From assembly GCF_900637185.1 (NCBI RefSeq), contig NZ_LR134352.1:2904001-2968000 (forward strand): a DNA stretch of 64,000 bases, read 5' to 3'. Made by a program: the position numbers and the translations under genes. Below the pieces are notes generated by a model. It was not told the origin of the DNA. It worked only from the letters and a program-made list of their open reading frames with translations, and ran no database searches. Below, in pieces: positions 1 to 64,000 of the stretch; position 1 is the first letter of the stretch, and each line of letters begins with the position of its first letter. This DNA comes from Nocardia asteroides (GTDB lineage Bacteria; Actinomycetota; Actinomycetes; Mycobacteriales; Mycobacteriaceae).

Positions 1-99
1 TTCTTCCAGTTCTGGCTGATCGGCCTCGGCGTGGCCCTCGTGCTCGCCGCCGCCGCGGGCCTGGTGTTCGAGTACTACCTCGGCGCCGAGAAGCACTGA
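1..99 (+). CDS. ctaF: Cytochrome c oxidase polypeptide 4, C-terminal end (partial)
   Basis: The window opens inside this gene; only the last 32 codons and a TGA are present. The visible part is one hydrophobic membrane segment followed by the tail [13 protein letters not shown]. This closely matches the end of mycobacterial CtaF, the small actinobacteria-specific fourth subunit of the aa3 oxidase. In mycobacteria ctaF sits just after ctaC, which would lie outside the window. The gene converges with the flavin oxidoreductase on the other strand, and a strong hairpin lies between them. Confidence 0.9.
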
Positions 100-132
100 G
101 CGACAGCTACACACACAGCTCCACACAGACAA

Positions 133-169
133 AGGAAAGGCCCCACCGGAATCCGGTGGGGCCTTTCCT
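133..169. terminator. Bidirectional hairpin between convergent genes
   Basis: A perfect 17-bp stem (AGGAAAGGCCCCACCGG and its complement) with a 3-base loop lies between the stop codons of ctaF (+) and the flavin oxidoreductase (-). The A-rich left arm and T-rich right arm let it act as a terminator from both sides. Confidence 0.85.
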
Positions 170-181
170 GTCGGGCCGTGG

Positions 182-1492
182 TCAGACGCTGTAGCGCAGC
201 GCCTGCTCCGAGCGGCAGATGTCGTCGATGCCGGACACGATCTCGCGCAGCTGCTCGGAGGGCAGCGCGGAGGGGCGCAGGCGGCAGGTGAAGGTGATCA
301 GGCCGTAGTCGGCGGGGGAGAGGCCACGGGCGGCGGCCTCGGCGCGCAGGTACGGCGAGCGCACACCGTAGGTCATCGCCGAGATGACGGTGAAGCAGCC
401 GGTGCGCTCGCGATGGTCGGCGAACAGGTCGTGCAGGCCGTAGAACACCGAGCCGTAGTTGGCCAGCGGCGCGAACACGCCCACGCGGTAGGCGGGGCCA
501 CGCTCCGACGAGCTGATCACGGTGTCGGCCAGGTACTCCGCGTCGCGCATGGTGAGCACCTTGGGCGCGAACATCAGCGCGCCCGCCGCCGCGTTGCGCA
601 CCGGCATACCCGCGCGCCCGCCCGCGGCGGAGGCGATGGCGCCCAGCGACTTCCGGGTGCGGGTGCCGACCTCACGCCGGGCCCGCAGGCCGCGGGTGGG
701 GGCGGTGGGGTAGAGGCTCGACCACTGGCCGAAGCGCACGGCGCCGAGGGTCACCTGGCCCGCGCCGACCGGACGCGCCACCTTCAGCGGGGCGGTGTCG
801 ACCCAGCGGCCGACCTGCAGCGCCGCGCTGCCCGGGTTGGTGATCTCGGTGGTGGCGTGCTCGACGAAGGAGTCGAAGTCCAGGAACCGGTCGGCGTCGG
901 TGGTGAGCCAGGTGTGGTCCTTGTCGACCTCCACGACGTCGAGGGTCAGCGCGGTGATGATGCCCGCGCGACCGCCCGCGCCCAGGATGCGATGGAAGCG
1001 CTCGGTGTGGTGCCCGCGCCCGCAGGTGCCGATCCGGCCGTCGGGGTCGACGTACTCGAGGTCGACGATCTGGTCGATGAACATGCCGTAGCGATGCGAG
1101 GCGGTGCTCACGCCGCCGACCGAGGCGAACCCGCCCGCGGTGATGTCGCGGTGGTCGCCCACCACGGGCAGGCCGAGGCCGTGCGCGCCGAGGCGGCGGT
1201 CGATCTCGGAGAGCTTGGCGCCGGCCTGCACCCGCACGGTCCGCCTGCCGAGGTTGATGTCGAGCACCGAGTTCATCTTGCGCAGCGAGAGCACCGCGCG
1301 CTGATCGGTCAGTCCATAGGACTCTTCGGTCTGCTCGCCGCCACGAACCGTCAAGCGTTCCGATCGATCGCGCGAATCACGTACAGTGCGAACGACATCC
1401 GCGGTGTCCCGGGGGAGATACTCTTCGGAGATGACGGTGTTCGGCGTGCCCATGACCGCATAGCTAACCACAGCTGGGCGATTCTTGCGCAC
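182..1492 (-). CDS. FAD-binding (PCMH-type) oxidoreductase
   Basis: The 436-residue product belongs to the VAO/PCMH flavoprotein superfamily. Residues of about 20-190 carry the FAD-binding fold, with the segments LTVRGG and GLPVVGDHRDITAGGFASVGG typical of the nucleotide-binding loop. The rest is a substrate domain I cannot assign. The substrate is unknown; relatives include sugar-lactone, alcohol and DprE1-type oxidases. The start lies 12 bases downstream of the phosphatase stop codon, so the two are probably co-transcribed. An internal ATG at codon 14 is a possible alternative start. Confidence 0.75.
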   Translation of the reverse strand: MRKNRPAVVSYAVMGTPNTVISEEYLPRDTADVVRTVRDSRDRSERLTVRGGEQTEESYGLTDQRAVLSLRKMNSVLDINLGRRTVRVQAGAKLSEIDRRLGAHGLGLPVVGDHRDITAGGFASVGGVSTASHRYGMFIDQIVDLEYVDPDGRIGTCGRGHHTERFHRILGAGGRAGIITALTLDVVEVDKDHTWLTTDADRFLDFDSFVEHATTEITNPGSAALQVGRWVDTAPLKVARPVGAGQVTLGAVRFGQWSSLYPTAPTRGLRARREVGTRTRKSLGAIASAAGGRAGMPVRNAAAGALMFAPKVLTMRDAEYLADTVISSSERGPAYRVGVFAPLANYGSVFYGLHDLFADHRERTGCFTVISAMTYGVRSPYLRAEAAARGLSPADYGLITFTCRLRPSALPSEQLREIVSGIDDICRSEQALRYSV

Positions 1493-1504
1493 GGTACCTG
1501 CGAC

Positions 1505-3055
1505 CTACTTCCGCGTAGCGGCGAGCTGTTTGGTGAACAGGACTTTCCCGGTGGCGTCGCACAGGTCGACGGTCAGGTCGCCGGAGCGCCCGTCGATGCG
1601 GACCTCGCCGAAATGCTGGAACTGCGGGTCCAGCGGCGAGGTGTTCGGCTCCGGCGGCGCGTGCACGAAGACGGCCTCGGGCCCGAAGGTGGGATCGAGC
1701 TGGTTGGGCCCGAACGCGCCTGCGTTGAGCGGGCCGGAGACGAACTCCCAGAACTCGTCGAACTCGGTGAAGTCCGCGCGGGCCGGCGAGTAGTGGTGCG
1801 CGGCGGTGTAGTGCACGTCGGCGGTGAGCCAGACGACGTCGCGGACCCGGTTCGACTTGATCGCCGCCAGCACGCGGGCGATCTCGGTCTCGCGGCCCGA
1901 GGGCGCCCCGGGCGCCCCGTTGGCCGGGCCCTCGAAGGCGGTCTTGCCGTCGGGGACGATCAGGCCCAGCGGCAGGTCGGCGGCGACGATCTTCCAGGTG
2001 GCCTTCGAGTCCCGCAGGCCCTCGATGAGCCAGCTGGTCTGCGCGGTGCCCAGGACGGCGCCCTGCGGTGCGGTGTTGGCGCCGTTGGCGTCCTTGTAGG
2101 TGCGCATGTCCAGGACGAACACGTCCAGCAGCGGGCCGTAGGAGATCTTGCGGTACAGGCGCCCGTCGACGGCCTCCTTCGGCTCCAGCGGCATCCACTC
2201 GTGGAAGGCCTGCCAGGAGCGAGTGGCCAGGGTGTCCATGCTGCGCTCGGTGTAGCCCTTGTCGGCGGCCACGGTGCCGCCGGGGTACCAGTTGTTGGTG
2301 GTCTCGTGGTCGTCCCACTGGACCACCTGCGCGACGGCGGCGTTGAAGCGGCGGTAGTTGTCGTCGGTGAGGTTGTAGGCGTAGTTGCCGCGGAACTGGT
2401 CGAGGGTCTCGGCGGGGGCGTTCTTGGCCTCGCTGGTGATGTTGCGCCAGATCCGGCCGTCGGGCAGGGTCACCGATTCCTTCAGGGCGTTGTCGGCGTA
2501 CACGCAGTCGCCGGAGTGCAGGAACAGGTGCGGGTCGCGGGCGGCCATGGTGGCGAAGACCTTCATGCCGCCGACGTCGGGGTTGATGCCGAAGCCCTGG
2601 CCCGCCACGTCGCCGGACCACTGCAGGGTGATGTCCGAGGGTGCGGTCGGGGCGGTGCGGAAGACACCCGTCACGGCCTCCGAACCCGCGCCGTCCTCGC
2701 CTTCCAGCCGCACCCGGTAGTGCACGAGCTGACCGGCGGGCAGCCCGTTGACGCGGACGCGCCCGGTGCCGTCGGTGTCCGGGGTGAGCAGCGGTCCGGT
2801 GAAACGCTGGACGTCGCCGAACTTCTCGGTCGCCGCGGTCTCCACGATCAGCGTGGCGGGCCGGTCCGAGCGCGCCCAGATCAGCGCGCCGTCGCTGCGT
2901 GGATCGCCGACGGCGACACCGTGGGTCAGTGCCGGCCTGGCCCGGACCAGGCCGGGACCGTCACCGCACGCGGCCAGCGCGGGAGCGGTCACCAGACCGA
3001 CGGCGGTGGCGCGCAACAGTGTGCGCCGGGATATCGCGAAATCCGAACCAGCCAT
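1505..3055 (-). CDS. PhoD-family alkaline phosphatase/phosphodiesterase, Tat-exported
   Basis: The 516-residue protein begins with a twin-arginine signal (SRRTLLRAT, residues 9-17). The signal ends in ALAAC with Cys30, so it may be a Tat-dependent lipoprotein. The mature part has an N-terminal Fn3-like PhoD domain (about 35-125) and a calcineurin-like phosphoesterase domain with LHSGDCVYAD, QWDDHETTNNW and a late WLTADVHYTA motif. These are metal-ligand motifs of PhoD enzymes, which act outside the cytoplasm on phosphomono- or diesters. I chose ATG 3055 because the upstream in-frame extension is Arg-rich and would hide the signal. A pho box was not identified. Confidence 0.85.
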   Translation of the reverse strand: MAGSDFAISRRTLLRATAVGLVTAPALAACGDGPGLVRARPALTHGVAVGDPRSDGALIWARSDRPATLIVETAATEKFGDVQRFTGPLLTPDTDGTGRVRVNGLPAGQLVHYRVRLEGEDGAGSEAVTGVFRTAPTAPSDITLQWSGDVAGQGFGINPDVGGMKVFATMAARDPHLFLHSGDCVYADNALKESVTLPDGRIWRNITSEAKNAPAETLDQFRGNYAYNLTDDNYRRFNAAVAQVVQWDDHETTNNWYPGGTVAADKGYTERSMDTLATRSWQAFHEWMPLEPKEAVDGRLYRKISYGPLLDVFVLDMRTYKDANGANTAPQGAVLGTAQTSWLIEGLRDSKATWKIVAADLPLGLIVPDGKTAFEGPANGAPGAPSGRETEIARVLAAIKSNRVRDVVWLTADVHYTAAHHYSPARADFTEFDEFWEFVSGPLNAGAFGPNQLDPTFGPEAVFVHAPPEPNTSPLDPQFQHFGEVRIDGRSGDLTVDLCDATGKVLFTKQLAATRK

Positions 3056-3138
3056 GGGGCTCACGGTGCATCGCGGGTCCGAACGCCGGGACGCGCGCGT
3101 GGCAACACGACGTGAACGGTCTTGGACGATCGCCCGTC

Positions 3139-4533
3139 CTACAGGCCGGCGGCCGCGGCGGTGTCGGGGTACCAGCGGGTGCACTCCTCGCGCAGCGGTA
3201 CCGCCGTCTGGAGCTGGCACAGGACGGCGACACCGCCGAGGAACGAACGCAGGATGGGGGTGTGGCCGGGCGGCATCGTCAGCTGGCGCAGCACATTCGA
3301 CAGGCGCAGGTCGGTGGCCAGGCGGACCTGTTCGCGCAGCCAGTCGGCCGAGAGCGGGTAGCTCGGCGCCAGCAGGGCCTCGCGGACCGGGCGCAGGCGG
3401 GCCGCGACGGTGGCGATGTCGAGGTCGCGGCCGGGGGCGACGAAACCGTGGCGGCGCATCGCGGCCTCGAGATCGGCGGTGGACTCGGCGATCACGGCGG
3501 CGCCCACGTCACCGGCGACGTCGAGGAAGGCCGCGGGCCACGGCATGCACGCGCCGAAGTCGACCACGCCCAGGCGGCCGTCGGGCATGCGCAGGAAGTT
3601 GCCCGGATGCGGGTCGCCGTAGACGAGGCCGGCGCGGGCGGGCGCGGAGAACAGGAAGCGCAGGATGAGCACGCCGAGCCGGTCGAGTTCGGCGGCCCCG
3701 CCACGCAGGATCAGCCGCGACAGCGGCACACCGTCGAGCCATTCGGTGATCAGCACGTCGCCGCGCTGGGCGATCACCCGGCTCAGGACCACGTCCGGAT
3801 CGTCGGCGAAGGCGGCGGCGAACGCGCGCTGGTTGGCCGCCTCCCGCGCGTAGTCGAGTTCGGCGTTGATCTCCTCGCACAGCGCCTCGATCACCGGGCG
3901 GGTGTCGGCGCCGGGCAGCAGCGCGGTGAACAGCGGGGTGGCCCGGCGCAGCGCCTGCAGATCGGCCAGCACCGCGCGGCGGGCCCCCGGGTACATCACC
4001 TTCACCGCGACGGGAGTGCCGTCGTGCCAGCGGGCGCGATGCACCTGGCCGACCGAGGCGGCCGCGGCGGCGCGATCGTCGAATTCCAGGAACAGCGAAC
4101 GCCAGTCGGGCCCGAGCTGCGCGGCCAGTTCGGCGTGCACCGCGGCGGGCAGCATGGCCGGGGCCGAATCGTGCAGGCGGGCAAGGGCTTGCCGGAACGG
4201 CTCGGCCAGATCGGGCGCCAGGCCGAGTTCGAGCAGACCGAGCAGCTGACCGAGTTTGGCCACGCAGCCCTTGAGTTCGCCGAGCACCTGGAACAGATGC
4301 TCGGCGGTGCGGGTCCTGATCTCGCGGTCGACCTGTTCGGGATCGCGGCCGACGGCGCGCTTGCCGAGCCCGGCGATGCGCCGCCCGGCGTAGGCGACCG
4401 GCACCGCGGCCAGCCGGGCACTGCGCACGACTTTGCCGGTCGGCGGAGTGCCGGTGCGCAGATCCGGGGACGGCCTGGCGGGGCGGGCGAACGGGGTCAC
4501 CCGGCTGTCGGGGTCGCGACCGCGCATGTCCAC
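3139..4533 (-). CDS. ABC1/AarF (UbiB-like) atypical kinase-family protein
   Basis: This 464-residue protein shows the ABC1 family signatures in order: the KxGQ motif (KLGQLLGLLE, about residue 90), the Ala-rich loop AAASVGQVHRA that replaces the glycine loop, the VAVKVMYPG lysine strand, the catalytic-type YGDPHPGNF, and the metal-binding VDFG. Family members include UbiB/COQ8 and are linked to quinone or lipid metabolism. In menaquinone-using actinobacteria the exact role is not settled. No signal peptide is seen. It reads away from the PlsC operon and ends 83 bases before the phosphatase start. Confidence 0.85.
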   Translation of the reverse strand: MDMRGRDPDSRVTPFARPARPSPDLRTGTPPTGKVVRSARLAAVPVAYAGRRIAGLGKRAVGRDPEQVDREIRTRTAEHLFQVLGELKGCVAKLGQLLGLLELGLAPDLAEPFRQALARLHDSAPAMLPAAVHAELAAQLGPDWRSLFLEFDDRAAAAASVGQVHRARWHDGTPVAVKVMYPGARRAVLADLQALRRATPLFTALLPGADTRPVIEALCEEINAELDYAREAANQRAFAAAFADDPDVVLSRVIAQRGDVLITEWLDGVPLSRLILRGGAAELDRLGVLILRFLFSAPARAGLVYGDPHPGNFLRMPDGRLGVVDFGACMPWPAAFLDVAGDVGAAVIAESTADLEAAMRRHGFVAPGRDLDIATVAARLRPVREALLAPSYPLSADWLREQVRLATDLRLSNVLRQLTMPPGHTPILRSFLGGVAVLCQLQTAVPLREECTRWYPDTAAAAGL

Positions 4534-4655
4534 CTCACTGCCTCACCGACATCCTGTCCCGGATGCCCACCCTGCGGCGTCGTGCCCTGTGCAGGCTACC
4601 AATCCGGGCGGGCGGCGTGTCGCGGGTCCGGTACCGATCACCAGCCGGAAACAAC

Positions 4656-4691
4656 TCCGCCGCACGGCACCGGGGTGCGACGTGCGGCGGA
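4656..4691 (-). terminator. Hairpin downstream of the PlsC gene
   Basis: An 11-bp perfect stem (TCCGCCGCACG with its complement at 4681-4691) lies 15 bases after the acyltransferase stop codon, read leftward. It is a reasonable end point for the operon that begins at 9.5 kb. No T-run follows. Confidence 0.5.
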
Positions 4692-4705
4692 CTGGGGCGA
4701 TCGGC

Positions 4706-5434
4706 TCAGCTGGCGGCGGTGTCCGGGATCCGGGTCGCGTCGAGCTGGCGGTCGGTGGGGGCGACGCCCTTCTTGAGGCTGTGGGCGTACACGTCGACGT
4801 ACTCCTGGCCGGTGAGGCGCATCAGCTCGTACATGACCTCGTCGGTGACGGCGCGCTCCACGAAGCGGTTGCCGCTCATGCCCTCGTAGCGCGAGAAGTC
4901 CAGCGGGGCACCGAACTTCAGGGTGACCTTGTGCCTGCGCCACTTGAACGGTCCGGGCGGGCTCACCTTGTCGGTGCCGATCACGGCCACCGGGATGACC
5001 GGGACGCCGGTCTCCAGCGCGAGCCGCGCCATGCCGGTCTTGCCCTTGTACAGGCGGCCGTCGGGGGAGCGGGTGCCCTCCGGGTAGAGGCCGACCAGCA
5101 TGCCCTTGTCGAGCAGCTTGCGCGCCGCGTTCAGCGCGTCCTCGGCCGCCGAGGCGCCGCTACGGTCGATCGGGTACTGGCCGGTGCCGCTGAAGAAGAA
5201 CTTCTGCAGGCGGCCCTTGATGCCCGGGGTGGTGAAGTATTCGGCCTTGGCGAGATAGCTGATCCGGCGCGGGCTCAGCAGCGGCGCGAACAGCCAGTCG
5301 GAGAACGACAGATGGTTGCCCGCCATGATGGCCGGACCGTCGGTGGGGACGTTCTCCACGCCCTCGACCACGGGCCGGTTGTATAGATGCATGAACGGTC
5401 CCGGAAACACGAACTTGAGCAGCCAGTAGAACAT
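4706..5434 (-). CDS. Lysophospholipid acyltransferase (PlsC family)
   Basis: The 242-residue protein has the two hallmark blocks of glycerolipid acyltransferases: the catalytic NHLSFSDW (NHx4D pattern, about residues 40-47) and the acceptor block EGTRSPDG (about 119-126). It should transfer an acyl group from acyl-CoA or acyl-ACP to a lysolipid at the inner membrane. A hydrophobic N-terminus precedes the active site. It corresponds in position to Rv2182c of M. tuberculosis. The ATG start has an AAAGGA ribosome site. It is the last gene of the leftward cluster after the glucokinase, with 117 bases between them. Confidence 0.88.
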   Translation of the reverse strand: MFYWLLKFVFPGPFMHLYNRPVVEGVENVPTDGPAIMAGNHLSFSDWLFAPLLSPRRISYLAKAEYFTTPGIKGRLQKFFFSGTGQYPIDRSGASAAEDALNAARKLLDKGMLVGLYPEGTRSPDGRLYKGKTGMARLALETGVPVIPVAVIGTDKVSPPGPFKWRRHKVTLKFGAPLDFSRYEGMSGNRFVERAVTDEVMYELMRLTGQEYVDVYAHSLKKGVAPTDRQLDATRIPDTAAS

Positions 5435-5551
5435 GGCGTCCTTTCCCCGGGACCGGGATCGTGGTGTGCAGCCTCGTCGGAATCCGACTTTACCGCTGGT
5501 CGCAGGTCACAACCAACCCAGGACGGTAGCCGCCGGACATGGTTGTGACGC

Positions 5552-6547
5552 TCATCTCGCGGTCCCGCCCGCCACCGGCGTGTCGACCGCGGCCCTGGCC
5601 AGTTCCGCGGCGCCGATCATGCCGGCGGCCTCACCCAGCTGGGTGGTGCGCAGCCGGGCCAGCGGACGATGCCCGGCGCCGGTGACCGCGGCCGCGTAGT
5701 GCTCGCGGGCCTCGTCCAGGAACAGCGGCGCCGAACTGCTCACGCCGCCGGCGATCACGACCAGATCGGGATCGAAGATGTCGCTGACGAAGGCCAGGCC
5801 CAGGCCCAGCCAGCGCGCGAAGTCGGCCATCACCCGCACCGCCAGCGGGTCGCCGTCCTGGGCGGCGCCCGCCACCCGCCGACCGGTGAGTGAGCCGGGG
5901 TCGCGGGCGACGTCGCGGGCCAGCACCGAGCGCACCGGATCGGTGGCCAGCAGCTCGATCGCGGTGTCGGCCAGGGCGGTGCCGCTGCAGTAGCGCTCCC
6001 AGCAGCCCCGCTTGCCGCAGGCGCAGGCACGGCCCTCCGGGACCATCTGCAGGTGGCCCAGCTCGGGCGCGATGCCGTGGCTGCCGCGGTAGAGCTGTCC
6101 GTCGATGAGCAGGGCGGCGCCGATGCCGGTGCCGATCGCGATGAGGACCACGGTGTGCCCGCCCGCCGCGGCCCCGAAGTGGTACTCGGCCCAGCCCGCG
6201 GCGTTGGCGTCGTGCTCGAGGATCACCGGCAGCCCCAGTCGGGTGGTCAGCCGCTGGGCCACCGGGGCATCGCGCCAGGGCAGGTGCGGGGCGAACCGGA
6301 CGGTCGACCGGTCCTCGGAGATGAACCCGGCGACCGCGAGACCGACCGCGGCGATCGGATGCCTGCGCGCCAGCTCGCGCACCGCGCGGTCGATGGCGTC
6401 CTCGAGCGCGCGCGCCGAGTGCGGGGTGGGGGCCTGCACAGTGTCGAGCACCTCGCCCTCGGCGTCGACGACCGAGGCGCGGATGTTCGTGCCGCCGACG
6501 TCGATCCCGACGGTGAGCAGATGCTGCCGGTCGATCCGCTGGGTCAT
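5552..6547 (-). CDS. glk: ROK-family glucokinase
   Basis: The 331-residue protein starts with the ATP-binding VGIDVGGTNIRA, carries the catalytic-base segment EHDANAA, and has the ROK zinc motif CACGKRGC preceded by PELGHLQM. It lacks the N-terminal helix-turn-helix of ROK repressors, so it is a kinase, most likely phosphorylating glucose with ATP. A polyphosphate glucokinase or another hexose substrate cannot be excluded. Its ATG overlaps the preceding gene's stop by 4 bases, so its translation is coupled to the Cys-motif protein. Confidence 0.82.
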   Translation of the reverse strand: MTQRIDRQHLLTVGIDVGGTNIRASVVDAEGEVLDTVQAPTPHSARALEDAIDRAVRELARRHPIAAVGLAVAGFISEDRSTVRFAPHLPWRDAPVAQRLTTRLGLPVILEHDANAAGWAEYHFGAAAGGHTVVLIAIGTGIGAALLIDGQLYRGSHGIAPELGHLQMVPEGRACACGKRGCWERYCSGTALADTAIELLATDPVRSVLARDVARDPGSLTGRRVAGAAQDGDPLAVRVMADFARWLGLGLAFVSDIFDPDLVVIAGGVSSSAPLFLDEAREHYAAAVTGAGHRPLARLRTTQLGEAAGMIGAAELARAAVDTPVAGGTAR

Positions 6548-7323
6548 CCCCGGATCGTCACCGGAATGTCGACATAACGCGAGCGCGGCGCGCGGGTGGA
6601 GCGCGATCGATCGTCGCGGGCGGTGTCGGCGGGCTGGGTCGCCGGTCCGGTGCGGGTGTCACCGTCGTGCTCCGGCGGAGTCCCGCGGCCGGCCGTGGTG
6701 CCGGGGATGCCCTCGGCGCGCGGTGCCTCGAATTCGTCGACCCGGCGGGGGCGTGGTGCCTGGCTGGATCGGGCCGAGCCCCAGCGGAGGCGGGTCCGGC
6801 CCGCGGCCTGGGCGGTGTCGGTGGACGCCGCCGCGTCGGACCCGTGCTCCGTGGCGGCGGGGACCTCGTCGGTCGGCGTCGCCGTGCCAGGGGTGGGGAA
6901 TCCGGAGCGCGCGGCGTCGTCCGTCGGCCATCCGGTGCCGGTGTGCCCGTGCCGGTCGTCGTCGTAGCCGTACGCGCCGTGCGAATCATGATGTGCCGCC
7001 GCGTATTCGGCCCACTCGGGCGGCAGGACCGGTTCCACCGGGACGCCGGCGAGGGCCTCGCGCAGGACGGTCACCATCGAGGTGCCGTGGTCGGCGAGCG
7101 CGGCGACCACGTCGTGGTGTTCGCCGCGGACCAGGGCCGCGGCCGCGCAGACCGGGCACCAGGAGCAGCCGCCCAGATCGGCCTGGCCGTCGGCGGCGGT
7201 GCGGCGCAGCACCGGCTCCACCCGGGCCAGCAGCACTTCGGCCAGCAGCCGCAGCTCCTCGGTGAACTCGGCGAAACCGTCCGGGTGGTGGCCGCGGCGG
7301 TCGGACTGGGACTCAGTGCTCAT
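6544..7323 (-). CDS. Conserved hypothetical protein with CxxCxxC motif (Rv2183c-like)
   Basis: The 259-residue protein has a conserved N-terminal region (residues about 1-100) with the cysteine cluster CSWCPVC, a candidate metal or redox site. A long low-complexity, charged tail follows, rich in His, Asp, Thr and Arg, and looks disordered. By position it matches Rv2183c; its function is not known to me. The ATG at 7323 overlaps the end of the ArsA-like gene by 11 bases, and the stop overlaps the glucokinase start, so it is locked into this operon. Confidence 0.7.
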   Translation of the reverse strand: MSTESQSDRRGHHPDGFAEFTEELRLLAEVLLARVEPVLRRTAADGQADLGGCSWCPVCAAAALVRGEHHDVVAALADHGTSMVTVLREALAGVPVEPVLPPEWAEYAAAHHDSHGAYGYDDDRHGHTGTGWPTDDAARSGFPTPGTATPTDEVPAATEHGSDAAASTDTAQAAGRTRLRWGSARSSQAPRPRRVDEFEAPRAEGIPGTTAGRGTPPEHDGDTRTGPATQPADTARDDRSRSTRAPRSRYVDIPVTIRG

Positions 7324-8593
7324 CTGCGGTGGCCTTCGTGTAGTTCGGATCGGCGGGCCACACCCGCGGATCGGGCCGGAAGCGGACCACCAGGTGACCG
7401 TCGTCGAGTTCGGCCCCCGCCACCGTGCAGCGTTGCAGCACCGGCGCGAGCCGGACACGGGTGCGTACCCCGTCGGCTCCCACGATCAGATCGTCCTCCA
7501 CTCGGCCCAGCCGCAAGGTGCCGGGATCGACCACCGGCAGCCGCATCCGCATGAGGTACACGGAGTCGACACCGGAGCCGGACTCCCATCGAACCATCGG
7601 TTCGCCCGAATCCGCGCCCGGAGCGTGCGGAGCGGGCAGCGTGTCGACCGCGTAGGAGAAGGCGGTCAGCGCGTTCACCCCCACCGGTTCGGCGCCGGCG
7701 TGCTGGGCGGTCAGGATCGGGACGTCGGTGAGCTGCTCGTGCAGCCGGGCCACCACCTCGAGCTGTTCGGCGCGGCGGTTCAGATACCAGTGCACGGCCG
7801 GATGGGCGTGCTCACCGGGCGGCGGCACCGGCGGCAGCACCTTGTTCACCACCACGGCGTCCAGGCGCAGGCCCAGCAGGGCGGCCGCCGACCGCACCCG
7901 CCGCGATTCCGCGACGGCCACCTGCTCGGGGCCGGTGATCAGCCGCGCGCTGGTCCTCGTGCGGTCGGCCAGCAGGTCGCGCACCTGGGTGACCGCGCCG
8001 ACGATGCGTTCCACCGTCGCCGCGAGCACCGCCTTGCGCAGGTCGGGACCGATCGCGCTCATCGTGCGAGCGTGCTTGGGCCACAGGCGTTCCAGATAGC
8101 TGAGCAGTGTGTCCGGTGCGGTCACCAGGCGCAGCATGTCGGCCGAGGGCGGGCAGTCGACGACGATGACGTCCCAGTCCTGCTCCTCGGTGTACTGCGC
8201 GATCTCCACCAGCATCAGCAGTTCCTGCACGCCTGGCAGCCCGGTGAGCTCGGCCGGGTCCAGCGCGGTGATGTCGATGCCGTGATCGTGCCCGCCGCCC
8301 TTCTCCAGCATCCGCACCACGTCGCGGAAGCGATCCTCGAGCAGGGCCAGGGAATCGATCTCGATCACCTCGAGGCCGGGCGCCACCCTGGCCACCCCCG
8401 CGACCGTCCCGGGATCGTGCGGGAACCGGAAGCCGAGCGCGTCACCGAGCGAATGGGCCTGGTCCAGCGAGGCGATCAGCACCCGCCGACCGGCGCGCGC
8501 GTAGGCCATGCCCGTCGCGCAGGCCAGCGTGGTCTTGCCGACTCCGCCCTTGCCGACGAACAGTTCGACGCGGGTACCGCCGGGGGCGCTCAG
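7313..8593 (-). CDS. ArsA/GET3-like ATPase (Rv2184c-like), probable CTG start
   Basis: This 426-residue P-loop ATPase is of the deviant Walker A type. The loop GKGGVGKTT lies at about residues 13-21, followed by LIASLDQAHS and the switch segment VVDCPPSADMLRL. Relatives move tail-anchored proteins or metalloids, but the actinobacterial ones have no proven role. The first ATG in frame (8509) lies after the P-loop and would remove it. No in-frame ATG, GTG or TTG lies between the P-loop and the neighbouring gene's stop, so CTG 8593, overlapping that stop as CTGA, is the best start. Its neighbours are SRPBCC proteins, suggesting work on hydrophobic ligands or membranes. Confidence 0.8.
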   Translation of the reverse strand: MSAPGGTRVELFVGKGGVGKTTLACATGMAYARAGRRVLIASLDQAHSLGDALGFRFPHDPGTVAGVARVAPGLEVIEIDSLALLEDRFRDVVRMLEKGGGHDHGIDITALDPAELTGLPGVQELLMLVEIAQYTEEQDWDVIVVDCPPSADMLRLVTAPDTLLSYLERLWPKHARTMSAIGPDLRKAVLAATVERIVGAVTQVRDLLADRTRTSARLITGPEQVAVAESRRVRSAAALLGLRLDAVVVNKVLPPVPPPGEHAHPAVHWYLNRRAEQLEVVARLHEQLTDVPILTAQHAGAEPVGVNALTAFSYAVDTLPAPHAPGADSGEPMVRWESGSGVDSVYLMRMRLPVVDPGTLRLGRVEDDLIVGADGVRTRVRLAPVLQRCTVAGAELDDGHLVVRFRPDPRVWPADPNYTKATADEH

Positions 8594-9027
8594 CCCTCGA
8601 CCCGCTTCTTCAGTTCCTTCAAGGCCGTATCGGTGATCACCTTCTCGGCCTTGCGCTTGAACATGCCGATCATCGGGATGTTCAAGTCGACCGTCAGCTC
8701 GTAGACCACCTCGGTGCTGCCGTCGGGCCGGTCGCGGAGCTCGTAGCTGCCGTCCTGGGCCTTCTGCAGGTCACCACTGAGCAGTCGCCAGCTCACCGCG
8801 CGGCCGTCGGCGCGCCAGGTGTAGGCCAGCACGTAGGTGTCCTTGACGACACCGGCGTCGAGGACGAACCGCGCCGTCGCCGCCCGGCCCGCCGCGTCGG
8901 ATTCGAGCACCTCGACCGACTGCGCGGCCGCCACCCATTCCGGATACGACGCCAGGTCCGCGATGACGGCCATCACCTGCTGCGACGGGGCCTCGATGAC
9001 GATCGATCTCTGGGTCCGGTCGGCCAT
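8590..9027 (-). CDS. SRPBCC (polyketide cyclase-like) protein, TB16.3 homologue
   Basis: This 145-residue single-domain protein of the START/SRPBCC fold begins MADRTQRSIVIEAP and contains VMAVIADLASYPEWV and the lid segment IPMIGMFKRKAEKV. It matches mycobacterial TB16.3 (Rv2185c) closely in remembered sequence and in context. Such proteins bind a hydrophobic ligand in a deep cavity. The stop overlaps the CTG start of the ArsA-like gene, so the two are translationally coupled. Confidence 0.88.
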   Translation of the reverse strand: MADRTQRSIVIEAPSQQVMAVIADLASYPEWVAAAQSVEVLESDAAGRAATARFVLDAGVVKDTYVLAYTWRADGRAVSWRLLSGDLQKAQDGSYELRDRPDGSTEVVYELTVDLNIPMIGMFKRKAEKVITDTALKELKKRVEG

Positions 9028-9080
9028 GGCTGACAACGGTTCCTTTCGTGCGGGACGAGCAGTCGGTGCCGGGGGCGTCG

Positions 9081-9476
9081 TCAGGACGCCGCGGCGGCCG
9101 CGGGCGCGACGCCCGCGGGACGACCGGCCTCGAGCCGTGCCTTCAATTCGAACGACATGTCCTTGCCCGCCACCCGGCGGGCCCGGTTCGCCGCGGCCAG
9201 CGCGCGCGGCGTCATCGGCTTGGCCGCGGTGGGCTCGGCGTGCAGGAAGTAGTGCAGGATCGCGCCCTCGGGCACGGCTTCCAGCCACACCTCCATGGTC
9301 CCGTCCAGCGGGCCTGCCACCGTCCAGCGGATGCCCTTGTCACCGCGATCCTCGCGCACGTCGAGGCGCAGGTCGGGCCACCAGCGGCGCCAGTTGTTGG
9401 TGGCGCTCAGCACGTCGGCGATCGCGGCGGGCGGCGCCGCGAGGAAGGTCTGATCTGCGACCTGGATACTGCTCAC
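9081..9476 (-). CDS. SRPBCC-family protein (Rv2186c-like)
   Basis: The 131-residue protein starts at a GTG and reads SSIQVADQTFLAAPPAAIADV, with a central NWRRWWPDLRL and FHAEPT. This is a SRPBCC fold different from its neighbour and equivalent in position to Rv2186c. The C-terminal tail is Ala-rich. It is the probable first gene of the cluster that runs to the PlsC acyltransferase, 53 bases upstream of the TB16.3 homologue. In M. tuberculosis fadD15 lies next to this gene; here it is missing and pimB' is the direct neighbour. Confidence 0.78.
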   Translation of the reverse strand: MSSIQVADQTFLAAPPAAIADVLSATNNWRRWWPDLRLDVREDRGDKGIRWTVAGPLDGTMEVWLEAVPEGAILHYFLHAEPTAAKPMTPRALAAANRARRVAGKDMSFELKARLEAGRPAGVAPAAAAAS

Positions 9477-9519
9477 CTCGCTGAGCGTAGTGGACGCCAC
9501 ACCGGAAGCGGCCGGGGTG

Positions 9520-10647
9520 TCACCGCAGCAGCTCCCGCAGCCGGGCGACCTGGCGGTCCCAATGCCAGTTCTCCTCCACCCACGCCCGCCCCGCGGCCCC
9601 CATGGCGGCGGCCCTGTCGCGGTCGGTGAGCAGCTCCACGACGGCGTCGCTGATCTGCTCGACCGAGCGGCCGTGCACCACCAGACCGGTCTCGCCCTCG
9701 CGGACGGTCTCCGGCGCGCCACCGGAGCTGCCCGCCACCACCGGCACCCCGGTGGCCGAGGCCTCCAGGTAGACGATGCCGAGGCCCTCCACGTCCAGGC
9801 CGGCGCCGCGGGTGCGGCAGGGCATGGCGAACACGTCGGCGATGGTGTGGTGGGCGGCGAGTTCGCCGGAGGGCACCCGGCCGGTGAACACCACGCTGTC
9901 GGTGACGTCGAGCGCCTCGGCCAGGCCGCGCAGCCGGGCCTCGTAGGGTCCGCCGCCCGCGATCACCAGGACCGCGCCGTCGACCCGGGCGCGGATCTCC
10001 TTCATCGCCACGATCAGCATGTCCTGGCCCTTGCGCGCGACCAGCCGCGACAGGCACAGCACGGTCGGGCGGTCGCCGAGGCCGTAGCGGGCGCGCAGCT
10101 CGGCGCGGGCGGCCGGGTCGGGCCGGAACTCGGCGGGGTCGACGCCCGGCGGCAGGTACTCGAGTGCGGCGCGCGGGCCGAACGCCGAGGCGAACCGGCC
10201 CCGGGTGTACTTGCTGACGTAGGTCACCACGTCGGTGTTCTCACCGATCGAGCGCAGCACCTGGCGGGCGCCGGGCAGCATCGACCAGCCGACTTCGTGG
10301 CCGTGGGTGCTGGCCAGCACCCGCTCGGCGCCCGCGCGGCGCAGCATCGGCGTCATCGCGGCCAGCGGCGCGGCGGCGCCGAACCAGACGGTGTCGCACT
10401 CGTGCTCGCGCAGCAGCGCGCTCGCCCGCCTGACCACGCCCGGGGTGGGCAGCATCAGCGTCGTCGGGTGCCGAACCACGCGGAACTTCTGTGCGGCGTC
10501 GAACTTCTCGTGGCTGTCGCCTTTCCAGCGCGGCGCGTAGACCACCAGGTCGTCGGGCGGCAGCTGATTCGCCAGCGCCTGCAGATAGGACTGGATTCCG
10601 CCCGGCCGAGGCGGGAAATCATTGGTAACCAGCAGAGTTCGGGCCAT
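9520..10647 (-). CDS. pimB: GDP-mannose-dependent phosphatidylinositol monomannoside mannosyltransferase PimB'
   Basis: This 375-residue GT4 (GT-B fold) enzyme adds the second mannose to PIM1 in phosphatidylinositol mannoside synthesis on the cytoplasmic membrane face. It has an N-terminal LLVTNDFPPRPGGIQ glycine loop, the donor-site segment LSRLVARKGQDML and the C-terminal EASATGVPVVAG block. These match Rv2188c by memory. I chose ATG 10647 because the family begins MARTLLVTNDFPP; the 16-codon upstream extension has no support. It lies 19 bases after the gluzincin-like gene. Confidence 0.92.
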   Translation of the reverse strand: MARTLLVTNDFPPRPGGIQSYLQALANQLPPDDLVVYAPRWKGDSHEKFDAAQKFRVVRHPTTLMLPTPGVVRRASALLREHECDTVWFGAAAPLAAMTPMLRRAGAERVLASTHGHEVGWSMLPGARQVLRSIGENTDVVTYVSKYTRGRFASAFGPRAALEYLPPGVDPAEFRPDPAARAELRARYGLGDRPTVLCLSRLVARKGQDMLIVAMKEIRARVDGAVLVIAGGGPYEARLRGLAEALDVTDSVVFTGRVPSGELAAHHTIADVFAMPCRTRGAGLDVEGLGIVYLEASATGVPVVAGSSGGAPETVREGETGLVVHGRSVEQISDAVVELLTDRDRAAAMGAAGRAWVEENWHWDRQVARLRELLR

Positions 10648-10666
10648 AAGGGAACAACCTAACGGT

Positions 10667-11680
10667 TCAGACGGCGTGGCCGCGCAACCAGGCACGCCAG
10701 CCGTCGAGCAGGTCGGTGCGCGAGGCGCCGAGCACCGCGGCGAAGGCGGCGTCCTGCGCCGCTGGGGACTGCGGGCCGGTCGCGAGCCGTTGGTACAGCG
10801 TGGTGAGGGTGGCCTGGCCGTAGCGGTCGGCGAGGAACGCGCAGGCGCTCCAGGCGGATTCGTAGGCGAAGGCGGCGTCGGGCCCGGCGAAATCGGCGTC
10901 GGTGATCAGTTCGGTGGGCAGGGTGCCCGCGCGTAATCGGGTGGTCAGCGTCGGAGCGATCTGGGAGAAGGTGTTGCCCTGCCCGCGCTGGGCGACATAT
11001 TCGGCGTAGCCCTCGAGCATCCAGAGCGGAGCGCCGTCGGTGGTGGCGCCTCGGGTCGCCACATGGGTGAGCTCGTGGCGCAGCAGCGTCGCCAGGCCCT
11101 CGGTGCCGATCCGGCGGCGCGCGTCGGGGTTGAACACGATCCGCTGATCGGTCGGCCTGGCGCCGGGCGCGTAGGAGCCGGTGAGCGACACCGCCGCCAC
11201 ATCCGCGGTCGTCGCGGCGCCCGCCGCCCTGGTCAGCGCGGTGAACTCGGTGGGCGACCCGGCGACGACGATCACCGGCGCGCGATTCCAGTCGGTGCCC
11301 CACACGGTGCTCACGTCGGCGATCGCCGGGGCGAGCTGCTGTTCGAGGATGTCGAGGTCGGTGCGGTGACCCGGGTGCGCGACCAGCAGCGCGTCGGCCT
11401 CGCCGCCCGCGGCGACGCGGCGTACGAGGATCGGGCCGAACGGCTGGAGCTCGCGGCGCACCGGGGTGAGCCGGGGGTCGTCGATGCCCTCGGTGGTGTC
11501 GAGCACCTCGGCCTCGTCGGTGGCCAGCTGGAGCGGACCGGCGTTGCGCGGCAACAGGATCAGTGCCACGCACGCCCCGGTCAGCAGGGTGACCGAGGCG
11601 AGCGTGAGGGTGAATTCGAGGCGGCCGTTGGCCGAGAACCAGGAACGGAGGCCGGACGGGCGGCGCGACGGATCGGTCAC
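10667..11680 (-). CDS. Membrane-anchored gluzincin-like peptidase homologue (Rv2189c position)
   Basis: The 337-residue protein has one N-terminal membrane segment (about residues 20-45, LTLASVTLLTGACVALI). An extracytoplasmic domain follows with RHELTHVATR (HExxH) and, about 20 residues on, WMLEGYAEYVAQ supplying the third ligand glutamate. This is the pattern of peptidase-MA-like gluzincins, so zinc-dependent proteolysis outside the membrane is plausible though the substrate is unknown. Its place between pimB' and the NlpC/P60 gene matches Rv2189c. It follows the hydrolase by only 7 bases, implying an operon. Confidence 0.72.
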   Translation of the reverse strand: MTDPSRRPSGLRSWFSANGRLEFTLTLASVTLLTGACVALILLPRNAGPLQLATDEAEVLDTTEGIDDPRLTPVRRELQPFGPILVRRVAAGGEADALLVAHPGHRTDLDILEQQLAPAIADVSTVWGTDWNRAPVIVVAGSPTEFTALTRAAGAATTADVAAVSLTGSYAPGARPTDQRIVFNPDARRRIGTEGLATLLRHELTHVATRGATTDGAPLWMLEGYAEYVAQRGQGNTFSQIAPTLTTRLRAGTLPTELITDADFAGPDAAFAYESAWSACAFLADRYGQATLTTLYQRLATGPQSPAAQDAAFAAVLGASRTDLLDGWRAWLRGHAV

Positions 11681-11687
11681 CGCCGGC

Positions 11688-12752
11688 TCAGTATCGCCGG
11701 GCCGAGTGGAACGGAGTGGTGTTGATCGGCGCCACGGCCACCGGCACTCCGAAGGTGGAGGCGTGCACCATCATGCCGTTGCCCGCGTAGATGCCGACGT
11801 GCGAGATCTCCGGGTAGAACAGCACGACGTCGCCGGGCTGCAGGTCGTCCTTGGCCACGGGGGTGCCGTAGTTCGCCTGCTGGGAGCTGGTGCGCGGCAC
11901 GTCCTTGCCGACCTGCTTGAAGGCCCACTGGACGAGGCCGGAGCAGTCGAACTTGTCCGGACCGGTGGCGCCCCAGACGTACGGGTCGCCGACCCGGGTG
12001 AGCGCCGCGGCCAGCGCGCTGGTGCCGCTGCCGGGAACCAGGCCCTGCAGCAGCGAGTCGCGATCGAAGCCGGGCGGGAACGGCGAGCCGGCCAGAGTGG
12101 ACTTGTCCCGGGCAGACAGGGCGCCCCAGGCTTCGACGACCTGGGTGGTCGCGACGGTGAGGTCGTTGCGCTTGCGGTCGACCTCGGCGCGCACGGCTTC
12201 GGCGGCGGTGGTCGCGGTGCGCGCGGCGTCGGCGGCGGTACGGGCGACCGATTCGGCGGCGGTGGCCACGTCGGCGGCCTGCTTGAACTGCCGAACCCCG
12301 TCGGCGGTCTGCTGGGTGAGCACGTCCAGCGTGGACATCTTGTCCAGCAGCTGCTGCGGCGAATTGCTCGACAGCACCGCGAACATGCGATCGGTGCGCG
12401 CGCCGGTGTAGGTGGCGATCGCGGTGCGATCGATCATCGGCTGGAACTTGCGCACCTCGGCGCGGGCGGCGTCGGCGACGGCGGTGCTCGCGGCGAGCTT
12501 GTCGTCGAGATCGCGCTGCACGGCGAGCTTGGCGTCGAGGTCGGACTGCGCGGTGAGCGAGGCCTGGTTGAGGGCCTCGGCCTGGCGGGACAACTCGACC
12601 ATCCTGGCGATGGCGTCCCCCGCGGTGGTCGGCAGGGCGACCGGATCGGCGAGGGAGGGTCCAGCCGCGTAGGCGGCGCACACCAGGGTCGCGGCGGAGA
12701 GGGCGGCGGCGAGGCCACGCGGGCCGCGCCGGTTCCGGTGGTGTGCAGTCAC
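11688..12752 (-). CDS. ripC: NlpC/P60 peptidoglycan endopeptidase, RipC-like
   Basis: The 354-residue secreted protein has an N-terminal signal sequence ending near ADP, a coiled-coil region (about 35-190, rich in Ala, Asp and Glu), and a C-terminal NlpC/P60 domain (about 240-354). Its catalytic triad is visible: Cys270 in FDCSG, His318 in ISHVG and His330 in MVHAS. It should cleave D-Glu to meso-diaminopimelate bonds in stem peptides. The coiled coil resembles RipC/RipA proteins that respond to FtsEX. A direct-repeat box lies 78 bases upstream. Confidence 0.9.
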   Translation of the reverse strand: MTAHHRNRRGPRGLAAALSAATLVCAAYAAGPSLADPVALPTTAGDAIARMVELSRQAEALNQASLTAQSDLDAKLAVQRDLDDKLAASTAVADAARAEVRKFQPMIDRTAIATYTGARTDRMFAVLSSNSPQQLLDKMSTLDVLTQQTADGVRQFKQAADVATAAESVARTAADAARTATTAAEAVRAEVDRKRNDLTVATTQVVEAWGALSARDKSTLAGSPFPPGFDRDSLLQGLVPGSGTSALAAALTRVGDPYVWGATGPDKFDCSGLVQWAFKQVGKDVPRTSSQQANYGTPVAKDDLQPGDVVLFYPEISHVGIYAGNGMMVHASTFGVPVAVAPINTTPFHSARRY

Positions 12753-12829
12753 AGTGCGCGGTGCCCCGTTCTCTTGTTGTCCGCCGATACAGCGCCTTAC
12801 CCGAACCGGATCCCCGCGTCCGGCGAGAA

Positions 12830-12847
12830 GGTCTCGATCAGGTTACG
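12830..12847 (-). promoter_or_regulatory. Direct-repeat box upstream of ripC (MtrA-like)
   Basis: Read leftward the site is CGTAACC-TGAT-CGAGACC, a direct repeat spaced 11 bp, ending 78 bases before the ripC start. The same two half-sites recur upstream of the next NlpC/P60 gene with a different spacer. It resembles the GTAAC repeats reported for MtrA, a regulator of cell wall hydrolases; the link to MtrA is inference. Confidence 0.5.
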
Positions 12848-12931
12848 GAACTGCGTGTGCCCGTGTCCAGTAGGCCACGGAGTGGTCACGGTGCGCCCTT
12901 CCCCGCGAACGACGCACCGCGTCCTTCTCGA

Positions 12932-13501
12932 TCAGAAGCGGCGAGCGCCCGCGAACGGCATCGAGGAGATCGGCGCCAGCTGGACCGGGGTGCCCGAGGT
13001 GGAGGCGTGCACCACGTTGCCGTCACCGGCGTAGAGGCCCGAGTGGCCGCCGCCGTAGAACGACACCAGGTCGCCGGGCTGCAGGCTGTCGATGGAGACC
13101 GGGGTGCCGGCGCCGAGCTGGGCGTCGCTGGTGCGCGGCAGGTCCATGCCCGCCTGGCGGTAGGCCCACTGGACCAGACCCGAGCAGTCGAAGGCGTCCG
13201 GGCCCGCGGCACCGTAGACGTAGGGCGAGCCGACCTTGCTCAGCGCGGCATCGAGGGCGATGTCGGCGGCGGTGGCGCGCGGGGCGGTGAAGACCTGCGG
13301 GGCGGCCGGGGTCTCGATGCCGGGGATGCCCTGCGGGATCGGGATCTCGTTGGGGACCTCGAAGGTGCCGATGCCGGGGACGGTGACCGGCGTCGCCGAC
13401 GCCGGGGCGGCCGGCAGGAGGAACGCGCCGATGGTGGCAGCGCCGACGGCTCCGGCGGCAACGGCTCGCTGCGCCTGACGCTTGACGGTGTTGGTCGCCA
13501 T
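12932..13501 (-). CDS. NlpC/P60 peptidoglycan hydrolase, short secreted form
   Basis: The 189-residue secreted protein has a signal peptide (about 1-34, ending SATP), a Pro/Ile-rich linker, and an NlpC/P60 domain (about 80-189) with Cys106 (FDCSG), His153 (GGGHSG) and His165 (VVHAS). It resembles the compact mycobacterial RipB/RipD type with an intact triad, so it should be catalytically active. I prefer ATG 13501 to the upstream ATG 13561 because the signal peptide then starts in a normal place. It is followed after 179 bases by ripC on the same strand. Confidence 0.88.
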   Translation of the reverse strand: MATNTVKRQAQRAVAAGAVGAATIGAFLLPAAPASATPVTVPGIGTFEVPNEIPIPQGIPGIETPAAPQVFTAPRATAADIALDAALSKVGSPYVYGAAGPDAFDCSGLVQWAYRQAGMDLPRTSDAQLGAGTPVSIDSLQPGDLVSFYGGGHSGLYAGDGNVVHASTSGTPVQLAPISSMPFAGARRF

Positions 13502-13598
13502 GATGCGGGTACTTCCAATCTGCCCCACGACGCCGGGTCCGTATGACGCGGCGGGCTTCATCCCGTCGCACCGTTGCCGGCTCTACGGAACTCCGTGA

Positions 13599-13616
13599 GG
13601 TCTCGAAAAGGTTACG
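13599..13616 (-). promoter_or_regulatory. Direct-repeat box upstream of the short NlpC/P60 gene (MtrA-like)
   Basis: Read leftward the site is CGTAACC-TTTT-CGAGACC, ending 98 bases before the start codon. Both 7-base half-sites are identical to those before ripC while the 4-base spacer differs, which argues for a conserved protein site over chance. Confidence 0.5.
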
Positions 13617-13799
13617 AAGACATCACGGTGGTTTGTAAAGTCGGACATCGGTCCGGGAAGCAAATTCGGCGCGACGGCCGAACTTTGCGTGCGAGCTGCG
13701 TCACACCAATCACGAAACGATAACGCCAGGTCGCCGTCGGCGGGCTGCTCGATCGCCGCCGGGCGTGTCGTACCGGGCGTGGTCGCGGCCTATTGGTCT

Positions 13800-13811
13800 A
13801 CCCCTAGGGGT
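13800..13811. promoter_or_regulatory. Perfect 12-bp palindrome ACCCCTAGGGGT
   Basis: The palindrome sits about 240 bases before the exonuclease/GIY-YIG gene. The ACCCC-TA-GGGG arrangement resembles operators of CsoR-type copper sensors, but no copper gene is adjacent, so its role is open. Confidence 0.25.
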
Positions 13812-14048
13812 GAACCCCCAGGTCGCCTTGGCGCGTCGCCTCTCGAACCGGTCGGTCGCCCAGGCACGCCCCGGCGTCTCGTCCGGTCCGCTCCGGCAGG
13901 CTCCGAGCGGTAATCGGTCTTACCCGATGAAATTCGCGGCGGTGATGTGATTCTCGGCAAACTGTGAGCCCGGTCTCATCGAGCCCTGATCAAGGTCATT
14001 TTGTTCGCACCGGAACGAAAGTCGCACGCCGAATTACCGGCGGCGAGC

Positions 14049-16403
14049 ATGTCGGACCCCCGTCCTACGCTGCTCGCCGTGCCCGACCCCGTACCGCTTC
14101 CGGCCGCCGCGCGTCAGCTGGCCTTCGACGAGCTCGATACCCCGCTGTACGACACCACGTTCGTCGTCGTGGACCTGGAAACGACCGGGACCAGCCCCGA
14201 CGGGGATTCGATCACCGAGATCGGGGCGGTGAAGGTGCGCGGGGGAGAAGTGCTGGGGGAGTTCGCGACCCTGGTGAATCCGGGCTTCGCGATCCCGCCC
14301 GCCATCGTGCAGATCACCGGGATCACCACCGCGATGGTGTACGAGGCGCCGCGCATCGAGGCGGTACTGCCCGGCTTCCTGGAATTCGCCGCGGGCGCGG
14401 TGCTGGTGGCGCACAACGCGCGCTTCGACACCGCCTTCCTCAAGGCCGCCGCGGCCCGCCAGGACATCGCCTGGCCCAACCCCCAGGTGCTGTGCACGGT
14501 GAAACTGGCGCGGCGGGTACTCACCCGCGATGAAGCCCCCTCGGCCCGGCTCGGTGTCCTGGCGCAGATCCTCGGGGCCTCCACCACACCCACCCACCGC
14601 GCCCTCGACGACGCCCGCGCCACCGTCGACGTGCTGCACGCGCTGATCGGCCGGGTCGGCAATCAGGGCGTGCACAGCCTGACCGAGCTGCTCGACTATC
14701 TGCCCGGCGTCACCGGAACCCAGCGCGCCAAGCGCACCTTCGCCACCGATCTGCCGTCCGCGCCGGGCGTCTATCTCTTCCGCGGCCCCTCCGACGAAGT
14801 CCTCTATATAGGGACGGCGGTGAATCTGCGCCGCCGCGTCCGCAACTACTTCACCGGTTCGGAGACCCGCGGCCGGATGAAAGAGATGGTGGCACTGGCG
14901 ATCCGGGTCGATCACGTGGTCTGCGCGCACGGCCTGGAGGCGGGCGTGCGCGAGCTGCGACTGCTCGCGGCGCACGCGCCGCCGTACAACCGGCGTTCGA
15001 AGTTCCCGCGCCGCGGCTGGTGGCTGACGCTCACCGACGAGCCCTTCCCCCGGCTCACCGCCGTGCGCACACCCTCGCGAACGGCGTTGGGGCCGTTCAC
15101 TTCCCGGACCGACGCCGTCGACGTGGCGGCCACGATCGCCGAGTTCGCCGGCCTGCGCACCTGCGCCACCCGGCTGTCCCGCAGCGCCCGGCACACCTGC
15201 CCGCCCGCCGCCGTCGGCGGGTGCCCGGCCGCGCGCGCCGATGGCGACCTCGACGCCGCGAACTACGCCCCCGCCACGCACGCGGTGCTCGACCTGTTCA
15301 CCGGCCGCGCCGACACGCTGCTGCGCGCCATGCTCGACCGCATCGAAACCTATTCGGCCGCCCAGCATTTCGAAGCCGCCGCACGCTTGCGCGACCGCGC
15401 CGCCGCCGTCGTCACCATGCTGCACCGCACCCAGCGCCTCGCCGCCCTGGCCCGGCTCGCCGAACTGATCGTCGCCCTCCCCGACGGAGAGGGCGGCTGG
15501 GAATTCTCGGTCATCCGCTACGGCCGCCTCGCCGCCGCAGGCACCGCCCGCCGAGGCACCCCACCCATGGCAATCGTCGACCAGATCGTCGCGTCCGCCG
15601 AAACCGTCGTCCCCGACCTGGGCGACGCGGCATCGTCCCCCCGCCACCCCCGCCCCACCCTCCCGACGACAATCACACCGCCTGGTGCCGCAACATCACC
15701 GATCGCGCATACAGCAGACACCGCCGGCGCCCTGTTCACCCACGTCGCCCGCACCGCCCACAACGGCCTCTCCGCCCACGGCGGCCCCGCCCACGACGGC
15801 CGTGCTGCCCATGACGGCCCCGCCCACAACGACCACGCCGCCCACACGCACGACGGCCGTCCCGCCCGCAACGGCCGTGCTGCGCACGACAGCCGCCCCG
15901 GCTGCAACGGCTGTGCTGCGCACGACGGCCGCCCCGGCTGCAACGGCTGTGCTGCGCACGACGGCTCCGCTGCCCATGACGGCCCCGCCCACAACGATCT
16001 CGCCGCCCACGACGGCCCCGTACACGACGGCTGCCCGGCCCGCAACGGCCGTGCTGCGCACGACGGCCGCTTCGGCCGCAACGGCTGTGCTGCGCACGAT
16101 TGCTGCCCCGGCTGCAACGGCTGTGCTGCCCGCGACGGCGGTGCTGCGCACGACGGCCCGGCGGTCGACGACAGCCCCGTCGCCCACACAGCTGACGACA
16201 TCCCCCCGCTCCGCGGTGCCCCGCCGGAGGAAGTCGGTGTGATCGCGCGCTGGCTGAGCAAGCCGGGTGCGCGCATCGTGCGTACCAGCGACGGGTACTG
16301 CGAGCCGCTGTATGGCGCGGCGCGGTGGAAGGGGTGGGCCGAGCTGGCCCGGACCGCCGCCACCACGCCCAGCGCGGGCGAGCAATACCTGGCGCAACGG
16401 TGA
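14049..16403 (+). CDS. DnaQ-like 3'-5' exonuclease fused to GIY-YIG (UvrC/Cho-like) nuclease, with repeat insertion
   Basis: The 784-residue protein corresponds to Rv2191. Domain 1 (about 30-200) is a DEDDh exonuclease with [30 protein letters not shown] and [10 protein letters not shown]. Domain 2 (about 230-320) is a GIY-YIG nuclease: [25 protein letters not shown]-like segment follows near [15 protein letters not shown]. About residues 565-715 are a Cys/His/Asp/Gly/Ala-rich tandem repeat absent from the shorter mycobacterial protein (about 645 residues). The conserved C-terminus ([13 protein letters not shown]) resumes after it. The family is linked to nucleotide excision repair-like DNA processing. 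I chose ATG 14049 ([10 protein letters not shown]) over the upstream in-frame start at 14001. Confidence 0.88.
15748..16190 (+). repeat. In-frame degenerate 36-bp tandem repeat inside the nuclease gene
   Basis: Two perfect 36-bp copies lie at 15892-15927 and 15928-15963, each encoding the 12-residue unit [12 protein letters not shown] in register. Shorter and mutated copies ([19 protein letters not shown]) fill the rest. Every insertion keeps the reading frame. The tract makes several other frames look open, but those are artefacts. Confidence 0.85.
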
Positions 16404-16473
16404 TCGCGCGGCCGGAGGATCATGGACGCGCCTGCCCCGTTTGGTGGCAGCGGGAGAAAGGGCGAAGGCGCGG

Positions 16474-17025
16474 ATGTTCGTGAAGGTGTGCGGCCTGACC
16501 ACCGAGGAGCAGATCGACTGGGCGGTCGAGCTGGGCTATTCCGCGATCGGGGTGATGGCCACCCGCAAGAGCAAGCGGTATCGCACGCCCGAACAGGCCC
16601 GTGCGCTGGCCGACTACGCGCGCGGCCGGATCACCACCTTCGTCGTGGCGCTGGAGGCCGCCGAGGTCACCGAGGTGGCCGACGCCTTCGACGTGGTCCA
16701 GCTCTACCGCTGGACCGACCTGCCCAACCTGGCCTACTGCTCGGCCGAGCCGCCGGAGCCCGGTCAGACCAGCGAGTACTTCTTCTACGACGCCAGCGCC
16801 GGTTCCGGGATCTTCGAGGAGTTCCCCGACTGGGTGCGCACGCTGCCGGGCAAGGTCGTGCTGGCCGGCGGGCTCGACCCGGACAATGTCGCGGCCACCA
16901 TCGCCCGGCACCGGCCCTACGGCGTCGACGTGTCCAGTTCGCTGGAAACGGCACCCGGCGTGAAGAGCCTGGACCTCATGCGACGGTTCAAAGCGGCCAC
17001 CGAGCGGCCCGAAGTTCTAGGCTGA
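16474..17025 (+). CDS. Phosphoribosylanthranilate isomerase-like (TrpF family) protein
   Basis: The 183-residue protein keeps the TrpF plan: an N-terminal FVKVCGLT with the catalytic-type Cys, a central VVQLY in place of VQLHG, YDASAGSG with an aspartate where TrpF has its catalytic acid, and the phosphate-binding end LAGGLDPDNV plus GVDVSSSLETAPGVK. It is shorter than usual TrpF (about 200-210) and diverged. Many actinobacteria do this step with the dual enzyme PriA, so a separate TrpF-like gene two genes from trpD is notable. ATG 16474 is favoured because the fold begins at once. It is followed 4 bases later by the RAM gene. Confidence 0.7.
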   Translation: MFVKVCGLTTEEQIDWAVELGYSAIGVMATRKSKRYRTPEQARALADYARGRITTFVVALEAAEVTEVADAFDVVQLYRWTDLPNLAYCSAEPPEPGQTSEYFFYDASAGSGIFEEFPDWVRTLPGKVVLAGGLDPDNVAATIARHRPYGVDVSSSLETAPGVKSLDLMRRFKAATERPEVLG

Positions 17026-17029
17026 TCCC

Positions 17030-17305
17030 ATGATTACCGCGATCGTGCTGATCCAGGCCGAGAACTCTCGCATCCCCGAGACCGCGCAGGCGCTCGCCGA
17101 CACCGCAGGCGTGGCCGAGGTGTACTCCTGCGCCGGCGACGTGGACCTGATCGCCATCGTGCGGGTGCGCGATCACGAGCGCATCGCCGAGGTGGTCACC
17201 AGCGGCATCGACAAGGTGGCCGGCGTCGTCCGCACCACCACCCATATCGCCTTCAAGTCGTATTCCAGCGCCGACGTGGAAGCCGGATTCTCGCTGGGGG
17301 AGTGA
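17030..17305 (+). CDS. Stand-alone Lrp/AsnC ligand-binding (RAM) domain protein
   Basis: The 91-residue protein consists only of the alpha/beta sandwich that binds amino acids in Lrp/AsnC regulators (MITAIVLIQAE, VAEVYSCAGDVDLIAIVRV, GIDKVAGVVRTTTHIAF). It has no DNA-binding helix-turn-helix. Such single-domain forms assemble into rings and may sense an amino acid or modulate a partner. Its place beside TrpF-like and trpD genes suggests a role in aromatic amino acid control, which is inference. Confidence 0.85.
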   Translation: MITAIVLIQAENSRIPETAQALADTAGVAEVYSCAGDVDLIAIVRVRDHERIAEVVTSGIDKVAGVVRTTTHIAFKSYSSADVEAGFSLGE

Positions 17306-17318
17306 GGGTTTCGCTCGC

Positions 17319-18410
17319 TCAGGACTCGTCGAGCGCCTGGGTGAGCTCGGCCCAGCCCTGCAACAGCTTCGCGGCAGCCCCGCTGTCGACCGCGGCGGCG
17401 GCCCGCTCCAGCCCGGCGGTCAGCGCCGCGTCCAGATCCAGGTCGACGTCACCCGCGCCGCGCGAGAGGTCGTAGGCCACGATCGCCGCGGCCGAGTTCA
17501 GCAGCACCGCGTCGCGCACCGGCCCCGGCGCCCCGGCGAACATCTCGCGCGCGATCCCGGCGTTGACCTCGGCGTCGCCGCCGCGCAGCGCGTCCAACTC
17601 GACCCGGGCGATCCCGAGCCGGGTCGGATCGAGCACCGTCTGCCGGATCCGCCCGCCGCTGACGATCCAGACATCGGTGACGTCGGAGGTGGTGATCTCG
17701 TCCAAGCCGTCACGCCCCCGCACGACCAAGGCGCTGGCGCCGCGTTCGGCGAACACCCCCGCGATCACGGGCGCCAGGTCGGCGAACGCGCACCCGATCA
17801 GCCCCGCGCGCGGCTGCGCCGGGTTGGTCAGCGGGCCGAGCACGTTGAACACGGTCGGGATGCCGATCTCCTTGCGCGCCGGACCGGCGAAACGCAGCCC
17901 GGAGTGGAACAGCGGCGCGAAACAGAATCCGATCCCGGCCTCGCGCACGGATCGCGCCACCGACTCCGGGCCCAGCGTCAGCTTCACCCCGAGCGCTTCG
18001 AGCACGTCGGCGCCGCCTGCCTTGGACGAGGCGGCCCGGTTGCCGTGCTTGACCACCGGGACACCCGCGGCGGCCACGACCACCGAGGACATGGTGGAGA
18101 TGTTGACCGAGCCGGACCGGTCGCCGCCGGTGCCGACGATGTCGACTGCGTCGCCGTCGACATGCACCAGGCGCGCGTGCCCGAGCATGCCCGCGACCAT
18201 GCCCGCCAGTTCGGACGGGGTGGGGCCCTTGATCTTCATGGCCACGCCGAAGGCCGCGATCTGGGCGGCGGTGGCGTTGTCGGTGAAGATCTCGTCGATC
18301 ACCCACGTGGTGTCGTCCGCGGCCAGGTCGCCGCCGTCGGCGAGGGTTCCGAGCACCTGGGGCCAGCTGCGCACGCTCATCTGCTCCGCATCTCCGTTCG
18401 ACAACACCAT
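17319..18410 (-). CDS. trpD: Anthranilate phosphoribosyltransferase
   Basis: The 363-residue enzyme makes phosphoribosyl-anthranilate from anthranilate and PRPP in tryptophan synthesis. Diagnostic blocks are DIVGTGGDRSGSVNIST (PRPP site), VKHGNRAASSKAGGADVLEALG (given here in part as KHGNRAASS), PLFHSGLRF and NVLGPLTNPA. ATG 18410 gives the family's usual N-terminus; ATG 18380 is a possible shorter start. As in mycobacteria it lies divergent from ctaE with one small gene between. It converges with the RAM gene, leaving 13 bases. Confidence 0.95.
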   Translation of the reverse strand: MVLSNGDAEQMSVRSWPQVLGTLADGGDLAADDTTWVIDEIFTDNATAAQIAAFGVAMKIKGPTPSELAGMVAGMLGHARLVHVDGDAVDIVGTGGDRSGSVNISTMSSVVVAAAGVPVVKHGNRAASSKAGGADVLEALGVKLTLGPESVARSVREAGIGFCFAPLFHSGLRFAGPARKEIGIPTVFNVLGPLTNPAQPRAGLIGCAFADLAPVIAGVFAERGASALVVRGRDGLDEITTSDVTDVWIVSGGRIRQTVLDPTRLGIARVELDALRGGDAEVNAGIAREMFAGAPGPVRDAVLLNSAAAIVAYDLSRGAGDVDLDLDAALTAGLERAAAAVDSGAAAKLLQGWAELTQALDES

Positions 18411-18469
18411 CGCGCAACTCTGGTCGGGCGCGAGGGGGTAGCGCAAGCCTATTGCGCCGGGTGCCGAGT

Positions 18470-18889
18470 TTACGGCGCGGGACGCGGCGGCTGCAGCGCG
18501 TCCCAGCCGTCGGCCACGCCGTCGTGGCGCTGCGCCAGCCCGGCCATCCGGGACCGTTCCTGGGAACAGGAGAGCGGATCGAGCCGCTGCACCCGCTGCA
18601 GGATCAGCGGCACCAGCTCGCCCTCGGTGGCGTCGACCGGCTCGGCCCGCTGGTAGCCGTCGTATCCGGCGATCTCGCAGGCCGCGTCGAGCTGGGCCGC
18701 GGGCAGGCGCAGATGGTGGCGCAGCACGGCGTCGGCGTCGCGGTCGAGCGCGCTCGCCCGGTCCAGCGCCGTGGAACAGGCCTCGGCGTCGTCGAAGCTC
18801 GCCGCCACCACGACCAGATCGTCGCGAGCCGGGTCGAGCGACTCGCCCGCACCGCCGAACCACCGACGCCACATCCGCACCACGACCAT
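18470..18889 (-). CDS. Conserved hypothetical protein, 139 residues
   Basis: A strong ribosome site (GAGGAGG, 5 bases before ATG) supports this small gene between trpD and ctaE. The product is acidic and soluble, starting [13 protein letters not shown] and containing [16 protein letters not shown] and [16 protein letters not shown]. No catalytic motif or membrane segment is evident and I do not recognise the family. It reads in the same direction as trpD, 59 bases upstream of it. Confidence 0.65.
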
Positions 18890-19068
18890 CGCCGCCTCCT
18901 CGTCTCAGGTTATCCACATCTGACGCTGCCACAATCGGTTGTCACGTGATCGTCGCCAACACGCCGACGGCGGGTCAGGACCCCCTCTGTGCGTGGGTTT
19001 TCCGACTCTCGCGACAAACTTTCGTACCCGGGTACAGCTGTCGTACTACGAAGAGTCATACTTACCCC

Positions 19069-19680
19069 GTGACGACCGCAGTAGGCACCCCAGGATCGGC
19101 CATTACTCAGCGTGTGCATTCGCTGAACCGGCCCAACATGGTCAGCGTCGGAACCATCATCTGGCTGTCGAGCGAGCTGATGTTCTTCGCCGGCCTCTTC
19201 GCCATGTACTTCGTTGCGCGCGCGCAGGCGCACGGCAACTGGCCCCCGGAGCCGACCGAGCTGAACCTCGGCCTCGCTGTTCCGGTGACGGCCGTGCTGG
19301 TCGCATCGTCGTTCACGTGCCAGATGGGTGTGTTCGCCGCGGAGAAGGGCGACGTGTTCGGCCTCCGTCGCTGGTACATGATCACCCTGCTGATGGGCGC
19401 GTTCTTCGTCGCCGGCCAGGGCTACGAGTACTACCACCTCGTGCACGAGGGCACCTCGATCGCGGGCAGCTCGTACGGCTCGGTCTTCTACATCACGACG
19501 GGCTTCCACGGCCTGCACGTGATCGGCGGTCTGATTGCGTTCGTGTTCCTGCTGATCCGCACCACGCTGAGCAAGTTCACGCCCGCGCAGGCCACCGCGG
19601 CCATCGTGGTGTCGTACTACTGGCACTTCGTCGACATCGTCTGGATCGGGCTGTTCGCCACGATCTACTTCGTCCGCTAG
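19069..19680 (+). CDS. ctaE: Cytochrome c oxidase subunit III
   Basis: The 203-residue membrane protein with five predicted helices is subunit III of the aa3 oxidase: [40 protein letters not shown] and the final [11 protein letters not shown] are typical. In actinobacteria it is the first gene of the ctaE-qcrCAB operon, and the oxidase forms a supercomplex with the bcc complex. GTG 19069 matches the usual length. qcrC starts 55 bases downstream. Confidence 0.97.
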
Positions 19681-19735
19681 GCGCGGGCGCACAGCATTTG
19701 CACAAGTCGGTTCCGTCTACTCCAAAGGGACACAG

Positions 19736-20599
19736 ATGAGTTCATCTCCCCCGTCGGCCCCAGAGCCCGCTGGCCCCGGCACCGGTCAGGCCGCCAAGAC
19801 GCGTAAGCAGCGTCGCGCCCGCCGTCGTATCGCGGGTGCGCTCGCGCTGATGGTCGGTCTGGTCGGAGCCGGCTTCCTGGCCACGGCGCTCACTCCCGAG
19901 CCGCAGGTCGCCACCGCGCACGAGGACCAGTCCGCGCTCATCCGCGAGGGCAAGCAGCTCTACGAGACCTCCTGCATCACCTGCCACGGTGCCAACCTGC
20001 AGGGTGTCGAGGACCGTGGTCCCAGCCTCATCGGCGTCGGCGAGGCCGCCGTCTACTTCCAGGTGTCCTCCGGCCGCATGCCGATGGCGCGCAACGAGGC
20101 CCAGGCCATGCGCAAGCCCGAGAAGTTCGACGCGCATCAGACCGACGCGCTCGGCGCGTTCGTCGCCGCCAACGGCGGTGGCCCCTCGGTGATCCGCGAC
20201 GCGAACGGTGAGATCGCGCAGGAATCGCTGCGTGGCGACGACATCGCCCGTGGTTCGGAGCTGTTCCGCATGAACTGCGCCTCCTGCCACAACTTCACCG
20301 CCCGCGGTGGCGCGCTGTCCGGCGGCAAGTTCGCCCCGCCGCTGGCCGAGGCCAACGAGCAGCAGATCTACGACGCCATGCTCACCGGCCCGCAGAACAT
20401 GCCGAAGTTCTCCGACCGGCAGCTGACGCCGGAGGAGAAGCGCGACATCGTCGCCTACGTCAAGAACGCCGCGGAAGAGAAGTCGCCCGGCGGCTGGGAC
20501 CTCGGCGGTTTCGGCCCGGCGACCGAAGGTCTGGCGATCTGGGTTATCGGCATCACCGCCGTGGTGGGTGCCGCGATGTGGATCGGATCTCGCACATGA
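19736..20599 (+). CDS. qcrC: Menaquinol-cytochrome c reductase dihaem cytochrome c subunit
   Basis: The 287-residue protein is the dihaem c-type subunit that passes electrons from the Rieske centre to the aa3 oxidase without a soluble cytochrome c. It has an N-terminal membrane anchor (about 31-52), haem sites CITCH (80-84) and CASCH (181-185), and a C-terminal membrane helix ([20 protein letters not shown]). The methionine ligands are likely in RMPMA and NMPKF. Its TGA overlaps the qcrA ATG. Confidence 0.97.
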
Positions 20600-21735
20600 G
20601 TGGACAGGAGCACAACGACATGGGTCGGGAACCGACCGAAGCCGAACTGGACGCGATGACGCGTGACGAGCTGGTCGAGCTCGGTACCGCGCGCGACGGC
20701 GTCGATGTCGCGTACCGCGGCGAGCGCTGGCCGGTGCCCGGCACCCGCGCGGAGAAGCGCGCCGAGCGCGCGGTCACCTTCTGGTTCGCCATCTCGGGTC
20801 TGGCCGCCGCCGCGCTGATCGGTGTCTTCCTGTTCTGGCCGTGGGAATGGAAGGGCAACGGCGACGAGGGCCACGCGGCCTACTCGCTGTTCACCCCGCT
20901 GGTCGGTCTGACCTTCGGTATCGCGGTGCTGGTCATCGGTATCGCGGTCGTGCTGATCCGCAAGCGGTTCATCCCCGCCGAGATCTCGATCCAGCAGCGC
21001 CACGACGGCCCGTCCGACGAGGTCGAGCGCCGCACCCTGGCGGCCGAGCTGCAGGACGCGCTCGACACCTCCACCCTGGGTCGCCGCAAGATGATGCTCG
21101 GTACCGCGGGCGCCGGTGTCGGCGTGCTCGGTATCGGCGCGCTGCTGGTGTTCGTCGGCGGCATGGTGAAGAACCCGTGGGCCAAGGGCGACAAGTCGCC
21201 GCTGTGGGTCTCGGGCTGGACCCCGGACTTCCCGGGCGAGACCATCTACATCCGCCGCGACACCGGTCGCCCGCAGGATGTCGTGCTGGTGCGTCCGGAG
21301 GACCTGGACGCCGGCGCCATGGAGACCGTGTTCCCGTGGAAGGAGAAGTGGCGCGGCGACGAGCACGCCACCCTGCAGTCGCTGCGTGGCATCCGCAACG
21401 CGGTCATGCTGATCCGCCTGCGGACCGCGGACGCCGAGAAGGCCATCAAGCGCAAGGGCCAGGAGAGCTTCAACTACGGCGACTACTTCGCCTACTCGAA
21501 GATCTGCACCCACCTCGGCTGCCCCACCTCGCTGTTCGAGCAGCAGACCAACCGCATCCTGTGCCCCTGCCACCAGTCGCAGTTCTCGGCGACCGAGTGG
21601 GGTAAGCCGGTCTTCGGTCCGGCCGCCCGCGCGCTGCCGCAGCTGCCGATCACCGTCAACTCCGAGGGCTTCCTGGTCGCCAACGGCGACTTCATCGAGC
21701 CGCTCGGCCCGGCCTTCTGGGAGCGTCGTTCATGA
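20596..21735 (+). CDS. qcrA: Menaquinol-cytochrome c reductase Rieske iron-sulfur subunit
   Basis: The 379-residue protein is the actinobacterial Rieske subunit with three N-terminal membrane helices (about 65-85, 100-125, 165-190) rather than one. The [2Fe-2S] cluster ligands are C304 and H306 in CTHLGC and C323 and H326 in CPCHQS, with C309 and C325 positioned for the usual disulfide. ATG 20596 overlaps the qcrC stop (ATGA); ATG 20635 or thereabouts would also be in the acidic leader. The stop overlaps qcrB in the same way. Confidence 0.96.
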
Positions 21736-23357
21736 GCACTCTGGTGGCGAACCAAGCCAACGAGATGGACGAGCGGTATCGCGCCGCCGCGTTCATGAAG
21801 CGGTCGATCAACAAGGTCTTCCCGACCCACTGGTCGTTCCTGCTCGGTGAGATCGCGCTGTACGCGTTCATCATCCTGCTGCTGTCGGGTATCTACCTGA
21901 CGCTGTACTTCGACCCGTCGATGGCGCACGTCACCTACGACGGCGCCTACCAGCCGCTGCGCGGCGTCGGCATGTCGCGGGCCTACGAGACCGCGCTCAA
22001 CATCTCCTTCGAGGTGCGCGGCGGTCTGTTCGTCCGGCAGATCCACCACTGGGCGGCCCTGCTGTTCGCGGCGTCGATCATCATCCACCTGTTCCGCATC
22101 TTCTTCACCGGCGCGTTCCGCAAGCCGCGTGAGGCGAACTGGGTGATCGGCTCGCTGCTGCTGATCCTGGCGATGTTCGAGGGCTTCTTCGGCTACTCGC
22201 TGCCCGACGACCTGCTCTCGGGTACCGGTCTGCGGGCCGCGTTCTCGGGTATCACCATCGGTGTCCCGGTCGTGGGTACCTGGCTGCACTGGCTGATGTT
22301 CGGCGGCGACTTCCCCGGCGACATCATCATCCCGCGCCTCTACATCGCGCACGTGCTGCTGCTGCCGGGCATCATCCTGGCGCTGATCGGCGCGCACGTC
22401 GCGCTGGTCTGGTACCAGAAGCACACCCAGTTCCCCGGCCCCGGCCGGACCGAGAACAACGTGGTCGGCGCGCGCATCGTGCCGGTGTTCGCCGCGGACC
22501 AGGGCGCGTTCTTCGCGTTCACCCTCGGCATCGTCGGCATCATGGGCGGCATCCTGCAGATCAACCCGATCTGGAACCTGGGCCCGTACAACCCGTCGCA
22601 GGTCTCGGCGGGTTCGCAGCCCGACTTCTACATGATGTGGACCGACGGTATGGCGCGTCTGATGCCGCCGTGGGAGCTCTACCTGGGTCGCTACACGATC
22701 CCGGCGGTGTTCTGGGTCGCCCTCGTCATGGGTCTGGTGTTCACGCTGCTGATCGCCTACCCGTGGATCGAGAAGCGCCTCACCGGCGACACCACCGCGC
22801 ACCACAACCTGCTGCAGCGTCCGCGCGACGTGCCGGTGCGTACCGCCATCGGCGCCATGGCCATCGCGTTCTACGTGGTGCTCACGCTGTCGTGTGTCAA
22901 CGACATCATCGCGCTGAAGTTCGACATCTCGCTGAACGCGACCACCTGGATCGGTCGTATCGGCGTGCTGCTGCTGCCGCCGCTGGCCTACTTCGTGGCC
23001 TACCGGTTCTGCATCGGCCTGCAGCGCAGTGACCGCGCGGTGCTCGAGCACGGCATCGAGACCGGTGTCATCAAGCGTCTGCCGCACGGCGAGTACATCG
23101 AGGTGCACCAGCCGCTGGGTCCGGTCGACGGCCACGGCCACGCGGTCCCGCTGGAATACCAGGGCGCCCCGGTGCCCAAGAAGATGAACAAGCTGGGTTC
23201 GGCGGGCAAGCCGGGTACCGGCAGCTTCCTGCGGCCCGACCCGACCGCCGAGTCGGACGCCTACTTCGCCAACGAGCACGCCGAGGAGCACAAGATGCTC
23301 ACCGCGCTCGCGGAAGAGCAGGCGCGCGCCCACGGCGACGAGCCGCACGGTCACTGA
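21732..23357 (+). CDS. qcrB: Menaquinol-cytochrome c reductase cytochrome b subunit
   Basis: The 541-residue membrane protein carries two b haems and the menaquinol sites. The N-terminal four-helix part shows [21 protein letters not shown] with haem-ligand histidines, and the Qo-site region reads [11 protein letters not shown] with the mycobacterial equivalent of PEW downstream (MPPWELYLG). Actinobacterial QcrB has a longer C-terminal tail, seen here as an acidic, His-rich end. This subunit is the target of bcc inhibitors such as telacebec in mycobacteria. It is the last gene of the operon, followed by a strong hairpin. Confidence 0.97.
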
Positions 23358-23376
23358 TCGTGTAGCCCGCACACCA

Positions 23377-23411
23377 CGAAGGCCCCGAGTCCAGGTGACT
23401 CGGGGCCTTCG
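23377..23411. terminator. Hairpin after qcrB, between convergent genes
   Basis: A perfect 15-bp stem (CGAAGGCCCCGAGTC and its complement) with loop CAGGT lies 20 bases after the qcrB stop and 16 bases after the stop of the opposing exoribonuclease gene. It can end both transcripts. Confidence 0.85.
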
Positions 23412-23426
23412 GCGTGTCCGGGGAAC

Positions 23427-23924
23427 CTACAGGCGGGGTGCGCGGCGGTAGGTCTCGATGGCCTCGAACTTGGCCAGGTTGTGCCGGGCGTCGGCCAGCG
23501 CGTCGTGCGCGTCGCCGGGGATCGGCGGCAGTTCGGGGCTGCCGTGTGCGGCCCAGTGTTGGCGCAGCTCGTTGGTGTAGCGCGGCATGCCCTTGGGCAG
23601 CGCGGTCATGTCACCCCACAGCTGGCACAGCGCCACATGGTCGTAGGCCGAGACCCAGGCCCACAGCTCCGGCTGCACACCGGGCCGGGGCAGGAAGAAC
23701 TTGAACAGGTCGTCGCGGATCTGGGTCCGCGTGCGCCACAGCGACGACCCGGCCGGCGGCAACTTGGGCAGCACATGCCTGCGGACCCACGGCCCCGCGC
23801 GCTCCGCGTCGAATTCGGTGGACACCGCGTAGTACTCGCGGCCGTCCTCGCAGACCACGCCGATCGAGATCAGATCGATCGTCGTCCCGTCCTCGATGAA
23901 TTCCGAGTCGTAGAAATATCGCAG
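23427..23924 (-). CDS. 3'-5' exoribonuclease (Rv2179c-like), probable CTG start
   Basis: This 165-residue DEDD-type RNase is most like Rv2179c, a 3'-5' exoribonuclease of actinobacteria. Visible are the first acid pair in RYFYDSEFIEDG, AYDHVALCQLWG and the last motif GDAHDALADARHN. The family begins MRYFYDxEF. Here the matching codon is CTG 23924, preceded 8 bases earlier by GAAGAGG, so CTG is the likely start. A GTG at 23993 would add 23 residues not seen in relatives. It converges on qcrB. Confidence 0.85.
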   Translation of the reverse strand: MRYFYDSEFIEDGTTIDLISIGVVCEDGREYYAVSTEFDAERAGPWVRRHVLPKLPPAGSSLWRTRTQIRDDLFKFFLPRPGVQPELWAWVSAYDHVALCQLWGDMTALPKGMPRYTNELRQHWAAHGSPELPPIPGDAHDALADARHNLAKFEAIETYRRAPRL

Positions 23925-24046
23925 GGAGATCGCCTCTTCGTGCCGGTGGGCGGCCGCGTCCGCCCCGGGCGGACGACGCGGTCCGTGACCCACGATGGGT
24001 CGACGAAACCCTATGCCGCCGGTCCGGGCGCGTTGCGCAGGGGTAG

Positions 24047-25480
<1,434 letters not shown>

Positions 25481-25492
25481 AGTCCGGGACGA

Positions 25493-25533
25493 GCCCGGGC
25501 GTGGTCAGCGATGATGACCGCGTCCGGGCTTTT
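25493..25533 (+). terminator. Rho-independent terminator of aroG
   Basis: A 15-bp stem with two G-T wobbles (GCCCGGGCGTGGTCA facing TGACCGCGTCCGGGC) and a 7-base loop is followed at once by TTTT. It lies 12 bases after the aroG stop, in the gap before the convergent pknL stop. Confidence 0.75.
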
Positions 25534-25570
25534 CCTTGTCTTTGTCGTCCTTGTCCGGGGCCTGATCTCT

Positions 25571-27526
25571 TCAAGGCAGGGCGGTGAGCGTCACGACGCT
25601 GCCCGCCTCCACGTTCGAGTTGAAGCCGGGCACCTGGCCGATGACCAGGGAGCTGTCGGAGTCGGTGATGGACTTGACCTCCACCCGCAGGCCCAGTTGC
25701 TGCAGCTTGGCGCGGGCGTTGCCGACGGTCTGACCCATCACGTTGGGCACCTTCACCGCGTTCGACACGATCAGCGTCACGCTGTCGCCCGACTGCAGGG
25801 TGGTGCCGACGGCGGGGTCGGTGCCGATCGCCTTGTCGCCCTCGACGCTCTTGTCGTACTGCACGCGGGTGTCGCGGACCGTCAGGCCCGCCGTGGCCAG
25901 CGCCTGCGCGGCCTCCTCGGCGGACTTGCCGCGCACATCCGGCACGTTGACCGGCTGCGACCCCTTGCTGCGATACACCTTGACCTGCGCGCCCATCGGC
26001 AGGATCGTGCCCGGCGCCGGGTCCACCTTGGCCAGGGTGCCCTTCGGCGCGGTGCTGGGCGCCTCGCCGCTGTCGATCGGCTGGAGCCCGGCGTCGCGGA
26101 TGGCCTGGTTGGTGGCGCTGATCTGGTCGCCCGGCTTGATGTCGGGCACCCGGGGCTTGCCGTTGGAGATCAGCACCGCGACCGTGGAGCCCTTGGTGAC
26201 CCGCGAGCCGGCCGACGGATCGGTGCCGACCACGCCGCCCACCGGAATCGTGTCCGAGGCCTTGTTGCGCAGCACGGTCTCGAACCCGGCCTCCTGCAGC
26301 ACCGCCACGGCGCGCTCGGAGTCCATGCCCGCGATCGGCGGCACCGCGGTGTAGCGGCCGACGCCGAGCCACCAGCCGCCGATGCCGACCAGCAGGGTCA
26401 GCGCGGTGACGATGCTCGCCCACACCAGCCCGGTGCGGCGCGAGGTGTTCTCGTTCGGCGCGAACGGGTTGTGCGCCGCGTGGGCCGAGGCGTACTCGTC
26501 GGGCCGCGGCCGCGGGGCGGTGACGACCCGGGTGTGCTGGGGCTGATGATCCGGCGGCGCGGCCTGATGCACGGCGACCGGGTGCGGGGCCACCGGCGGC
26601 GGGGTCATCGGGCGCTCGCCGGGATGGTGCGCGGCGCCGGTGCGGTAGCTCTCGCTGAGGTGTTCGGCCGAATCCCGCGGCGCCGGAACACGATACGGCG
26701 GCAGGTTCAGTTCCATCGCGATGGTCTGCAGGCGTGCCGCCATCTCGTTGGCGTCGGCGAAACGCTGCTGCGGGTCGCGGGCGGTGGCCTTGGCCACGAG
26801 CGCGTCCAGTTCCGGCGGCACCCCGCCGATGAGCGTGCTCGGCGCCGGCACGTCGTTCTCCACCCGCTGGTAGGCCACCGACAGCGAGTTGTCGCCGGTG
26901 AACGGCACCTGGCCGGTGAGCAGTTCGAAGATCAGGATGCCGAAGGAGTACACGTCGCTGCGGGCGTCGGCGGTGCCGGTGGTGACCTGTTCCGGCGACA
27001 GGTAGGCGGCGGTGCCCAGGATCACGCTGGCCGAGGTGGTGTTGGCCGCGGCGACGGCGCGGACCAGGCCGAAGTCGGCGATCTTCACCTCGCCCGCGTC
27101 GGAGATGAGCACGTTCTCCGGTTTGACGTCGCGGTGCACCAGCCCGGCGTCGTGAGCGGTGCCGATGGCGCGCAGCACCGGCTCGGCGACGGCGCGCACG
27201 GCGTGCGGCGGCATCGGGCCGCGCTCGCGCAGCAGTTCGCGCAGCGTGCCGCCCTCCACCAATTCCATGATCAGGAACGGGTACTCGCCGTCGATACCCT
27301 GGTCGTACACCGCGACCAGGGACGGATGCTTGAGCTTGGCCACCGCGCGCGCCTCGAACTCGAAGCGGGTGAGGAACTGGGGATCACCGGCGAACTTGGG
27401 ATCCATCACCTTGATCGCGACCGGCCGATCCAGCCGGGTGTCGGTCCCCCGGAACACCATCGACATTCCGCCGCGGGCGATCGGCGCATCGATCCGATAG
27501 CGCCCTTCCAGCATCTGGCCGATCAA
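25571..27526 (-). CDS. pknL: Serine/threonine protein kinase PknL with four PASTA repeats
   Basis: The 651-residue kinase has an N-terminal Hanks-type catalytic domain (about 10-275): ARGGMSMVFRG, VAIKVM, HRDVKPEN, ADFGLV and GTAAYLSPEQ. A Pro/His-rich juxtamembrane linker, one membrane helix near residue 390 and four extracellular PASTA domains (from about 400 to the end) follow. The M. tuberculosis PknL lacks PASTA repeats; corynebacterial PknL has them. I chose TTG 27526 because GGAGGA lies 6 bases before it; ATG 27514 and GTG 27547 are alternatives. It is divergent from its likely substrate gene. Confidence 0.9.
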   Translation of the reverse strand: MIGQMLEGRYRIDAPIARGGMSMVFRGTDTRLDRPVAIKVMDPKFAGDPQFLTRFEFEARAVAKLKHPSLVAVYDQGIDGEYPFLIMELVEGGTLRELLRERGPMPPHAVRAVAEPVLRAIGTAHDAGLVHRDVKPENVLISDAGEVKIADFGLVRAVAAANTTSASVILGTAAYLSPEQVTTGTADARSDVYSFGILIFELLTGQVPFTGDNSLSVAYQRVENDVPAPSTLIGGVPPELDALVAKATARDPQQRFADANEMAARLQTIAMELNLPPYRVPAPRDSAEHLSESYRTGAAHHPGERPMTPPPVAPHPVAVHQAAPPDHQPQHTRVVTAPRPRPDEYASAHAAHNPFAPNENTSRRTGLVWASIVTALTLLVGIGGWWLGVGRYTAVPPIAGMDSERAVAVLQEAGFETVLRNKASDTIPVGGVVGTDPSAGSRVTKGSTVAVLISNGKPRVPDIKPGDQISATNQAIRDAGLQPIDSGEAPSTAPKGTLAKVDPAPGTILPMGAQVKVYRSKGSQPVNVPDVRGKSAEEAAQALATAGLTVRDTRVQYDKSVEGDKAIGTDPAVGTTLQSGDSVTLIVSNAVKVPNVMGQTVGNARAKLQQLGLRVEVKSITDSDSSLVIGQVPGFNSNVEAGSVVTLTALP

Positions 27527-27675
27527 GTGATGTCCTCCGGCTTTCACGAACTTCGCACCCCTCGCCACACTGCGACAAGCGACCAGGCCACCGTGTGCGG
27601 CCACCACGATCGTAGCCGGGCCCAGACGGCATGCCAGCCGATGCGTACCAGCTCGCACGTACTACGGTTGTGCGG

Positions 27676-28044
27676 GTGAGTGCCTTCCCCTGCAGCGACG
27701 ATGTGCTGCCCGACACCGAAACCCTCGTCTCGCTTCCCGAGGCCGCCGAGATACTCGGTATTCCGGTCACCGCAGTGCACCAGCTGCTGCGTGACCACCA
27801 GCTCCTCGCCATCCGCCGCAACGGTGTCGCAGGCATTCCGTCCCGCTTCTTCGACGACAACGACGAGATCGTCCGGATGCTGCCCGGCCTCATCACCGTG
27901 ATGCGCGACGGCAAGTACAGCGACGAGGACATCCTGCGCTGGATCTACACCCCCGACGACTCGCTGCCCGGCCGTCCCGTCGACGCGCTGCACGGTCCCC
28001 TGGCCCGCGAGGTCGTCCGCCGCGCCGCCGCCGAACCCTTCTGA
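27676..28044 (+). CDS. Rv2175c-like DNA-binding protein, likely PknL substrate
   Basis: The 122-residue protein has a winged helix-turn-helix start (LPEAAEILGIPVTAVHQLLRD) and a conserved C-terminal half ending PVDALHGPLAREVVRRA, matching Rv2175c by memory. That protein binds DNA and is phosphorylated by PknL on an N-terminal threonine. Here the N-terminus offers Thr in LPDTETLVS. The divergent arrangement with pknL is kept. GTG 27676 gives a length close to the family; upstream GTG/ATG codons would add a short unmatched leader. Confidence 0.85.
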   Translation: MSAFPCSDDVLPDTETLVSLPEAAEILGIPVTAVHQLLRDHQLLAIRRNGVAGIPSRFFDDNDEIVRMLPGLITVMRDGKYSDEDILRWIYTPDDSLPGRPVDALHGPLAREVVRRAAAEPF

Positions 28045-28051
28045 GCCCCGC

Positions 28052-28092
28052 GCCCTGCCCGTCGCCGACGAGCTGCCGGTGACGGGCAGGGC
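28052..28092. terminator. Hairpin between convergent genes
   Basis: A 12-bp perfect stem (GCCCTGCCCGTC with GACGGGCAGGGC) and 17-base loop fills the gap between the Rv2175c-like stop and the metal ATPase stop. It is not followed by a T-run, so its strength is uncertain. Confidence 0.6.
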
Positions 28093-28097
28093 CGCGC

Positions 28098-30296
28098 TCA
28101 GTCGCCCGTCTTCGCCGCGACGGCGGTGCCTGTCGCCTCCGTCTGCGCGCGCCGCCAGGCGGACGAGCGCAGCAGCCGCAGGCCGTTGAGGCCGACGATG
28201 ACGGTCGAACCCTCGTGGCCGAGGACGCCCAGCGGCAGCGGCAGGTGGCCGACCAGGTCCCACACGACCAGGACGGCGATGAAACCGGCCGCGACGGCGA
28301 GGTCGGCCAGCACCACCCGGCGGGCCCGGCGCGACAGCGCGATGACGGCCGGGACGGCGGTCAGGTCGTCGCGGACGACGATGGCGTCGGCGGTCTGCAT
28401 CGTGAGATCCGAACCGGCGCCGCCCATGGCGATACCCACGTGCGCGGCGGCCAGCGCGGGCGCGTCGTTGATGCCGTCACCCACCATGGTCACCCGTGAC
28501 CCGTCGGCCTCCAGCGCGCGCACCGCCGCGACCTTGTCGTGTGGCAGCAGCCCGGCCCGTACCTCGGTGATGCCGAGCTCGCGTGCGAGCCGATCCGCGG
28601 TGGCCTGATTGTCACCGGTCAGCAGAACCGGTGTGCCGCCGGTGGATTCGGTCAGCGCGGCCACCGCGTCCGCCGCTTCCGGTCGTACCTGATCGGTGAA
28701 CCCCAGCACCGCGATCGCTTCGCCGTCCCGCAGCACGACCACCGCGGTACGCCCACGTGCTTGCAGGTCCGCGATCACCTTCCCCGCTCGCGTCGCGGGC
28801 GGAGAGTCCAGGCTCGATGCGCGGTCGGCGGGTCGGGCCGGCGCGTGCCCTTCCGGCGCTTCGGTGGAGGGTGCGGCGGCGAAGCGGGTAGGCGGCGGGA
28901 CCTTCGCGATGGCAGGCGGCTGATCGCCGGTGCTGTGTATCGCGGAACCGGACCGGCGAGCGTCTGCCTCGGTGCAGTCTCGGCCTGGTACCGCCGCGCT
29001 GCTGGTCCGGCGCTCGGCGAGGACAGCGGGCGAGCCGACTCGCACCAGACTGCCGTCGATACGGCCCGAGACGCCCCGGCCGGGCTGGGCGGCGAAGTCG
29101 GTGACGTCGGGGATCGCGAGACCGCGCTGACGGCAGGCGCGCACCGTGGCCGCGGCCAGCGGGTGCTCGCTCGGAAGCTCGACCGCGGCGGCCAGGCGCA
29201 GGACGTGATCGCCGGAGATGTCGGCCAGGGGGTGGATCTCCACCAGTTCGGGCAGGCCCCGGGTGAGGGTGCCGGTCTTGTCGAAGGCCACCCGGGTGGT
29301 GGTCCCCAGCTGTTCCATCACCACCGCCGACTTGACCAGCACGCCGTGGCGCCCCGCGGTGGCGATCGCGGCCAGCAGGGGCGGCATGGTCGCCAAGACC
29401 ACCGCGCACGGTGAGGCCACGATCATGAACGTCATCGCGCGCAGCAGCGAATCCCGCAGCGTCGCACCGAGAATCAGTGGCACGGTGAACACCGCGAGGG
29501 TGGCGACGACCATGCCGATCGAATAGCGCTGTTCGATCTTCTCGATGAACAGCTGGGTCTTGGCCTTGGTCCGGCCCGCCTCCTCGACCAGTGCCGCGAT
29601 GCGTGCGACGACCGAGTCCTCGGCCCTGCGCTCCACGCGGACACGCAGCGCGCCGGTGCCGTTGAGGGTGCCGGCGAACACCTCGTCGCCCGGGGCCTTG
29701 TCGACCGGCAGCGGTTCGCCGGTGATGGTGGCCTGGTCGACCTCGCTCGCCCCGTCGACGACCTGCCCGTCGGCCGCGATCCGGTCGCCCGGGCGCACCA
29801 GGATCACGTCGCCGACGGCGAGATCGGCGGCGGCGACGGTCTGTTCGCCGTCGGCGGTGAGCAGGGTGGCGGTGTCGGGGGCCAGGGTGAGCAGGCCGCG
29901 CACCGAGTCCTCGGTGCGGGCGGTCGCCAGCGCCTCGAGCGCGCCCGAGGTGGCGAAGATGACGATGAGCAGCGCCCCGTCCACGACCTGGCCGATCGCC
30001 GCCGCCCCGATCGCGGCCGCCACCATCAGCAGATCCACGTCGAGGGTCTTGTCCCGCAGGGCCTTCAGCCCCTCGAGCCCCGGCTCCCAGCCGCCGGTGG
30101 CGTAACAGGCCAGCAGCAGCGACCACCACAGCCACGCCGGGGCGCCGGTGAACTTCGCGACCAGTCCGAGGGCGAACAGCGCGGTCGCCGCAGCGGCCCA
30201 GCGCATCTCGGGAATCGCGAACAGCCGGGTCCGCGCCGGCGGCACGCGGGTGGCCGGGTCGGCCGGGCGGATGAGCGTGGTGGTGGACGAGACCAC
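28098..30296 (-). CDS. ctpJ: P1B-4-type heavy metal exporting ATPase (CtpJ/CtpD-like)
   Basis: The 732-residue transporter has six core membrane helices and no N-terminal metal-binding domain. Motifs: actuator TITGEPLPVDK, the metal-site SPC in VASPCAVVLA, DKTGTLT, SEHPLAAA, MVGDGINDAPAL, and HEGSTVIVGLNGLRLL in the last helix. SPC plus HEGS is the P1B-4 signature, linked to Co, Ni, Zn or Fe efflux. About residues 428-502 are a Pro/Ala/Ser-rich insertion in the nucleotide-binding domain. GTG 30296 has GGAGG 7 bases upstream. It is divergent from nmtR, as ctpJ is in M. tuberculosis. Confidence 0.9.
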   Translation of the reverse strand: MVSSTTTLIRPADPATRVPPARTRLFAIPEMRWAAAATALFALGLVAKFTGAPAWLWWSLLLACYATGGWEPGLEGLKALRDKTLDVDLLMVAAAIGAAAIGQVVDGALLIVIFATSGALEALATARTEDSVRGLLTLAPDTATLLTADGEQTVAAADLAVGDVILVRPGDRIAADGQVVDGASEVDQATITGEPLPVDKAPGDEVFAGTLNGTGALRVRVERRAEDSVVARIAALVEEAGRTKAKTQLFIEKIEQRYSIGMVVATLAVFTVPLILGATLRDSLLRAMTFMIVASPCAVVLATMPPLLAAIATAGRHGVLVKSAVVMEQLGTTTRVAFDKTGTLTRGLPELVEIHPLADISGDHVLRLAAAVELPSEHPLAAATVRACRQRGLAIPDVTDFAAQPGRGVSGRIDGSLVRVGSPAVLAERRTSSAAVPGRDCTEADARRSGSAIHSTGDQPPAIAKVPPPTRFAAAPSTEAPEGHAPARPADRASSLDSPPATRAGKVIADLQARGRTAVVVLRDGEAIAVLGFTDQVRPEAADAVAALTESTGGTPVLLTGDNQATADRLARELGITEVRAGLLPHDKVAAVRALEADGSRVTMVGDGINDAPALAAAHVGIAMGGAGSDLTMQTADAIVVRDDLTAVPAVIALSRRARRVVLADLAVAAGFIAVLVVWDLVGHLPLPLGVLGHEGSTVIVGLNGLRLLRSSAWRRAQTEATGTAVAAKTGD

Positions 30297-30341
30297 AGGG
30301 CACCTCCGAAGCGGGGAACGAGGACCCGAGAATAACAGATC

Positions 30342-30361
30342 ATATGAAGAGGTTTTCATGT
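30342..30361. promoter_or_regulatory. ArsR/SmtB-type operator between ctpJ and nmtR
   Basis: The site ATATGAA-N6-TTCATGT contains the TGAA-N6-TTCA core known from SmtB/ArsR-family operators. It lies 26 bases before the nmtR start and 46 bases before the ATPase start, so bound repressor could block both divergent promoters. Confidence 0.75.
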
Positions 30362-30386
30362 ATGACGGGTCAGCTACACTCCGGCC

Positions 30387-30746
30387 ATGGGACACGGTGT
30401 GGAAGGCGACCGGCCTGCGACCCGGCTCGACGCCGCGGCCGCTGCACACGTGGCGACGACATTGCAGGCCTTGGCGACGCCGAGCCGGCTACTGATCCTG
30501 TCCGAGCTCCGGCAGGGCCCGCGTCCGGTGACCGAGCTCGCCGACGCGGTCGGGATGGAACAGTCCGCGGTCTCCCATCAGCTGCGGTTGCTGCGCAATC
30601 TGGGACTGGTGACCGGTACCAGGGCCGGGCGCAACATCGTCTACAGCCTCTACGACCAGCACGTCGCCCAGCTGCTGGACGAGGCGGTCTATCACAGCGA
30701 GCACCTGCGTCTCGGCCTGGTCGAACGGCCCGAGATCGTGGGCTGA
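30387..30746 (+). CDS. nmtR: Nickel/cobalt-sensing ArsR/SmtB repressor NmtR
   Basis: The 119-residue repressor follows M. tuberculosis NmtR almost residue by residue. It keeps the N-terminal MGHGVEG arm with His3, the winged helix (TELADAVGMEQSAVSHQLRLL), and the alpha-5 metal ligands D90, H92, H103 and H106. It should release DNA on binding Ni(II) or Co(II) and so turn on the divergent exporter. Both the protein and the operator between the two starts are intact. Confidence 0.95.
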   Translation: MGHGVEGDRPATRLDAAAAAHVATTLQALATPSRLLILSELRQGPRPVTELADAVGMEQSAVSHQLRLLRNLGLVTGTRAGRNIVYSLYDQHVAQLLDEAVYHSEHLRLGLVERPEIVG

Positions 30747-30755
30747 GCCCCGCCT

Positions 30756-31781
30756 TCAGCGCCGGACGGTGGCCAATCCCTTGGCGGCGACCAGGATTCG
30801 ACGGCGGTTGGGCACGGTGGCCCGGCGGTCGAACACCTGGTACTCCGCCGCCTCGATGCGGTCGAGGATCTCGGCGTAGAGCGCGGCCGCGGTGCGGATG
30901 GCCGGACGGACCCGGGGCTCGAGCAGATCGATGCCGGGCTCGGCGCGGCGGTAGATGTCGCGGTTGACGGCGATCAGATGGGCCAGCGCGCGCCGCAGCG
31001 ACTGATCGGTGCGACCGGTGGCCCTGCAGGCGCGCAGGTGATCTTCGTCGACGCCGAAGGCGGCCAGCTCCTCGGCCGGCAGGTAGATCCGGTCGCGGTC
31101 GAGATCCTCGGCGACATCGCGCAGGAAGTTCGTCAGCTGGAACGCCTCGCCCAGCGCCGCCGCGGGGGGCTCGGCCTCGGCCACCGGGACGACCGTGCCG
31201 AGCACCGGGAGCAGTTGCAGACCGATGGCGGCCGCGGAACCGCGCATGTACTCGCGGAGTTCGGTCATGGTCGCGTAGCGGGTGCGGTGACCGGCGGTAC
31301 CGGGCACGTCCATACGCATGGCGTCGAGGAACGTCCAGAAATGCCGGTGCGCGATGTCGTAGCGGCGGATGGTGTCCGCGGCGGCGGTGAGGATCTGGGC
31401 GCGGCGCGGGTCGGCGGTATCGATGTCGCGGTGCTCGAGCGCGCGGCGCAGCTGCCGCTCGGCCAGATCGAGCTGCTGGGCGGGGCTGATCGCGGCGGGG
31501 TCGCCCGGCGTCGGCGGGCGGGCGCCGTCGCGCGGATCGAGTACGTGCGCCGGATCGTCGGCACAGTCGACGATGTCGTCCACCATGCGCGCGAAGGCGT
31601 ACAGCGCGTGCACGGCACGGCGGCGCGGTGGCGTGAGCAGGGTGGTCGCCAGGTAGTAGGTGCGGCCGTGCTCGGCGGCGATCCGGCGGCAGGTCGCGTA
31701 CGCCGCGTCGGCCACGGCGGTGTCACCGCCTCCGGTGCCGCCGGGAGGCGGTGCGAGGGTGCTGCGGGACTGCTCGCTCAT
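30756..31781 (-). CDS. crtB: Phytoene synthase
   Basis: The 341-residue enzyme joins two geranylgeranyl diphosphates to phytoene. Trans-isoprenyl synthase motifs are present: TYYLATTLL, YAFARMVDDIVD (first Asp-rich motif), AFQLTNFLRDVAEDLDRDRIYLP (second Asp-rich motif, shown as two adjoining blocks LTNFLRDVAEDL and DRDRIYLP). ATG 31781 overlaps the mptA stop by 4 bases, so it is translationally coupled to a mannosyltransferase gene. It is the last gene of the crtE-crtI-mptA-crtB operon and converges with nmtR. Confidence 0.93.
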   Translation of the reverse strand: MSEQSRSTLAPPPGGTGGGDTAVADAAYATCRRIAAEHGRTYYLATTLLTPPRRRAVHALYAFARMVDDIVDCADDPAHVLDPRDGARPPTPGDPAAISPAQQLDLAERQLRRALEHRDIDTADPRRAQILTAAADTIRRYDIAHRHFWTFLDAMRMDVPGTAGHRTRYATMTELREYMRGSAAAIGLQLLPVLGTVVPVAEAEPPAAALGEAFQLTNFLRDVAEDLDRDRIYLPAEELAAFGVDEDHLRACRATGRTDQSLRRALAHLIAVNRDIYRRAEPGIDLLEPRVRPAIRTAAALYAEILDRIEAAEYQVFDRRATVPNRRRILVAAKGLATVRR

Positions 31782-33466
31782 GCCCGCAGGGTGGGCGCCG
31801 GTTCCCTGCTGACGGGCTGCGAACTGGCCGAGCGCAGGTGCAGCGGGTCGACGACCCGCAGCGACACCGCGGCCACGACGGCGGCGAAGGTGGCCAGCGC
31901 GACGTGCCAGAAGTTGTACAGCCCGATCGAGCCGTCGGGCTGGAACACCAGCATCAGCCAGGTGCAGATGCCGACCAGCCATTGCAACGTCGACGTCGAC
32001 AGCGCGAAACCGGCGGCCAGGGCCAGCGGCCACGAGTAGTACCAGGGCAGCGCGGCGGGGGAGAGCAGCACGATCGCGACGAACGCGATCAGGATCCCCA
32101 TCACGGCCTCGCGCTCGCTGTGCCGGAATCGCCACCAGGTCCACACCAGCACCGCGACCAGCGCGGCCGCGCACAGCGTGCGGGTCACCCCGATCACCGA
32201 CTCCATCCGTAGCGGGGTCACCCAGGTGATCATGTGCGCCAGGACCGTCGGCAGCGAGAGCCAGTTGATGATCTTCTTCGAGCCCGACAGGGCGGTCACC
32301 CAGCCGAAGCCGACGCCGGCGATGGCCGAGGCCGCCACGAACACCAGCGCGAACACGCTCACGCCCAGACCGGCGATCTTGGCGAACATGAACAGCGGAT
32401 GCGGCATGTCGGCGCTGGCCCTGGCCGCGTCGGGATGCCGCTGGTCCTCCGTCGGCGCCGCGTCCGGATGCTCGGCGGCCCGCTGCGCCGCCCGGCGTTC
32501 CTTCTCGTGCAGCATCCAGATCCACACCAGGAACGGCAGTGCCACGCCCGCGGTCGCCTTGATCGCGACGCCGATGGCCACCACGACGATGCCCGCCACG
32601 TGATGACGCTCCAGCACCAGCGCGATACCGGCGCACATGAGCCCGACCATCAGCATCTCGTTGTGCACGCCACCGATGAGGTGGATGAGCACCAGCGGGT
32701 TGAGCACCGCCAGCCACAGCGCCACGGTCGGCTTGCCGCCCAGGTGCTTGGTCAGGTACGGCACCGCCCACATCATCAGCGCCAGGCCGGGCAGCATGAC
32801 GAACCGCAGGGCGATGGTGCCCGCGATGACGTTGTCGCCGGTGATGAGCGTGATGGCGCGGCCCATGAGCAGGAACACCGGGCCGTAGGGCGCGGTGGTC
32901 GTGGTCCAGACCGGGCTCACATTGTCCAGCAGCACACCGGGATTGGCGACGGGACCCACCTGGTAGGGGTCGAAACCGTCACGCAGCAGCGCGCCCTGGG
33001 CGAGATAGGAGTAGGCGTCGCGGCTGAACATCGGCGCCGCGAACAGCAGCGGGGTGATCCAGATGCCGACGATCGCGCGCAGCTCGTTGGGCGTGACCCC
33101 GGCGCCGCGGGTGCCGATGGTGGTGCGGCCCAACCGGACCCACGCGGTGATCATCATCAGCACACCGGCCCAGATGAGGATCGTGGACAGCGCGTAGCCG
33201 TGGCCGAACCGCAGCCACGACAGGTGTAGCGCCTCGAGCAGTGGGTCGCGCTTGCGCACCGCGCCCGCGCCGAAACCGCCGAAGGTGATCATCGCCGCGC
33301 CGAAGAAGCCCATCATGGCCGCGTGGCCTTCGGGGCTGCGGGCGAAATCGCCCGCGGTGCGTAGCCAGGTCCGGACGCCGGGATCGATCCCGGTGGGCAT
33401 GTGGCGCTGCGGTTCGAGGGTGCGCGTGGTGTCCATGGGGCCTACGGTCGTCTCGGGGGGCGGCAT
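31778..33466 (-). CDS. mptA: Alpha-(1->6)-mannopyranosyltransferase MptA (GT-C)
   Basis: The 562-residue polytopic membrane protein has about 12-13 helices. It carries the GT-C loop FSRDAYSYLAQG after an early helix, typical of polyprenyl-phosphomannose-dependent transferases that extend the lipomannan backbone. The name rests on similarity to Rv2174 and on its place beside the prenyl synthase gene. A hydrophilic loop (about 355-395) is lineage-specific. ATG 33466 is chosen; ATG 33436 is possible. The coupling with crtB is unusual for a lipomannan enzyme. Confidence 0.85.
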   Translation of the reverse strand: MPPPETTVGPMDTTRTLEPQRHMPTGIDPGVRTWLRTAGDFARSPEGHAAMMGFFGAAMITFGGFGAGAVRKRDPLLEALHLSWLRFGHGYALSTILIWAGVLMMITAWVRLGRTTIGTRGAGVTPNELRAIVGIWITPLLFAAPMFSRDAYSYLAQGALLRDGFDPYQVGPVANPGVLLDNVSPVWTTTTAPYGPVFLLMGRAITLITGDNVIAGTIALRFVMLPGLALMMWAVPYLTKHLGGKPTVALWLAVLNPLVLIHLIGGVHNEMLMVGLMCAGIALVLERHHVAGIVVVAIGVAIKATAGVALPFLVWIWMLHEKERRAAQRAAEHPDAAPTEDQRHPDAARASADMPHPLFMFAKIAGLGVSVFALVFVAASAIAGVGFGWVTALSGSKKIINWLSLPTVLAHMITWVTPLRMESVIGVTRTLCAAALVAVLVWTWWRFRHSEREAVMGILIAFVAIVLLSPAALPWYYSWPLALAAGFALSTSTLQWLVGICTWLMLVFQPDGSIGLYNFWHVALATFAAVVAAVSLRVVDPLHLRSASSQPVSREPAPTLRA

Positions 33467-33536
33467 ATTCGGTTCGTCCCCCCGGATGGTCGGCGGTCGC
33501 AACCGCGAGCTGATGGTCGGCCGCAAGTTTACGGCT

Positions 33537-35108
33537 TCAACTCCGAACACTAACCCGGCGGTCGGTGCGGCTGTGCGTCCGGCCACCGGTGATTCGCGCG
33601 GCGGCCAGCTTGCCCGACAGCAGCGTGGTGGGCACCCCGACCCCCGGAGTGGTGCCGCAACCTGCGAGAACGACGTTGTCCATGCCCCGTGGCAGGTTGC
33701 GTGGACGGAACGGACCGGTCTGCCGGAACAGGTGCGCGACCGAGAACGGTGTGCCCGCGATCATGCCGCGCGCCGCCCAGGTCGCCGGAGTGTCGACGTG
33801 GTCGACGGTGAAGTGCTCGGCGATTCCGGTGTACCCGCGGCGTTCCAGCTCGGCGAGCAGTTCGCCCAGGTAGGCGGGGGCGAGCCGGTCCCAGTCCAGG
33901 GGCGCGGAGTCCAGGTTCGGGCAGGGCGCGAGGACCGAGAGCGGTTCGTGGCGGCCGTCGGCGCGGTCGACGAACTGGCCGGGGTCGGTGAGCGCGGGCC
34001 TGGTCAGCAGCATCGACGGATCGCTCATCAGCGCGCCGCGTCCGCGTGGCGCCGCGATCTCACGGAACGTCTCGGCCCAGGCGGCGCCGAAATCGATCGT
34101 GTGGTGCGCCTGGATCGGCCAGCGCGCCGCGATCTCGGCGGGCACGGTCCCGTGGGCCACCACGGCCGACGGCGAGGCGCGCAGGCCACGCCGGTACCGC
34201 ACGCCGAACTTCGGCAGCGAGCCCAGATCGGCGGTGAGCACCACCGCGTCGCACGCGAAACTGCGTCCGTCGGCGAGCCGGACCGCCTCGGCCCGGCGGC
34301 TGCCGCGCCCCGGCGCGTACCGGATGCCGGTCACCTCGGCGTCGAGGACGAGGGTGCCGCCCGCGGCGACGAACGCCTCGGCCAGCGCGGTGGTGACGGC
34401 GCGCATGCCGCCCTCGGGGAAGTACACGCCCTGGCAGGTGTCCATGTTCGGGATCGCGCCGTAGAGCGCCAGCGCCTTGTCGGGGACCGTCCCGGCGTAG
34501 AGCGCCTGGAAGGTGAACAGCCGGGCCAGCCGCTCGTCGCGCAGGTAGGACCGCACCTTGGGGCCCAGCCTGCCGAAGCCGCCGAGCCGGGCCAGGGTGG
34601 CCAGGGAAGCGCGCGAGCGGCGGCCGCGCACCAGGTCCAGCGGCGAGTCGAAGTTCGCGTCCATGAAGTCGTCGAACTCGGCGCGGTAGATCCGGTCCAG
34701 CCAGTCGCGCAGCCTGCGGTAGTTGCGGGCCTCGGCGGGCCCGCAGGTGGCGGCGACCTCGGCGGCCATCGTCTCGGCGTCGTCGAACACCTTGATGTCG
34801 GTGCCGTCGGCGTAGCGCGCGTGATAGGCCGGGGCCATGCGGTGGATCCGCAGGCCCACGTCCGCGCGGGTCCGCCCGACGGCGGCGAGGGCCTCGTCGA
34901 TCAGTTCGGGCAGCGTGAGCACGGTGGCGCCGCTGTCGATCTCGTAGTCGTCGAACCGGTACCGCCCGACCCGGCCGCCCGGATGATCGGCGCGTTCGAG
35001 CACCGTCACCTCGGCGCCCGCGCCGCGCAGGTGCAGCGCGGCGGCCAGCCCGGCCAGTCCCGCGCCGACCACCACGACATTGTTCGCTTGTCCCACAACG
35101 CTTTTCAT
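33537..35108 (-). CDS. crtI: Phytoene desaturase
   Basis: The 523-residue FAD enzyme introduces double bonds into phytoene on the way to lycopene. It has the dinucleotide-binding NNVVVVGAGLAGLAAAL (residues 9-25), the PGGRVGRYRFDDYEIDSG block and the C-terminal carotenoid oxidoreductase signature LAGCGTTPGVGVPTTLLSG. Number of desaturation steps cannot be read from sequence. The start lies 7 bases after the crtE stop. Both flanking genes act just before or just after it in the pathway. Confidence 0.93.
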   Translation of the reverse strand: MKSVVGQANNVVVVGAGLAGLAAALHLRGAGAEVTVLERADHPGGRVGRYRFDDYEIDSGATVLTLPELIDEALAAVGRTRADVGLRIHRMAPAYHARYADGTDIKVFDDAETMAAEVAATCGPAEARNYRRLRDWLDRIYRAEFDDFMDANFDSPLDLVRGRRSRASLATLARLGGFGRLGPKVRSYLRDERLARLFTFQALYAGTVPDKALALYGAIPNMDTCQGVYFPEGGMRAVTTALAEAFVAAGGTLVLDAEVTGIRYAPGRGSRRAEAVRLADGRSFACDAVVLTADLGSLPKFGVRYRRGLRASPSAVVAHGTVPAEIAARWPIQAHHTIDFGAAWAETFREIAAPRGRGALMSDPSMLLTRPALTDPGQFVDRADGRHEPLSVLAPCPNLDSAPLDWDRLAPAYLGELLAELERRGYTGIAEHFTVDHVDTPATWAARGMIAGTPFSVAHLFRQTGPFRPRNLPRGMDNVVLAGCGTTPGVGVPTTLLSGKLAAARITGGRTHSRTDRRVSVRS

Positions 35109-35115
35109 ATCAGGC

Positions 35116-36258
35116 TCAGGCGATGCGCCGGGTGGCGGCCAGTGCCATGTCGTGCAGCAGCTGCTTGGCCTGCGGGGTCGCGCCGCTCGTCGCCACGGCG
35201 CGCAGGCCGGTGTCGGTGAGCTCGGTGATCCGGCGTTCCACCTCGTCGACGGCGCCCAGGTCGGTGAGCAGCGCGCGCAGCCGGTCGACCGCGGCGTCGT
35301 CGAGGTCGGTGCCCAGGCCGGTCCGGATCAGCGCCGCCGACTCCGGGTCGGCCCGGCGCAGCGCCTCGGCGATCAGCACGGTGCGCTTGCCCTCGCGCAG
35401 GTCGTCGCCGGAGGGCTTGCCGGTGACGGCCGGGTCGCCGAACACACCCAGCAGGTCGTCGCGCAGCTGGAAGGCGATGCCGACGTCGGTGCCGTAGGTC
35501 CGCAGCGCCGCCACCAGGGCCTCGTCGGCGCCGGCCAGCGCGGCGCCCAGGTGCAGCGGGCGCTCGATGGTGTAGGCGGCGGTCTTGTACCGGTTGATCC
35601 GCAGCGCGGCCTCGACCGACTCGTCGCCGCCCGCCTCGCCGTTGATGTCGAGCAGCTGCCCGCCCAGCACCTCGGTGCGCATCCGCGCCCACACCGGCGC
35701 GAACCCGGCCAGCGCCGCTGGGGCGAGTCCGGCCTCGTGCACCAGGTCGTCGGCCCAGGCCAGGGCCAGATCGCCGATCAGGATGGCGACCGCCCTGCCG
35801 TACTCGGCGCCGTCGCCGGGCCAGCCCGCCGCGCGATGGCGGTCCTCGAACTCGATGTGCACGGTCGGGTAGCCGCGCCGGGTCTGCGAGGAGTCGATGA
35901 TGTCGTCGTGCACCAGGGCGCACGCCTGCACCAGCTCCAGCGCCGAGCAGGCGGTGAGCACCGCGGCCGCGTCGGGTCCGGCCGGATCGCCGCCCGCGCC
36001 GAGCCAGCCGGTCCAGGCGAAACCCGGCCTGGTCCGCTTGCCGCCCCGGATGACGAACTGTTCCAGCGACGCGGCGGCGTCGACGAAGACCGGGCCGAGC
36101 GGCTCGACGATCTCGCGCCGCGAGGCGAAGAACTCGGCGAGGACCTGCTCGACCGCGCTGACGAACGCGGGTGTGCCCGGTGTGAGCGTGACCAGGTCGA
36201 CCGCGGCGGTGGTGTCGGCGACGGACCGGGAGAGTGGGGTACCGATTCCGGCGGACAG
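35116..36258 (-). CDS. crtE: Geranylgeranyl diphosphate synthase (IdsA2/CrtE), probable CTG start
   Basis: The 380-residue polyprenyl synthetase has both aspartate-rich motifs, LVHDDIIDSS and QLRDDLLGVFGD, plus GGKRTRPGF and the closing GKPSGDDLREGKRT. It matches Rv2173 (IdsA2) and sits at the head of the carotenoid operon, so it likely supplies GGPP. No ATG, GTG or TTG lies between the Arg/Pro-rich upstream frame and the fold. CTG 36258 has GGAGG 5 bases before it and is the best start. A GTG at 36399 would add 47 unlikely residues. Confidence 0.88.
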   Translation of the reverse strand: MSAGIGTPLSRSVADTTAAVDLVTLTPGTPAFVSAVEQVLAEFFASRREIVEPLGPVFVDAAASLEQFVIRGGKRTRPGFAWTGWLGAGGDPAGPDAAAVLTACSALELVQACALVHDDIIDSSQTRRGYPTVHIEFEDRHRAAGWPGDGAEYGRAVAILIGDLALAWADDLVHEAGLAPAALAGFAPVWARMRTEVLGGQLLDINGEAGGDESVEAALRINRYKTAAYTIERPLHLGAALAGADEALVAALRTYGTDVGIAFQLRDDLLGVFGDPAVTGKPSGDDLREGKRTVLIAEALRRADPESAALIRTGLGTDLDDAAVDRLRALLTDLGAVDEVERRITELTDTGLRAVATSGATPQAKQLLHDMALAATRRIA

Positions 36259-36541
36259 GGTGGCCTCCAGGGGCGGAAGTGGGCGAGCGGATGGACCGGG
36301 ATCGCACGCGGCGGCGCGCGCACCGGCGTTCCGTCGCAGGATACGCGGGCGGGGCGGGGGTGTCGTCGGCGCACGGGGCCGCTGCGACCGACCCCACACC
36401 CGGCGATTCGGCGGCGTCTGCGAATGTTCGTCGAGCGGACTTGACGCTCGCCGGGCAGGTCGGCGCCCGGTTTCGGGCCGCCGGGTTCGCCCGATTCCTG
36501 GTCGGCGCCGCGGCGCCGGTGCACACCACTACACTGAACCG

Positions 36542-37543
36542 GTGACTTTCGACGATGGACGGGGACGTTCGACCCCAGATCGACCCGCCCAGAAGCAGCC
36601 GATCGTCTCGAACACCCCCTCGGTGGTGCGCAGCCTGCAGACCCATGCGGGCTCCGGCGTGCCGTTCTCGGTGGAGTTCAACCCGCCCCGCGACGCCGCC
36701 GGTGAGGCCAGGCTGTGGCGTGCGGTGCGCGAGTTCGAGTGCATGCACCCCGCCTTCGTGTCGATGACCTACGGCGCGGGCGGTTCCACCAAGGACCGCA
36801 CCGTGCGGATCACCGGTGAGCTCGCCACCGAGACCACCCTGCTGCCGGTCGCGCACCTCACCGCGGTCGGGCACAGCCTCGACGAACTGCGCGCGCTGGT
36901 CGGTTCCTACGCCGACTCGGGCATCCGCAACCTGCTGGTGCTGCGCGGCGACCCGCCCGGCGACCCGCTCGGCGAGTGGCGCAAGCATCCCGAGGGCGTC
37001 GAGTACGCCGAGGAACTGGTGCGGATCGTGCGCGACCTGGGCGATTTCCATGTCGGCGTCGCGTCGTTCCCACAGGGTCACCACCGCTCGCCCGACCTCG
37101 ACCACGACACCCGTCAGCTGGCCGCGAAACTGCGTGCGGGCGCCGAGTATTCGATCACTCAGATGTTCTTCGACGTGGAGCACTACCTGCGGCTGCGCGA
37201 CCGGGTGGTGGCGATGGACCCGATCGAGGGCGCCAAGCCGATCATCCCCGAGCTCATGCCCATCACCTCGCTGCGCACCGTGCAGCGCGCCGAGGAGCTG
37301 TGCGGCCGTCCGCTGGCGCCCGCGGTGCTCGATCGGCTGACCCGCGCGGCGGGCACCGGTCCCGAGGAGGACAAGGCCGCCGTGCGGGCCGAGGGCATCC
37401 AGATCGCCACCGAGATGGCGCAGCGCCTGATCGACGAGGGCGCCCCCTGCCTGCACTTCATCACCTTGAACTTCGCCAAGGCCACCAGTGAGGTGCTCAC
37501 CAACCTCGGCTACGGCGTGACGGCGGCCCCGCTCAGCGCGTGA
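36542..37543 (+). CDS. metF: Methylenetetrahydrofolate reductase
   Basis: The 333-residue flavoenzyme makes 5-methyl-tetrahydrofolate for methionine synthesis. The TIM-barrel motifs are clear: SVEFNPPRD with the catalytic Glu, MTYGAGGSTKDRT, LRGDPPGD, VASFPQGHHRSPD, TQMFFDVEHY and ELMPITS. It sits at the Rv2172c position, divergent from the prenyl synthase. GTG 36542 is chosen for family length. Its 3' end overlaps the convergent DUF2867 gene by 11 bases. Confidence 0.92.
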   Translation: MTFDDGRGRSTPDRPAQKQPIVSNTPSVVRSLQTHAGSGVPFSVEFNPPRDAAGEARLWRAVREFECMHPAFVSMTYGAGGSTKDRTVRITGELATETTLLPVAHLTAVGHSLDELRALVGSYADSGIRNLLVLRGDPPGDPLGEWRKHPEGVEYAEELVRIVRDLGDFHVGVASFPQGHHRSPDLDHDTRQLAAKLRAGAEYSITQMFFDVEHYLRLRDRVVAMDPIEGAKPIIPELMPITSLRTVQRAEELCGRPLAPAVLDRLTRAAGTGPEEDKAAVRAEGIQIATEMAQRLIDEGAPCLHFITLNFAKATSEVLTNLGYGVTAAPLSA

Positions 37544-38120
37544 GCGCCAGCTCGGCCCAGACGCGTTCCCACGAGCGCGTCATGGCCGGGTACACGATCA
37601 GGTACCGGAAGGGCTTGATGAACGCCATGTAGGCGCGGCCGAACAGTCCGTTCGGCTTGACCAGCACCGCCATCTGCAAGTGGTAACCGGGTCCGCTCTC
37701 GTCGGGCACCCAACCCAGGTGCAGCACCCCGTGCATGGTGTTGTTGGCGAGTTCGGCGGCGTATTCGTCGTCGAGCGCGTACACGCTGGTGAACGGGCTG
37801 CCCGTATCGTCGGGTCGGGGGAGGTCCCGCAGATCCGCGGGCAACCGGTCCAGCAGCGACCGAACCCGGCGGCCCGTGCCCGCCGACTCCCGGTCCCACC
37901 CGAACAGCTCGCCGAGCTTCCACCGGATCTTGAACAACACCCCGCTGACCCCGGAGTCGTCCGAGGCCCGGTTCGCGCGCAGTGCCGCGAGCAGGGCGGG
38001 AAAGTCGCCCGCGCGCCCACCCGGTGTCCGGAACCGCCAGACGTCCTCGACCTCGAAATCGGTCGCGATCTCGTGAATCCGCCACGGTCGTGCCGTATGC
38101 GCCGACGTCTCCACTCGCAT
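37533..38120 (-). CDS. DUF2867-family protein
   Basis: The 195-residue protein matches the DUF2867 pattern: VEDVWRFRTP near the start, LFKIRWKLGELFGWD, and the C-terminal MHGVLHLGWV, MAVLVKPNGLFGRAYMAFIKPFRYLIVYP (seen as two blocks LVKPNGLFGRAYM and IKPFRYLIVYP). It has no membrane segment and its function is unknown. In other actinobacteria such genes often sit near TetR regulators; none is adjacent here. Two palindromes just upstream suggest it is controlled alone by a TetR-like factor encoded elsewhere. Confidence 0.8.
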   Translation of the reverse strand: MRVETSAHTARPWRIHEIATDFEVEDVWRFRTPGGRAGDFPALLAALRANRASDDSGVSGVLFKIRWKLGELFGWDRESAGTGRRVRSLLDRLPADLRDLPRPDDTGSPFTSVYALDDEYAAELANNTMHGVLHLGWVPDESGPGYHLQMAVLVKPNGLFGRAYMAFIKPFRYLIVYPAMTRSWERVWAELALTR

Positions 38121-38134
38121 GAGAAACCCCTTTT

Positions 38135-38186
38135 CCGTACGGGTGCGTATGGAAAGGAGGATACCGCTGATATACGCCGACGTATA
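38135..38186. promoter_or_regulatory. Twin TACG-N4-CGTA palindromes upstream of the DUF2867 gene
   Basis: Site 1 (38135-38152) is CC-n-TACG-N4-CGTA-n-GG and overlaps the ribosome site region. Site 2 (38171-38186) is TATACG-CCGA-CGTATA, a perfect inverted repeat. Their centres are 35 bp apart. The shared core and spacing suit a dimeric repressor of the TetR type. Confidence 0.6.
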
Positions 38187-38268
38187 GCTCGCGCCGGTGT
38201 GACGAATCAGCGCTTGACGCCGACGTTCGGCAGGCTGAATCGGCCCGCCACGGTCAGCTCTCGCCGGG

Positions 38269-38298
38269 TCCGGGGGCGGGAGCGTCCCCGCCCCCGGA
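38269..38298 (-). terminator. Hairpin at the end of the monooxygenase operon
   Basis: A perfect 12-bp GC-rich stem (TCCGGGGGCGGG and its complement) with a 6-base loop begins 5 bases after the last stop codon of the eight-gene operon. No T-run follows. Confidence 0.65.
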
Positions 38299-38303
38299 TC
38301 GGG

Positions 38304-39455
38304 TCAGGCCGCGCGGGCGGGGCGCAGGCCCCAGGCATCGGCGAGCAGCCGGTGCGATTCCAGGCGGTCGGCGTGGTCGTGGGTGATGGTGGTGACCAGC
38401 AGCTCGGCCGCGCCGGTCAGCGCCGCCAACGCCGCGAGGCGGGTGGTGACGGTGTCCGGGGCGCCGACGATCTGGGCGGCGAGCCGGTCCTCGACCAGGC
38501 GGTGCTGGTCGGGGGTGAGCGGGGCCGCGGTGGCGGGGTCGAGGTACTCGCTCGCGCCGGAGCCGCTGCGGATGCTGTGCACCCAGTGCCCGTAGGTACT
38601 CGCGTGGTGCCGGGCGGTGACCTCGTCGGCGGCCACCACGACATCCGCCGACACGATGACGTGCGGTTCGGCGAGGGTGGCCGACGGCCGGAACGCCGCC
38701 CGATACGCCCGCACCGCGTCCAGCGCGGTCCCCGGCGCCACGTGATACGCCGCCGCGAACGGCAGTCCGAGCCGGCCTGCCAGCTCCGCGCTCTCCCCGG
38801 CGGTGCTGCCGAACAGCCACAGCTCCACCTGCGCGCCCTCACCCGGAACCGCGTGCAGCGCAACCTCGTTGGACCCGACGTAGCTGCCGTCGAGCAGCGC
38901 GCGCACCTCGTCGACCTGATCGGCGAAGTCGGGCGCTTCGGCGCCGGGCTGCTGCAACGCCTCGATCGAGGCGACGAACTTGGATCGGTCGGTGATCCCG
39001 CGCGGGTCGAACGGCGGCGGTACCACCACCCCGTCGCGGATCTCGGTGCGGCCGGTGACCGCGTCCAGCACCGGATGCCCGCCCTTGGCGGTGGAGGCCT
39101 CGGCCCCGAACTGGCCGCGCCGATGCCCCGAGCGGCCCAGCCCCAGATCGAGCCGGCCCGGTGCCACCGCGTCGACGGTGCCGAACGCCTCGACGATCGA
39201 GGCCGAGGTGTGGTGCCCCACTTGCACGGCGCCGGTGCCGACCCGGATCCGGGAGGTGGCCGCGGCCACCAGCCCGAGCAGGGTCAGCGAGGACGAGCTG
39301 GCCACCGCGACGAAGTGGTGTTCGGCCAGCCAATACCGGTGGTAGCCCCACTGTTCGGCGTGCCGGGCCAGGTCGACGGTGTTGCGCACCGCCTGCGCGG
39401 CGCTGGATCCGGCGCTGATCGGCGAGAGGTCCAGGATCGAGAGCGGAACGGTCAC
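38304..39455 (-). CDS. LLM-class flavin-dependent oxidoreductase (third of operon)
   Basis: The 383-residue protein is a luciferase-like TIM barrel of the single-component group often labelled MsnO8: PLSILDLSPISAGSSAAQA at the start, YWLAEHHFVAVAS, VGTGAVQVGHHTS and LDLGLGRSGHRRGQ. It should use reduced FMN and oxygen on a small substrate. GTG 39455 overlaps the DUF1684 stop. It is the last gene of the riboswitch operon and is followed by a hairpin. Confidence 0.85.
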   Translation of the reverse strand: MTVPLSILDLSPISAGSSAAQAVRNTVDLARHAEQWGYHRYWLAEHHFVAVASSSSLTLLGLVAAATSRIRVGTGAVQVGHHTSASIVEAFGTVDAVAPGRLDLGLGRSGHRRGQFGAEASTAKGGHPVLDAVTGRTEIRDGVVVPPPFDPRGITDRSKFVASIEALQQPGAEAPDFADQVDEVRALLDGSYVGSNEVALHAVPGEGAQVELWLFGSTAGESAELAGRLGLPFAAAYHVAPGTALDAVRAYRAAFRPSATLAEPHVIVSADVVVAADEVTARHHASTYGHWVHSIRSGSGASEYLDPATAAPLTPDQHRLVEDRLAAQIVGAPDTVTTRLAALAALTGAAELLVTTITHDHADRLESHRLLADAWGLRPARAA

Positions 39456-40261
39456 AGCGCCGGATCCTGTTCGCCCGCTTCGATCGCCACCCGCAGCCGG
39501 TTCGCGGCCGGCGCCACCGGGCAGGTCGCGTACGGGGTGAAGGCGCAGGGCAGATTCACCGCCCGGTTGAAGTCCAGCGTCACGGTGCCGTCCGCCGCGA
39601 CCGCGCCGATCGCGAGCGAGCGCGCGGCCGGGTAGGTGGTGACACCGCTGGTGGCGTCGGTGAACAGCACCTTCAGCTCACCGGGCGTGCCGAAGGCGAC
39701 CAGCGTCTCGGTGACCTCGCCGATCCGGAACTCGATCGTGCCCGCCGCGCTGTGATGATGCGCGAGCCCGTCCACGACCGCGCCGGTGGTGACGGTGCGA
39801 GCGGTGTCGAAGGCGGTGAACCGGCCGGTCACCACCCAGCGCGGATCGACCGGGTAGTGCGGGACCCCGGTGAACGCCGCCAGCGCCGGCGCCGCCGGAT
39901 CGTGCACCCGCACCGCGAACTGTCCGGAGCGCCGGATCACCTCGAACACCCGCCGCTCGTTGACCACGGTCAGCCCGGGCGCCCCCTCGACGGGGACGAG
40001 GATCTGCACGCCGCCGATCCGTTCGCCGTCGACGTCGAGCAGGTCGGCGGGCTGGGCGGTGATGAACACCTTCTCGTCGGTGACCCACCAGGTGCCGGGC
40101 AGACCGTCGAGCCGCTCCGGGCTGTCGGTGAGCCAGTGCAGCCCGGCCAGGCTGAGCCAGCCCAGCGGCTCGCGCAGGCCGTCCTCGCGGGCCTCGTGCC
40201 AGCGCCGCCAGTCGTCGGTGAACGGGGTTGCGGTGCTGGTGGATTCGACCGTGATCGTCAT
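39452..40261 (-). CDS. DUF1684 domain protein
   Basis: The 269-residue protein reads WHEAREDGLREPLGWLSLAGLHWL near the N-terminus and ends with TLDFNRAVNLPCAFTPYATCP-VAP, both characteristic of DUF1684. It is soluble with a beta-rich middle and no signal peptide. The cysteine and RAVNLPCAF block is the most conserved part and may form the active site, but no reaction is established. It is coupled by 4-base overlaps to a monooxygenase on each side, so it likely handles their substrate or product. Confidence 0.8.
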   Translation of the reverse strand: MTITVESTSTATPFTDDWRRWHEAREDGLREPLGWLSLAGLHWLTDSPERLDGLPGTWWVTDEKVFITAQPADLLDVDGERIGGVQILVPVEGAPGLTVVNERRVFEVIRRSGQFAVRVHDPAAPALAAFTGVPHYPVDPRWVVTGRFTAFDTARTVTTGAVVDGLAHHHSAAGTIEFRIGEVTETLVAFGTPGELKVLFTDATSGVTTYPAARSLAIGAVAADGTVTLDFNRAVNLPCAFTPYATCPVAPAANRLRVAIEAGEQDPAL

Positions 40262-41625
40262 GACGCGCGTGCTCCTTCGGCGACGGTGGGATGCTGGGGA
40301 TGGCGCAGACCGAGGTGGTCGCGCAGCGTGGTGCCGGTGTAGGCGGTGCGGAAACTGCCGCGTTCCTGCAGTTCCGGCACCACCCGGTCGACGAATTCGT
40401 CGAGACCGGCAGGGGTCAGGTGCGGGACGAGGATGAAGCCGTCGGCCGCGTCGGACTGCACGTAGTGGTCGATCTGCTCGGCGACCTGGGCGGGTGTGCC
40501 GATGAACTGCTGACGGCTGGTGACCTCGATGATGAGTTCGCGGATGCTGAGGTTGTCCGCCTCGGCCTGCGCCCGCCAGGCCTTCGCCACGGCCAGTGGG
40601 TCTTTCGCGTGCCGGACCCGGCCGCGGGTGATCTCGGCGGTGGCGTCGGGTTCGATGTCGGGCAGCGGGCCCTCGGGGTCGTAGGCCGACAGGTCGCGGC
40701 CCCACACCTGTTCGAGGAAGGCGAGCGCGGTCTGCGGGCTCACCTGCTGGTAGCGGATGTGCCGGGCCCGCTCGTGCGCCTCGGCCTCGGTGTCGCCGAG
40801 CACGAACGTGGCGGCCGGGAAGACCAGCAGTTCGTCGCGGTCGCGGCCGTATTTCGCGAGCCTGCCCTTGATGTCGGCGTAGAAGGCGCGGCCCGCCTCG
40901 AGGGTGCCGTGCGCGGTGAAGATCGCGTCGGCGGTGCGGGCGCCGAACTCGCGGCCCTCGTCGGAATCGCCCGCCTGCAACAGCACCGGGTGCCCCTGCG
41001 GGCTCGGCGGCACCACGAACGGCGCCTCGATGTCGAACTGGCTGCTGTGGAACGCGGCGCCGGGCACGTCGTGGGCGAAGATCCCGCGCTCCCGGTCGAC
41101 CACCAGCGCGTCGGCGGGCCAGCTGTCCCACAGCGCCCTGGTCGCCTCGACCACCTCGGCCGCGCGCCGGTACCGGTCGCCGTGCTCGAGGTAGCCGCCG
41201 CGGCGGAAGTTCTCGCCGGTGAACGCGTCGGAGGAGGTGACGACATTCCAGGCGGCGCGCCCGCCGGAGAGATGATCGAGCGCGGCGAACTGCTTGGCCA
41301 GCTCGAACGGCTCGTTGTAGGTGCTGTTGATGGTGCCCGCCAGCCCCAGCCGTTCGGTGACCGCGGCCACCGCGTTGAGCACGGTGAGCGTGTCGGGCCT
41401 GCCGACGACGTCCAGGTCGTGGATCCGGCCGCGGTGCTCGCGCAGCCGCAGGCCCTCGGCCAGGAAGAAGAAGTCGAACAGGCCGCGCTCCGCGGTGCGC
41501 GCCAGATGCTCGAACGAGGCGAAGTCCACCTGCGACTTCGACGCCGGATCGGCCCAGACGGTGGTGTTGTTGACGCCGGGGAAGTGCGCGGCGAGATGGA
41601 CTTGCTTGCGGGGTTTCGCGCTCAC
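40258..41625 (-). CDS. NtaA/DmoA-type FMN-dependent monooxygenase
   Basis: The 455-residue enzyme belongs to the NtaA/SnaA/DszA/DmoA branch of the luciferase-like family: QVHLAAHFPGVNNTTVWADP, FFFLAEGLRL, GTINSTYNEPFELAKQFA, HLSGGRAAWNVVTSS and the phosphate loop LLQAGDSDEGREFGA. This branch includes enzymes that oxidise dibenzothiophene sulfone and dimethyl sulfide, and needs a separate flavin reductase. GTG 41625 overlaps the previous stop. No reductase gene is in the operon. Confidence 0.88.
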   Translation of the reverse strand: MSAKPRKQVHLAAHFPGVNNTTVWADPASKSQVDFASFEHLARTAERGLFDFFFLAEGLRLREHRGRIHDLDVVGRPDTLTVLNAVAAVTERLGLAGTINSTYNEPFELAKQFAALDHLSGGRAAWNVVTSSDAFTGENFRRGGYLEHGDRYRRAAEVVEATRALWDSWPADALVVDRERGIFAHDVPGAAFHSSQFDIEAPFVVPPSPQGHPVLLQAGDSDEGREFGARTADAIFTAHGTLEAGRAFYADIKGRLAKYGRDRDELLVFPAATFVLGDTEAEAHERARHIRYQQVSPQTALAFLEQVWGRDLSAYDPEGPLPDIEPDATAEITRGRVRHAKDPLAVAKAWRAQAEADNLSIRELIIEVTSRQQFIGTPAQVAEQIDHYVQSDAADGFILVPHLTPAGLDEFVDRVVPELQERGSFRTAYTGTTLRDHLGLRHPQHPTVAEGARAS

Positions 41626-42727
41626 AGCGTGGCTCCTCGGCGGGCGTAGCGGCTGGTGGGACGGGGGAGGCCGAGACGGTCGCGCAGGGTGCCCGCCGGG
41701 CGTGCGGGGTGCGCGGTCAGCGCGGCCAGGGTGGCGTGCAGGGCCAGCGGCCGCAGGACGACGCCGTCGGCGATGCCGGAGGCGGCGATCTCGGCCAGCA
41801 GTTCGTCGAGGTCGGCGACGGTGCCCGCGTGGAGCAGCTCGGGCGCGGGGGCGGCGTGCCAGCGGTCCAGTTCGTCGACCTCGGCGCGGGCCCGCGCGGC
41901 CGAATCCGCCAGGTGCACCGGCAGATCCAGCAGGACGCGGACCGTGTCGGGGTCGCGTCCCGCCGTGGCCAGGGTGGCGCGCAGGGCGACCCGGCGGGCG
42001 GCCGCGGTGGCGAGGTCGGGTGCGCTGATCCGCAGCAGGTCGCCGCGCCGGACGGCCACGTCGATGGCCACCGGGTCGTCGGCGCGCACCGTCACGATCG
42101 GCTGTCCCTGCGGGGAGCGCGGCGTGATCGACGGGCCCTTCACCGCGAAGTGCGCGCCGGTGAAGTCGATGTAGTGCAGGCGGTCGCGGTCGATGAACCG
42201 GCCGGTGGGGACGTCGCGGATCTCCGCGTCGTCCTCCCAGCTGTCCCACAGCCGGGTGACCACCTCGATCGCCTCGTCGGCCTCCTGCCACAGCGACACG
42301 TCGGTCTGGACGTCCTTGCGCCCGAACGCCTTCGCCTGCGCGGTGCCGGGGGAGACGCCCACCTCCCAGCCCGCGCGGCCCAGGCTCGCGAAGTCGAGCG
42401 CGGCGATCGCCTTGGACACGTGGAACGGTTCGGTGTGGGTCACCGGGACCTGCGGGATGAGCGCGATCCGGCGGGTGATCGGCGCGGTGCGGGCGGCGAT
42501 CGCGACCGCGTCGAGCCTGCCGCGGGTGACGGTGGTGCCGCCCGGTTGCAGCCCGAACGAGTCGGGCAGGAACACCGCGTCGGCGCCGAGCTGCTCGGCC
42601 CTGGTGACCACCTCGGTCCAGTAGCCGGCGGTGAACAGGTCCTCGGCGCGCGAATCGGCGCGCCGCCAGGACGCGGGATGTACGCCGGTGCCCCCGGTTT
42701 CGATGCCGAGGAACAAGCCGTCGGTGC

Positions 42728-42731
<4 letters not shown>
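41622..42731 (-). CDS. LLM-class flavin-dependent oxidoreductase (first of operon)
   Basis: The 369-residue luciferase-like barrel reads [51 protein letters not shown] and later [15 protein letters not shown]. It is only distantly related to the other two monooxygenases in the operon, so the three probably perform different steps. ATG 42731 overlaps the ABC ATPase stop and its own stop overlaps the next start, both by 4 bases. Confidence 0.82.
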
Positions 42732-44337
<1,606 letters not shown>

Positions 44338-44341
<4 letters not shown>

Positions 44342-45234
44342 CGATTCTCCGCCTTTCCGACGGACCGGCCCAGTCGCTGCGCCGAGAGCACCACGGCGAC
44401 GATGACCAGGCCCGGCAGGGTGGTCAGCCACCACGCCGAGGCGAGGAAGTTGCGGCCCTCCGAGATCAGCGAACCCCATTCCGGGGTGGGCGGTTTGGTG
44501 CCGTAGCCCAGGAAGCTCAGCGACGACACCGCCAGCACCGCCATCCCGAACTCCACCGCGGCCAGCGCCAGCACCGGCTGCACCGAGTTCGGCAGGACGT
44601 GGCGAGCCAGCACCGCGTACCAGCGGACGCCCGAGGCGTGCGCGGCCTCCACATACGGGGCGTGCCGCACCCGTAGCACCTCCGAGCGCATCACCCGGGC
44701 GAAGTTGGCGATCAGCGAGATACCCACGGCGAGCGCGACATTGCGGGTGCCGAACCCGAGCGCCGTCACCAGCGCCAGCGAGAGCAGCAGCGCGGGGATC
44801 GACAGCAGCACGTCGACGACGCGCATGATCGCGGTGTCGACGATCCCGCCCGCCGCACCCGCGAGCAGGCCGAACAGCGACCCGACCACCAGCGCGATAC
44901 CGACCGCGGTGAGCGTCGCCGTGAGCGAGAGGCCGGCGCCGTGCACCATCCGGGTGTAGAGGTCGCGGCCGAGATTGTCGGTGCCGAACCAGTGTGCGGC
45001 GCTGGGGGATTGGAACTTCTCGGCGGGTACCCCGGTGAGCGGGTCACCGGAGGCGAACACCGACGGCACCAGGGCCCAGCCGATCGCGACGACCAGCACC
45101 GCGCTCGCCGCGACGAGCCCGAGATGCCCGCGGACCCAGCGCACGACGACGCCGAACCCGGCCGAGCGCGCGGTGCCCTCGCCTGCCGCCGTCGCGGGAG
45201 CGACCGTGCTACGGCGTACGAGAAGGTCGACCAT
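44338..45234 (-). CDS. ABC transporter permease, DppC type
   Basis: The 298-residue membrane protein has an N-terminal helix, an extracellular loop with [19 protein letters not shown] typical of DppC, and four to five more helices. The ATPase-contact loop reads [21 protein letters not shown]. It pairs with the DppB-type permease 35 bases upstream. An extended frame upstream of ATG 45234 overlaps dppB and is not supported. Confidence 0.92.
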
Positions 45235-45269
45235 GGTCGCTCCCTTCGGTCTCGGAGGAATGGGAAACG

Positions 45270-46265
45270 TCAGGCACCGGACACCGCCTTCGCGGCGGTG
45301 GTCCCGGAGCTGTCCGCCCGCGCGGTCCGGCGGGTGCCGGTGATCCGCGGATCGAGCAGCGGATACAGCAGGTCCACCGCCAGATTCACCAGCACGAAGA
45401 TCAGCGCCGACAGGAGTACGACGCCCTGCACCACGGGAATGTCCTGATTGAGCACCGAGGTCTGGGTCAACCGGCCCACGCCCGCGCGGGCGAACACCGA
45501 CTCGACCACCACCGACCCGGCCAGCATCGTGCCGACCAGCACGCCCGCGATGGTGAACGCGGGCACGCTCGCCAGCCGCGCCACGTGCCTGCGCTGCACC
45601 CACCAGCGCGAGGCGCCCTTGGCCAGCGCCACCTCGGTGAACGGCTGCCGCCACGTCTGTGCCAGCCCGGCGGCCAGCACCTGCGCGATCACCGCGCCGA
45701 TCGGCAGGGCCAGGGTGAGCGCGGGCAACAGGGTGCCGCGCAGGCCGGTGCCGCCGAACGCGGGGAACCAGTGCAGCCGGAACGAGAACAGCTGCAACAG
45801 GATCAGCCCGGTCCAGAAGGTCGGCACCGACACCCCCAGCGGCGGCAGCGCGGCCAGCGCGTCGCGCAGCCACGGCCGCCGCGTGTAGGTGGCCGCGAAG
45901 GCCAGCGCGGTGCCACCGAGGGTGGCGAACAGCAGAGCCAGCGCGGCCAGTCCGAGGGTGGCGGGCAGCACGTCGCCGATGGTCTGGGTCACCGGCGCGC
46001 CGGTGCTGATCGAGCGCCCCAGGTCACCGGTGACGGCGTTGCCGAGCGCGGTCACGTACTGCTCCCACAGCGGCTTGTCCAGGCCGTACCTGGCCTGCAG
46101 CTCGGCGATCGCGGCCTGGTCGACCGGGGTGCCGACGCCGCCGCCGTCGGCGGCCATCGAGACCGGATCGGCGGGCAGCAGGTACAGCACCACGAAGGAC
46201 AGCGTGAACGCCGCCCACAACACCCAGAGCGCCTGCAGCACGCGCGAACCCACGTAGCGGAGCAT
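45270..46265 (-). CDS. ABC transporter permease, DppB type
   Basis: The 331-residue membrane protein has six helices, starting RYVGSRVLQALWVLWAAFTLSF. The DppB-type loop YGLDKPLWEQYVTALGNAVTGDLG follows (given here as GLDKPLWEQY), and the coupling loop reads EVALAKGASRWWVQRRHV. It starts 2 bases after the binding-protein stop. Together with its partner it forms the channel for a small, probably non-peptide ligand. Confidence 0.92.
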   Translation of the reverse strand: MLRYVGSRVLQALWVLWAAFTLSFVVLYLLPADPVSMAADGGGVGTPVDQAAIAELQARYGLDKPLWEQYVTALGNAVTGDLGRSISTGAPVTQTIGDVLPATLGLAALALLFATLGGTALAFAATYTRRPWLRDALAALPPLGVSVPTFWTGLILLQLFSFRLHWFPAFGGTGLRGTLLPALTLALPIGAVIAQVLAAGLAQTWRQPFTEVALAKGASRWWVQRRHVARLASVPAFTIAGVLVGTMLAGSVVVESVFARAGVGRLTQTSVLNQDIPVVQGVVLLSALIFVLVNLAVDLLYPLLDPRITGTRRTARADSSGTTAAKAVSGA

Positions 46266-46267
46266 GC

Positions 46268-47938
46268 TCAGCGCCCGCTCAGCCAGGTGTCGAAGAACTG
46301 CAGCCGGGCCGAGGCCTCGAACGTCAGGTCCTGGGTGGTCGCCGCGGCGCCGATCGCCTGCGACAGCTCGACCGTGGGAACGTAGAGACCGTTGTCGAGG
46401 ATCTGCCGCTGCGCGGTGCCGAGCAGCGCGGCGCGAGCGGCCGGGTCGCTGGTGGCCAGCTGCTTGTCCAGGGTTTCGTCCAGTGCCGGGATCGGGCCGC
46501 GCGCGTTGAGATTGCGGCCGCCCAGCGAGAAGCTCGTGCGCAGGATGTCACCGTCGGCGCGGGTCGAGTTGCCGTAGATGGCGTCGTAGTCCTTGGTGCC
46601 CATCCGCGCGGTGGACTCCGGACCCGAGACCAGGTCCAGCTTCAGCTCCACCCCGACCTGGCGCAGCTGCTGCTGCACCAGCTCCAGGATCGCCTGGTTG
46701 CCGGCGAACACCTGGCTGAAGGTCACCGAGAAGCTCAGGCGCTCACCGTCCTTGGTCCGGATGCCGTCGCCGCCGGGCACCCAGCCCGCCTGGTCCAGGA
46801 TCGACTTCGCCTTGGCCGGGTCGTGCGGCAGCTGCGCCGAGAGATCGGTGTAGGCGGGCGTGGCCGAGGCCAGCGACGAGGTCGCGAACTTGAACTGCGG
46901 GCCCAGCACGGTGTCGACCAGCTGCTTGCGGTCGAGCGCGGGCAGCAGTGCCTGGCGCACCGCCGGGTCACGCAGCGGACCGCGATTCACATTGGGCTGC
47001 AAGCCGAACGGGGTGCCCGGGTTCGACGTGGACAGGATGCGACCGCCCACGGCCTCGATCTGCGGCGCGTCCTGCGGCAGCGCGTCGCTGATCGCGTCGA
47101 GCTGCCCGGACACCAGGCTGCCGGTGCGCACGCCCGACTCGGGGACCACGGTGAACTCGATCCGGTCCAGATAGGCCTCGCCCTCGTGGCCGAACACCGC
47201 CGAACCCCAGTGGTATCCGGCCCGCTTGGCCAGCGTCGCCGAGACATCCTGCTTGTAGGCCGCGTAGGTGAACGGGCCGCTGCCGATGTTGTCGCCCGCG
47301 CACCTGGCCTCGGCCGGCTTGGCGTTGGTGGCCTGGGCGAGGATGCCCAGCTGCGGCGTCGAGGAGGCCTGCAGGAACTGGGCGTTGGGCTGGCTGAACT
47401 CGACGCGGGCGGTGAGCTTGTCGACCGCGGTGGTGCCCACGTAGTTGGTCAGGTAGCTCGCGCCCAGCGGCGCCTTGGCGCCACCGAGCTTGACGACGGC
47501 GTCGAAGGTGTCGCGCACCGAATCGGCGGTCAGCGCGGTGCCGTCGCTGAAGGTCACGCCGTCGGCGAGCTTGAAGGTGAACACCTTCGCGTCGGGACTG
47601 ACCTCCCAGCTCTGCGCCAGCCACGGGGTGATGGCCCCGGTCTTCGGATCCTGATCGGTGAGCGAGTCGACGATCTGGCGGGCCACGTAGATGGTCTGGT
47701 TCGTGCCCGCCTGCGCCGGGTCCGAGCAGGAGGGTGCCTGCGAGAGTCCGTAGCGCAGGGTGCCGCCGGGCTGCGGCGGACCGGCCTGCCCACCCGGGCC
47801 ACCACTGTCACTGCCGCAGGCCACCACCGAGGTGGCGACGGCGAGGACGCCGGCGACGGCGGCGAGACGATGACGGGGACCGATCACGGGGTGACTCCAG
47901 GGAATACGCGGCCTGCGGCCAGGGGTGGGAATTTTCAT
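46268..47938 (-). CDS. ABC transporter substrate-binding lipoprotein (family 5)
   Basis: The 556-residue protein is the first gene of the operon. The signal ends in a lipobox with Cys (SVVACGSDSGG), so it is anchored on the outer face of the membrane. The mature part is a DppA/OppA-like fold: GGTLRYGLSQAPSCSDP, the WEVSPDAKVFTFKLADGV block and FSDGTALTADSV. Three non-adjacent cysteines may stabilise the fold. The ligand cannot be read off; operon context favours a sulfur compound. ATG 47938 lies 30 bases after the riboswitch; an in-frame ATG 11 codons upstream lacks a ribosome site. Confidence 0.88.
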   Translation of the reverse strand: MKIPTPGRRPRIPWSHPVIGPRHRLAAVAGVLAVATSVVACGSDSGGPGGQAGPPQPGGTLRYGLSQAPSCSDPAQAGTNQTIYVARQIVDSLTDQDPKTGAITPWLAQSWEVSPDAKVFTFKLADGVTFSDGTALTADSVRDTFDAVVKLGGAKAPLGASYLTNYVGTTAVDKLTARVEFSQPNAQFLQASSTPQLGILAQATNAKPAEARCAGDNIGSGPFTYAAYKQDVSATLAKRAGYHWGSAVFGHEGEAYLDRIEFTVVPESGVRTGSLVSGQLDAISDALPQDAPQIEAVGGRILSTSNPGTPFGLQPNVNRGPLRDPAVRQALLPALDRKQLVDTVLGPQFKFATSSLASATPAYTDLSAQLPHDPAKAKSILDQAGWVPGGDGIRTKDGERLSFSVTFSQVFAGNQAILELVQQQLRQVGVELKLDLVSGPESTARMGTKDYDAIYGNSTRADGDILRTSFSLGGRNLNARGPIPALDETLDKQLATSDPAARAALLGTAQRQILDNGLYVPTVELSQAIGAAATTQDLTFEASARLQFFDTWLSGR

Positions 47939-47967
47939 GCGACAGCGAACCTCGCCACGTCTCTCCT

Positions 47968-48055
47968 CCATCGAACCCGGCGGAAGCACCCACACCCGGG
48001 AACGGGCGGGTTGCTGCGACGTCATGGAGCCAGGTCTCTCGGTCGCTCTGGATGG
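47968..48055 (-). promoter_or_regulatory. SAM riboswitch (S-box/SAM-I type) leader
   Basis: Read leftward, the 88-base element closes with CCATC/GATGG (P1). P2 is built from GCGAC/GTCGC with an inner GAG/CTC. Invariant-like segments follow in the S-box order: GAGAGACCTGGCTC, CATGACG, CAGCAACCC, then a hairpin ACCCG/CGGGT (P3) and GGGTGCTTCC. These follow the known SAM-I consensus (GAGGGA-TGGCCC, TGA, GCAACC, GGTGCTA-TTCC). It lies directly before the operon's first gene. I see no clear T-run terminator, so control may act on translation. Confidence 0.8.
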
Positions 48056-48269
48056 TTGCCGCGGCCACGAGTGCCGGTGCCGAATCAGCATGTGGCACCG
48101 CCGGGATACTTCACAACGGTAAGGATCAGCGTGAGCGCAGAGCTTGGCTCCGGAGTGTCACCGGTGCACACTGTCCGCGACGCGCCGACGTCGCGAGGGC
48201 CTCGCCTGCGCGGATCCGGCCGGTCGGCGGCGTAGCGTCGGATCTGTCCGCGTCGATGAGGAGTGCGTC

Positions 48270-48968
48270 GTGACCGAGCCGCGTCGTTCCACCCGGGTGA
48301 TCACGCTGGCGGCCTGCGCCGCCGCTGTGCTGCTGAGCGCGCCGGTCGCGGCCGCGGAACCGGCGGTAACCAGGGATGCGCCCGCCGCCGCCACGGCCGG
48401 GCCCGGCGACCTGCTCACCGCGTATCAGTCGGTGGTCCAGACCTTGCAGGCACTGGGCATTCAGCCGTTCCTGTATCCCACGGTGGCCGCGAACTGCGCC
48501 GGGGACGGTCTGGGCCTCGTCCCCGCCGTCGCCGGTGCCGTGCCGGGTCCATGGCCCGCCGGCAAGGTGCAGATCCCGGGGCTGGACCTCAACGCCGTGA
48601 AATCCGGGCAGACGATGTTCACCTTCCTGCCCTACGGCCTGGCGCCGGACAACCCGGCCACCGGCACCGCCGGTATGCAGGTGGCCTGGCTCAACATCAG
48701 CACCGGCCGCGGCGGGATGGCCTCGATGGGCTCGATCGCCGACATCGTGCGCGCCCTGGTCCCACCCGAGGTCCCGATCGAACTGCGTCCCCTCGCCGAA
48801 ACCGCCATCCGCGACTTCCTCTTCACCGCCATCCCCGTCGGCGGCGTCCGCGCCGTCCCCGTCGACACCGGCCGGGGCACCGTCCTGGCCGCCGTCTTCG
48901 GCACCGTCGACAACGCGGGCCGCTCCTGCTTCTTCTTCCCCACCATCGGCCTCACCGAAGTCCCCTGA
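48270..48968 (+). CDS. Secreted protein of unknown function
   Basis: The 232-residue protein has a clear signal peptide (VITLAACAAAVLLSAPVAAAEP, cleavage after AAA). The mature part has two cysteines (ANCAG, RSCFF) that could pair, plus GLDLNAVKSGQTMFTFLPYGL and WLNISTGRGG. It resembles exported proteins of mycobacteria and nocardiae with no assigned role. GTG 48270 has GAGGAG 6 bases upstream. It is divergent from the riboswitch operon and not obviously tied to it. Confidence 0.75.
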   Translation: MTEPRRSTRVITLAACAAAVLLSAPVAAAEPAVTRDAPAAATAGPGDLLTAYQSVVQTLQALGIQPFLYPTVAANCAGDGLGLVPAVAGAVPGPWPAGKVQIPGLDLNAVKSGQTMFTFLPYGLAPDNPATGTAGMQVAWLNISTGRGGMASMGSIADIVRALVPPEVPIELRPLAETAIRDFLFTAIPVGGVRAVPVDTGRGTVLAAVFGTVDNAGRSCFFFPTIGLTEVP

Positions 48969-49023
48969 GCGACAGGCTCGTCAGCGATCCCGCGGGCTGC
49001 GAACACCTCCGCGATTCGGCGGG

Positions 49024-50196
49024 TCAGGCGTGTCGGGCGGTGGCGGGTTCGGGGGTGACGAGGGGGCGGTGTTTCCAGCGGAGGGTGCCGGTGCGGTGGC
49101 GGTGGTGGGAGCGCAGCCACAGCGAGAGGTAGGCGGCGACGCCGGCCGGGTGGGCCAGGGCGGAGGTGAGGTCGGTGCGGGTGGGCGGGCGGCGGGTTTC
49201 GGTGCTGCGGGTGGCCAGGCGGCCCGCGACCGCGGCCAGGTAGCCGAGCAGGCCGGCGCGGCGGACCCGGCCGCGGCCGCACAGCGCGGCCAGTGGGGGG
49301 AGCCAATAGGCCAGGGCGGCGAGCAGACCCACCGCGGCGCCGGTGTCGAGGCGGCCGCGGTAGGCCGACCAGAGCCAGCGGGTGTAGCCGTCGGCGAGTT
49401 CGGTGGCGCCGGTGTACATCCGGGTGCTCGCGGCCTCGCCCGCGGTCACCAGCGCGGTGCGATGACCCGCCCGGCGCAGCGCCCTGGCCAGATCGAGATC
49501 TTCGGTGGCGCTGGCGGCGACGGCGGCGTGCCCGCCACCGGCCCGGTACGCCGCCGCGTCGACGGCGAGGAACTGGCCACAGGCCACCGCGGTCGACGGG
49601 CGCAGACTGCGGTTGGCCGCGCCGAGCGGCAGGGTGGACGCCCACGACCACGCCAGCAGCGGCTGCACCAGCCGCTCGGCCGGGGACCCGGCTCGCTGCA
49701 CCGGCCACGCCGACACCAGACCGGCACCGCGCGCACGCAGTTCGGTGACCGCCGCGGCGATCGCGTGCGGCGCCAGTCGCACGTCGGCGTCGACGAAGAC
49801 CAGGGCCGCCGCGTCGGTGCGGGCGGCCAGGCGCGCGCAGGCGGCGGCCTTGCCGGTCCAGCCGGGCGCGGGGTGGGCGGCCGAGCGCAGCACCGTGAAC
49901 CGGCTGTCGCCGTCGACGGCGGCGAGCGCGGCCGCGTAGGTATCGTCGGCGGAGGCGTCGTCGAGGATCAGGACGTGCAGCCGCGGCACGCCGGTCTGGG
50001 CGCGCAGGTCGGCGATCAGGGCGGGCAGGCGGTCGGCCTCGTCCCGGGCGGGGACACACACCGTCACCGGTTCGATCACCCCGGCGACCCGGCGCGGGAG
50101 GGTGCGCAGCGTGGCCAGGTTGTAGGCGGCGGTGGTCGCGCCCAGCGCGGCGAGGCCGGTGCCCGCCCAGGTCAGGTAACGGCCCGCCGCGCCCAT
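49024..50196 (-). CDS. GT2 glycosyltransferase, carotenoid-glycosylating type (CrtQ-like)
   Basis: The 390-residue membrane-associated GT-A enzyme has an N-terminal hydrophobic segment, then VTVCVPARDEADRLPAL, ILDDASADDT, FVDADVRL (the DxD-type metal site), TEDLDLARALRRAG and RWLWSAYRG. C-terminal helices follow. With crtO, cruF and lppM upstream on the same strand it probably glycosylates an acyclic or keto carotenoid, but sugar and acceptor are not evident. It starts 1 base after the lppM stop. Confidence 0.75.
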   Translation of the reverse strand: MGAAGRYLTWAGTGLAALGATTAAYNLATLRTLPRRVAGVIEPVTVCVPARDEADRLPALIADLRAQTGVPRLHVLILDDASADDTYAAALAAVDGDSRFTVLRSAAHPAPGWTGKAAACARLAARTDAAALVFVDADVRLAPHAIAAAVTELRARGAGLVSAWPVQRAGSPAERLVQPLLAWSWASTLPLGAANRSLRPSTAVACGQFLAVDAAAYRAGGGHAAVAASATEDLDLARALRRAGHRTALVTAGEAASTRMYTGATELADGYTRWLWSAYRGRLDTGAAVGLLAALAYWLPPLAALCGRGRVRRAGLLGYLAAVAGRLATRSTETRRPPTRTDLTSALAHPAGVAAYLSLWLRSHHRHRTGTLRWKHRPLVTPEPATARHA

Positions 50197-50197
50197 G

Positions 50198-50938
50198 TCA
50201 GCGGCCCAGCCTGCGGCTGGCGATCTCGCGCCACATCTCCTGCGGCGAGAACGGGCCGCGCGGGGAGTTCGGGGGAGCGGGGTTGCGATCGCGGAAGGCC
50301 ATGCCCGCGATCAGGGCCGCCACGGCCAGCGTGATGCCGCCGACGATGCCGGCCCAGCCCGCGAACGAGCGGGTGTTCGGGTCGGCGTACTTCACCTCGG
50401 CGCGCAGCGTGGAGGTCTCCCCGGCGGGCAGCTTCCACGACACCGTGTTGTCGCCCTCGCGGGTGCCGTTGGTCTTGGCCACGCGGGCCGGGAAGGCGAT
50501 GGAGAACTGCACGTCCGAACCGTGCGGCGGCACCGACTCCAGGTCGACGCGCCCGGTGAGGCTCACCAGGTCGCCGGTGCGCTGGAACTCCAGGGTGAAC
50601 ATGCCCTGGGTCTGGTCCGAGAGCCCGCCCAGCTGGCCGACCTCGCCGAAGGTCAGGTCATCGAAGAACACCTGGGTGCCGACGTAACCGTCCTGGTTGT
50701 AGTTCTCCACGCGCACCTTGGCGGCCAGCTGGTCCGGCGCCTTCAGCTGCGGGCCCTTGTCGGCTGGCCCGGTCGGCACGACCGCGGCCACGATCCGCCC
50801 CGAGACCCGGTCGTTGGACGACACACCCATCGACACCTGCACGCGCAGGCACCCGGCCAGCGCGGGCACCAGCAGCGCCAGCAGCACGGCGACGGCCGTC
50901 ACGCGGCGCGCGCGCCGGCGCGGAGACGGAGTGGGCAT
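50198..50938 (-). CDS. lppM: Lipoprotein LppM
   Basis: The 246-residue protein has a signal with an Arg-rich start and lipobox LAGC, the conserved beginning CLRVQVSMGVSSNDRVSG, the middle VENYNQDGYVGTQVFFDDLTFGEVGQL (given in part: YVGTQVFFDDLTF), and a C-terminal membrane helix after DPNTRSFAGW. It matches Rv2171, an envelope protein linked in mycobacteria to phagosome survival. An ATG at 50971 would add 11 residues. Here it is inserted between two carotenoid genes. Confidence 0.9.
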   Translation of the reverse strand: MPTPSPRRRARRVTAVAVLLALLVPALAGCLRVQVSMGVSSNDRVSGRIVAAVVPTGPADKGPQLKAPDQLAAKVRVENYNQDGYVGTQVFFDDLTFGEVGQLGGLSDQTQGMFTLEFQRTGDLVSLTGRVDLESVPPHGSDVQFSIAFPARVAKTNGTREGDNTVSWKLPAGETSTLRAEVKYADPNTRSFAGWAGIVGGITLAVAALIAGMAFRDRNPAPPNSPRGPFSPQEMWREIASRRLGR

Positions 50939-51066
50939 GTCGGCGACGAGACTCGGCTGCACGGGTGACATCGTGCCAGGCTCTGGCCCGAGAACACACA
51001 CGACGGGCCCACCGGGCCGGGACGACCCACGTCGACCAGGCGATTCACCCGCGCCGACCGGGCCCG

Positions 51067-51936
51067 TCAGCTCGGTGCGCCGAGCTTGCGAGCACGCAGC
51101 AGCAGCGGAATACCGAGCGGCGCCGACCCGAGGAACCCCCACACCGCGGACGCGGGCAGCCCGAGGAACACCGCGTGCGCGAGGGTCGAGCCGAGCCAGG
51201 TCCAGACGAACACCGCCACCGGAACCGCCACCGACGGGTCGTGCGCGGCCGGGACCGCCCGGTCGAGCGCGGTCAGCAGCAGCGCCATCACCGTCGCGAC
51301 GAGGGCCCAGCCGAGGTAGTTGGTGTACGGGATCTGCGCCAGCCCCGGCAGCCCGGCATCGGTGACCCGCCACGTCCACTGCCCGTCGGCCACCATCTGC
51401 GGATCGAGGAACAGGTCCCACCCCACCGCGCCGACGACGAACAGGCAGGCCCGGCGCACCGCGAAACCGGCACGGCCCCCGGCCGGCCCGGCTCCGGACG
51501 GCGCCACCACCAGCGTGGCGACGATCCAGATCGGATAGAGCCCGCCGGTCCAGGCCAGCGGGACGACCAGCGGGACCTCCGCGAGCGCGGGCCCCAGCCG
51601 CTCGACGGCATACGCGTACGCGCCGAACGGGAACCCGGTGGCGGTCCCGGCGATCTCGGCGCTCAGCCCCAACCCGGAGACGACGACCAGAAAACCCAGG
51701 GCCCATCGCCAACCGCGAGTCGTCCCCGCGTGCAGCACGGCGGTCGCGGCCGAGAGCCCGACCACGACGATCGTGATGCGATCCCGCGTCGTGCCCGCGC
51801 TCAACGGATAGGCGATCTGCGTCGCGACCAGCAGGATCGCCGTCGCGGCCGGCAGCGCCCGCCCCGGCTCGGCCCGCACCCACCGCCCGAACGCCGCGGC
51901 GACTCCACGCACCCGCCCGCTGCGCGCGCCGATCAC
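51067..51936 (-). CDS. cruF: CruF-type carotenoid biosynthesis membrane protein
   Basis: The 289-residue polytopic protein matches the CruF/DUF422 family, known for adding water to the psi-end of carotenoids (1',2'-hydratase). Motifs are GLSAEIAGTATGFPFGAYAY (typical GxPFGxYxY), WDLFLDPQMVADGQW and IPYTNYLGW. GTG 51936 overlaps the stop of the Ser/Gly/Asn frame by 4 bases (GTGA). It would provide the hydroxyl that the downstream glycosyltransferase could modify. Confidence 0.85.
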   Translation of the reverse strand: MIGARSGRVRGVAAAFGRWVRAEPGRALPAATAILLVATQIAYPLSAGTTRDRITIVVVGLSAATAVLHAGTTRGWRWALGFLVVVSGLGLSAEIAGTATGFPFGAYAYAVERLGPALAEVPLVVPLAWTGGLYPIWIVATLVVAPSGAGPAGGRAGFAVRRACLFVVGAVGWDLFLDPQMVADGQWTWRVTDAGLPGLAQIPYTNYLGWALVATVMALLLTALDRAVPAAHDPSVAVPVAVFVWTWLGSTLAHAVFLGLPASAVWGFLGSAPLGIPLLLRARKLGAPS

Positions 51937-52577
51937 CGCGGCCCCCCGATCATCGGCCCGCTCCCATCACTTCCGCTACCGCTACCGCTGCCGCTGCTGC
52001 TGCTGCCGCCGCTGCTGCTGCTGCTGCTGCCGCTGCTGCTGCTGCCGTTGCTGCTGCTGCTGCCGCCGCTGCTGCCGTTGCTGCTGCTGCCGTTGCTGCC
52101 GCTGCTGCCGTTGCTGCTGCTGCCGTTGCTGCCGCTGCTGCCGTTGCTGCTGCTGCCGTTGCTGCCGCCGCCACTGCCGCTGCCGCCGCTGCTGCTGCCG
52201 CTGCCGTTGCTGCCGCTGCCGTTGCTGCTGCTGCTGCCGTTGCCGTTGCCGTTGCTGCTGCTGCTGCTGCTGCCGCTGCTGCTGCTGCCGTTGCTGCTGC
52301 TGCCGTTGCTGCTGCCGCCGTTGCTGCCGCCGCTGCTGCTGCCGTTGCCGTTGCTGCCGCCGCTGCTGCTGCCGTTGCCGTTGCTAAAGCTGCCGTTGCC
52401 GTTGATGCTCGCATTGCCGCTGCCGTCATCGCTGTTGCCGGAGGCGCTGCCGCAGTTCGGGGTCGCGGCGGCGGAATCGCGCGGTTGCACGCGTGACCCG
52501 GCGTCCCGTTCGGAATTCGTCGAGTACCGCCGCCCGCCGCGCTGGGTACGGCGCCCGCAGGCGGACCGGTTCCTCAT
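51933..52577 (-). CDS. Ser/Gly/Asn-rich low-complexity protein (214 residues), triplet-repeat frame
   Basis: Its ATG overlaps the crtO stop (ATGA at 52574-52577) and its TGA overlaps the cruF GTG (51933-51936), the same 4-base junctions used by real operon genes here. The first 50 residues are Arg/Ser-rich and unlike anything I know. Residues about 50-205 are almost only Ser, Gly and Asn (AGC, GGC, AAC codons), including an 11-residue unit NGSSSNGSSGS repeated three times. It has no signal or helix and would be disordered. It may be a real linker-like protein, an extension of a neighbour, or a repeat expansion kept in frame only to preserve coupling. Confidence 0.5.
   Translation of the reverse strand: MRNRSACGRRTQRGGRRYSTNSERDAGSRVQPRDSAAATPNCGSASGNSDDGSGNASINGNGSFSNGNGSSSGGSNGNGSSSGGSNGGSSNGSSSNGSSSSGSSSSSSNGNGNGSSSSNGSGSNGSGSSSGGSGSGGGSNGSSSNGSSGSNGSSSNGSSGSNGSSSNGSSGGSSSSNGSSSSGSSSSSSGGSSSSGSGSGSGSDGSGPMIGGPR
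51972..52440. repeat. GC-rich triplet-repeat tract (CTG/CCG/TTG on the + strand)
   Basis: About 470 bases consist almost wholly of the triplets CTG, CCG and TTG in register, with a 33-bp higher unit repeated three times near 52070-52170. Slippage during replication is the likely origin. All frames through it lack stops, giving long Leu/Pro, Ala/Thr and Ser/Gly/Asn readings; only the last fits operon junctions. Confidence 0.95.
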
Positions 52578-54151
52578 CGTCTACGCGACAACGAGAATCG
52601 GCGCGTGCGGCGATCGCCGAGGACCAGGCGCGCGGCACTGCGCCCGCTGGCACCGGACACGCCGCCGCCGGGATGGGTCGACGCGCCGGTCAGGTAGAGC
52701 CCGGGGGCGCCCGGCACCCGCTGACCCGACAGCTCCGGCAGCGGCCGCCACAGCATCATCTGGTCCAGCGACATCTCCACATGCATGACATTGCCGCCGC
52801 GCAGACCCATCTCCCGTTCCAGGTCGACGGGTGTCTGCGTGAACCGCTGCCGCACCGAGGACGCGAAGCCCGGGGCGTACCGCTCGACCTCGGCCACGAT
52901 CCGGTCGGCCTCACGCTCACCGTGCGCGGCCCAGTCGCCGCCGTCGGCCAGCGCGTAGGGATGCCATTGCGCCCAGAGCGACAGCTGGTGTTCCCCCGGC
53001 GGCGCGATGGAGGGATCCAGCGCGCTGAAACTCATGGCCAGCACCACCGGCCGCGGCGGCAGCGCACCGCCCATGGCCGCACCGTGCGCGAGCCGCAGCT
53101 GATTGCGGTCCGACACCAGGAACTGCAGACCGTGCGCGGACTCGGCGTGGGTGGCGCCGGGATAGTCGGGCAGCCGGTCGGTGGCCAGCCGCACCACCAT
53201 GCCGATCCCCGGGCCGACGCGGATGCGGCGCTGCCAGTCGTCGAGGACGCTGTCGTCGAAACCGCCCGCGCGCAGCAGGTCCAGCGTGGCCAGGATGTGC
53301 GCGCCCGCGATCACGGTGTCGGCGCGCAGGTTCCGGCCCGACGCCGTGTCGACCTGCCAGCCGTCGCCGGCGTGGCGCAGCGCGGTGACGGCGTCCCCGG
53401 TGTGCAGCTCGCCGCCGTCGGACCGCAGCCGGGCGATCAGGGCGGCACTGAGTGCCCCACTTCCCCCCACGGCCCGCCCGGGCGGCAGGGTGTGCATGAG
53501 CGCGGCGAAGCCGGCCATCGGCGCGGTCCCCGGCTCCGACATGGGCGGCCCGGACTGCGCGCCGAACCAGGCCAGCGACGCCTTGAGCCGTTCGTCGTCG
53601 AACCAGTAGTCCAGCAGCGCGTCACCGGTCTGCAGGAACTCCCGCGACAGCGCGCTGCCGCCGTCGCGCGCGTCCAGACCCCAGAACGAGCGCACGAGCC
53701 TGCCCGGCGTCGGCGGACCGCCGAACGCGCGCATCACCCGCGCGCTGCGCTCACCCCACACCCCGACGAAGCGCCGGTAGGCGTCGGCGTCGCGCGCCCC
53801 ACACGCCGCGGCGATCGAGGCGCAGGTCAGGTCCAGATCGCGACGGAAGACGATCGGCGGGCGGACACCGTCGGACGGGGTGAAACCCCAGGGATCGCAG
53901 TCGAGATAGCGCAATCCGAACCGTTCGAGCTCGAGCTCCTCGACGATCCCGGTGTGCCGGATCATGATGTGCGCCGAGGAACCACGGTCCACCCGGTGAC
54001 CGGGGAACCGCTCCACGGTCGACACCGCGCCGCCGGGCACCTCGTCGCGTTCGAGTACTCGCACCCGCACGCCGGCCTTCGCCAGGTAACAGGCCGCGAC
54101 CAGCGCGTTGTGGCCGGAGCCGACGACGATCGCCGTGTCCGGCGCCCTCAC
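52574..54151 (-). CDS. crtO: CrtO-type carotenoid ketolase (phytoene desaturase family)
   Basis: The 525-residue FAD protein starts IVVGSGHNALVAACYLAKAG and has EVPGGAVSTVE, RGSSAHIMIRHTGIVEELEL and the C-terminal TGASTHPGGGVSGASGR. The STHPGGGVSG end and GHNAL start mark the CrtO branch, which adds 4-keto groups to beta- or gamma-carotene, rather than true desaturases. ATG 54151 overlaps the stop of the acetyltransferase gene. Its stop overlaps the repeat-rich frame. Confidence 0.82.
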   Translation of the reverse strand: MRAPDTAIVVGSGHNALVAACYLAKAGVRVRVLERDEVPGGAVSTVERFPGHRVDRGSSAHIMIRHTGIVEELELERFGLRYLDCDPWGFTPSDGVRPPIVFRRDLDLTCASIAAACGARDADAYRRFVGVWGERSARVMRAFGGPPTPGRLVRSFWGLDARDGGSALSREFLQTGDALLDYWFDDERLKASLAWFGAQSGPPMSEPGTAPMAGFAALMHTLPPGRAVGGSGALSAALIARLRSDGGELHTGDAVTALRHAGDGWQVDTASGRNLRADTVIAGAHILATLDLLRAGGFDDSVLDDWQRRIRVGPGIGMVVRLATDRLPDYPGATHAESAHGLQFLVSDRNQLRLAHGAAMGGALPPRPVVLAMSFSALDPSIAPPGEHQLSLWAQWHPYALADGGDWAAHGEREADRIVAEVERYAPGFASSVRQRFTQTPVDLEREMGLRGGNVMHVEMSLDQMMLWRPLPELSGQRVPGAPGLYLTGASTHPGGGVSGASGRSAARLVLGDRRTRRFSLSRRR

Positions 54152-54774
54152 CGGCCGGACGCGGGCAGCGGGAGCCGCCGCCCCAGGATGGCGAACGGGC
54201 GGGTATCGCCGGCGAAGACGAAATTGCGGATCACATCGGTGAATCCGGCCCGCCGGTACAGGCGCCAGGCCCGGTTCGCCTCCTCGGGCACCTCCGGCGT
54301 GGACAGCAGGACCGCGGCCTCGGTGCGATCGGCCAGCAGCCGCTCGAGCAGCGTGGACCCGATTCCCCGGCCCTGCGCCGCCGGGTGCACGTGCAGCTCG
54401 GTGAGTTCGAAGTAGTCCGCCAGCAGGTCACGCGCGGCCGCCTCGGGCCAGCCGCAGCGGCGCATCCCGGTGTGTACCTGCTGATGCCACCACTGCCGCG
54501 GCGCGCCGCGGTAGCCGTAGGCGATCGCCAGGATGGGGGCGGTGCGCAGGTCGACCGCGCCGGAGTCGTCGGGCAGCACGGCGGCCACGGCGCGCCAGCC
54601 CGCCCTGGTGGTGTGCTCGGTCCACATCGGGGCCCGGTGGTGCTCGGTGCCGCGCGGATAGTCCATGGCGGCGACATACACCGACAGGGCGTCGTGCAGG
54701 CGCGCGCGCAGGGCGGCGACACTGAGGTCGACGACGACGGGTGCTGGGGTGTGATTCGGCTTGACGGCTGTCAT
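54148..54774 (-). CDS. GNAT-family N-acetyltransferase (Rv2170-like)
   Basis: The 208-residue protein has the acetyl-CoA-binding motif HPAAQGRGIGSTLLERLL and the following WRLYRRAGF typical of GNAT enzymes. It matches Rv2170 by position and by the opening TEHHRAPMWTEHTTRAGWRA (seen as RAPMWTEHTTRAG). The substrate is not evident. ATG 54774 is preferred; the upstream frame would overlap the divergent promoter region. It is the first gene of the group that runs through crtO. Confidence 0.85.
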   Translation of the reverse strand: MTAVKPNHTPAPVVVDLSVAALRARLHDALSVYVAAMDYPRGTEHHRAPMWTEHTTRAGWRAVAAVLPDDSGAVDLRTAPILAIAYGYRGAPRQWWHQQVHTGMRRCGWPEAAARDLLADYFELTELHVHPAAQGRGIGSTLLERLLADRTEAAVLLSTPEVPEEANRAWRLYRRAGFTDVIRNFVFAGDTRPFAILGRRLPLPASGR

Positions 54775-54846
54775 GGCTCTCGTCGATGGCGCGCTGGCGC
54801 GGAAGTTGTCGGTGGGTGTCCCTATATTCAATCCCAATTCAAACGT

Positions 54847-54862
54847 TCGAATGCTTGTTCGA
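54847..54862. promoter_or_regulatory. Candidate SOS (LexA) box
   Basis: TCGAAT-GCTT-GTTCGA differs at one base from the actinobacterial LexA consensus TCGAAC-N4-GTTCGA. It lies in the divergent promoter region between the acetyltransferase (85 bases away) and the HEPN gene (28 bases away). Confidence 0.5.
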
Positions 54863-54890
54863 TCTGTGCGAGGGGCGAAAGGGGCAGCAG

Positions 54891-55340
54891 ATGGCTGGTC
54901 GCAACGATGGTCGGGAGCACGCGGGGCACGACGGTCGCGCGGGCGGGCTGCTACGTCAGGCCGACGCCCTGCTCACCGATTCGGCCTGGGAGCACGAGCC
55001 GGGGGAGCGGTTCCGCACCGCCTACCTGGCCGCCCTGCGCGGCGCGGGCGCGATGATCGCGCTCACCGGCGCCGACCGGGCGCCGCGGGCCCGGTCCCGC
55101 AGCGCCTGGGTGCTGCTGCGGCGGGCCTCCCCGGAATTCGCGATGTGGGCGGATTACTTCGAGGCGCACTCGCAATTGCGGGCCGATCTGGAGGCCGGAT
55201 TGGACCGTGCGATCACCGACACCCGCGCCGACGAATTCTGCTCACGGGTCGGCGCGTTCCTCTACGACGTCGACGATGCGCTGGTCGCCGCCGCGAAGAC
55301 ACGCCCGCAGCCGAGTCGCGACCGGGACATGACCGCTTAG
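54891..55340 (+). CDS. SAV_6107-family HEPN domain protein
   Basis: The 149-residue, mostly helical protein reads LLRQADALLTDSAWEHEPGERFRTAYLAALRGAGAMIA near its start (core: ERFRTAYLAALRGAGA). It then has SAWVLLRRASPEFAMWADYFEAHS and a C-terminal RVGAFLYDVDDAL. This is the small actinobacterial HEPN family typified by SAV_6107. A canonical RNase RxxxxH motif is not seen. ATG 54891 is preferred; the upstream in-frame start at 54786 would run through the LexA-like site. Confidence 0.8.
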   Translation: MAGRNDGREHAGHDGRAGGLLRQADALLTDSAWEHEPGERFRTAYLAALRGAGAMIALTGADRAPRARSRSAWVLLRRASPEFAMWADYFEAHSQLRADLEAGLDRAITDTRADEFCSRVGAFLYDVDDALVAAAKTRPQPSRDRDMTA

Positions 55341-55464
55341 TTATCACCGAGTAGGTGGTACGGCCTCGATCGAACTCGTATCATGGGGGGAGATAGCCGC
55401 CAAGGTCGGCTACCCGTCGCCTACCCGGAGGCGACCAGCCACGCCTAGTGCCGGGGGAGGTACC

Positions 55465-55893
55465 GTGCCACTCTCCGAGCACGAGCAGCGCATGCTCGAA
55501 CAGATCGAGAGCGCTCTCTATGCTGAGGATCCGAAGTTCGCCTCGTCCGTCCGTGGCGGACGTCTTCGCTCCACGTCGAGTCGACGCAGACTGCAGGCCG
55601 CGGCGCTGTTCGCCGTCGGTCTGTTCCTGCTCGTCGCCGGCATCGCCGCCCCGTTCAAGCCGGGCGGTTTCCCGATCATCAGTCTCGTGGGATTCATCGC
55701 CATGTTCGGCGCTGGTGTCCTGCTGATGATCGGCAACTCGCGCAGGTCCGCTCGGCCGGACTCGACCGAGCATCCCGCCGCGGGCTCCGGCCCCTCGGGT
55801 GGCTCGACCGGGCGCGGTGGTCGCCCCCGTAAGTCGGGCGGCTTCTCCGAGCGGATGGAGGACCGGTTCCGCCGAAGGTTCGAGCAGGAGTAG
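55465..55893 (+). CDS. DUF3040 membrane protein (Rv2169c-like)
   Basis: The 142-residue protein begins PLSEHEQRMLEQIESALYAEDP, the DUF3040 signature. Two membrane helices (about 45-62 and 68-88) and a basic, Gly/Ser/Arg-rich cytoplasmic tail follow. The family is actinobacterial and of unknown role. It corresponds to Rv2169c and lies just before the division cluster. GTG 55465 follows a GGGGGAGG-like ribosome site. A strong hairpin follows the gene. Confidence 0.9.
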   Translation: MPLSEHEQRMLEQIESALYAEDPKFASSVRGGRLRSTSSRRRLQAAALFAVGLFLLVAGIAAPFKPGGFPIISLVGFIAMFGAGVLLMIGNSRRSARPDSTEHPAAGSGPSGGSTGRGGRPRKSGGFSERMEDRFRRRFEQE

Positions 55894-55921
55894 CTCGGCC
55901 GTAGCCGGAGCGTCACGACAT

Positions 55922-55964
55922 CGAAGGCGGCGCCGCACCCGGATCGGGTGCGGCGCCGCCTTCG
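55922..55964. terminator. Strong hairpin after the DUF3040 gene
   Basis: A perfect 20-bp stem with a 3-base loop (left arm CGAAGGCGGCGCCGCACCCG) lies 28 bases after the stop codon. It separates this gene from the mraZ promoter region. Confidence 0.85.
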
Positions 55965-56012
55965 TCCGTGCCCGGTGCGGATCGGTTGCCGGGCCGGTGA
56001 TCAGGGCGGTTC

Positions 56013-56047
56013 CCCCACCTTCCCCACCATTCCCCACCGCGCCCCCA
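56013..56047 (-). promoter_or_regulatory. Second TGGGG repeat array upstream of mraZ, opposite orientation
   Basis: Four CCCCA blocks (TGGGG on the - strand) occur with their A at 56017, 56026, 56036 and 56047, spaced 9, 10 and 11 bp. This is about one helical turn each and echoes the MraZ-box array 200 bp further on. The rest of the 421-base gap 55894-56314 holds only the hairpin at 55922 and the mraZ promoter at 56228. Confidence 0.4.
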
Positions 56048-56227
56048 CGCGGATTTCCGGCGCGCGCCGGCGCCGGTCGCACCTGCGATGTTTGCTGAAC
56101 GTTGTCGGAACCCCGGGTTGCCGACCCGCGCGGGTTGCCCGAACACGCGATAACCCCGAATCTCGGTGATAGCTGACATGACCTGCGGAATTGTGTTGGC
56201 GGGGAGCGAGATCACCCAGGGTTTCGA

Positions 56228-56259
56228 TTGAAAGTGGGGGAAAGTGGGGTAATGTGGGT
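56228..56259 (+). promoter_or_regulatory. mraZ promoter with three MraZ boxes
   Basis: TTGAAA (56228-56233) and TAATGT (56250-56255) are 16 bases apart and make a good sigma-A-type promoter. TGGGG-GAAAG-TGGGG-TAATG-TGGGT at 56235-56259 gives three TGGGN units with 5-base spacers, the known MraZ operator pattern. They cover the spacer and -10, so MraZ binding should repress its own operon. Confidence 0.75.
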
Positions 56260-56314
56260 CGCGCACTACAGGACATGCCGTACGGCGAGGTGATCCAGTA
56301 GGGAGGTGGCCGGG

Positions 56315-56746
56315 ATGTTTCTCGGTACCTACACCCCCCGGCTGGACGACAAAGGGCGACTCACGTTGCCTGCGAAGTTCCGAGACGATCTGGCGGGAGG
56401 GTTGATGGTCACCAAAGGTCAAGACCACAGCCTGGCCGTGTATCCGAGAGACGAGTTCACCGCGCTCGCGCGGCGAGCCGCCGCGGCGTCTCGAAGCAAC
56501 CCGCAGGCACGGGCTTTCGTCCGAGCGCTGGCGGCGGGCACCGACGAGCAACGTCCGGACGCACAGGGCCGGATCACGCTGTCGCCGGACCATCGTCGCT
56601 ACGCCGGTCTCACCCGGGATTGCGTGGTGATCGGCTCGGTCGACTTCCTCGAGATATGGGACAAGCAGGCGTGGGAGTCCTACCTCGCCGAGCACGAGGA
56701 GGACTACGCACAAGCCAGAGACGAGTCGCTGGGCGGGATCTTCTAG
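56315..56746 (+). CDS. mraZ: Transcriptional regulator MraZ
   Basis: The 143-residue protein has two AbrB/SpoVT-like MraZ domains, each with the DxxGR signature ([14 protein letters not shown] at 11-24; [13 protein letters not shown] near 80). It forms ring-shaped oligomers that bind TGGGN repeats at the head of the division and cell wall cluster. ATG 56315 gives the usual start [15 protein letters not shown] and has GGGAGG 8 bases upstream; the GTG 3 codons earlier overlaps that ribosome site. Confidence 0.96.
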
Positions 56747-56965
56747 CCCGGAGCACGCGAGTGCTGCGAGGCCTCTGCCCGGGCGCGGACCCTGACGTAC
56801 TTCCCCGACGCCAGGTGCCGCGCCTCGGTCAGAGACCTCGACGCATTCGCCGGTTCCGCCGCAAGGGCGGTGGAACAGCTTCATTCGGACCGCAATCTCA
56901 TTCGTAAAGCACTGTGTGGCAAGGCGACCCGTCTGCGACGCGAGGCAGTATCCCGGGAGGTCGAG

Positions 56966-57964
56966 GTGAACCATGACACCGAGAACCCCCGTCATGTGCC
57001 GGTCCTGCTCGAACGCGCCGACGACCTGCTCGGCCCCGCGCTGAGCGAACCGGGCGCCGTCTACATCGACGCGACCCTCGGCCTGGGCGGGCACGCGGAG
57101 CATTTCCTGCGCACCTATCCGAACGCGCACCTGGTCGGTCTCGACCGCGACACCACCGCGCTGAAACTGGCGGGCGAGCGCTTGGCGCCCTACGCCGACC
57201 GGATCACACTGGTGCACACCCGCTATGACGGCATCGCCGACGCGCTGCACCAGGCCGGCCTGTCCGAGATCGGTTCGGTCTCCGCGATCCTGATGGATCT
57301 CGGTGTGTCGTCGATGCAGCTCGACGAGGCCGATCGCGGCTTCGCCTACTCCGTCGACGCGCCGCTGGACATGCGGATGGACCCGACCACCGGCCCGACC
57401 GCCGCCGACGTGCTCAACACCTACAGCCACGGCGATCTGGCCCGGGTGCTGAAAACCTATGGCGACGAACGGTTCGCGGGCAAGATCGCCTCGGAGGTGC
57501 TGCGCAGGCGCGCGGTCAAGCCGTTCAGTACCAGCGCCGAACTGGTCGAGCTGCTCTACGCCACCATCCCGGCGGCGGCGCGGCGCACCGGCGGGCATCC
57601 GGCCAAGCGCACGTTCCAAGCCCTGCGGGTGGAGGTCAACGGCGAGCTCGACTCGTTGCGGGCCGCGCTGCCCGCCGCGCTCGACGCGCTGCGCGTGGGC
57701 GGTCGGATCTGCGTGATGTCGTACCAGTCGCTGGAGGACCGGCTGGTCAAACAGGAGTTCGCACCCCGGATCGTGTCCCGCTCCCCGGTCGACCTGCCGG
57801 TCGAATTGCCCGGCATGGGACCGGAATTCCGGATGCTGACCCGTGGTGCGGAGAAGGCGACCGAGTCCGAGATCGAGGTCAACCCGCGATCCGCGCCGGT
57901 GCGGATGCGCGCGGCCGAACGGATCGCGGAGAGGTCAGGGAGGACACAGGAGGGGACACGATGA
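56966..57964 (+). CDS. rsmH: 16S rRNA (cytosine(1402)-N(4))-methyltransferase
   Basis: The 332-residue enzyme methylates N4 of C1402 in 16S rRNA using SAM. Motifs: [25 protein letters not shown] (SAM site), [35 protein letters not shown] (core: [16 protein letters not shown]), [15 protein letters not shown] and [17 protein letters not shown] 56966 with GGGAGG 5 bases upstream is chosen. There are 219 bases between mraZ and this gene. Its stop overlaps ftsL. Confidence 0.95.
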
Positions 57965-58968
57965 GCGTGCGGACGAGCACCGTCGCGGTGCCGAGTCGGA
58001 CGGCCCGGCGCGTCGAAGCGGCCGAGCGGGTGAAATCCGGTGCTGCGCAGCGCGCCTACGCGCGGAAACGCACCAGGGAACAGCTGCTCGACGGCATCGA
58101 GCTGCCCGAACGGGCATCCACGATGGCCGGGCGGATCCCCTTCGTCACCGCGATCATCGGTCTGCTCGGCTGCGGCCTGGCGCTGACCCTGCTGCTCACC
58201 ACCCGGGCCGCCGAGGACAGCTACCTGCTCGGAGACGCCAGGGCCGTCAACCGCAAGCTCGCCGACGAGCGCGCCGCGCTGCAGCGTGAGGTCGCCGCCG
58301 CCGATTCGGCCCCCGAATTGGCCTCGCGGGCCAGGGAACTGGGCATGATCCCGGCCAAGGATCCGGCGCGGCTGGTGCTCGGCCCGGGTGGGGAGGTCAC
58401 CGTCATCGGCACGCCGACGCCCGCGCAGGGCGCCCCGGTGCCGCCGCTGAACGGCCCGCCGACCACCACCCCCAACGGTCCGCTGCCCGGTCATGTGCAG
58501 GCCCAAGGCGAGCGGGTGGTGCCGGTCCAGCCCGGCGCGCCGACCTCGAGCCCGGCCACCCCGGGTGGCACGCCCGCGCCGGTCCTCGCCGCGCCGGGTG
58601 CTCAGGCCGCCCCCACGGTCCAGGCCGCACCGGCGCCGCAGCCCGCGGTGGCGGCACCGCCCGCGCCGCTGGCCCCCGCGGCTACCGAACCGGCTCCGCT
58701 CGCGTCGGCCGGTGACGCGCCCGCTCCGGTCGACGGTCAGGCTCCGGCCGGTACTCCCGCGCCGGACCGGGTCGACGTGGCAACCCCCGGCGACCCCCTC
58801 GCGCCGGTCACCGTGCCGGACCGGGTCGACGTCGCCACCCCGGGCGACCCCCTCGCGCCGGCCGATACGCCGCCGCCCGCACCGGGTGTCGCGGCCGGCC
58901 TACCCGGCCGACCGGCCGGACCGCCGAGCGAGACACCGCAGATCGTCGCTCCGGAAGGTGGCCGATGA
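57961..58968 (+). CDS. ftsL: FtsL-like division protein with long Pro/Ala-rich tail
   Basis: The 335-residue protein has a basic cytoplasmic start, one membrane helix (about 60-80, [19 protein letters not shown]), and a short coiled coil ([17 protein letters not shown]) followed by [22 protein letters not shown], typical of FtsL. From about residue 145 on it is Pro/Ala-rich extracytoplasmic sequence, including two copies of [14 protein letters not shown]. It is at the Rv2164c position. The start overlaps the rsmH stop (ATGA) and the stop overlaps pbpB. Confidence 0.88.
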
Positions 58969-60848
58969 AGAACAGCGGGCCCGCGTCGCGACAGCGACGC
59001 GGGCCGGTGTCGTCGAGGGCCCGTCGCGGCGGCTCGCTCTCGCCGGACCGGCCGATCCGGTTGCGTCTGGGCGTCGGCCGGGTCACCCTGCTGGCGACGC
59101 TGGCCGTGGTGGCGCTGCAACTGCTCTACGTCCAGAGCATCGCCGCGCCCGGGCTGTCGGCGCAGGCCGCCTCGCAGCGCACCACCAAGGAGACCGAGGC
59201 CGCCGTGCGCGGCCCGATCACCGACCGGTACGGCAACCAGCTCGCCTTCACCATCACCGCGAAAGCGCTGACCTTCCAACCGGTCCGGGTGCGCCAGCAG
59301 CTGGCCGACGCGAGGAAGGCCAAGGCGAGCGCGCCCGATCCCGAGCAGCGGCTGAAGGACATCGCCAAGTTCGTCCACGAGAAGCTCGGCGCCGCGGCGC
59401 CCAAGGAGGACGAGCTGCTCGACAAGCTGCGCAGCGACAAGACCTTCACCTACCTCGCCCGCAATGTCGACCCGCGGGTGGCCTCGGAGATCACCGCCAA
59501 GTTCCCCGAGGTCGGTGCCGAACGGCAGGACCTGCGCGAATACCCCGGCGGCGCACTGGCCGCCAATGTGGTCGGCGCGACCGGCTGGGACGGGCACGGC
59601 CAGATCGGCCTGGAATCCGCCCTGGACTCGGTGCTCGCGGGCACCGACGGATCGCGCACCTACGACAAGGGTTCCGACGGTGCCGTGATCCCGGGCAGCT
59701 ACCGTGACCAGCAGCCTGCCGTCAACGGCTACGGCGTGGAACTGACCCTGGACGCCGACCTGCAGTACTACGTGCAGCAGCAGGTGCAGCAGGCCAAGCA
59801 GGCCTCTGGCGCGTCCTCGGCGTCGGCGGTGGTGCTCGACGCCAAGACCGGCCAGGTACTGGCCATGGCCAACGACAACACCTTCAATCCCGCACTGGGG
59901 CCCCAGCATTGGGCCTCGGCCGACATGAGCAACCCCTCGGTGGCCGAACCCTTCGAACCCGGTTCGGTGAACAAGATCGTCACCGCGGCCGCCGCCGTCG
60001 AGTACGGGCTCACCACGGCCGACGAGGTGCTGCAGGTGCCCGGCTCGATCCGGATGTCCGGCGTCACGGTCAACGACGCGTGGCAGCACGGCACCGCGCC
60101 GTACACGACCACCGGGATCTTCGGGAAGTCCTCCAACGTGGGCACGCTCATGCTCGCGCAGCGGGTGGGGGAGGACCGCTTCGCCGACATGGTGGACCGG
60201 TTCGGCCTCGGCAAGCGCACCGGGATCGGGCTGCCGGGCGAGAGCCCCGGCCAGGTGCCCGCGCGCGATCAGTGGTCCGGCGGCACCTTCGCCAATCTGC
60301 CCATCGGCCAGGGCCTGTCGATGACGACCCTGCAGATGACCGGCATGTACCAGGCCATCGCCAACGACGGCCTGCGCATCCCGCCGCGCATCGTCAAGGC
60401 CAGGGTCGCCCCCGACGGCACCCGCACCGAGGAACTGCAGCCCGACGGCGTGCGGGTGGTGAGCCCGCAGACCGCGAGCACGCTGCGCACCATCTTCCAG
60501 GCGACCGTGCAGAAGGACCCGATGGGCTACCAGATGGGCACCGGCGCGCCCGCCGCGATCGAGGGCTACCAGGTGGCGGGCAAGACCGGCACCGCGCAGA
60601 AGGTCGACCCCGCCTGCCGGTGCTATTCGACCTCGTCGTTCTACATCACCTTCGCCGGCATGGCGCCCGCCGACAACCCCCGGTACGTGATCGGCATGAT
60701 GCTCGACGCGCCGGTGCGCAGCTCCGACGGCACCGGCGGCGGCTCGGCCGCACCGCTGTTCCACAGCATCGCCTCCTGGGCGTTGCAGCGCGACCGGGTG
60801 CCCCCCTCGCCGGAACCGAAGCGCCTGGTCCTGGAGGCCGGGCTCTGA
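58965..60848 (+). CDS. pbpB: Septal peptidoglycan transpeptidase PbpB (FtsI, PBP3)
   Basis: The 627-residue class B penicillin-binding protein has a basic cytoplasmic tail, one membrane helix (about 40-60), a pedestal domain (RGPITDRYGNQLA, YPGGALAANVVG) and a transpeptidase domain. The active-site motifs are Ser334-x-x-Lys337 (EPGSVNK), SSN (KSSNVG) and Lys540-Thr-Gly (KTGTAQK). It cross-links septal peptidoglycan. A Cys pair near PACRCYS resembles a mycobacterial feature of this protein. It is coupled to ftsL by ATGA. Confidence 0.96.
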   Translation: MKNSGPASRQRRGPVSSRARRGGSLSPDRPIRLRLGVGRVTLLATLAVVALQLLYVQSIAAPGLSAQAASQRTTKETEAAVRGPITDRYGNQLAFTITAKALTFQPVRVRQQLADARKAKASAPDPEQRLKDIAKFVHEKLGAAAPKEDELLDKLRSDKTFTYLARNVDPRVASEITAKFPEVGAERQDLREYPGGALAANVVGATGWDGHGQIGLESALDSVLAGTDGSRTYDKGSDGAVIPGSYRDQQPAVNGYGVELTLDADLQYYVQQQVQQAKQASGASSASAVVLDAKTGQVLAMANDNTFNPALGPQHWASADMSNPSVAEPFEPGSVNKIVTAAAAVEYGLTTADEVLQVPGSIRMSGVTVNDAWQHGTAPYTTTGIFGKSSNVGTLMLAQRVGEDRFADMVDRFGLGKRTGIGLPGESPGQVPARDQWSGGTFANLPIGQGLSMTTLQMTGMYQAIANDGLRIPPRIVKARVAPDGTRTEELQPDGVRVVSPQTASTLRTIFQATVQKDPMGYQMGTGAPAAIEGYQVAGKTGTAQKVDPACRCYSTSSFYITFAGMAPADNPRYVIGMMLDAPVRSSDGTGGGSAAPLFHSIASWALQRDRVPPSPEPKRLVLEAGL

Positions 60849-60951
60849 CAGCCGGCTTTGGCGCAACCCGCGTTGTCCGCCCGACACCGCGCGTCGGTAA
60901 CCTGACACGTCGTCTCGCCCACGCGCTCGATCACTCTCAGAGAGGAGCCTT

Positions 60952-62544
60952 GTGCCCGCGCAGTCCAGCCCGCACGCGCTCCGGCCGAACACGCCGCCGT
61001 CGACGTCGCTGCAGGCCCTGCTGGACCTCACCGGCGCCACGGTGCCGACCCCGGTAACCACCGAGATCACGGTCACCGGTATCGAGCAGCGTTCCCTCGC
61101 GGTGCGCCCCGGTGACCTGTTCGCCGCGTTGCCCGGTGCGAACGCGCACGGCGCGCGTTTCGCCGCCGACGCGATCGCCCGCGGCGCGGTGGCGGTGTAC
61201 ACCGACCCCGAGGGCGCCGCCCTGATCGGTGACGTCGCCGTCCCCGTGCTCGTGCGCGAGCAGCCGCGCGCCGTGCTCGGTGAGCTGTCGGCCGAGATCT
61301 ACGGCCATCCCAGCGACCGGCTCCGGATCATCGGCATCACCGGGACCTCCGGCAAGACCACCACCTCGTACCTGGTGGAGGCCGGGCTCGCCGCGGCAGG
61401 CCTGTCCACCGGGCTGATCGGCACCATCGAGACCCGCATCGGCGGCAGGCGGGTGCCCAGCGCGCTCACCACCCCCGAGGCGCCCCAGCTGCACGCGATG
61501 TTCGCCGCGATGGTCGAGCAGGGCGTGCAGGCGGTCGTGATGGAGGTGTCCAGCCACGCGCTGGCGCTGGGCCGGGTCGACGGGGTGCGGTTCGCGGTCG
61601 GCGCGTTCACCAACCTGTCCCAGGACCACCTCGACTTCCACGCCGACTTCGAGGACTACTTCGCCGCGAAACGCAAACTCTTCGAAGCGGATTCGCCGGT
61701 CGCCGCGCGCACCGCGGTGATCTGCGTGGACGACGAGTGGGGCACCCGCCTGGCCGGCGATCTCGACGCGCCGATAACCGTGTCGACCGTCGGGGCGGCC
61801 ACCTGGCAGGTCACCGGTGACGTGCACGCCACCGGCGGCACCCAGGACTTCACGGCGACCGGCCCCGACGGCGAGCTCACCGTGCGGCTGCGGTTGCCCG
61901 GCCGCTACAACGTCGCCAACGCGCTGCTCGCCGTCGCCACCTGCGCGGCGGCCGGGGTGGACCCGGCCGTGGCCGCGCCCGCGCTGGCGGGCGTCGACGT
62001 GCCGGGCAGGATGCAGCGGGTCGAGCGCGGCCAGGACTTCCTGGCCGTCGTCGACTACGCGCACAAGCCCGCCGCGGTCGAGTCGGTGGTGGCCACCCTG
62101 CGCGGGCACCTCACCGAGGCCGGGCACGGCAGGCTCGCGGTGGTCGTCGGCGCGGGCGGTGACCGGGACGCGGCCAAGCGCCCGCTGATGGGCGCCGCGG
62201 CGGCCCGCGGTGCCGATCTGCTGATCGTCACCGACGACAACCCCCGCACCGAGGACCCGGCGGCCATCAGGGCCGCCGTGGTGGCCGGTGCGCACGAACT
62301 CCCGGCCACCGATCGCGGCGAGATCCGCGAGATCGGTGACCGCGCGGCGGCCATCGCCGCGGCCGTCGCCTGGGCGCGGCCCGGCGACGTGGTACTCGTC
62401 GCGGGCAAGGGCCACGAGGCGGGCCAGGAGATCCAGGGCGTCAAGCATCCCTTCGACGACCGCGAGGTGGTCGCGGCGGCGCTGGAAACCCTGCCCACAC
62501 GACACAGTCCGCAGACGGACTCGGAGGACTTGACGGTTTCATGA
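60952..62544 (+). CDS. murE: UDP-MurNAc-L-Ala-D-Glu:meso-diaminopimelate ligase
   Basis: The 530-residue Mur ligase adds meso-diaminopimelate to the UDP-MurNAc dipeptide. It shows the ATP loop GITGTSGKTTTSYLVE, VMEVSSHALALGRVDG, FTNLSQDHLDFH, the carbamylated-lysine region AAKRKLF, RYNVANALLA and DDNPRTEDP. The DNPR motif marks meso-Dap rather than lysine specificity, as expected for an actinobacterium with mycolic acids. GTG 60952 has AGAGGAG upstream. Its stop overlaps murF (ATGA). Confidence 0.97.
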   Translation: MPAQSSPHALRPNTPPSTSLQALLDLTGATVPTPVTTEITVTGIEQRSLAVRPGDLFAALPGANAHGARFAADAIARGAVAVYTDPEGAALIGDVAVPVLVREQPRAVLGELSAEIYGHPSDRLRIIGITGTSGKTTTSYLVEAGLAAAGLSTGLIGTIETRIGGRRVPSALTTPEAPQLHAMFAAMVEQGVQAVVMEVSSHALALGRVDGVRFAVGAFTNLSQDHLDFHADFEDYFAAKRKLFEADSPVAARTAVICVDDEWGTRLAGDLDAPITVSTVGAATWQVTGDVHATGGTQDFTATGPDGELTVRLRLPGRYNVANALLAVATCAAAGVDPAVAAPALAGVDVPGRMQRVERGQDFLAVVDYAHKPAAVESVVATLRGHLTEAGHGRLAVVVGAGGDRDAAKRPLMGAAAARGADLLIVTDDNPRTEDPAAIRAAVVAGAHELPATDRGEIREIGDRAAAIAAAVAWARPGDVVLVAGKGHEAGQEIQGVKHPFDDREVVAAALETLPTRHSPQTDSEDLTVS

Positions 62545-64000
62545 TCGAGATGACACTGCGGGAGATCGCGGACGTCGTCGGCGGCGAGCTGCACGACGTT
62601 CCCGACCCCCAGGCACTGGTGACCGGTTCGGTCGAATTCGATTCGCGCCGAATCGGTTCCGGCGATCTGTTCCTCGCCCTGCCGGGCGCCAACTCCGACG
62701 GACACGACTACGCCGCCGCCGCGGTCGCCGCGGGCGCGGTCGCCGTGCTGGCGGCCCGTCCGGTCGGCGTGCCGGCGATCGTGGTGGCGCCCGCCAGCGG
62801 CTCGGTGCCCGCGACCTCGGTCGCGCTGAGCGCCGACGCCGACGGGTCCGGTGCCGCCGTGCTGGCGGCGCTGGCCGAGCTGGCCAGGGCCAGCACCGAG
62901 CGGCTGGCCGCGCGGACCGGGCTCACCGTCGTCGGCGTGACCGGTTCCTCCGGCAAGACCTCGACCAAGGACCTGCTGGCGGCCGTGCTGTCGCCGCTGG
63001 GTCCGGTCGTCGCGCCGCCGGGATCGTTCAACAACGAACTCGGACACCCGTGGACCGCGCTGCGCGCCGGTCTCGACACCAAGTTCCTCGCGCTCGAGCT
63101 GTCGGCCCGCGGCCCCGGCCACATCGCCGCGCTGGCGCGCATCGCGCCGCCGCGGATCGGTGTGGTGCTCAATGTCGGCACCGCGCACCTGGGTGAGTTC
63201 GGCAGCCGCGAGGCGATCGCGCAGACCAAGGGCGAGCTGGTCGAGGCCCTGCCCGCCGACGGGCTGGCCGTGCTCAACGCCGACGACCCGAACGTCGCGG
63301 CCATGGCCTCGCGCACCGAGGCCAGGGTCGTGCTGGTCGGCCTGTCCGGCGACGCCGACATCCGCGCCACCGACGTGGTCACCGACGAGCAGGCACGCGC
63401 CCGGTTCACCTTGCACGCCCGCGGTGAGTCCGTGCCGGTGCGGCTGGCCGTGCACGGCGAGCACCAGGTCGGCAACGCGCTGTCGGCGGCCGCGGTCGCG
63501 CTGGAATGCGGCGCCGACCTGGCCACCGTCGCCGCGGCGCTGTCGGGGGCCACCGCGGCCTCGGCGCGCCGGATGGACGTGCGGACCACCGCCGAAGGTG
63601 TCACCGTCATCAACGACTCCTACAACGCCAATCCCGATTCGGTGAAGGCCGCGCTCAAGGCGCTGGTCACCCTGGCCAAGGCGGGCGAGGAGCCGCGCCG
63701 CAGCTGGGCCGTGCTGGGCGAGATGGGCGAGCTCGGCGACACCTCGGTGATCGAGCACGACGCGATCGGACGCCTCGCGGTGCGCCTCGACGTCGACCGG
63801 TTGATCGTGGTCGGCACCGGACGACCCTCCCGGGGCATGCACCAGGGCGCGGTGATGGAAGGCTCATGGGGCGAGGAGTCGATTCTCGTGCCCGATATCG
63901 ACGCGGCGATCGCGCTGCTCGACGACGAGATCGCCGCGGGCGATGTGGTACTGGTCAAGGCGTCGAAGGCGGTGGGTCTGTGGGCCGTCGCCGAGCACCT
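62541..64000 (+). CDS. murF: UDP-MurNAc-tripeptide:D-Ala-D-Ala ligase, truncated by the window end
   Basis: The frame stays open to base 64000, giving about 486 of roughly 510-520 residues. It has the substrate block VEFDSRRIGSGDLFLALPGANSDGHDY (core: FDSRRIGSGDLFLALPG), the ATP loop VVGVTGSSGKTSTKDLL, FNNELGHPWT, LNVGTAHLGEFGS, HQVGNALSAAAVA, and NDSYNANPDSVKAAL. It completes the UDP-MurNAc pentapeptide. ATG 62541 overlaps the murE stop. The C-terminal end, and probably mraY, lie beyond the window. Confidence 0.95.
   Translation, partial: MIEMTLREIADVVGGELHDVPDPQALVTGSVEFDSRRIGSGDLFLALPGANSDGHDYAAAAVAAGAVAVLAARPVGVPAIVVAPASGSVPATSVALSADADGSGAAVLAALAELARASTERLAARTGLTVVGVTGSSGKTSTKDLLAAVLSPLGPVVAPPGSFNNELGHPWTALRAGLDTKFLALELSARGPGHIAALARIAPPRIGVVLNVGTAHLGEFGSREAIAQTKGELVEALPADGLAVLNADDPNVAAMASRTEARVVLVGLSGDADIRATDVVTDEQARARFTLHARGESVPVRLAVHGEHQVGNALSAAAVALECGADLATVAAALSGATAASARRMDVRTTAEGVTVINDSYNANPDSVKAALKALVTLAKAGEEPRRSWAVLGEMGELGDTSVIEHDAIGRLAVRLDVDRLIVVGTGRPSRGMHQGAVMEGSWGEESILVPDIDAAIALLDDEIAAGDVVLVKASKAVGLWAVAEH

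Follow-up and report, generated by a model that had tools for sequence, protein, structure and literature searches.

A probable organosulfur-scavenging operon behind a P4-less SAM-I riboswitch in Nocardia asteroides

The ytn/cmo cluster of Bacillus subtilis, which includes an amino-acid importer, offers the closest comparison for the locus described here. Its S-alkylcysteine salvage route (CmoO, CmoJ) and the scm (yxe) pathway for S-(2-succino)cysteine both share flavin monooxygenases with our locus, and the order of steps established there is acetylation, CmoO, CmoJ, sulfenate reduction and deacetylation (PMC10863075, PMC12757645). The GNAT of the Bacillus systems is also found in relatives of Nocardia, and a cysteine-type product would be expected here too. 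In contrast to the Bacillus systems, the Nocardia operon has a SAM-I RNA, a Dpp-type importer, a pair of monooxygenases (LD and LC) and a DUF1684 protein, and lacks both a GNAT and an amino-acid importer; relatives carry an FAD oxidase, and the cluster proteins scanned included no M20 deacetylase.

A second comparison is with Ssu alkanesulfonate and Dsz dibenzothiophene desulfurisation, where FMNH2 monooxygenases cleave C-S bonds, the role predicted here for LC and LD. Importer class and gene content differ from both systems, as does the substrate in the case of Dsz. At the RNA level, the leader shares P1, P2, P3, the pseudoknot and the core sequence with the canonical SAM-I riboswitch (S-box), but it lacks P4, its P1 overlaps GGAGG, and its target is a set of scavenging genes. 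How organosulfur use is switched in rhodococci and nocardiae is relevant to fuel desulfurisation, and the operon supplies a concrete functional setting for DUF1684, on which a full-text literature search found one paper.

Leader RNA and translational layout

An earlier note on the window (the whole 64,000-nucleotide stretch of NZ_LR134352.1 that was analysed) had proposed an 88-base SAM riboswitch leader ahead of an eight-gene operon (Table 1). The Rfam search agreed on its identity, with a match to RF00162 at 54.2 bits (E 1e-9; gathering 44.4) and no other SAM-I turning up in the genome at E 0.001, and corrected the length, as the aptamer measures 94 nt. It scores 103 bits with a custom model whose training set includes the aptamer itself. 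SAM-IV, also a SAM sensor, was rejected as the leader's identity: the genome holds five RF00634 matches, two of them preceding metY- and metZ-like genes by our own reading, and none lies at this site. SAM-I/IV (RF01725) was likewise rejected, with no genome match at E 0.001.

Table 1. Features of the operon and its leader, in window coordinates
Feature	Position	Strand	Basis
SAM-I riboswitch aptamer (RF00162), P4-less form, pseudoknot CUGG/CCGG	47965..48058	-	covariance model
GATGGAGG: P1 3' strand (GATGG) overlapping Shine-Dalgarno (GGAGG)	47965..47972	-	sequence reading
Leader mini-ORF, 7 codons (GTG...TGA), stop overlaps ATG 47938	47935..47958	-	sequence reading
Deletion scar of lost monooxygenase gene LB, first codons fused to last	47884..47938	-	comparison with L039, L043, L044
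SBP, family-5 substrate-binding lipoprotein	46268..47887, alternative start 47938	-	PF00496, 248.4 bits
Permease 1, Dpp/Nik-type	45270..46265	-	PF00528, PF19300
Permease 2, Dpp/Nik-type	44338..45234	-	PF00528
4-base overlap permease 2/ATPase	44341/44338	-	
Fused double ABC ATPase	42728..44341	-	PF00005 in two stretches, PF08352
4-base overlap ATPase/LD	42731/42728	-	
LD, NtaA/DmoA-like luciferase-like monooxygenase, short LC partner	41622..42731	-	PF00296
4-base overlap LD/LC	41625/41622	-	
LC, NtaA/DmoA family FMN-dependent monooxygenase	40258..41625	-	TIGR03860; best PDB matches YtnJ, DszA
4-base overlap LC/DUF1684	40261/40258	-	
DUF1684 protein, Cx7C motif (C239, C247)	39452..40261	-	PF07920, 143.8 bits
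4-base overlap DUF1684/LA	39455/39452	-	
LA, MsnO8-family luciferase-like monooxygenase	38304..39455	-	TIGR03558

Across 39 aptamers, P1, P2, P3 and the pseudoknot are kept by compensatory change: paired cells make up 99.8% of 893, and both-side changes occur in 8 of the 23 pairs, one of them in the pseudoknot, and in 37 cells compared with 5.9 in shuffles. A second measure, counting further pair types, was not above the shuffles (132/500). The P4 hairpin is missing from the aligned aptamers of the family, and we therefore name the form a P4-less SAM-I variant; three order-level aptamers have P4.

The 3' strand of P1 runs into the Shine-Dalgarno sequence. Of the 57 family leaders compared, 55 share this overlap, and in 53 the start codon lies 4-12 nt past GGAGG. 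With P4 missing and P1 continuing into the Shine-Dalgarno, control is probably translational. We do not call this arrangement unique: GATGAGG, likewise purine-rich beside P1, stands in 27 of 29 leaders from other families. For the 30 best SAM-I loci that the order has outside this family, one cluster accounts for 28 of 29 first genes; the member of it that was tested is a threonine synthase. A mini-ORF comparable to that of the present leader occurs in L010/L039.

A degraded or non-functional riboswitch remnant, with some other regulator driving expression, would fit the modest score (54 bits against 72-90 for the listed matches from the rest of the order, where weaker ones exist), the missing P4, and the lack of a SAM-I match in 21 of the 79 Nocardia genomes having an LC or DUF1684 orthologue. 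A CymR-like protein (peg394) has, moreover, been put forward as a candidate regulator in Rhodococcus qingshengii (PMC8557817). The compensatory changes in the core helices, the retained Shine-Dalgarno overlap and the presence of SAM-I in 13 of the family's 31 genera all argue against such a remnant, which we consider improbable.

Downstream of the leader, the ATG at 47938 once opened a monooxygenase gene, LB, that has since been deleted; its final codons can still be read in a different frame, and the genome holds no close LB (best match 36%). The scar leads to a misplaced transporter start; the SBP probably starts at GTG 47887, giving 539 aa as in several orthologues.

Operon genes and protein families

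Pfam matches recovered all eight of the minus-strand genes previously proposed, in the transcribed order SBP_bac_5 lipoprotein, two BPD permeases, double ABC ATPase, LD, LC, DUF1684 and LA, and the ORF coordinates bear out the five 4-base start/stop overlaps. The SBP and permease 1 are spaced by 2 nt and the two permeases by 35 nt.

The three luciferase-like monooxygenases had been described as unrelated. Three are indeed present, but LD is a homologue of LC (28% over 232 aa, E 3e-22; both match the NtaA/DmoA model), and the two travel as a pair. LC passes the TIGR03860 (NtaA/DmoA) cut-off of 279.7 with 424.5 bits, while LD, at 200.8 bits, lies under it and is compared with this family only as working like it. 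LA passes TIGR03558 (MsnO8; 288.7 bits, cut-off 166.95). The best PDB match of LC is YtnJ (E 8e-87), which we take to be CmoJ, and LC lies about equally near DszA and YtnJ.

DUF1684 matches PF07920 well above gathering (25), and the Cx7C motif recurs in 118 of 120 listed homologues. Its fold did not yield a function: the AlphaFold model (mean pLDDT 82.1, pTM 0.69) matches, at E <0.001, only the haloarchaeal DUF1684 structures 4dlh, 4fj4, 2lok and 2lnu, none of which has a named function. A product-handling role, as suggested earlier, is plausible. Strict coupling of DUF1684 to LC looks less likely because some operons have only one of the two: 11 SAM-I operons show DUF1684 and LA but no LD-LC, and 5 have LC and LA without DUF1684.

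For the transporter, SBP and permeases fall under every NCBIfam cut-off, with nickel and opine models among the best matches; the SBP matches TIGR04028 best (318.9 bits, cut-off 468.5), and SsuA (TIGR01728) is not among its matches. The fused ATPase passes the NikD, NikE, dipeptide and PhnC cut-offs, with a score that sums its two halves. A nickel or metallophore importer, whose monooxygenases would process the chelator with sulfur incidental, could explain why the permeases match the Opp2B/Opp2C nickel models best and the ATPase passes NikD and NikE. Against it, SBP and permeases fall under the NikA, NikB and NikC cut-offs (169.4/393, 223.8/447 and 225.6/358.45), the ATPase score is a sum of halves, the operon is probably under SAM-I control, and a cystine-type importer and Ssu-like genes occur behind the same RNA family. 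We consider a nickel role very unlikely.

Linkage and gene content across relatives

SAM-I was found in 60 of 98 genomes of the genus, and 53 of these 60 have an LC or DUF1684 orthologue downstream on the same strand within 14 kb. This linkage is not chance, by a Fisher test in which genomes were treated without regard to relatedness. The operon can do without the RNA, as the 21 SAM-I-less genomes among 79 show; in eight SAM-less loci no Rfam match attained the gathering score, and one retains a 24-bit remnant by the custom model. Genes of fetched loci came from a codon-score script that misses genes in lower-GC genomes, so that locus gene counts are lower bounds; 12 loci were rechecked by tblastn. 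The labels DUF2867, SDR, GGPS and METF on locus genes are our own presumed ones, not taken from a family search.

Rhodococcus and other genera of the family have these genes divided among separate units, of which several carry a SAM-I of their own; in the other genera this holds for the amino-acid-importer unit and the Dpp unit alike. Among the genes of relatives' clusters are a cystine-type ABC importer (cystine-importer families give the amino-acid unit its best NCBIfam matches, under cut-offs), an FAD oxidase with a DAO domain and, in many cases, the GNAT. The argument from cystine import and GNAT leans on relatives, because the N. asteroides genome has neither a close LB nor a close amino-acid SBP (best 29%). 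Among 51 LC loci outside Nocardia and Rhodococcus, 17 have a GNAT, 14 an amino-acid permease and 1 a SAM-I, and DUF1684 lies within three genes of LC in 10.

Ssu-like genes also appear. In L166, from another genus, SAM-I precedes SsuA (above cut-off) and then SsuC-, SsuB- and SsuD-like genes; in the Streptomyces locus L229, SsuE (above cut-off) is the second gene ahead of the LD-LC pair, separated from it by a single ORF call; and a protein we read as SsuD-like occurs in the clusters of L152 and L187. Taken together, gene content and linkage suggest that sulfur scavenging is under RNA-based control in Nocardia, Rhodococcus and relatives.

Proposed substrate and pathway, and published induction in a relative

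The earlier proposal of organosulfur scavenging repressed by SAM gains support from the 53/60 linkage, SAM-I before Ssu-like genes, the cystine-type importer and GNAT of relatives, SsuE near LD-LC in Streptomyces, and a neighbouring unit induced without sulfate in R. qingshengii (PMC8557817). To its candidate substrates (sulfone, sulfonate, thioether) we would add S-modified cysteine, the option that the gene set of relatives favours. We think it likely that the operon scavenges organosulfur under translational SAM-I control, acting on an S-modified cysteine-type substrate through a pathway of LA, LD-LC and DUF1684.

Under this model, a drop in SAM would open P1 of the P4-less aptamer and free the overlapped Shine-Dalgarno, allowing translation of the operon, which the start/stop overlaps may partly couple. 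The Dpp/Nik-type ABC importer would take up some small sulfur-containing molecule, the likeliest candidates being S-modified cysteines and their peptide-like relatives. As family and gene set suggest, LA would oxidise the sulfur in the manner of CmoO, and the FMNH2-fed LD-LC pair would cleave the C-S bond in the manner of CmoJ. DUF1684, a Cx7C thiol protein, might conceivably reduce or pass on the thiol or sulfenate product, and the freed sulfur would feed cysteine, methionine and SAM, closing the switch. A bolder version would make a distinct P4-less SAM-I subclass, with its Shine-Dalgarno within P1, the chief element acting in cis to control organosulfur scavenging in Nocardia, Rhodococcus and their relatives, and DUF1684 a Cx7C redox partner reducing the sulfenate or thiol product; we regard it as doubtful.

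The operon could instead degrade a sulfonate, sulfone or sulfonate ester in an Ssu-, Sfn- or Seu-like manner, importing larger sulfonated compounds and yielding sulfite. Such a reading draws on DszA among the best PDB matches of LC, weak LC matches to the SfnG and SsuD models, and the Ssu-like genes of L166, L152 and L187; it fits poorly with the cystine-type importer, GNAT and amino-acid-type FAD oxidase of relatives, and Dpp/Nik-type importers are, to our knowledge, not usual sulfonate carriers. We consider it possible, though unlikely. SeuABC of Corynebacterium glutamicum were considered as possible orthologues and set aside; a term search for them within PMC2580772 returned nothing.

Published data for R. 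qingshengii IGTS8 bear on the scavenging model. There, the proteins peg5783-5785 (TcyC, FliY/TcyA, sarcosine oxidase) show higher abundance with dibenzothiophene than with sulfate (PMC8557817). The same paper reports that homologues of CysB, Cbl, CmbR and McbR are absent, gives no SAM data, does not list the Dpp-LLM unit in its own Table 1 and never uses the word riboswitch. A SAM-sensing RNA before scavenging genes would offer a testable answer for part of the IGTS8 sulfur regulon. Separately, peg5732 of IGTS8 is ScmK, for which we claim no link to a SAM-I unit. Our matching of peg5783-5785 to the neighbouring importer/oxidase unit uses gene order and annotation rather than sequence; the order aaATP-aaSBP-DAO occurs in L188, conspecific with IGTS8. 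In the L188 genome, one SAM-I precedes the Dpp unit and a second lies 4.7 kb upstream.

Gene content of the operon and its leader

Searches of the window sequence and of protein families bore out the eight genes and five 4-base overlaps described in the earlier note, and the SAM riboswitch proposed in front of them was recovered by covariance model at 54.2 bits (gathering score 44.4). This leader is the sole SAM-I match found in the 6.98-Mb genome, which also carries five SAM-IV riboswitches (L099-L103). Judged from the downstream proteins, two of the latter precede putative sulfhydrylase genes (one metZ-like, behind a rhodanese gene, and one metY-like), and the others a putative cysteine desulfurase-like gene, an ABC binding protein gene and one further gene; a covariance search of the genome with RF01725 gave no match.

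Coordinates of the features discussed
Feature	Sequence	Positions	Strand
Eight-gene operon	window	38304-48055	-
SAM-I match	window	48058-47965	-
LB remains, first codons	window	from ATG 47938	
LB remains, last codons	window	to 47884	
Probable SBP start	window	GTG 47887	
Mini-ORF	window	47935-47958	
mraW RNA (RF01746)	window	56753-56858	
Two divergent SAM-I	L242	2449-2814	

The three luciferase-like monooxygenases claimed in that note are present, but they are not all unrelated, as LD is a homologue of LC (28%, E 3e-22). PDB entry 7e36 contains two different chains, and in structure-database sequence matches LD is closer to chain A and LC to chain B. The search with LC gave 80 named loci, and LD stays within two genes of LC in 50/51 of those outside Nocardia/Rhodococcus and in 24/29 of those inside, so LD and LC probably form one two-protein enzyme.

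In the relative's locus L039, the first gene after the riboswitch encodes a further monooxygenase, LB, and comparison with this locus indicates that only the first and last codons of LB remain in the window, the binding-protein gene (SBP) probably starting at the GTG listed in the table; the best LB match in the genome reached 36%. Mini-ORFs directly following the riboswitch Shine-Dalgarno (SD) sequence, with a stop overlapping the next start (ATGA), were seen in L020-L022, in L010/L039 and in the window. The mraW RNA (65.8 bits), which we take to be a marker of the cell-division/wall cluster, places the operon near that cluster.

Aptamer covariation and overlap with the Shine-Dalgarno sequence

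Covariation was assessed in 39 aptamers, 36 from the family and three from the order. Pairing was retained in 99.8% of cells, and both sides had changed in 8 of 23 pairs, with 37 such cells vs 5.9 after shuffling; the count of further pair types did not rise above the shuffled level. Helix P4 is missing from the family's aptamers.

The 57 family leaders compared are the best-scoring matches and include many close kin. In 55 of them the 3' strand of helix P1 runs on as GATGG[AG][AG]G, and in 53 GGAGG is followed 4-12 nt later by a start codon. We infer from these sequences that P1 would mask the SD, which overlaps the paired part by two nucleotides. The order's other families were represented by the 30 best loci among the order's SAM-I matches, and there (L069-L098 except L076 and L084) a longer SAM-I precedes one protein cluster (28/29 first genes), of which the member tested is a threonine synthase (TIGR00260, over cut-off). 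The GATGG[AG][AG]G pattern occurs in 0/29 scored leaders of these families and GGAGG followed by a start codon in 4/29; GATGAGG, likewise purine-rich beside P1, occurs in 27/29, so that SD overlap may be common to these leaders also, in other letters.

Linkage of the RNA to the operon

SAM-I was found, one each, in 60 of 98 genomes of the genus (59 over cut-off). In 53 of these 60, the RNA is followed within 14 kb, on its own strand, by an orthologue of LC (74% identity or more; 40 genomes) or of DUF1684 (55% or more; 45 genomes). The exceptions are G003, where another gene set follows the RNA; G013, G071, G082 and G094, where the orthologue sits on another contig; and G088 and G091, where neither orthologue was found. 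SAM-I occurs in 58/79 genomes with either orthologue vs 2/19 without (Fisher p 6e-7, relatedness ignored). The operon can outlive its switch, since 21 of the 79 operon genomes have no SAM-I match and L107 retains a 24-bit remnant by custom covariance model. Eight SAM-less loci, some of which may stop short of far enough upstream, held no Rfam family at gathering score.

Loci were fetched for 36 of the 60 genomes with up to 13.6 kb (L031-L066), plus ten more. Between RNA and SBP, automatic gene calls over the 36 loci gave, as lower bounds, an amino-acid permease in 21, its ATPase in 21, LB in 19, an amino-acid SBP in 16 and a GNAT acetyltransferase (PF00583) in 13. The best NCBIfam matches of this amino-acid importer are to the cystine system (permease, TcyN, cystine SBP), all below cut-offs. 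DUF1684 and LA persist with no LD-LC seen in eleven SAM-I operons, and LC and LA persist without DUF1684 in five, a mosaic that argues against strict DUF1684-LC pairing. Some operons are shortened from the riboswitch side. In L053, L059, L063 and L114 the RNA persists before a deletion; the shortened operons hold a cut LC with DUF1684 and LA, and L063 no recognised operon gene.

Across the family, SAM-I occurs in 86/301 genomes (own genus included) and 13/31 genera, with up to four per genome, often clustered. Twenty stretches chosen from these matches carry the same genes as split units, several with their own SAM-I, and add an FAD oxidase (DAO, PF01266). In L166, SAM-I precedes SsuA (222.1 bits, cut-off 163.5) together with SsuC-, SsuB- and SsuD-like genes below their own cut-offs; L156 and L167 showed no recognised sulfur gene behind SAM-I, and L169 and L170 have small proteins there, that of L170 (another genus) being OsmC-like, below cut-off. 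L163 and, within the genus, L031 share another SAM-I-linked set, made up of a 2OG-Fe oxygenase, a cyclodipeptide-synthase-like protein, an MFS transporter, an LA-like monooxygenase and a Dpp-type importer; family scans of L163 matched the first two to PF13640 and TIGR04539.

By custom covariance model, SAM-I was detected at E <0.01 in 17/29 Nocardia/Rhodococcus LC loci and in 1/51 others (Pseudonocardia L242), some loci ending short of the riboswitch position. The two SAM-I of L242 (Pseudonocardia sp. CNS-139) lie ~175 nt apart, beside the cluster. Gene calls in the 51 loci gave, as lower bounds, GNAT in 17, DUF1684 in 16, an amino-acid permease in 14 and a Dpp-type SBP in 13.

Predicted chemistry and expression in a relative

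PDB matches of LC include YtnJ (E 8e-87), which we take to be CmoJ, and DszA (2e-81); the Bacillus cluster has a cystine importer. L229 carries, two genes ahead of LD-LC, an SsuE FMN reductase (216.9 bits, cut-off 164.05), and L228 a protein of SsuE-like appearance directly before LD. The operon's SBP and permeases fall below all NCBIfam cut-offs; its fused ATPase, scored as the sum of its two halves, exceeds those of NikD, NikE, dipeptide and PhnC systems. In B. subtilis, S-alkylcysteine use is described as acetylation, CmoO oxidation, CmoJ cleavage to a sulfenic acid, reduction and deacetylation (PMC10863075, PMC12757645).

DUF1684 could reduce sulfenate or handle a thiol. Its named nearest homologues are from Nocardia. 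Of 120 listed homologues, 118 carry the Cx7C motif and the other two keep its second cysteine. In PMC9426492, a haloarchaeal DUF1684 protein is assigned to a thiol-relay group by its conserved Cx7C and by close thiols in modelling and alignment, and the redox regulator OxsR binds at its promoter region. A full-text literature search found DUF1684 named in one paper.

A partial literature search, which does not establish absence from print, found no publication joining SAM riboswitch, luciferase-like monooxygenase and actinobacteria; a broader query gave three papers, whose titles concern other subjects. The available text of a regulon survey includes Corynebacteriaceae and Mycobacteriaceae among its Actinobacteria and lacks the words 'nocardia' and 'monooxygenase' (PMC3766115). 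For R. qingshengii IGTS8, sections of PMC8557817 report no CysB, Cbl, CmbR or McbR homologues, propose a CymR-like protein (peg394) as candidate regulator, and do not report on SAM itself; PMC9426449 describes this regulation as unclear.

Table 1 of PMC8557817, which does not list the Dpp-monooxygenase unit, gives peg5783 (TcyC), peg5784 (FliY/TcyA) and peg5785 (sarcosine oxidase) at >log2 2 on dibenzothiophene vs sulfate. By gene order and annotation, these correspond to a unit of the conspecific IEGM 1359 (L188), where the amino-acid ATPase and SBP, DAO and GNAT genes are followed by SAM-I and then by SBP, P1, P2, ATPase, LD, LC, DUF1684 and LA. A second SAM-I lies 4.7 kb upstream in IEGM 1359 and, by analogy with L154, presumably precedes the importer.
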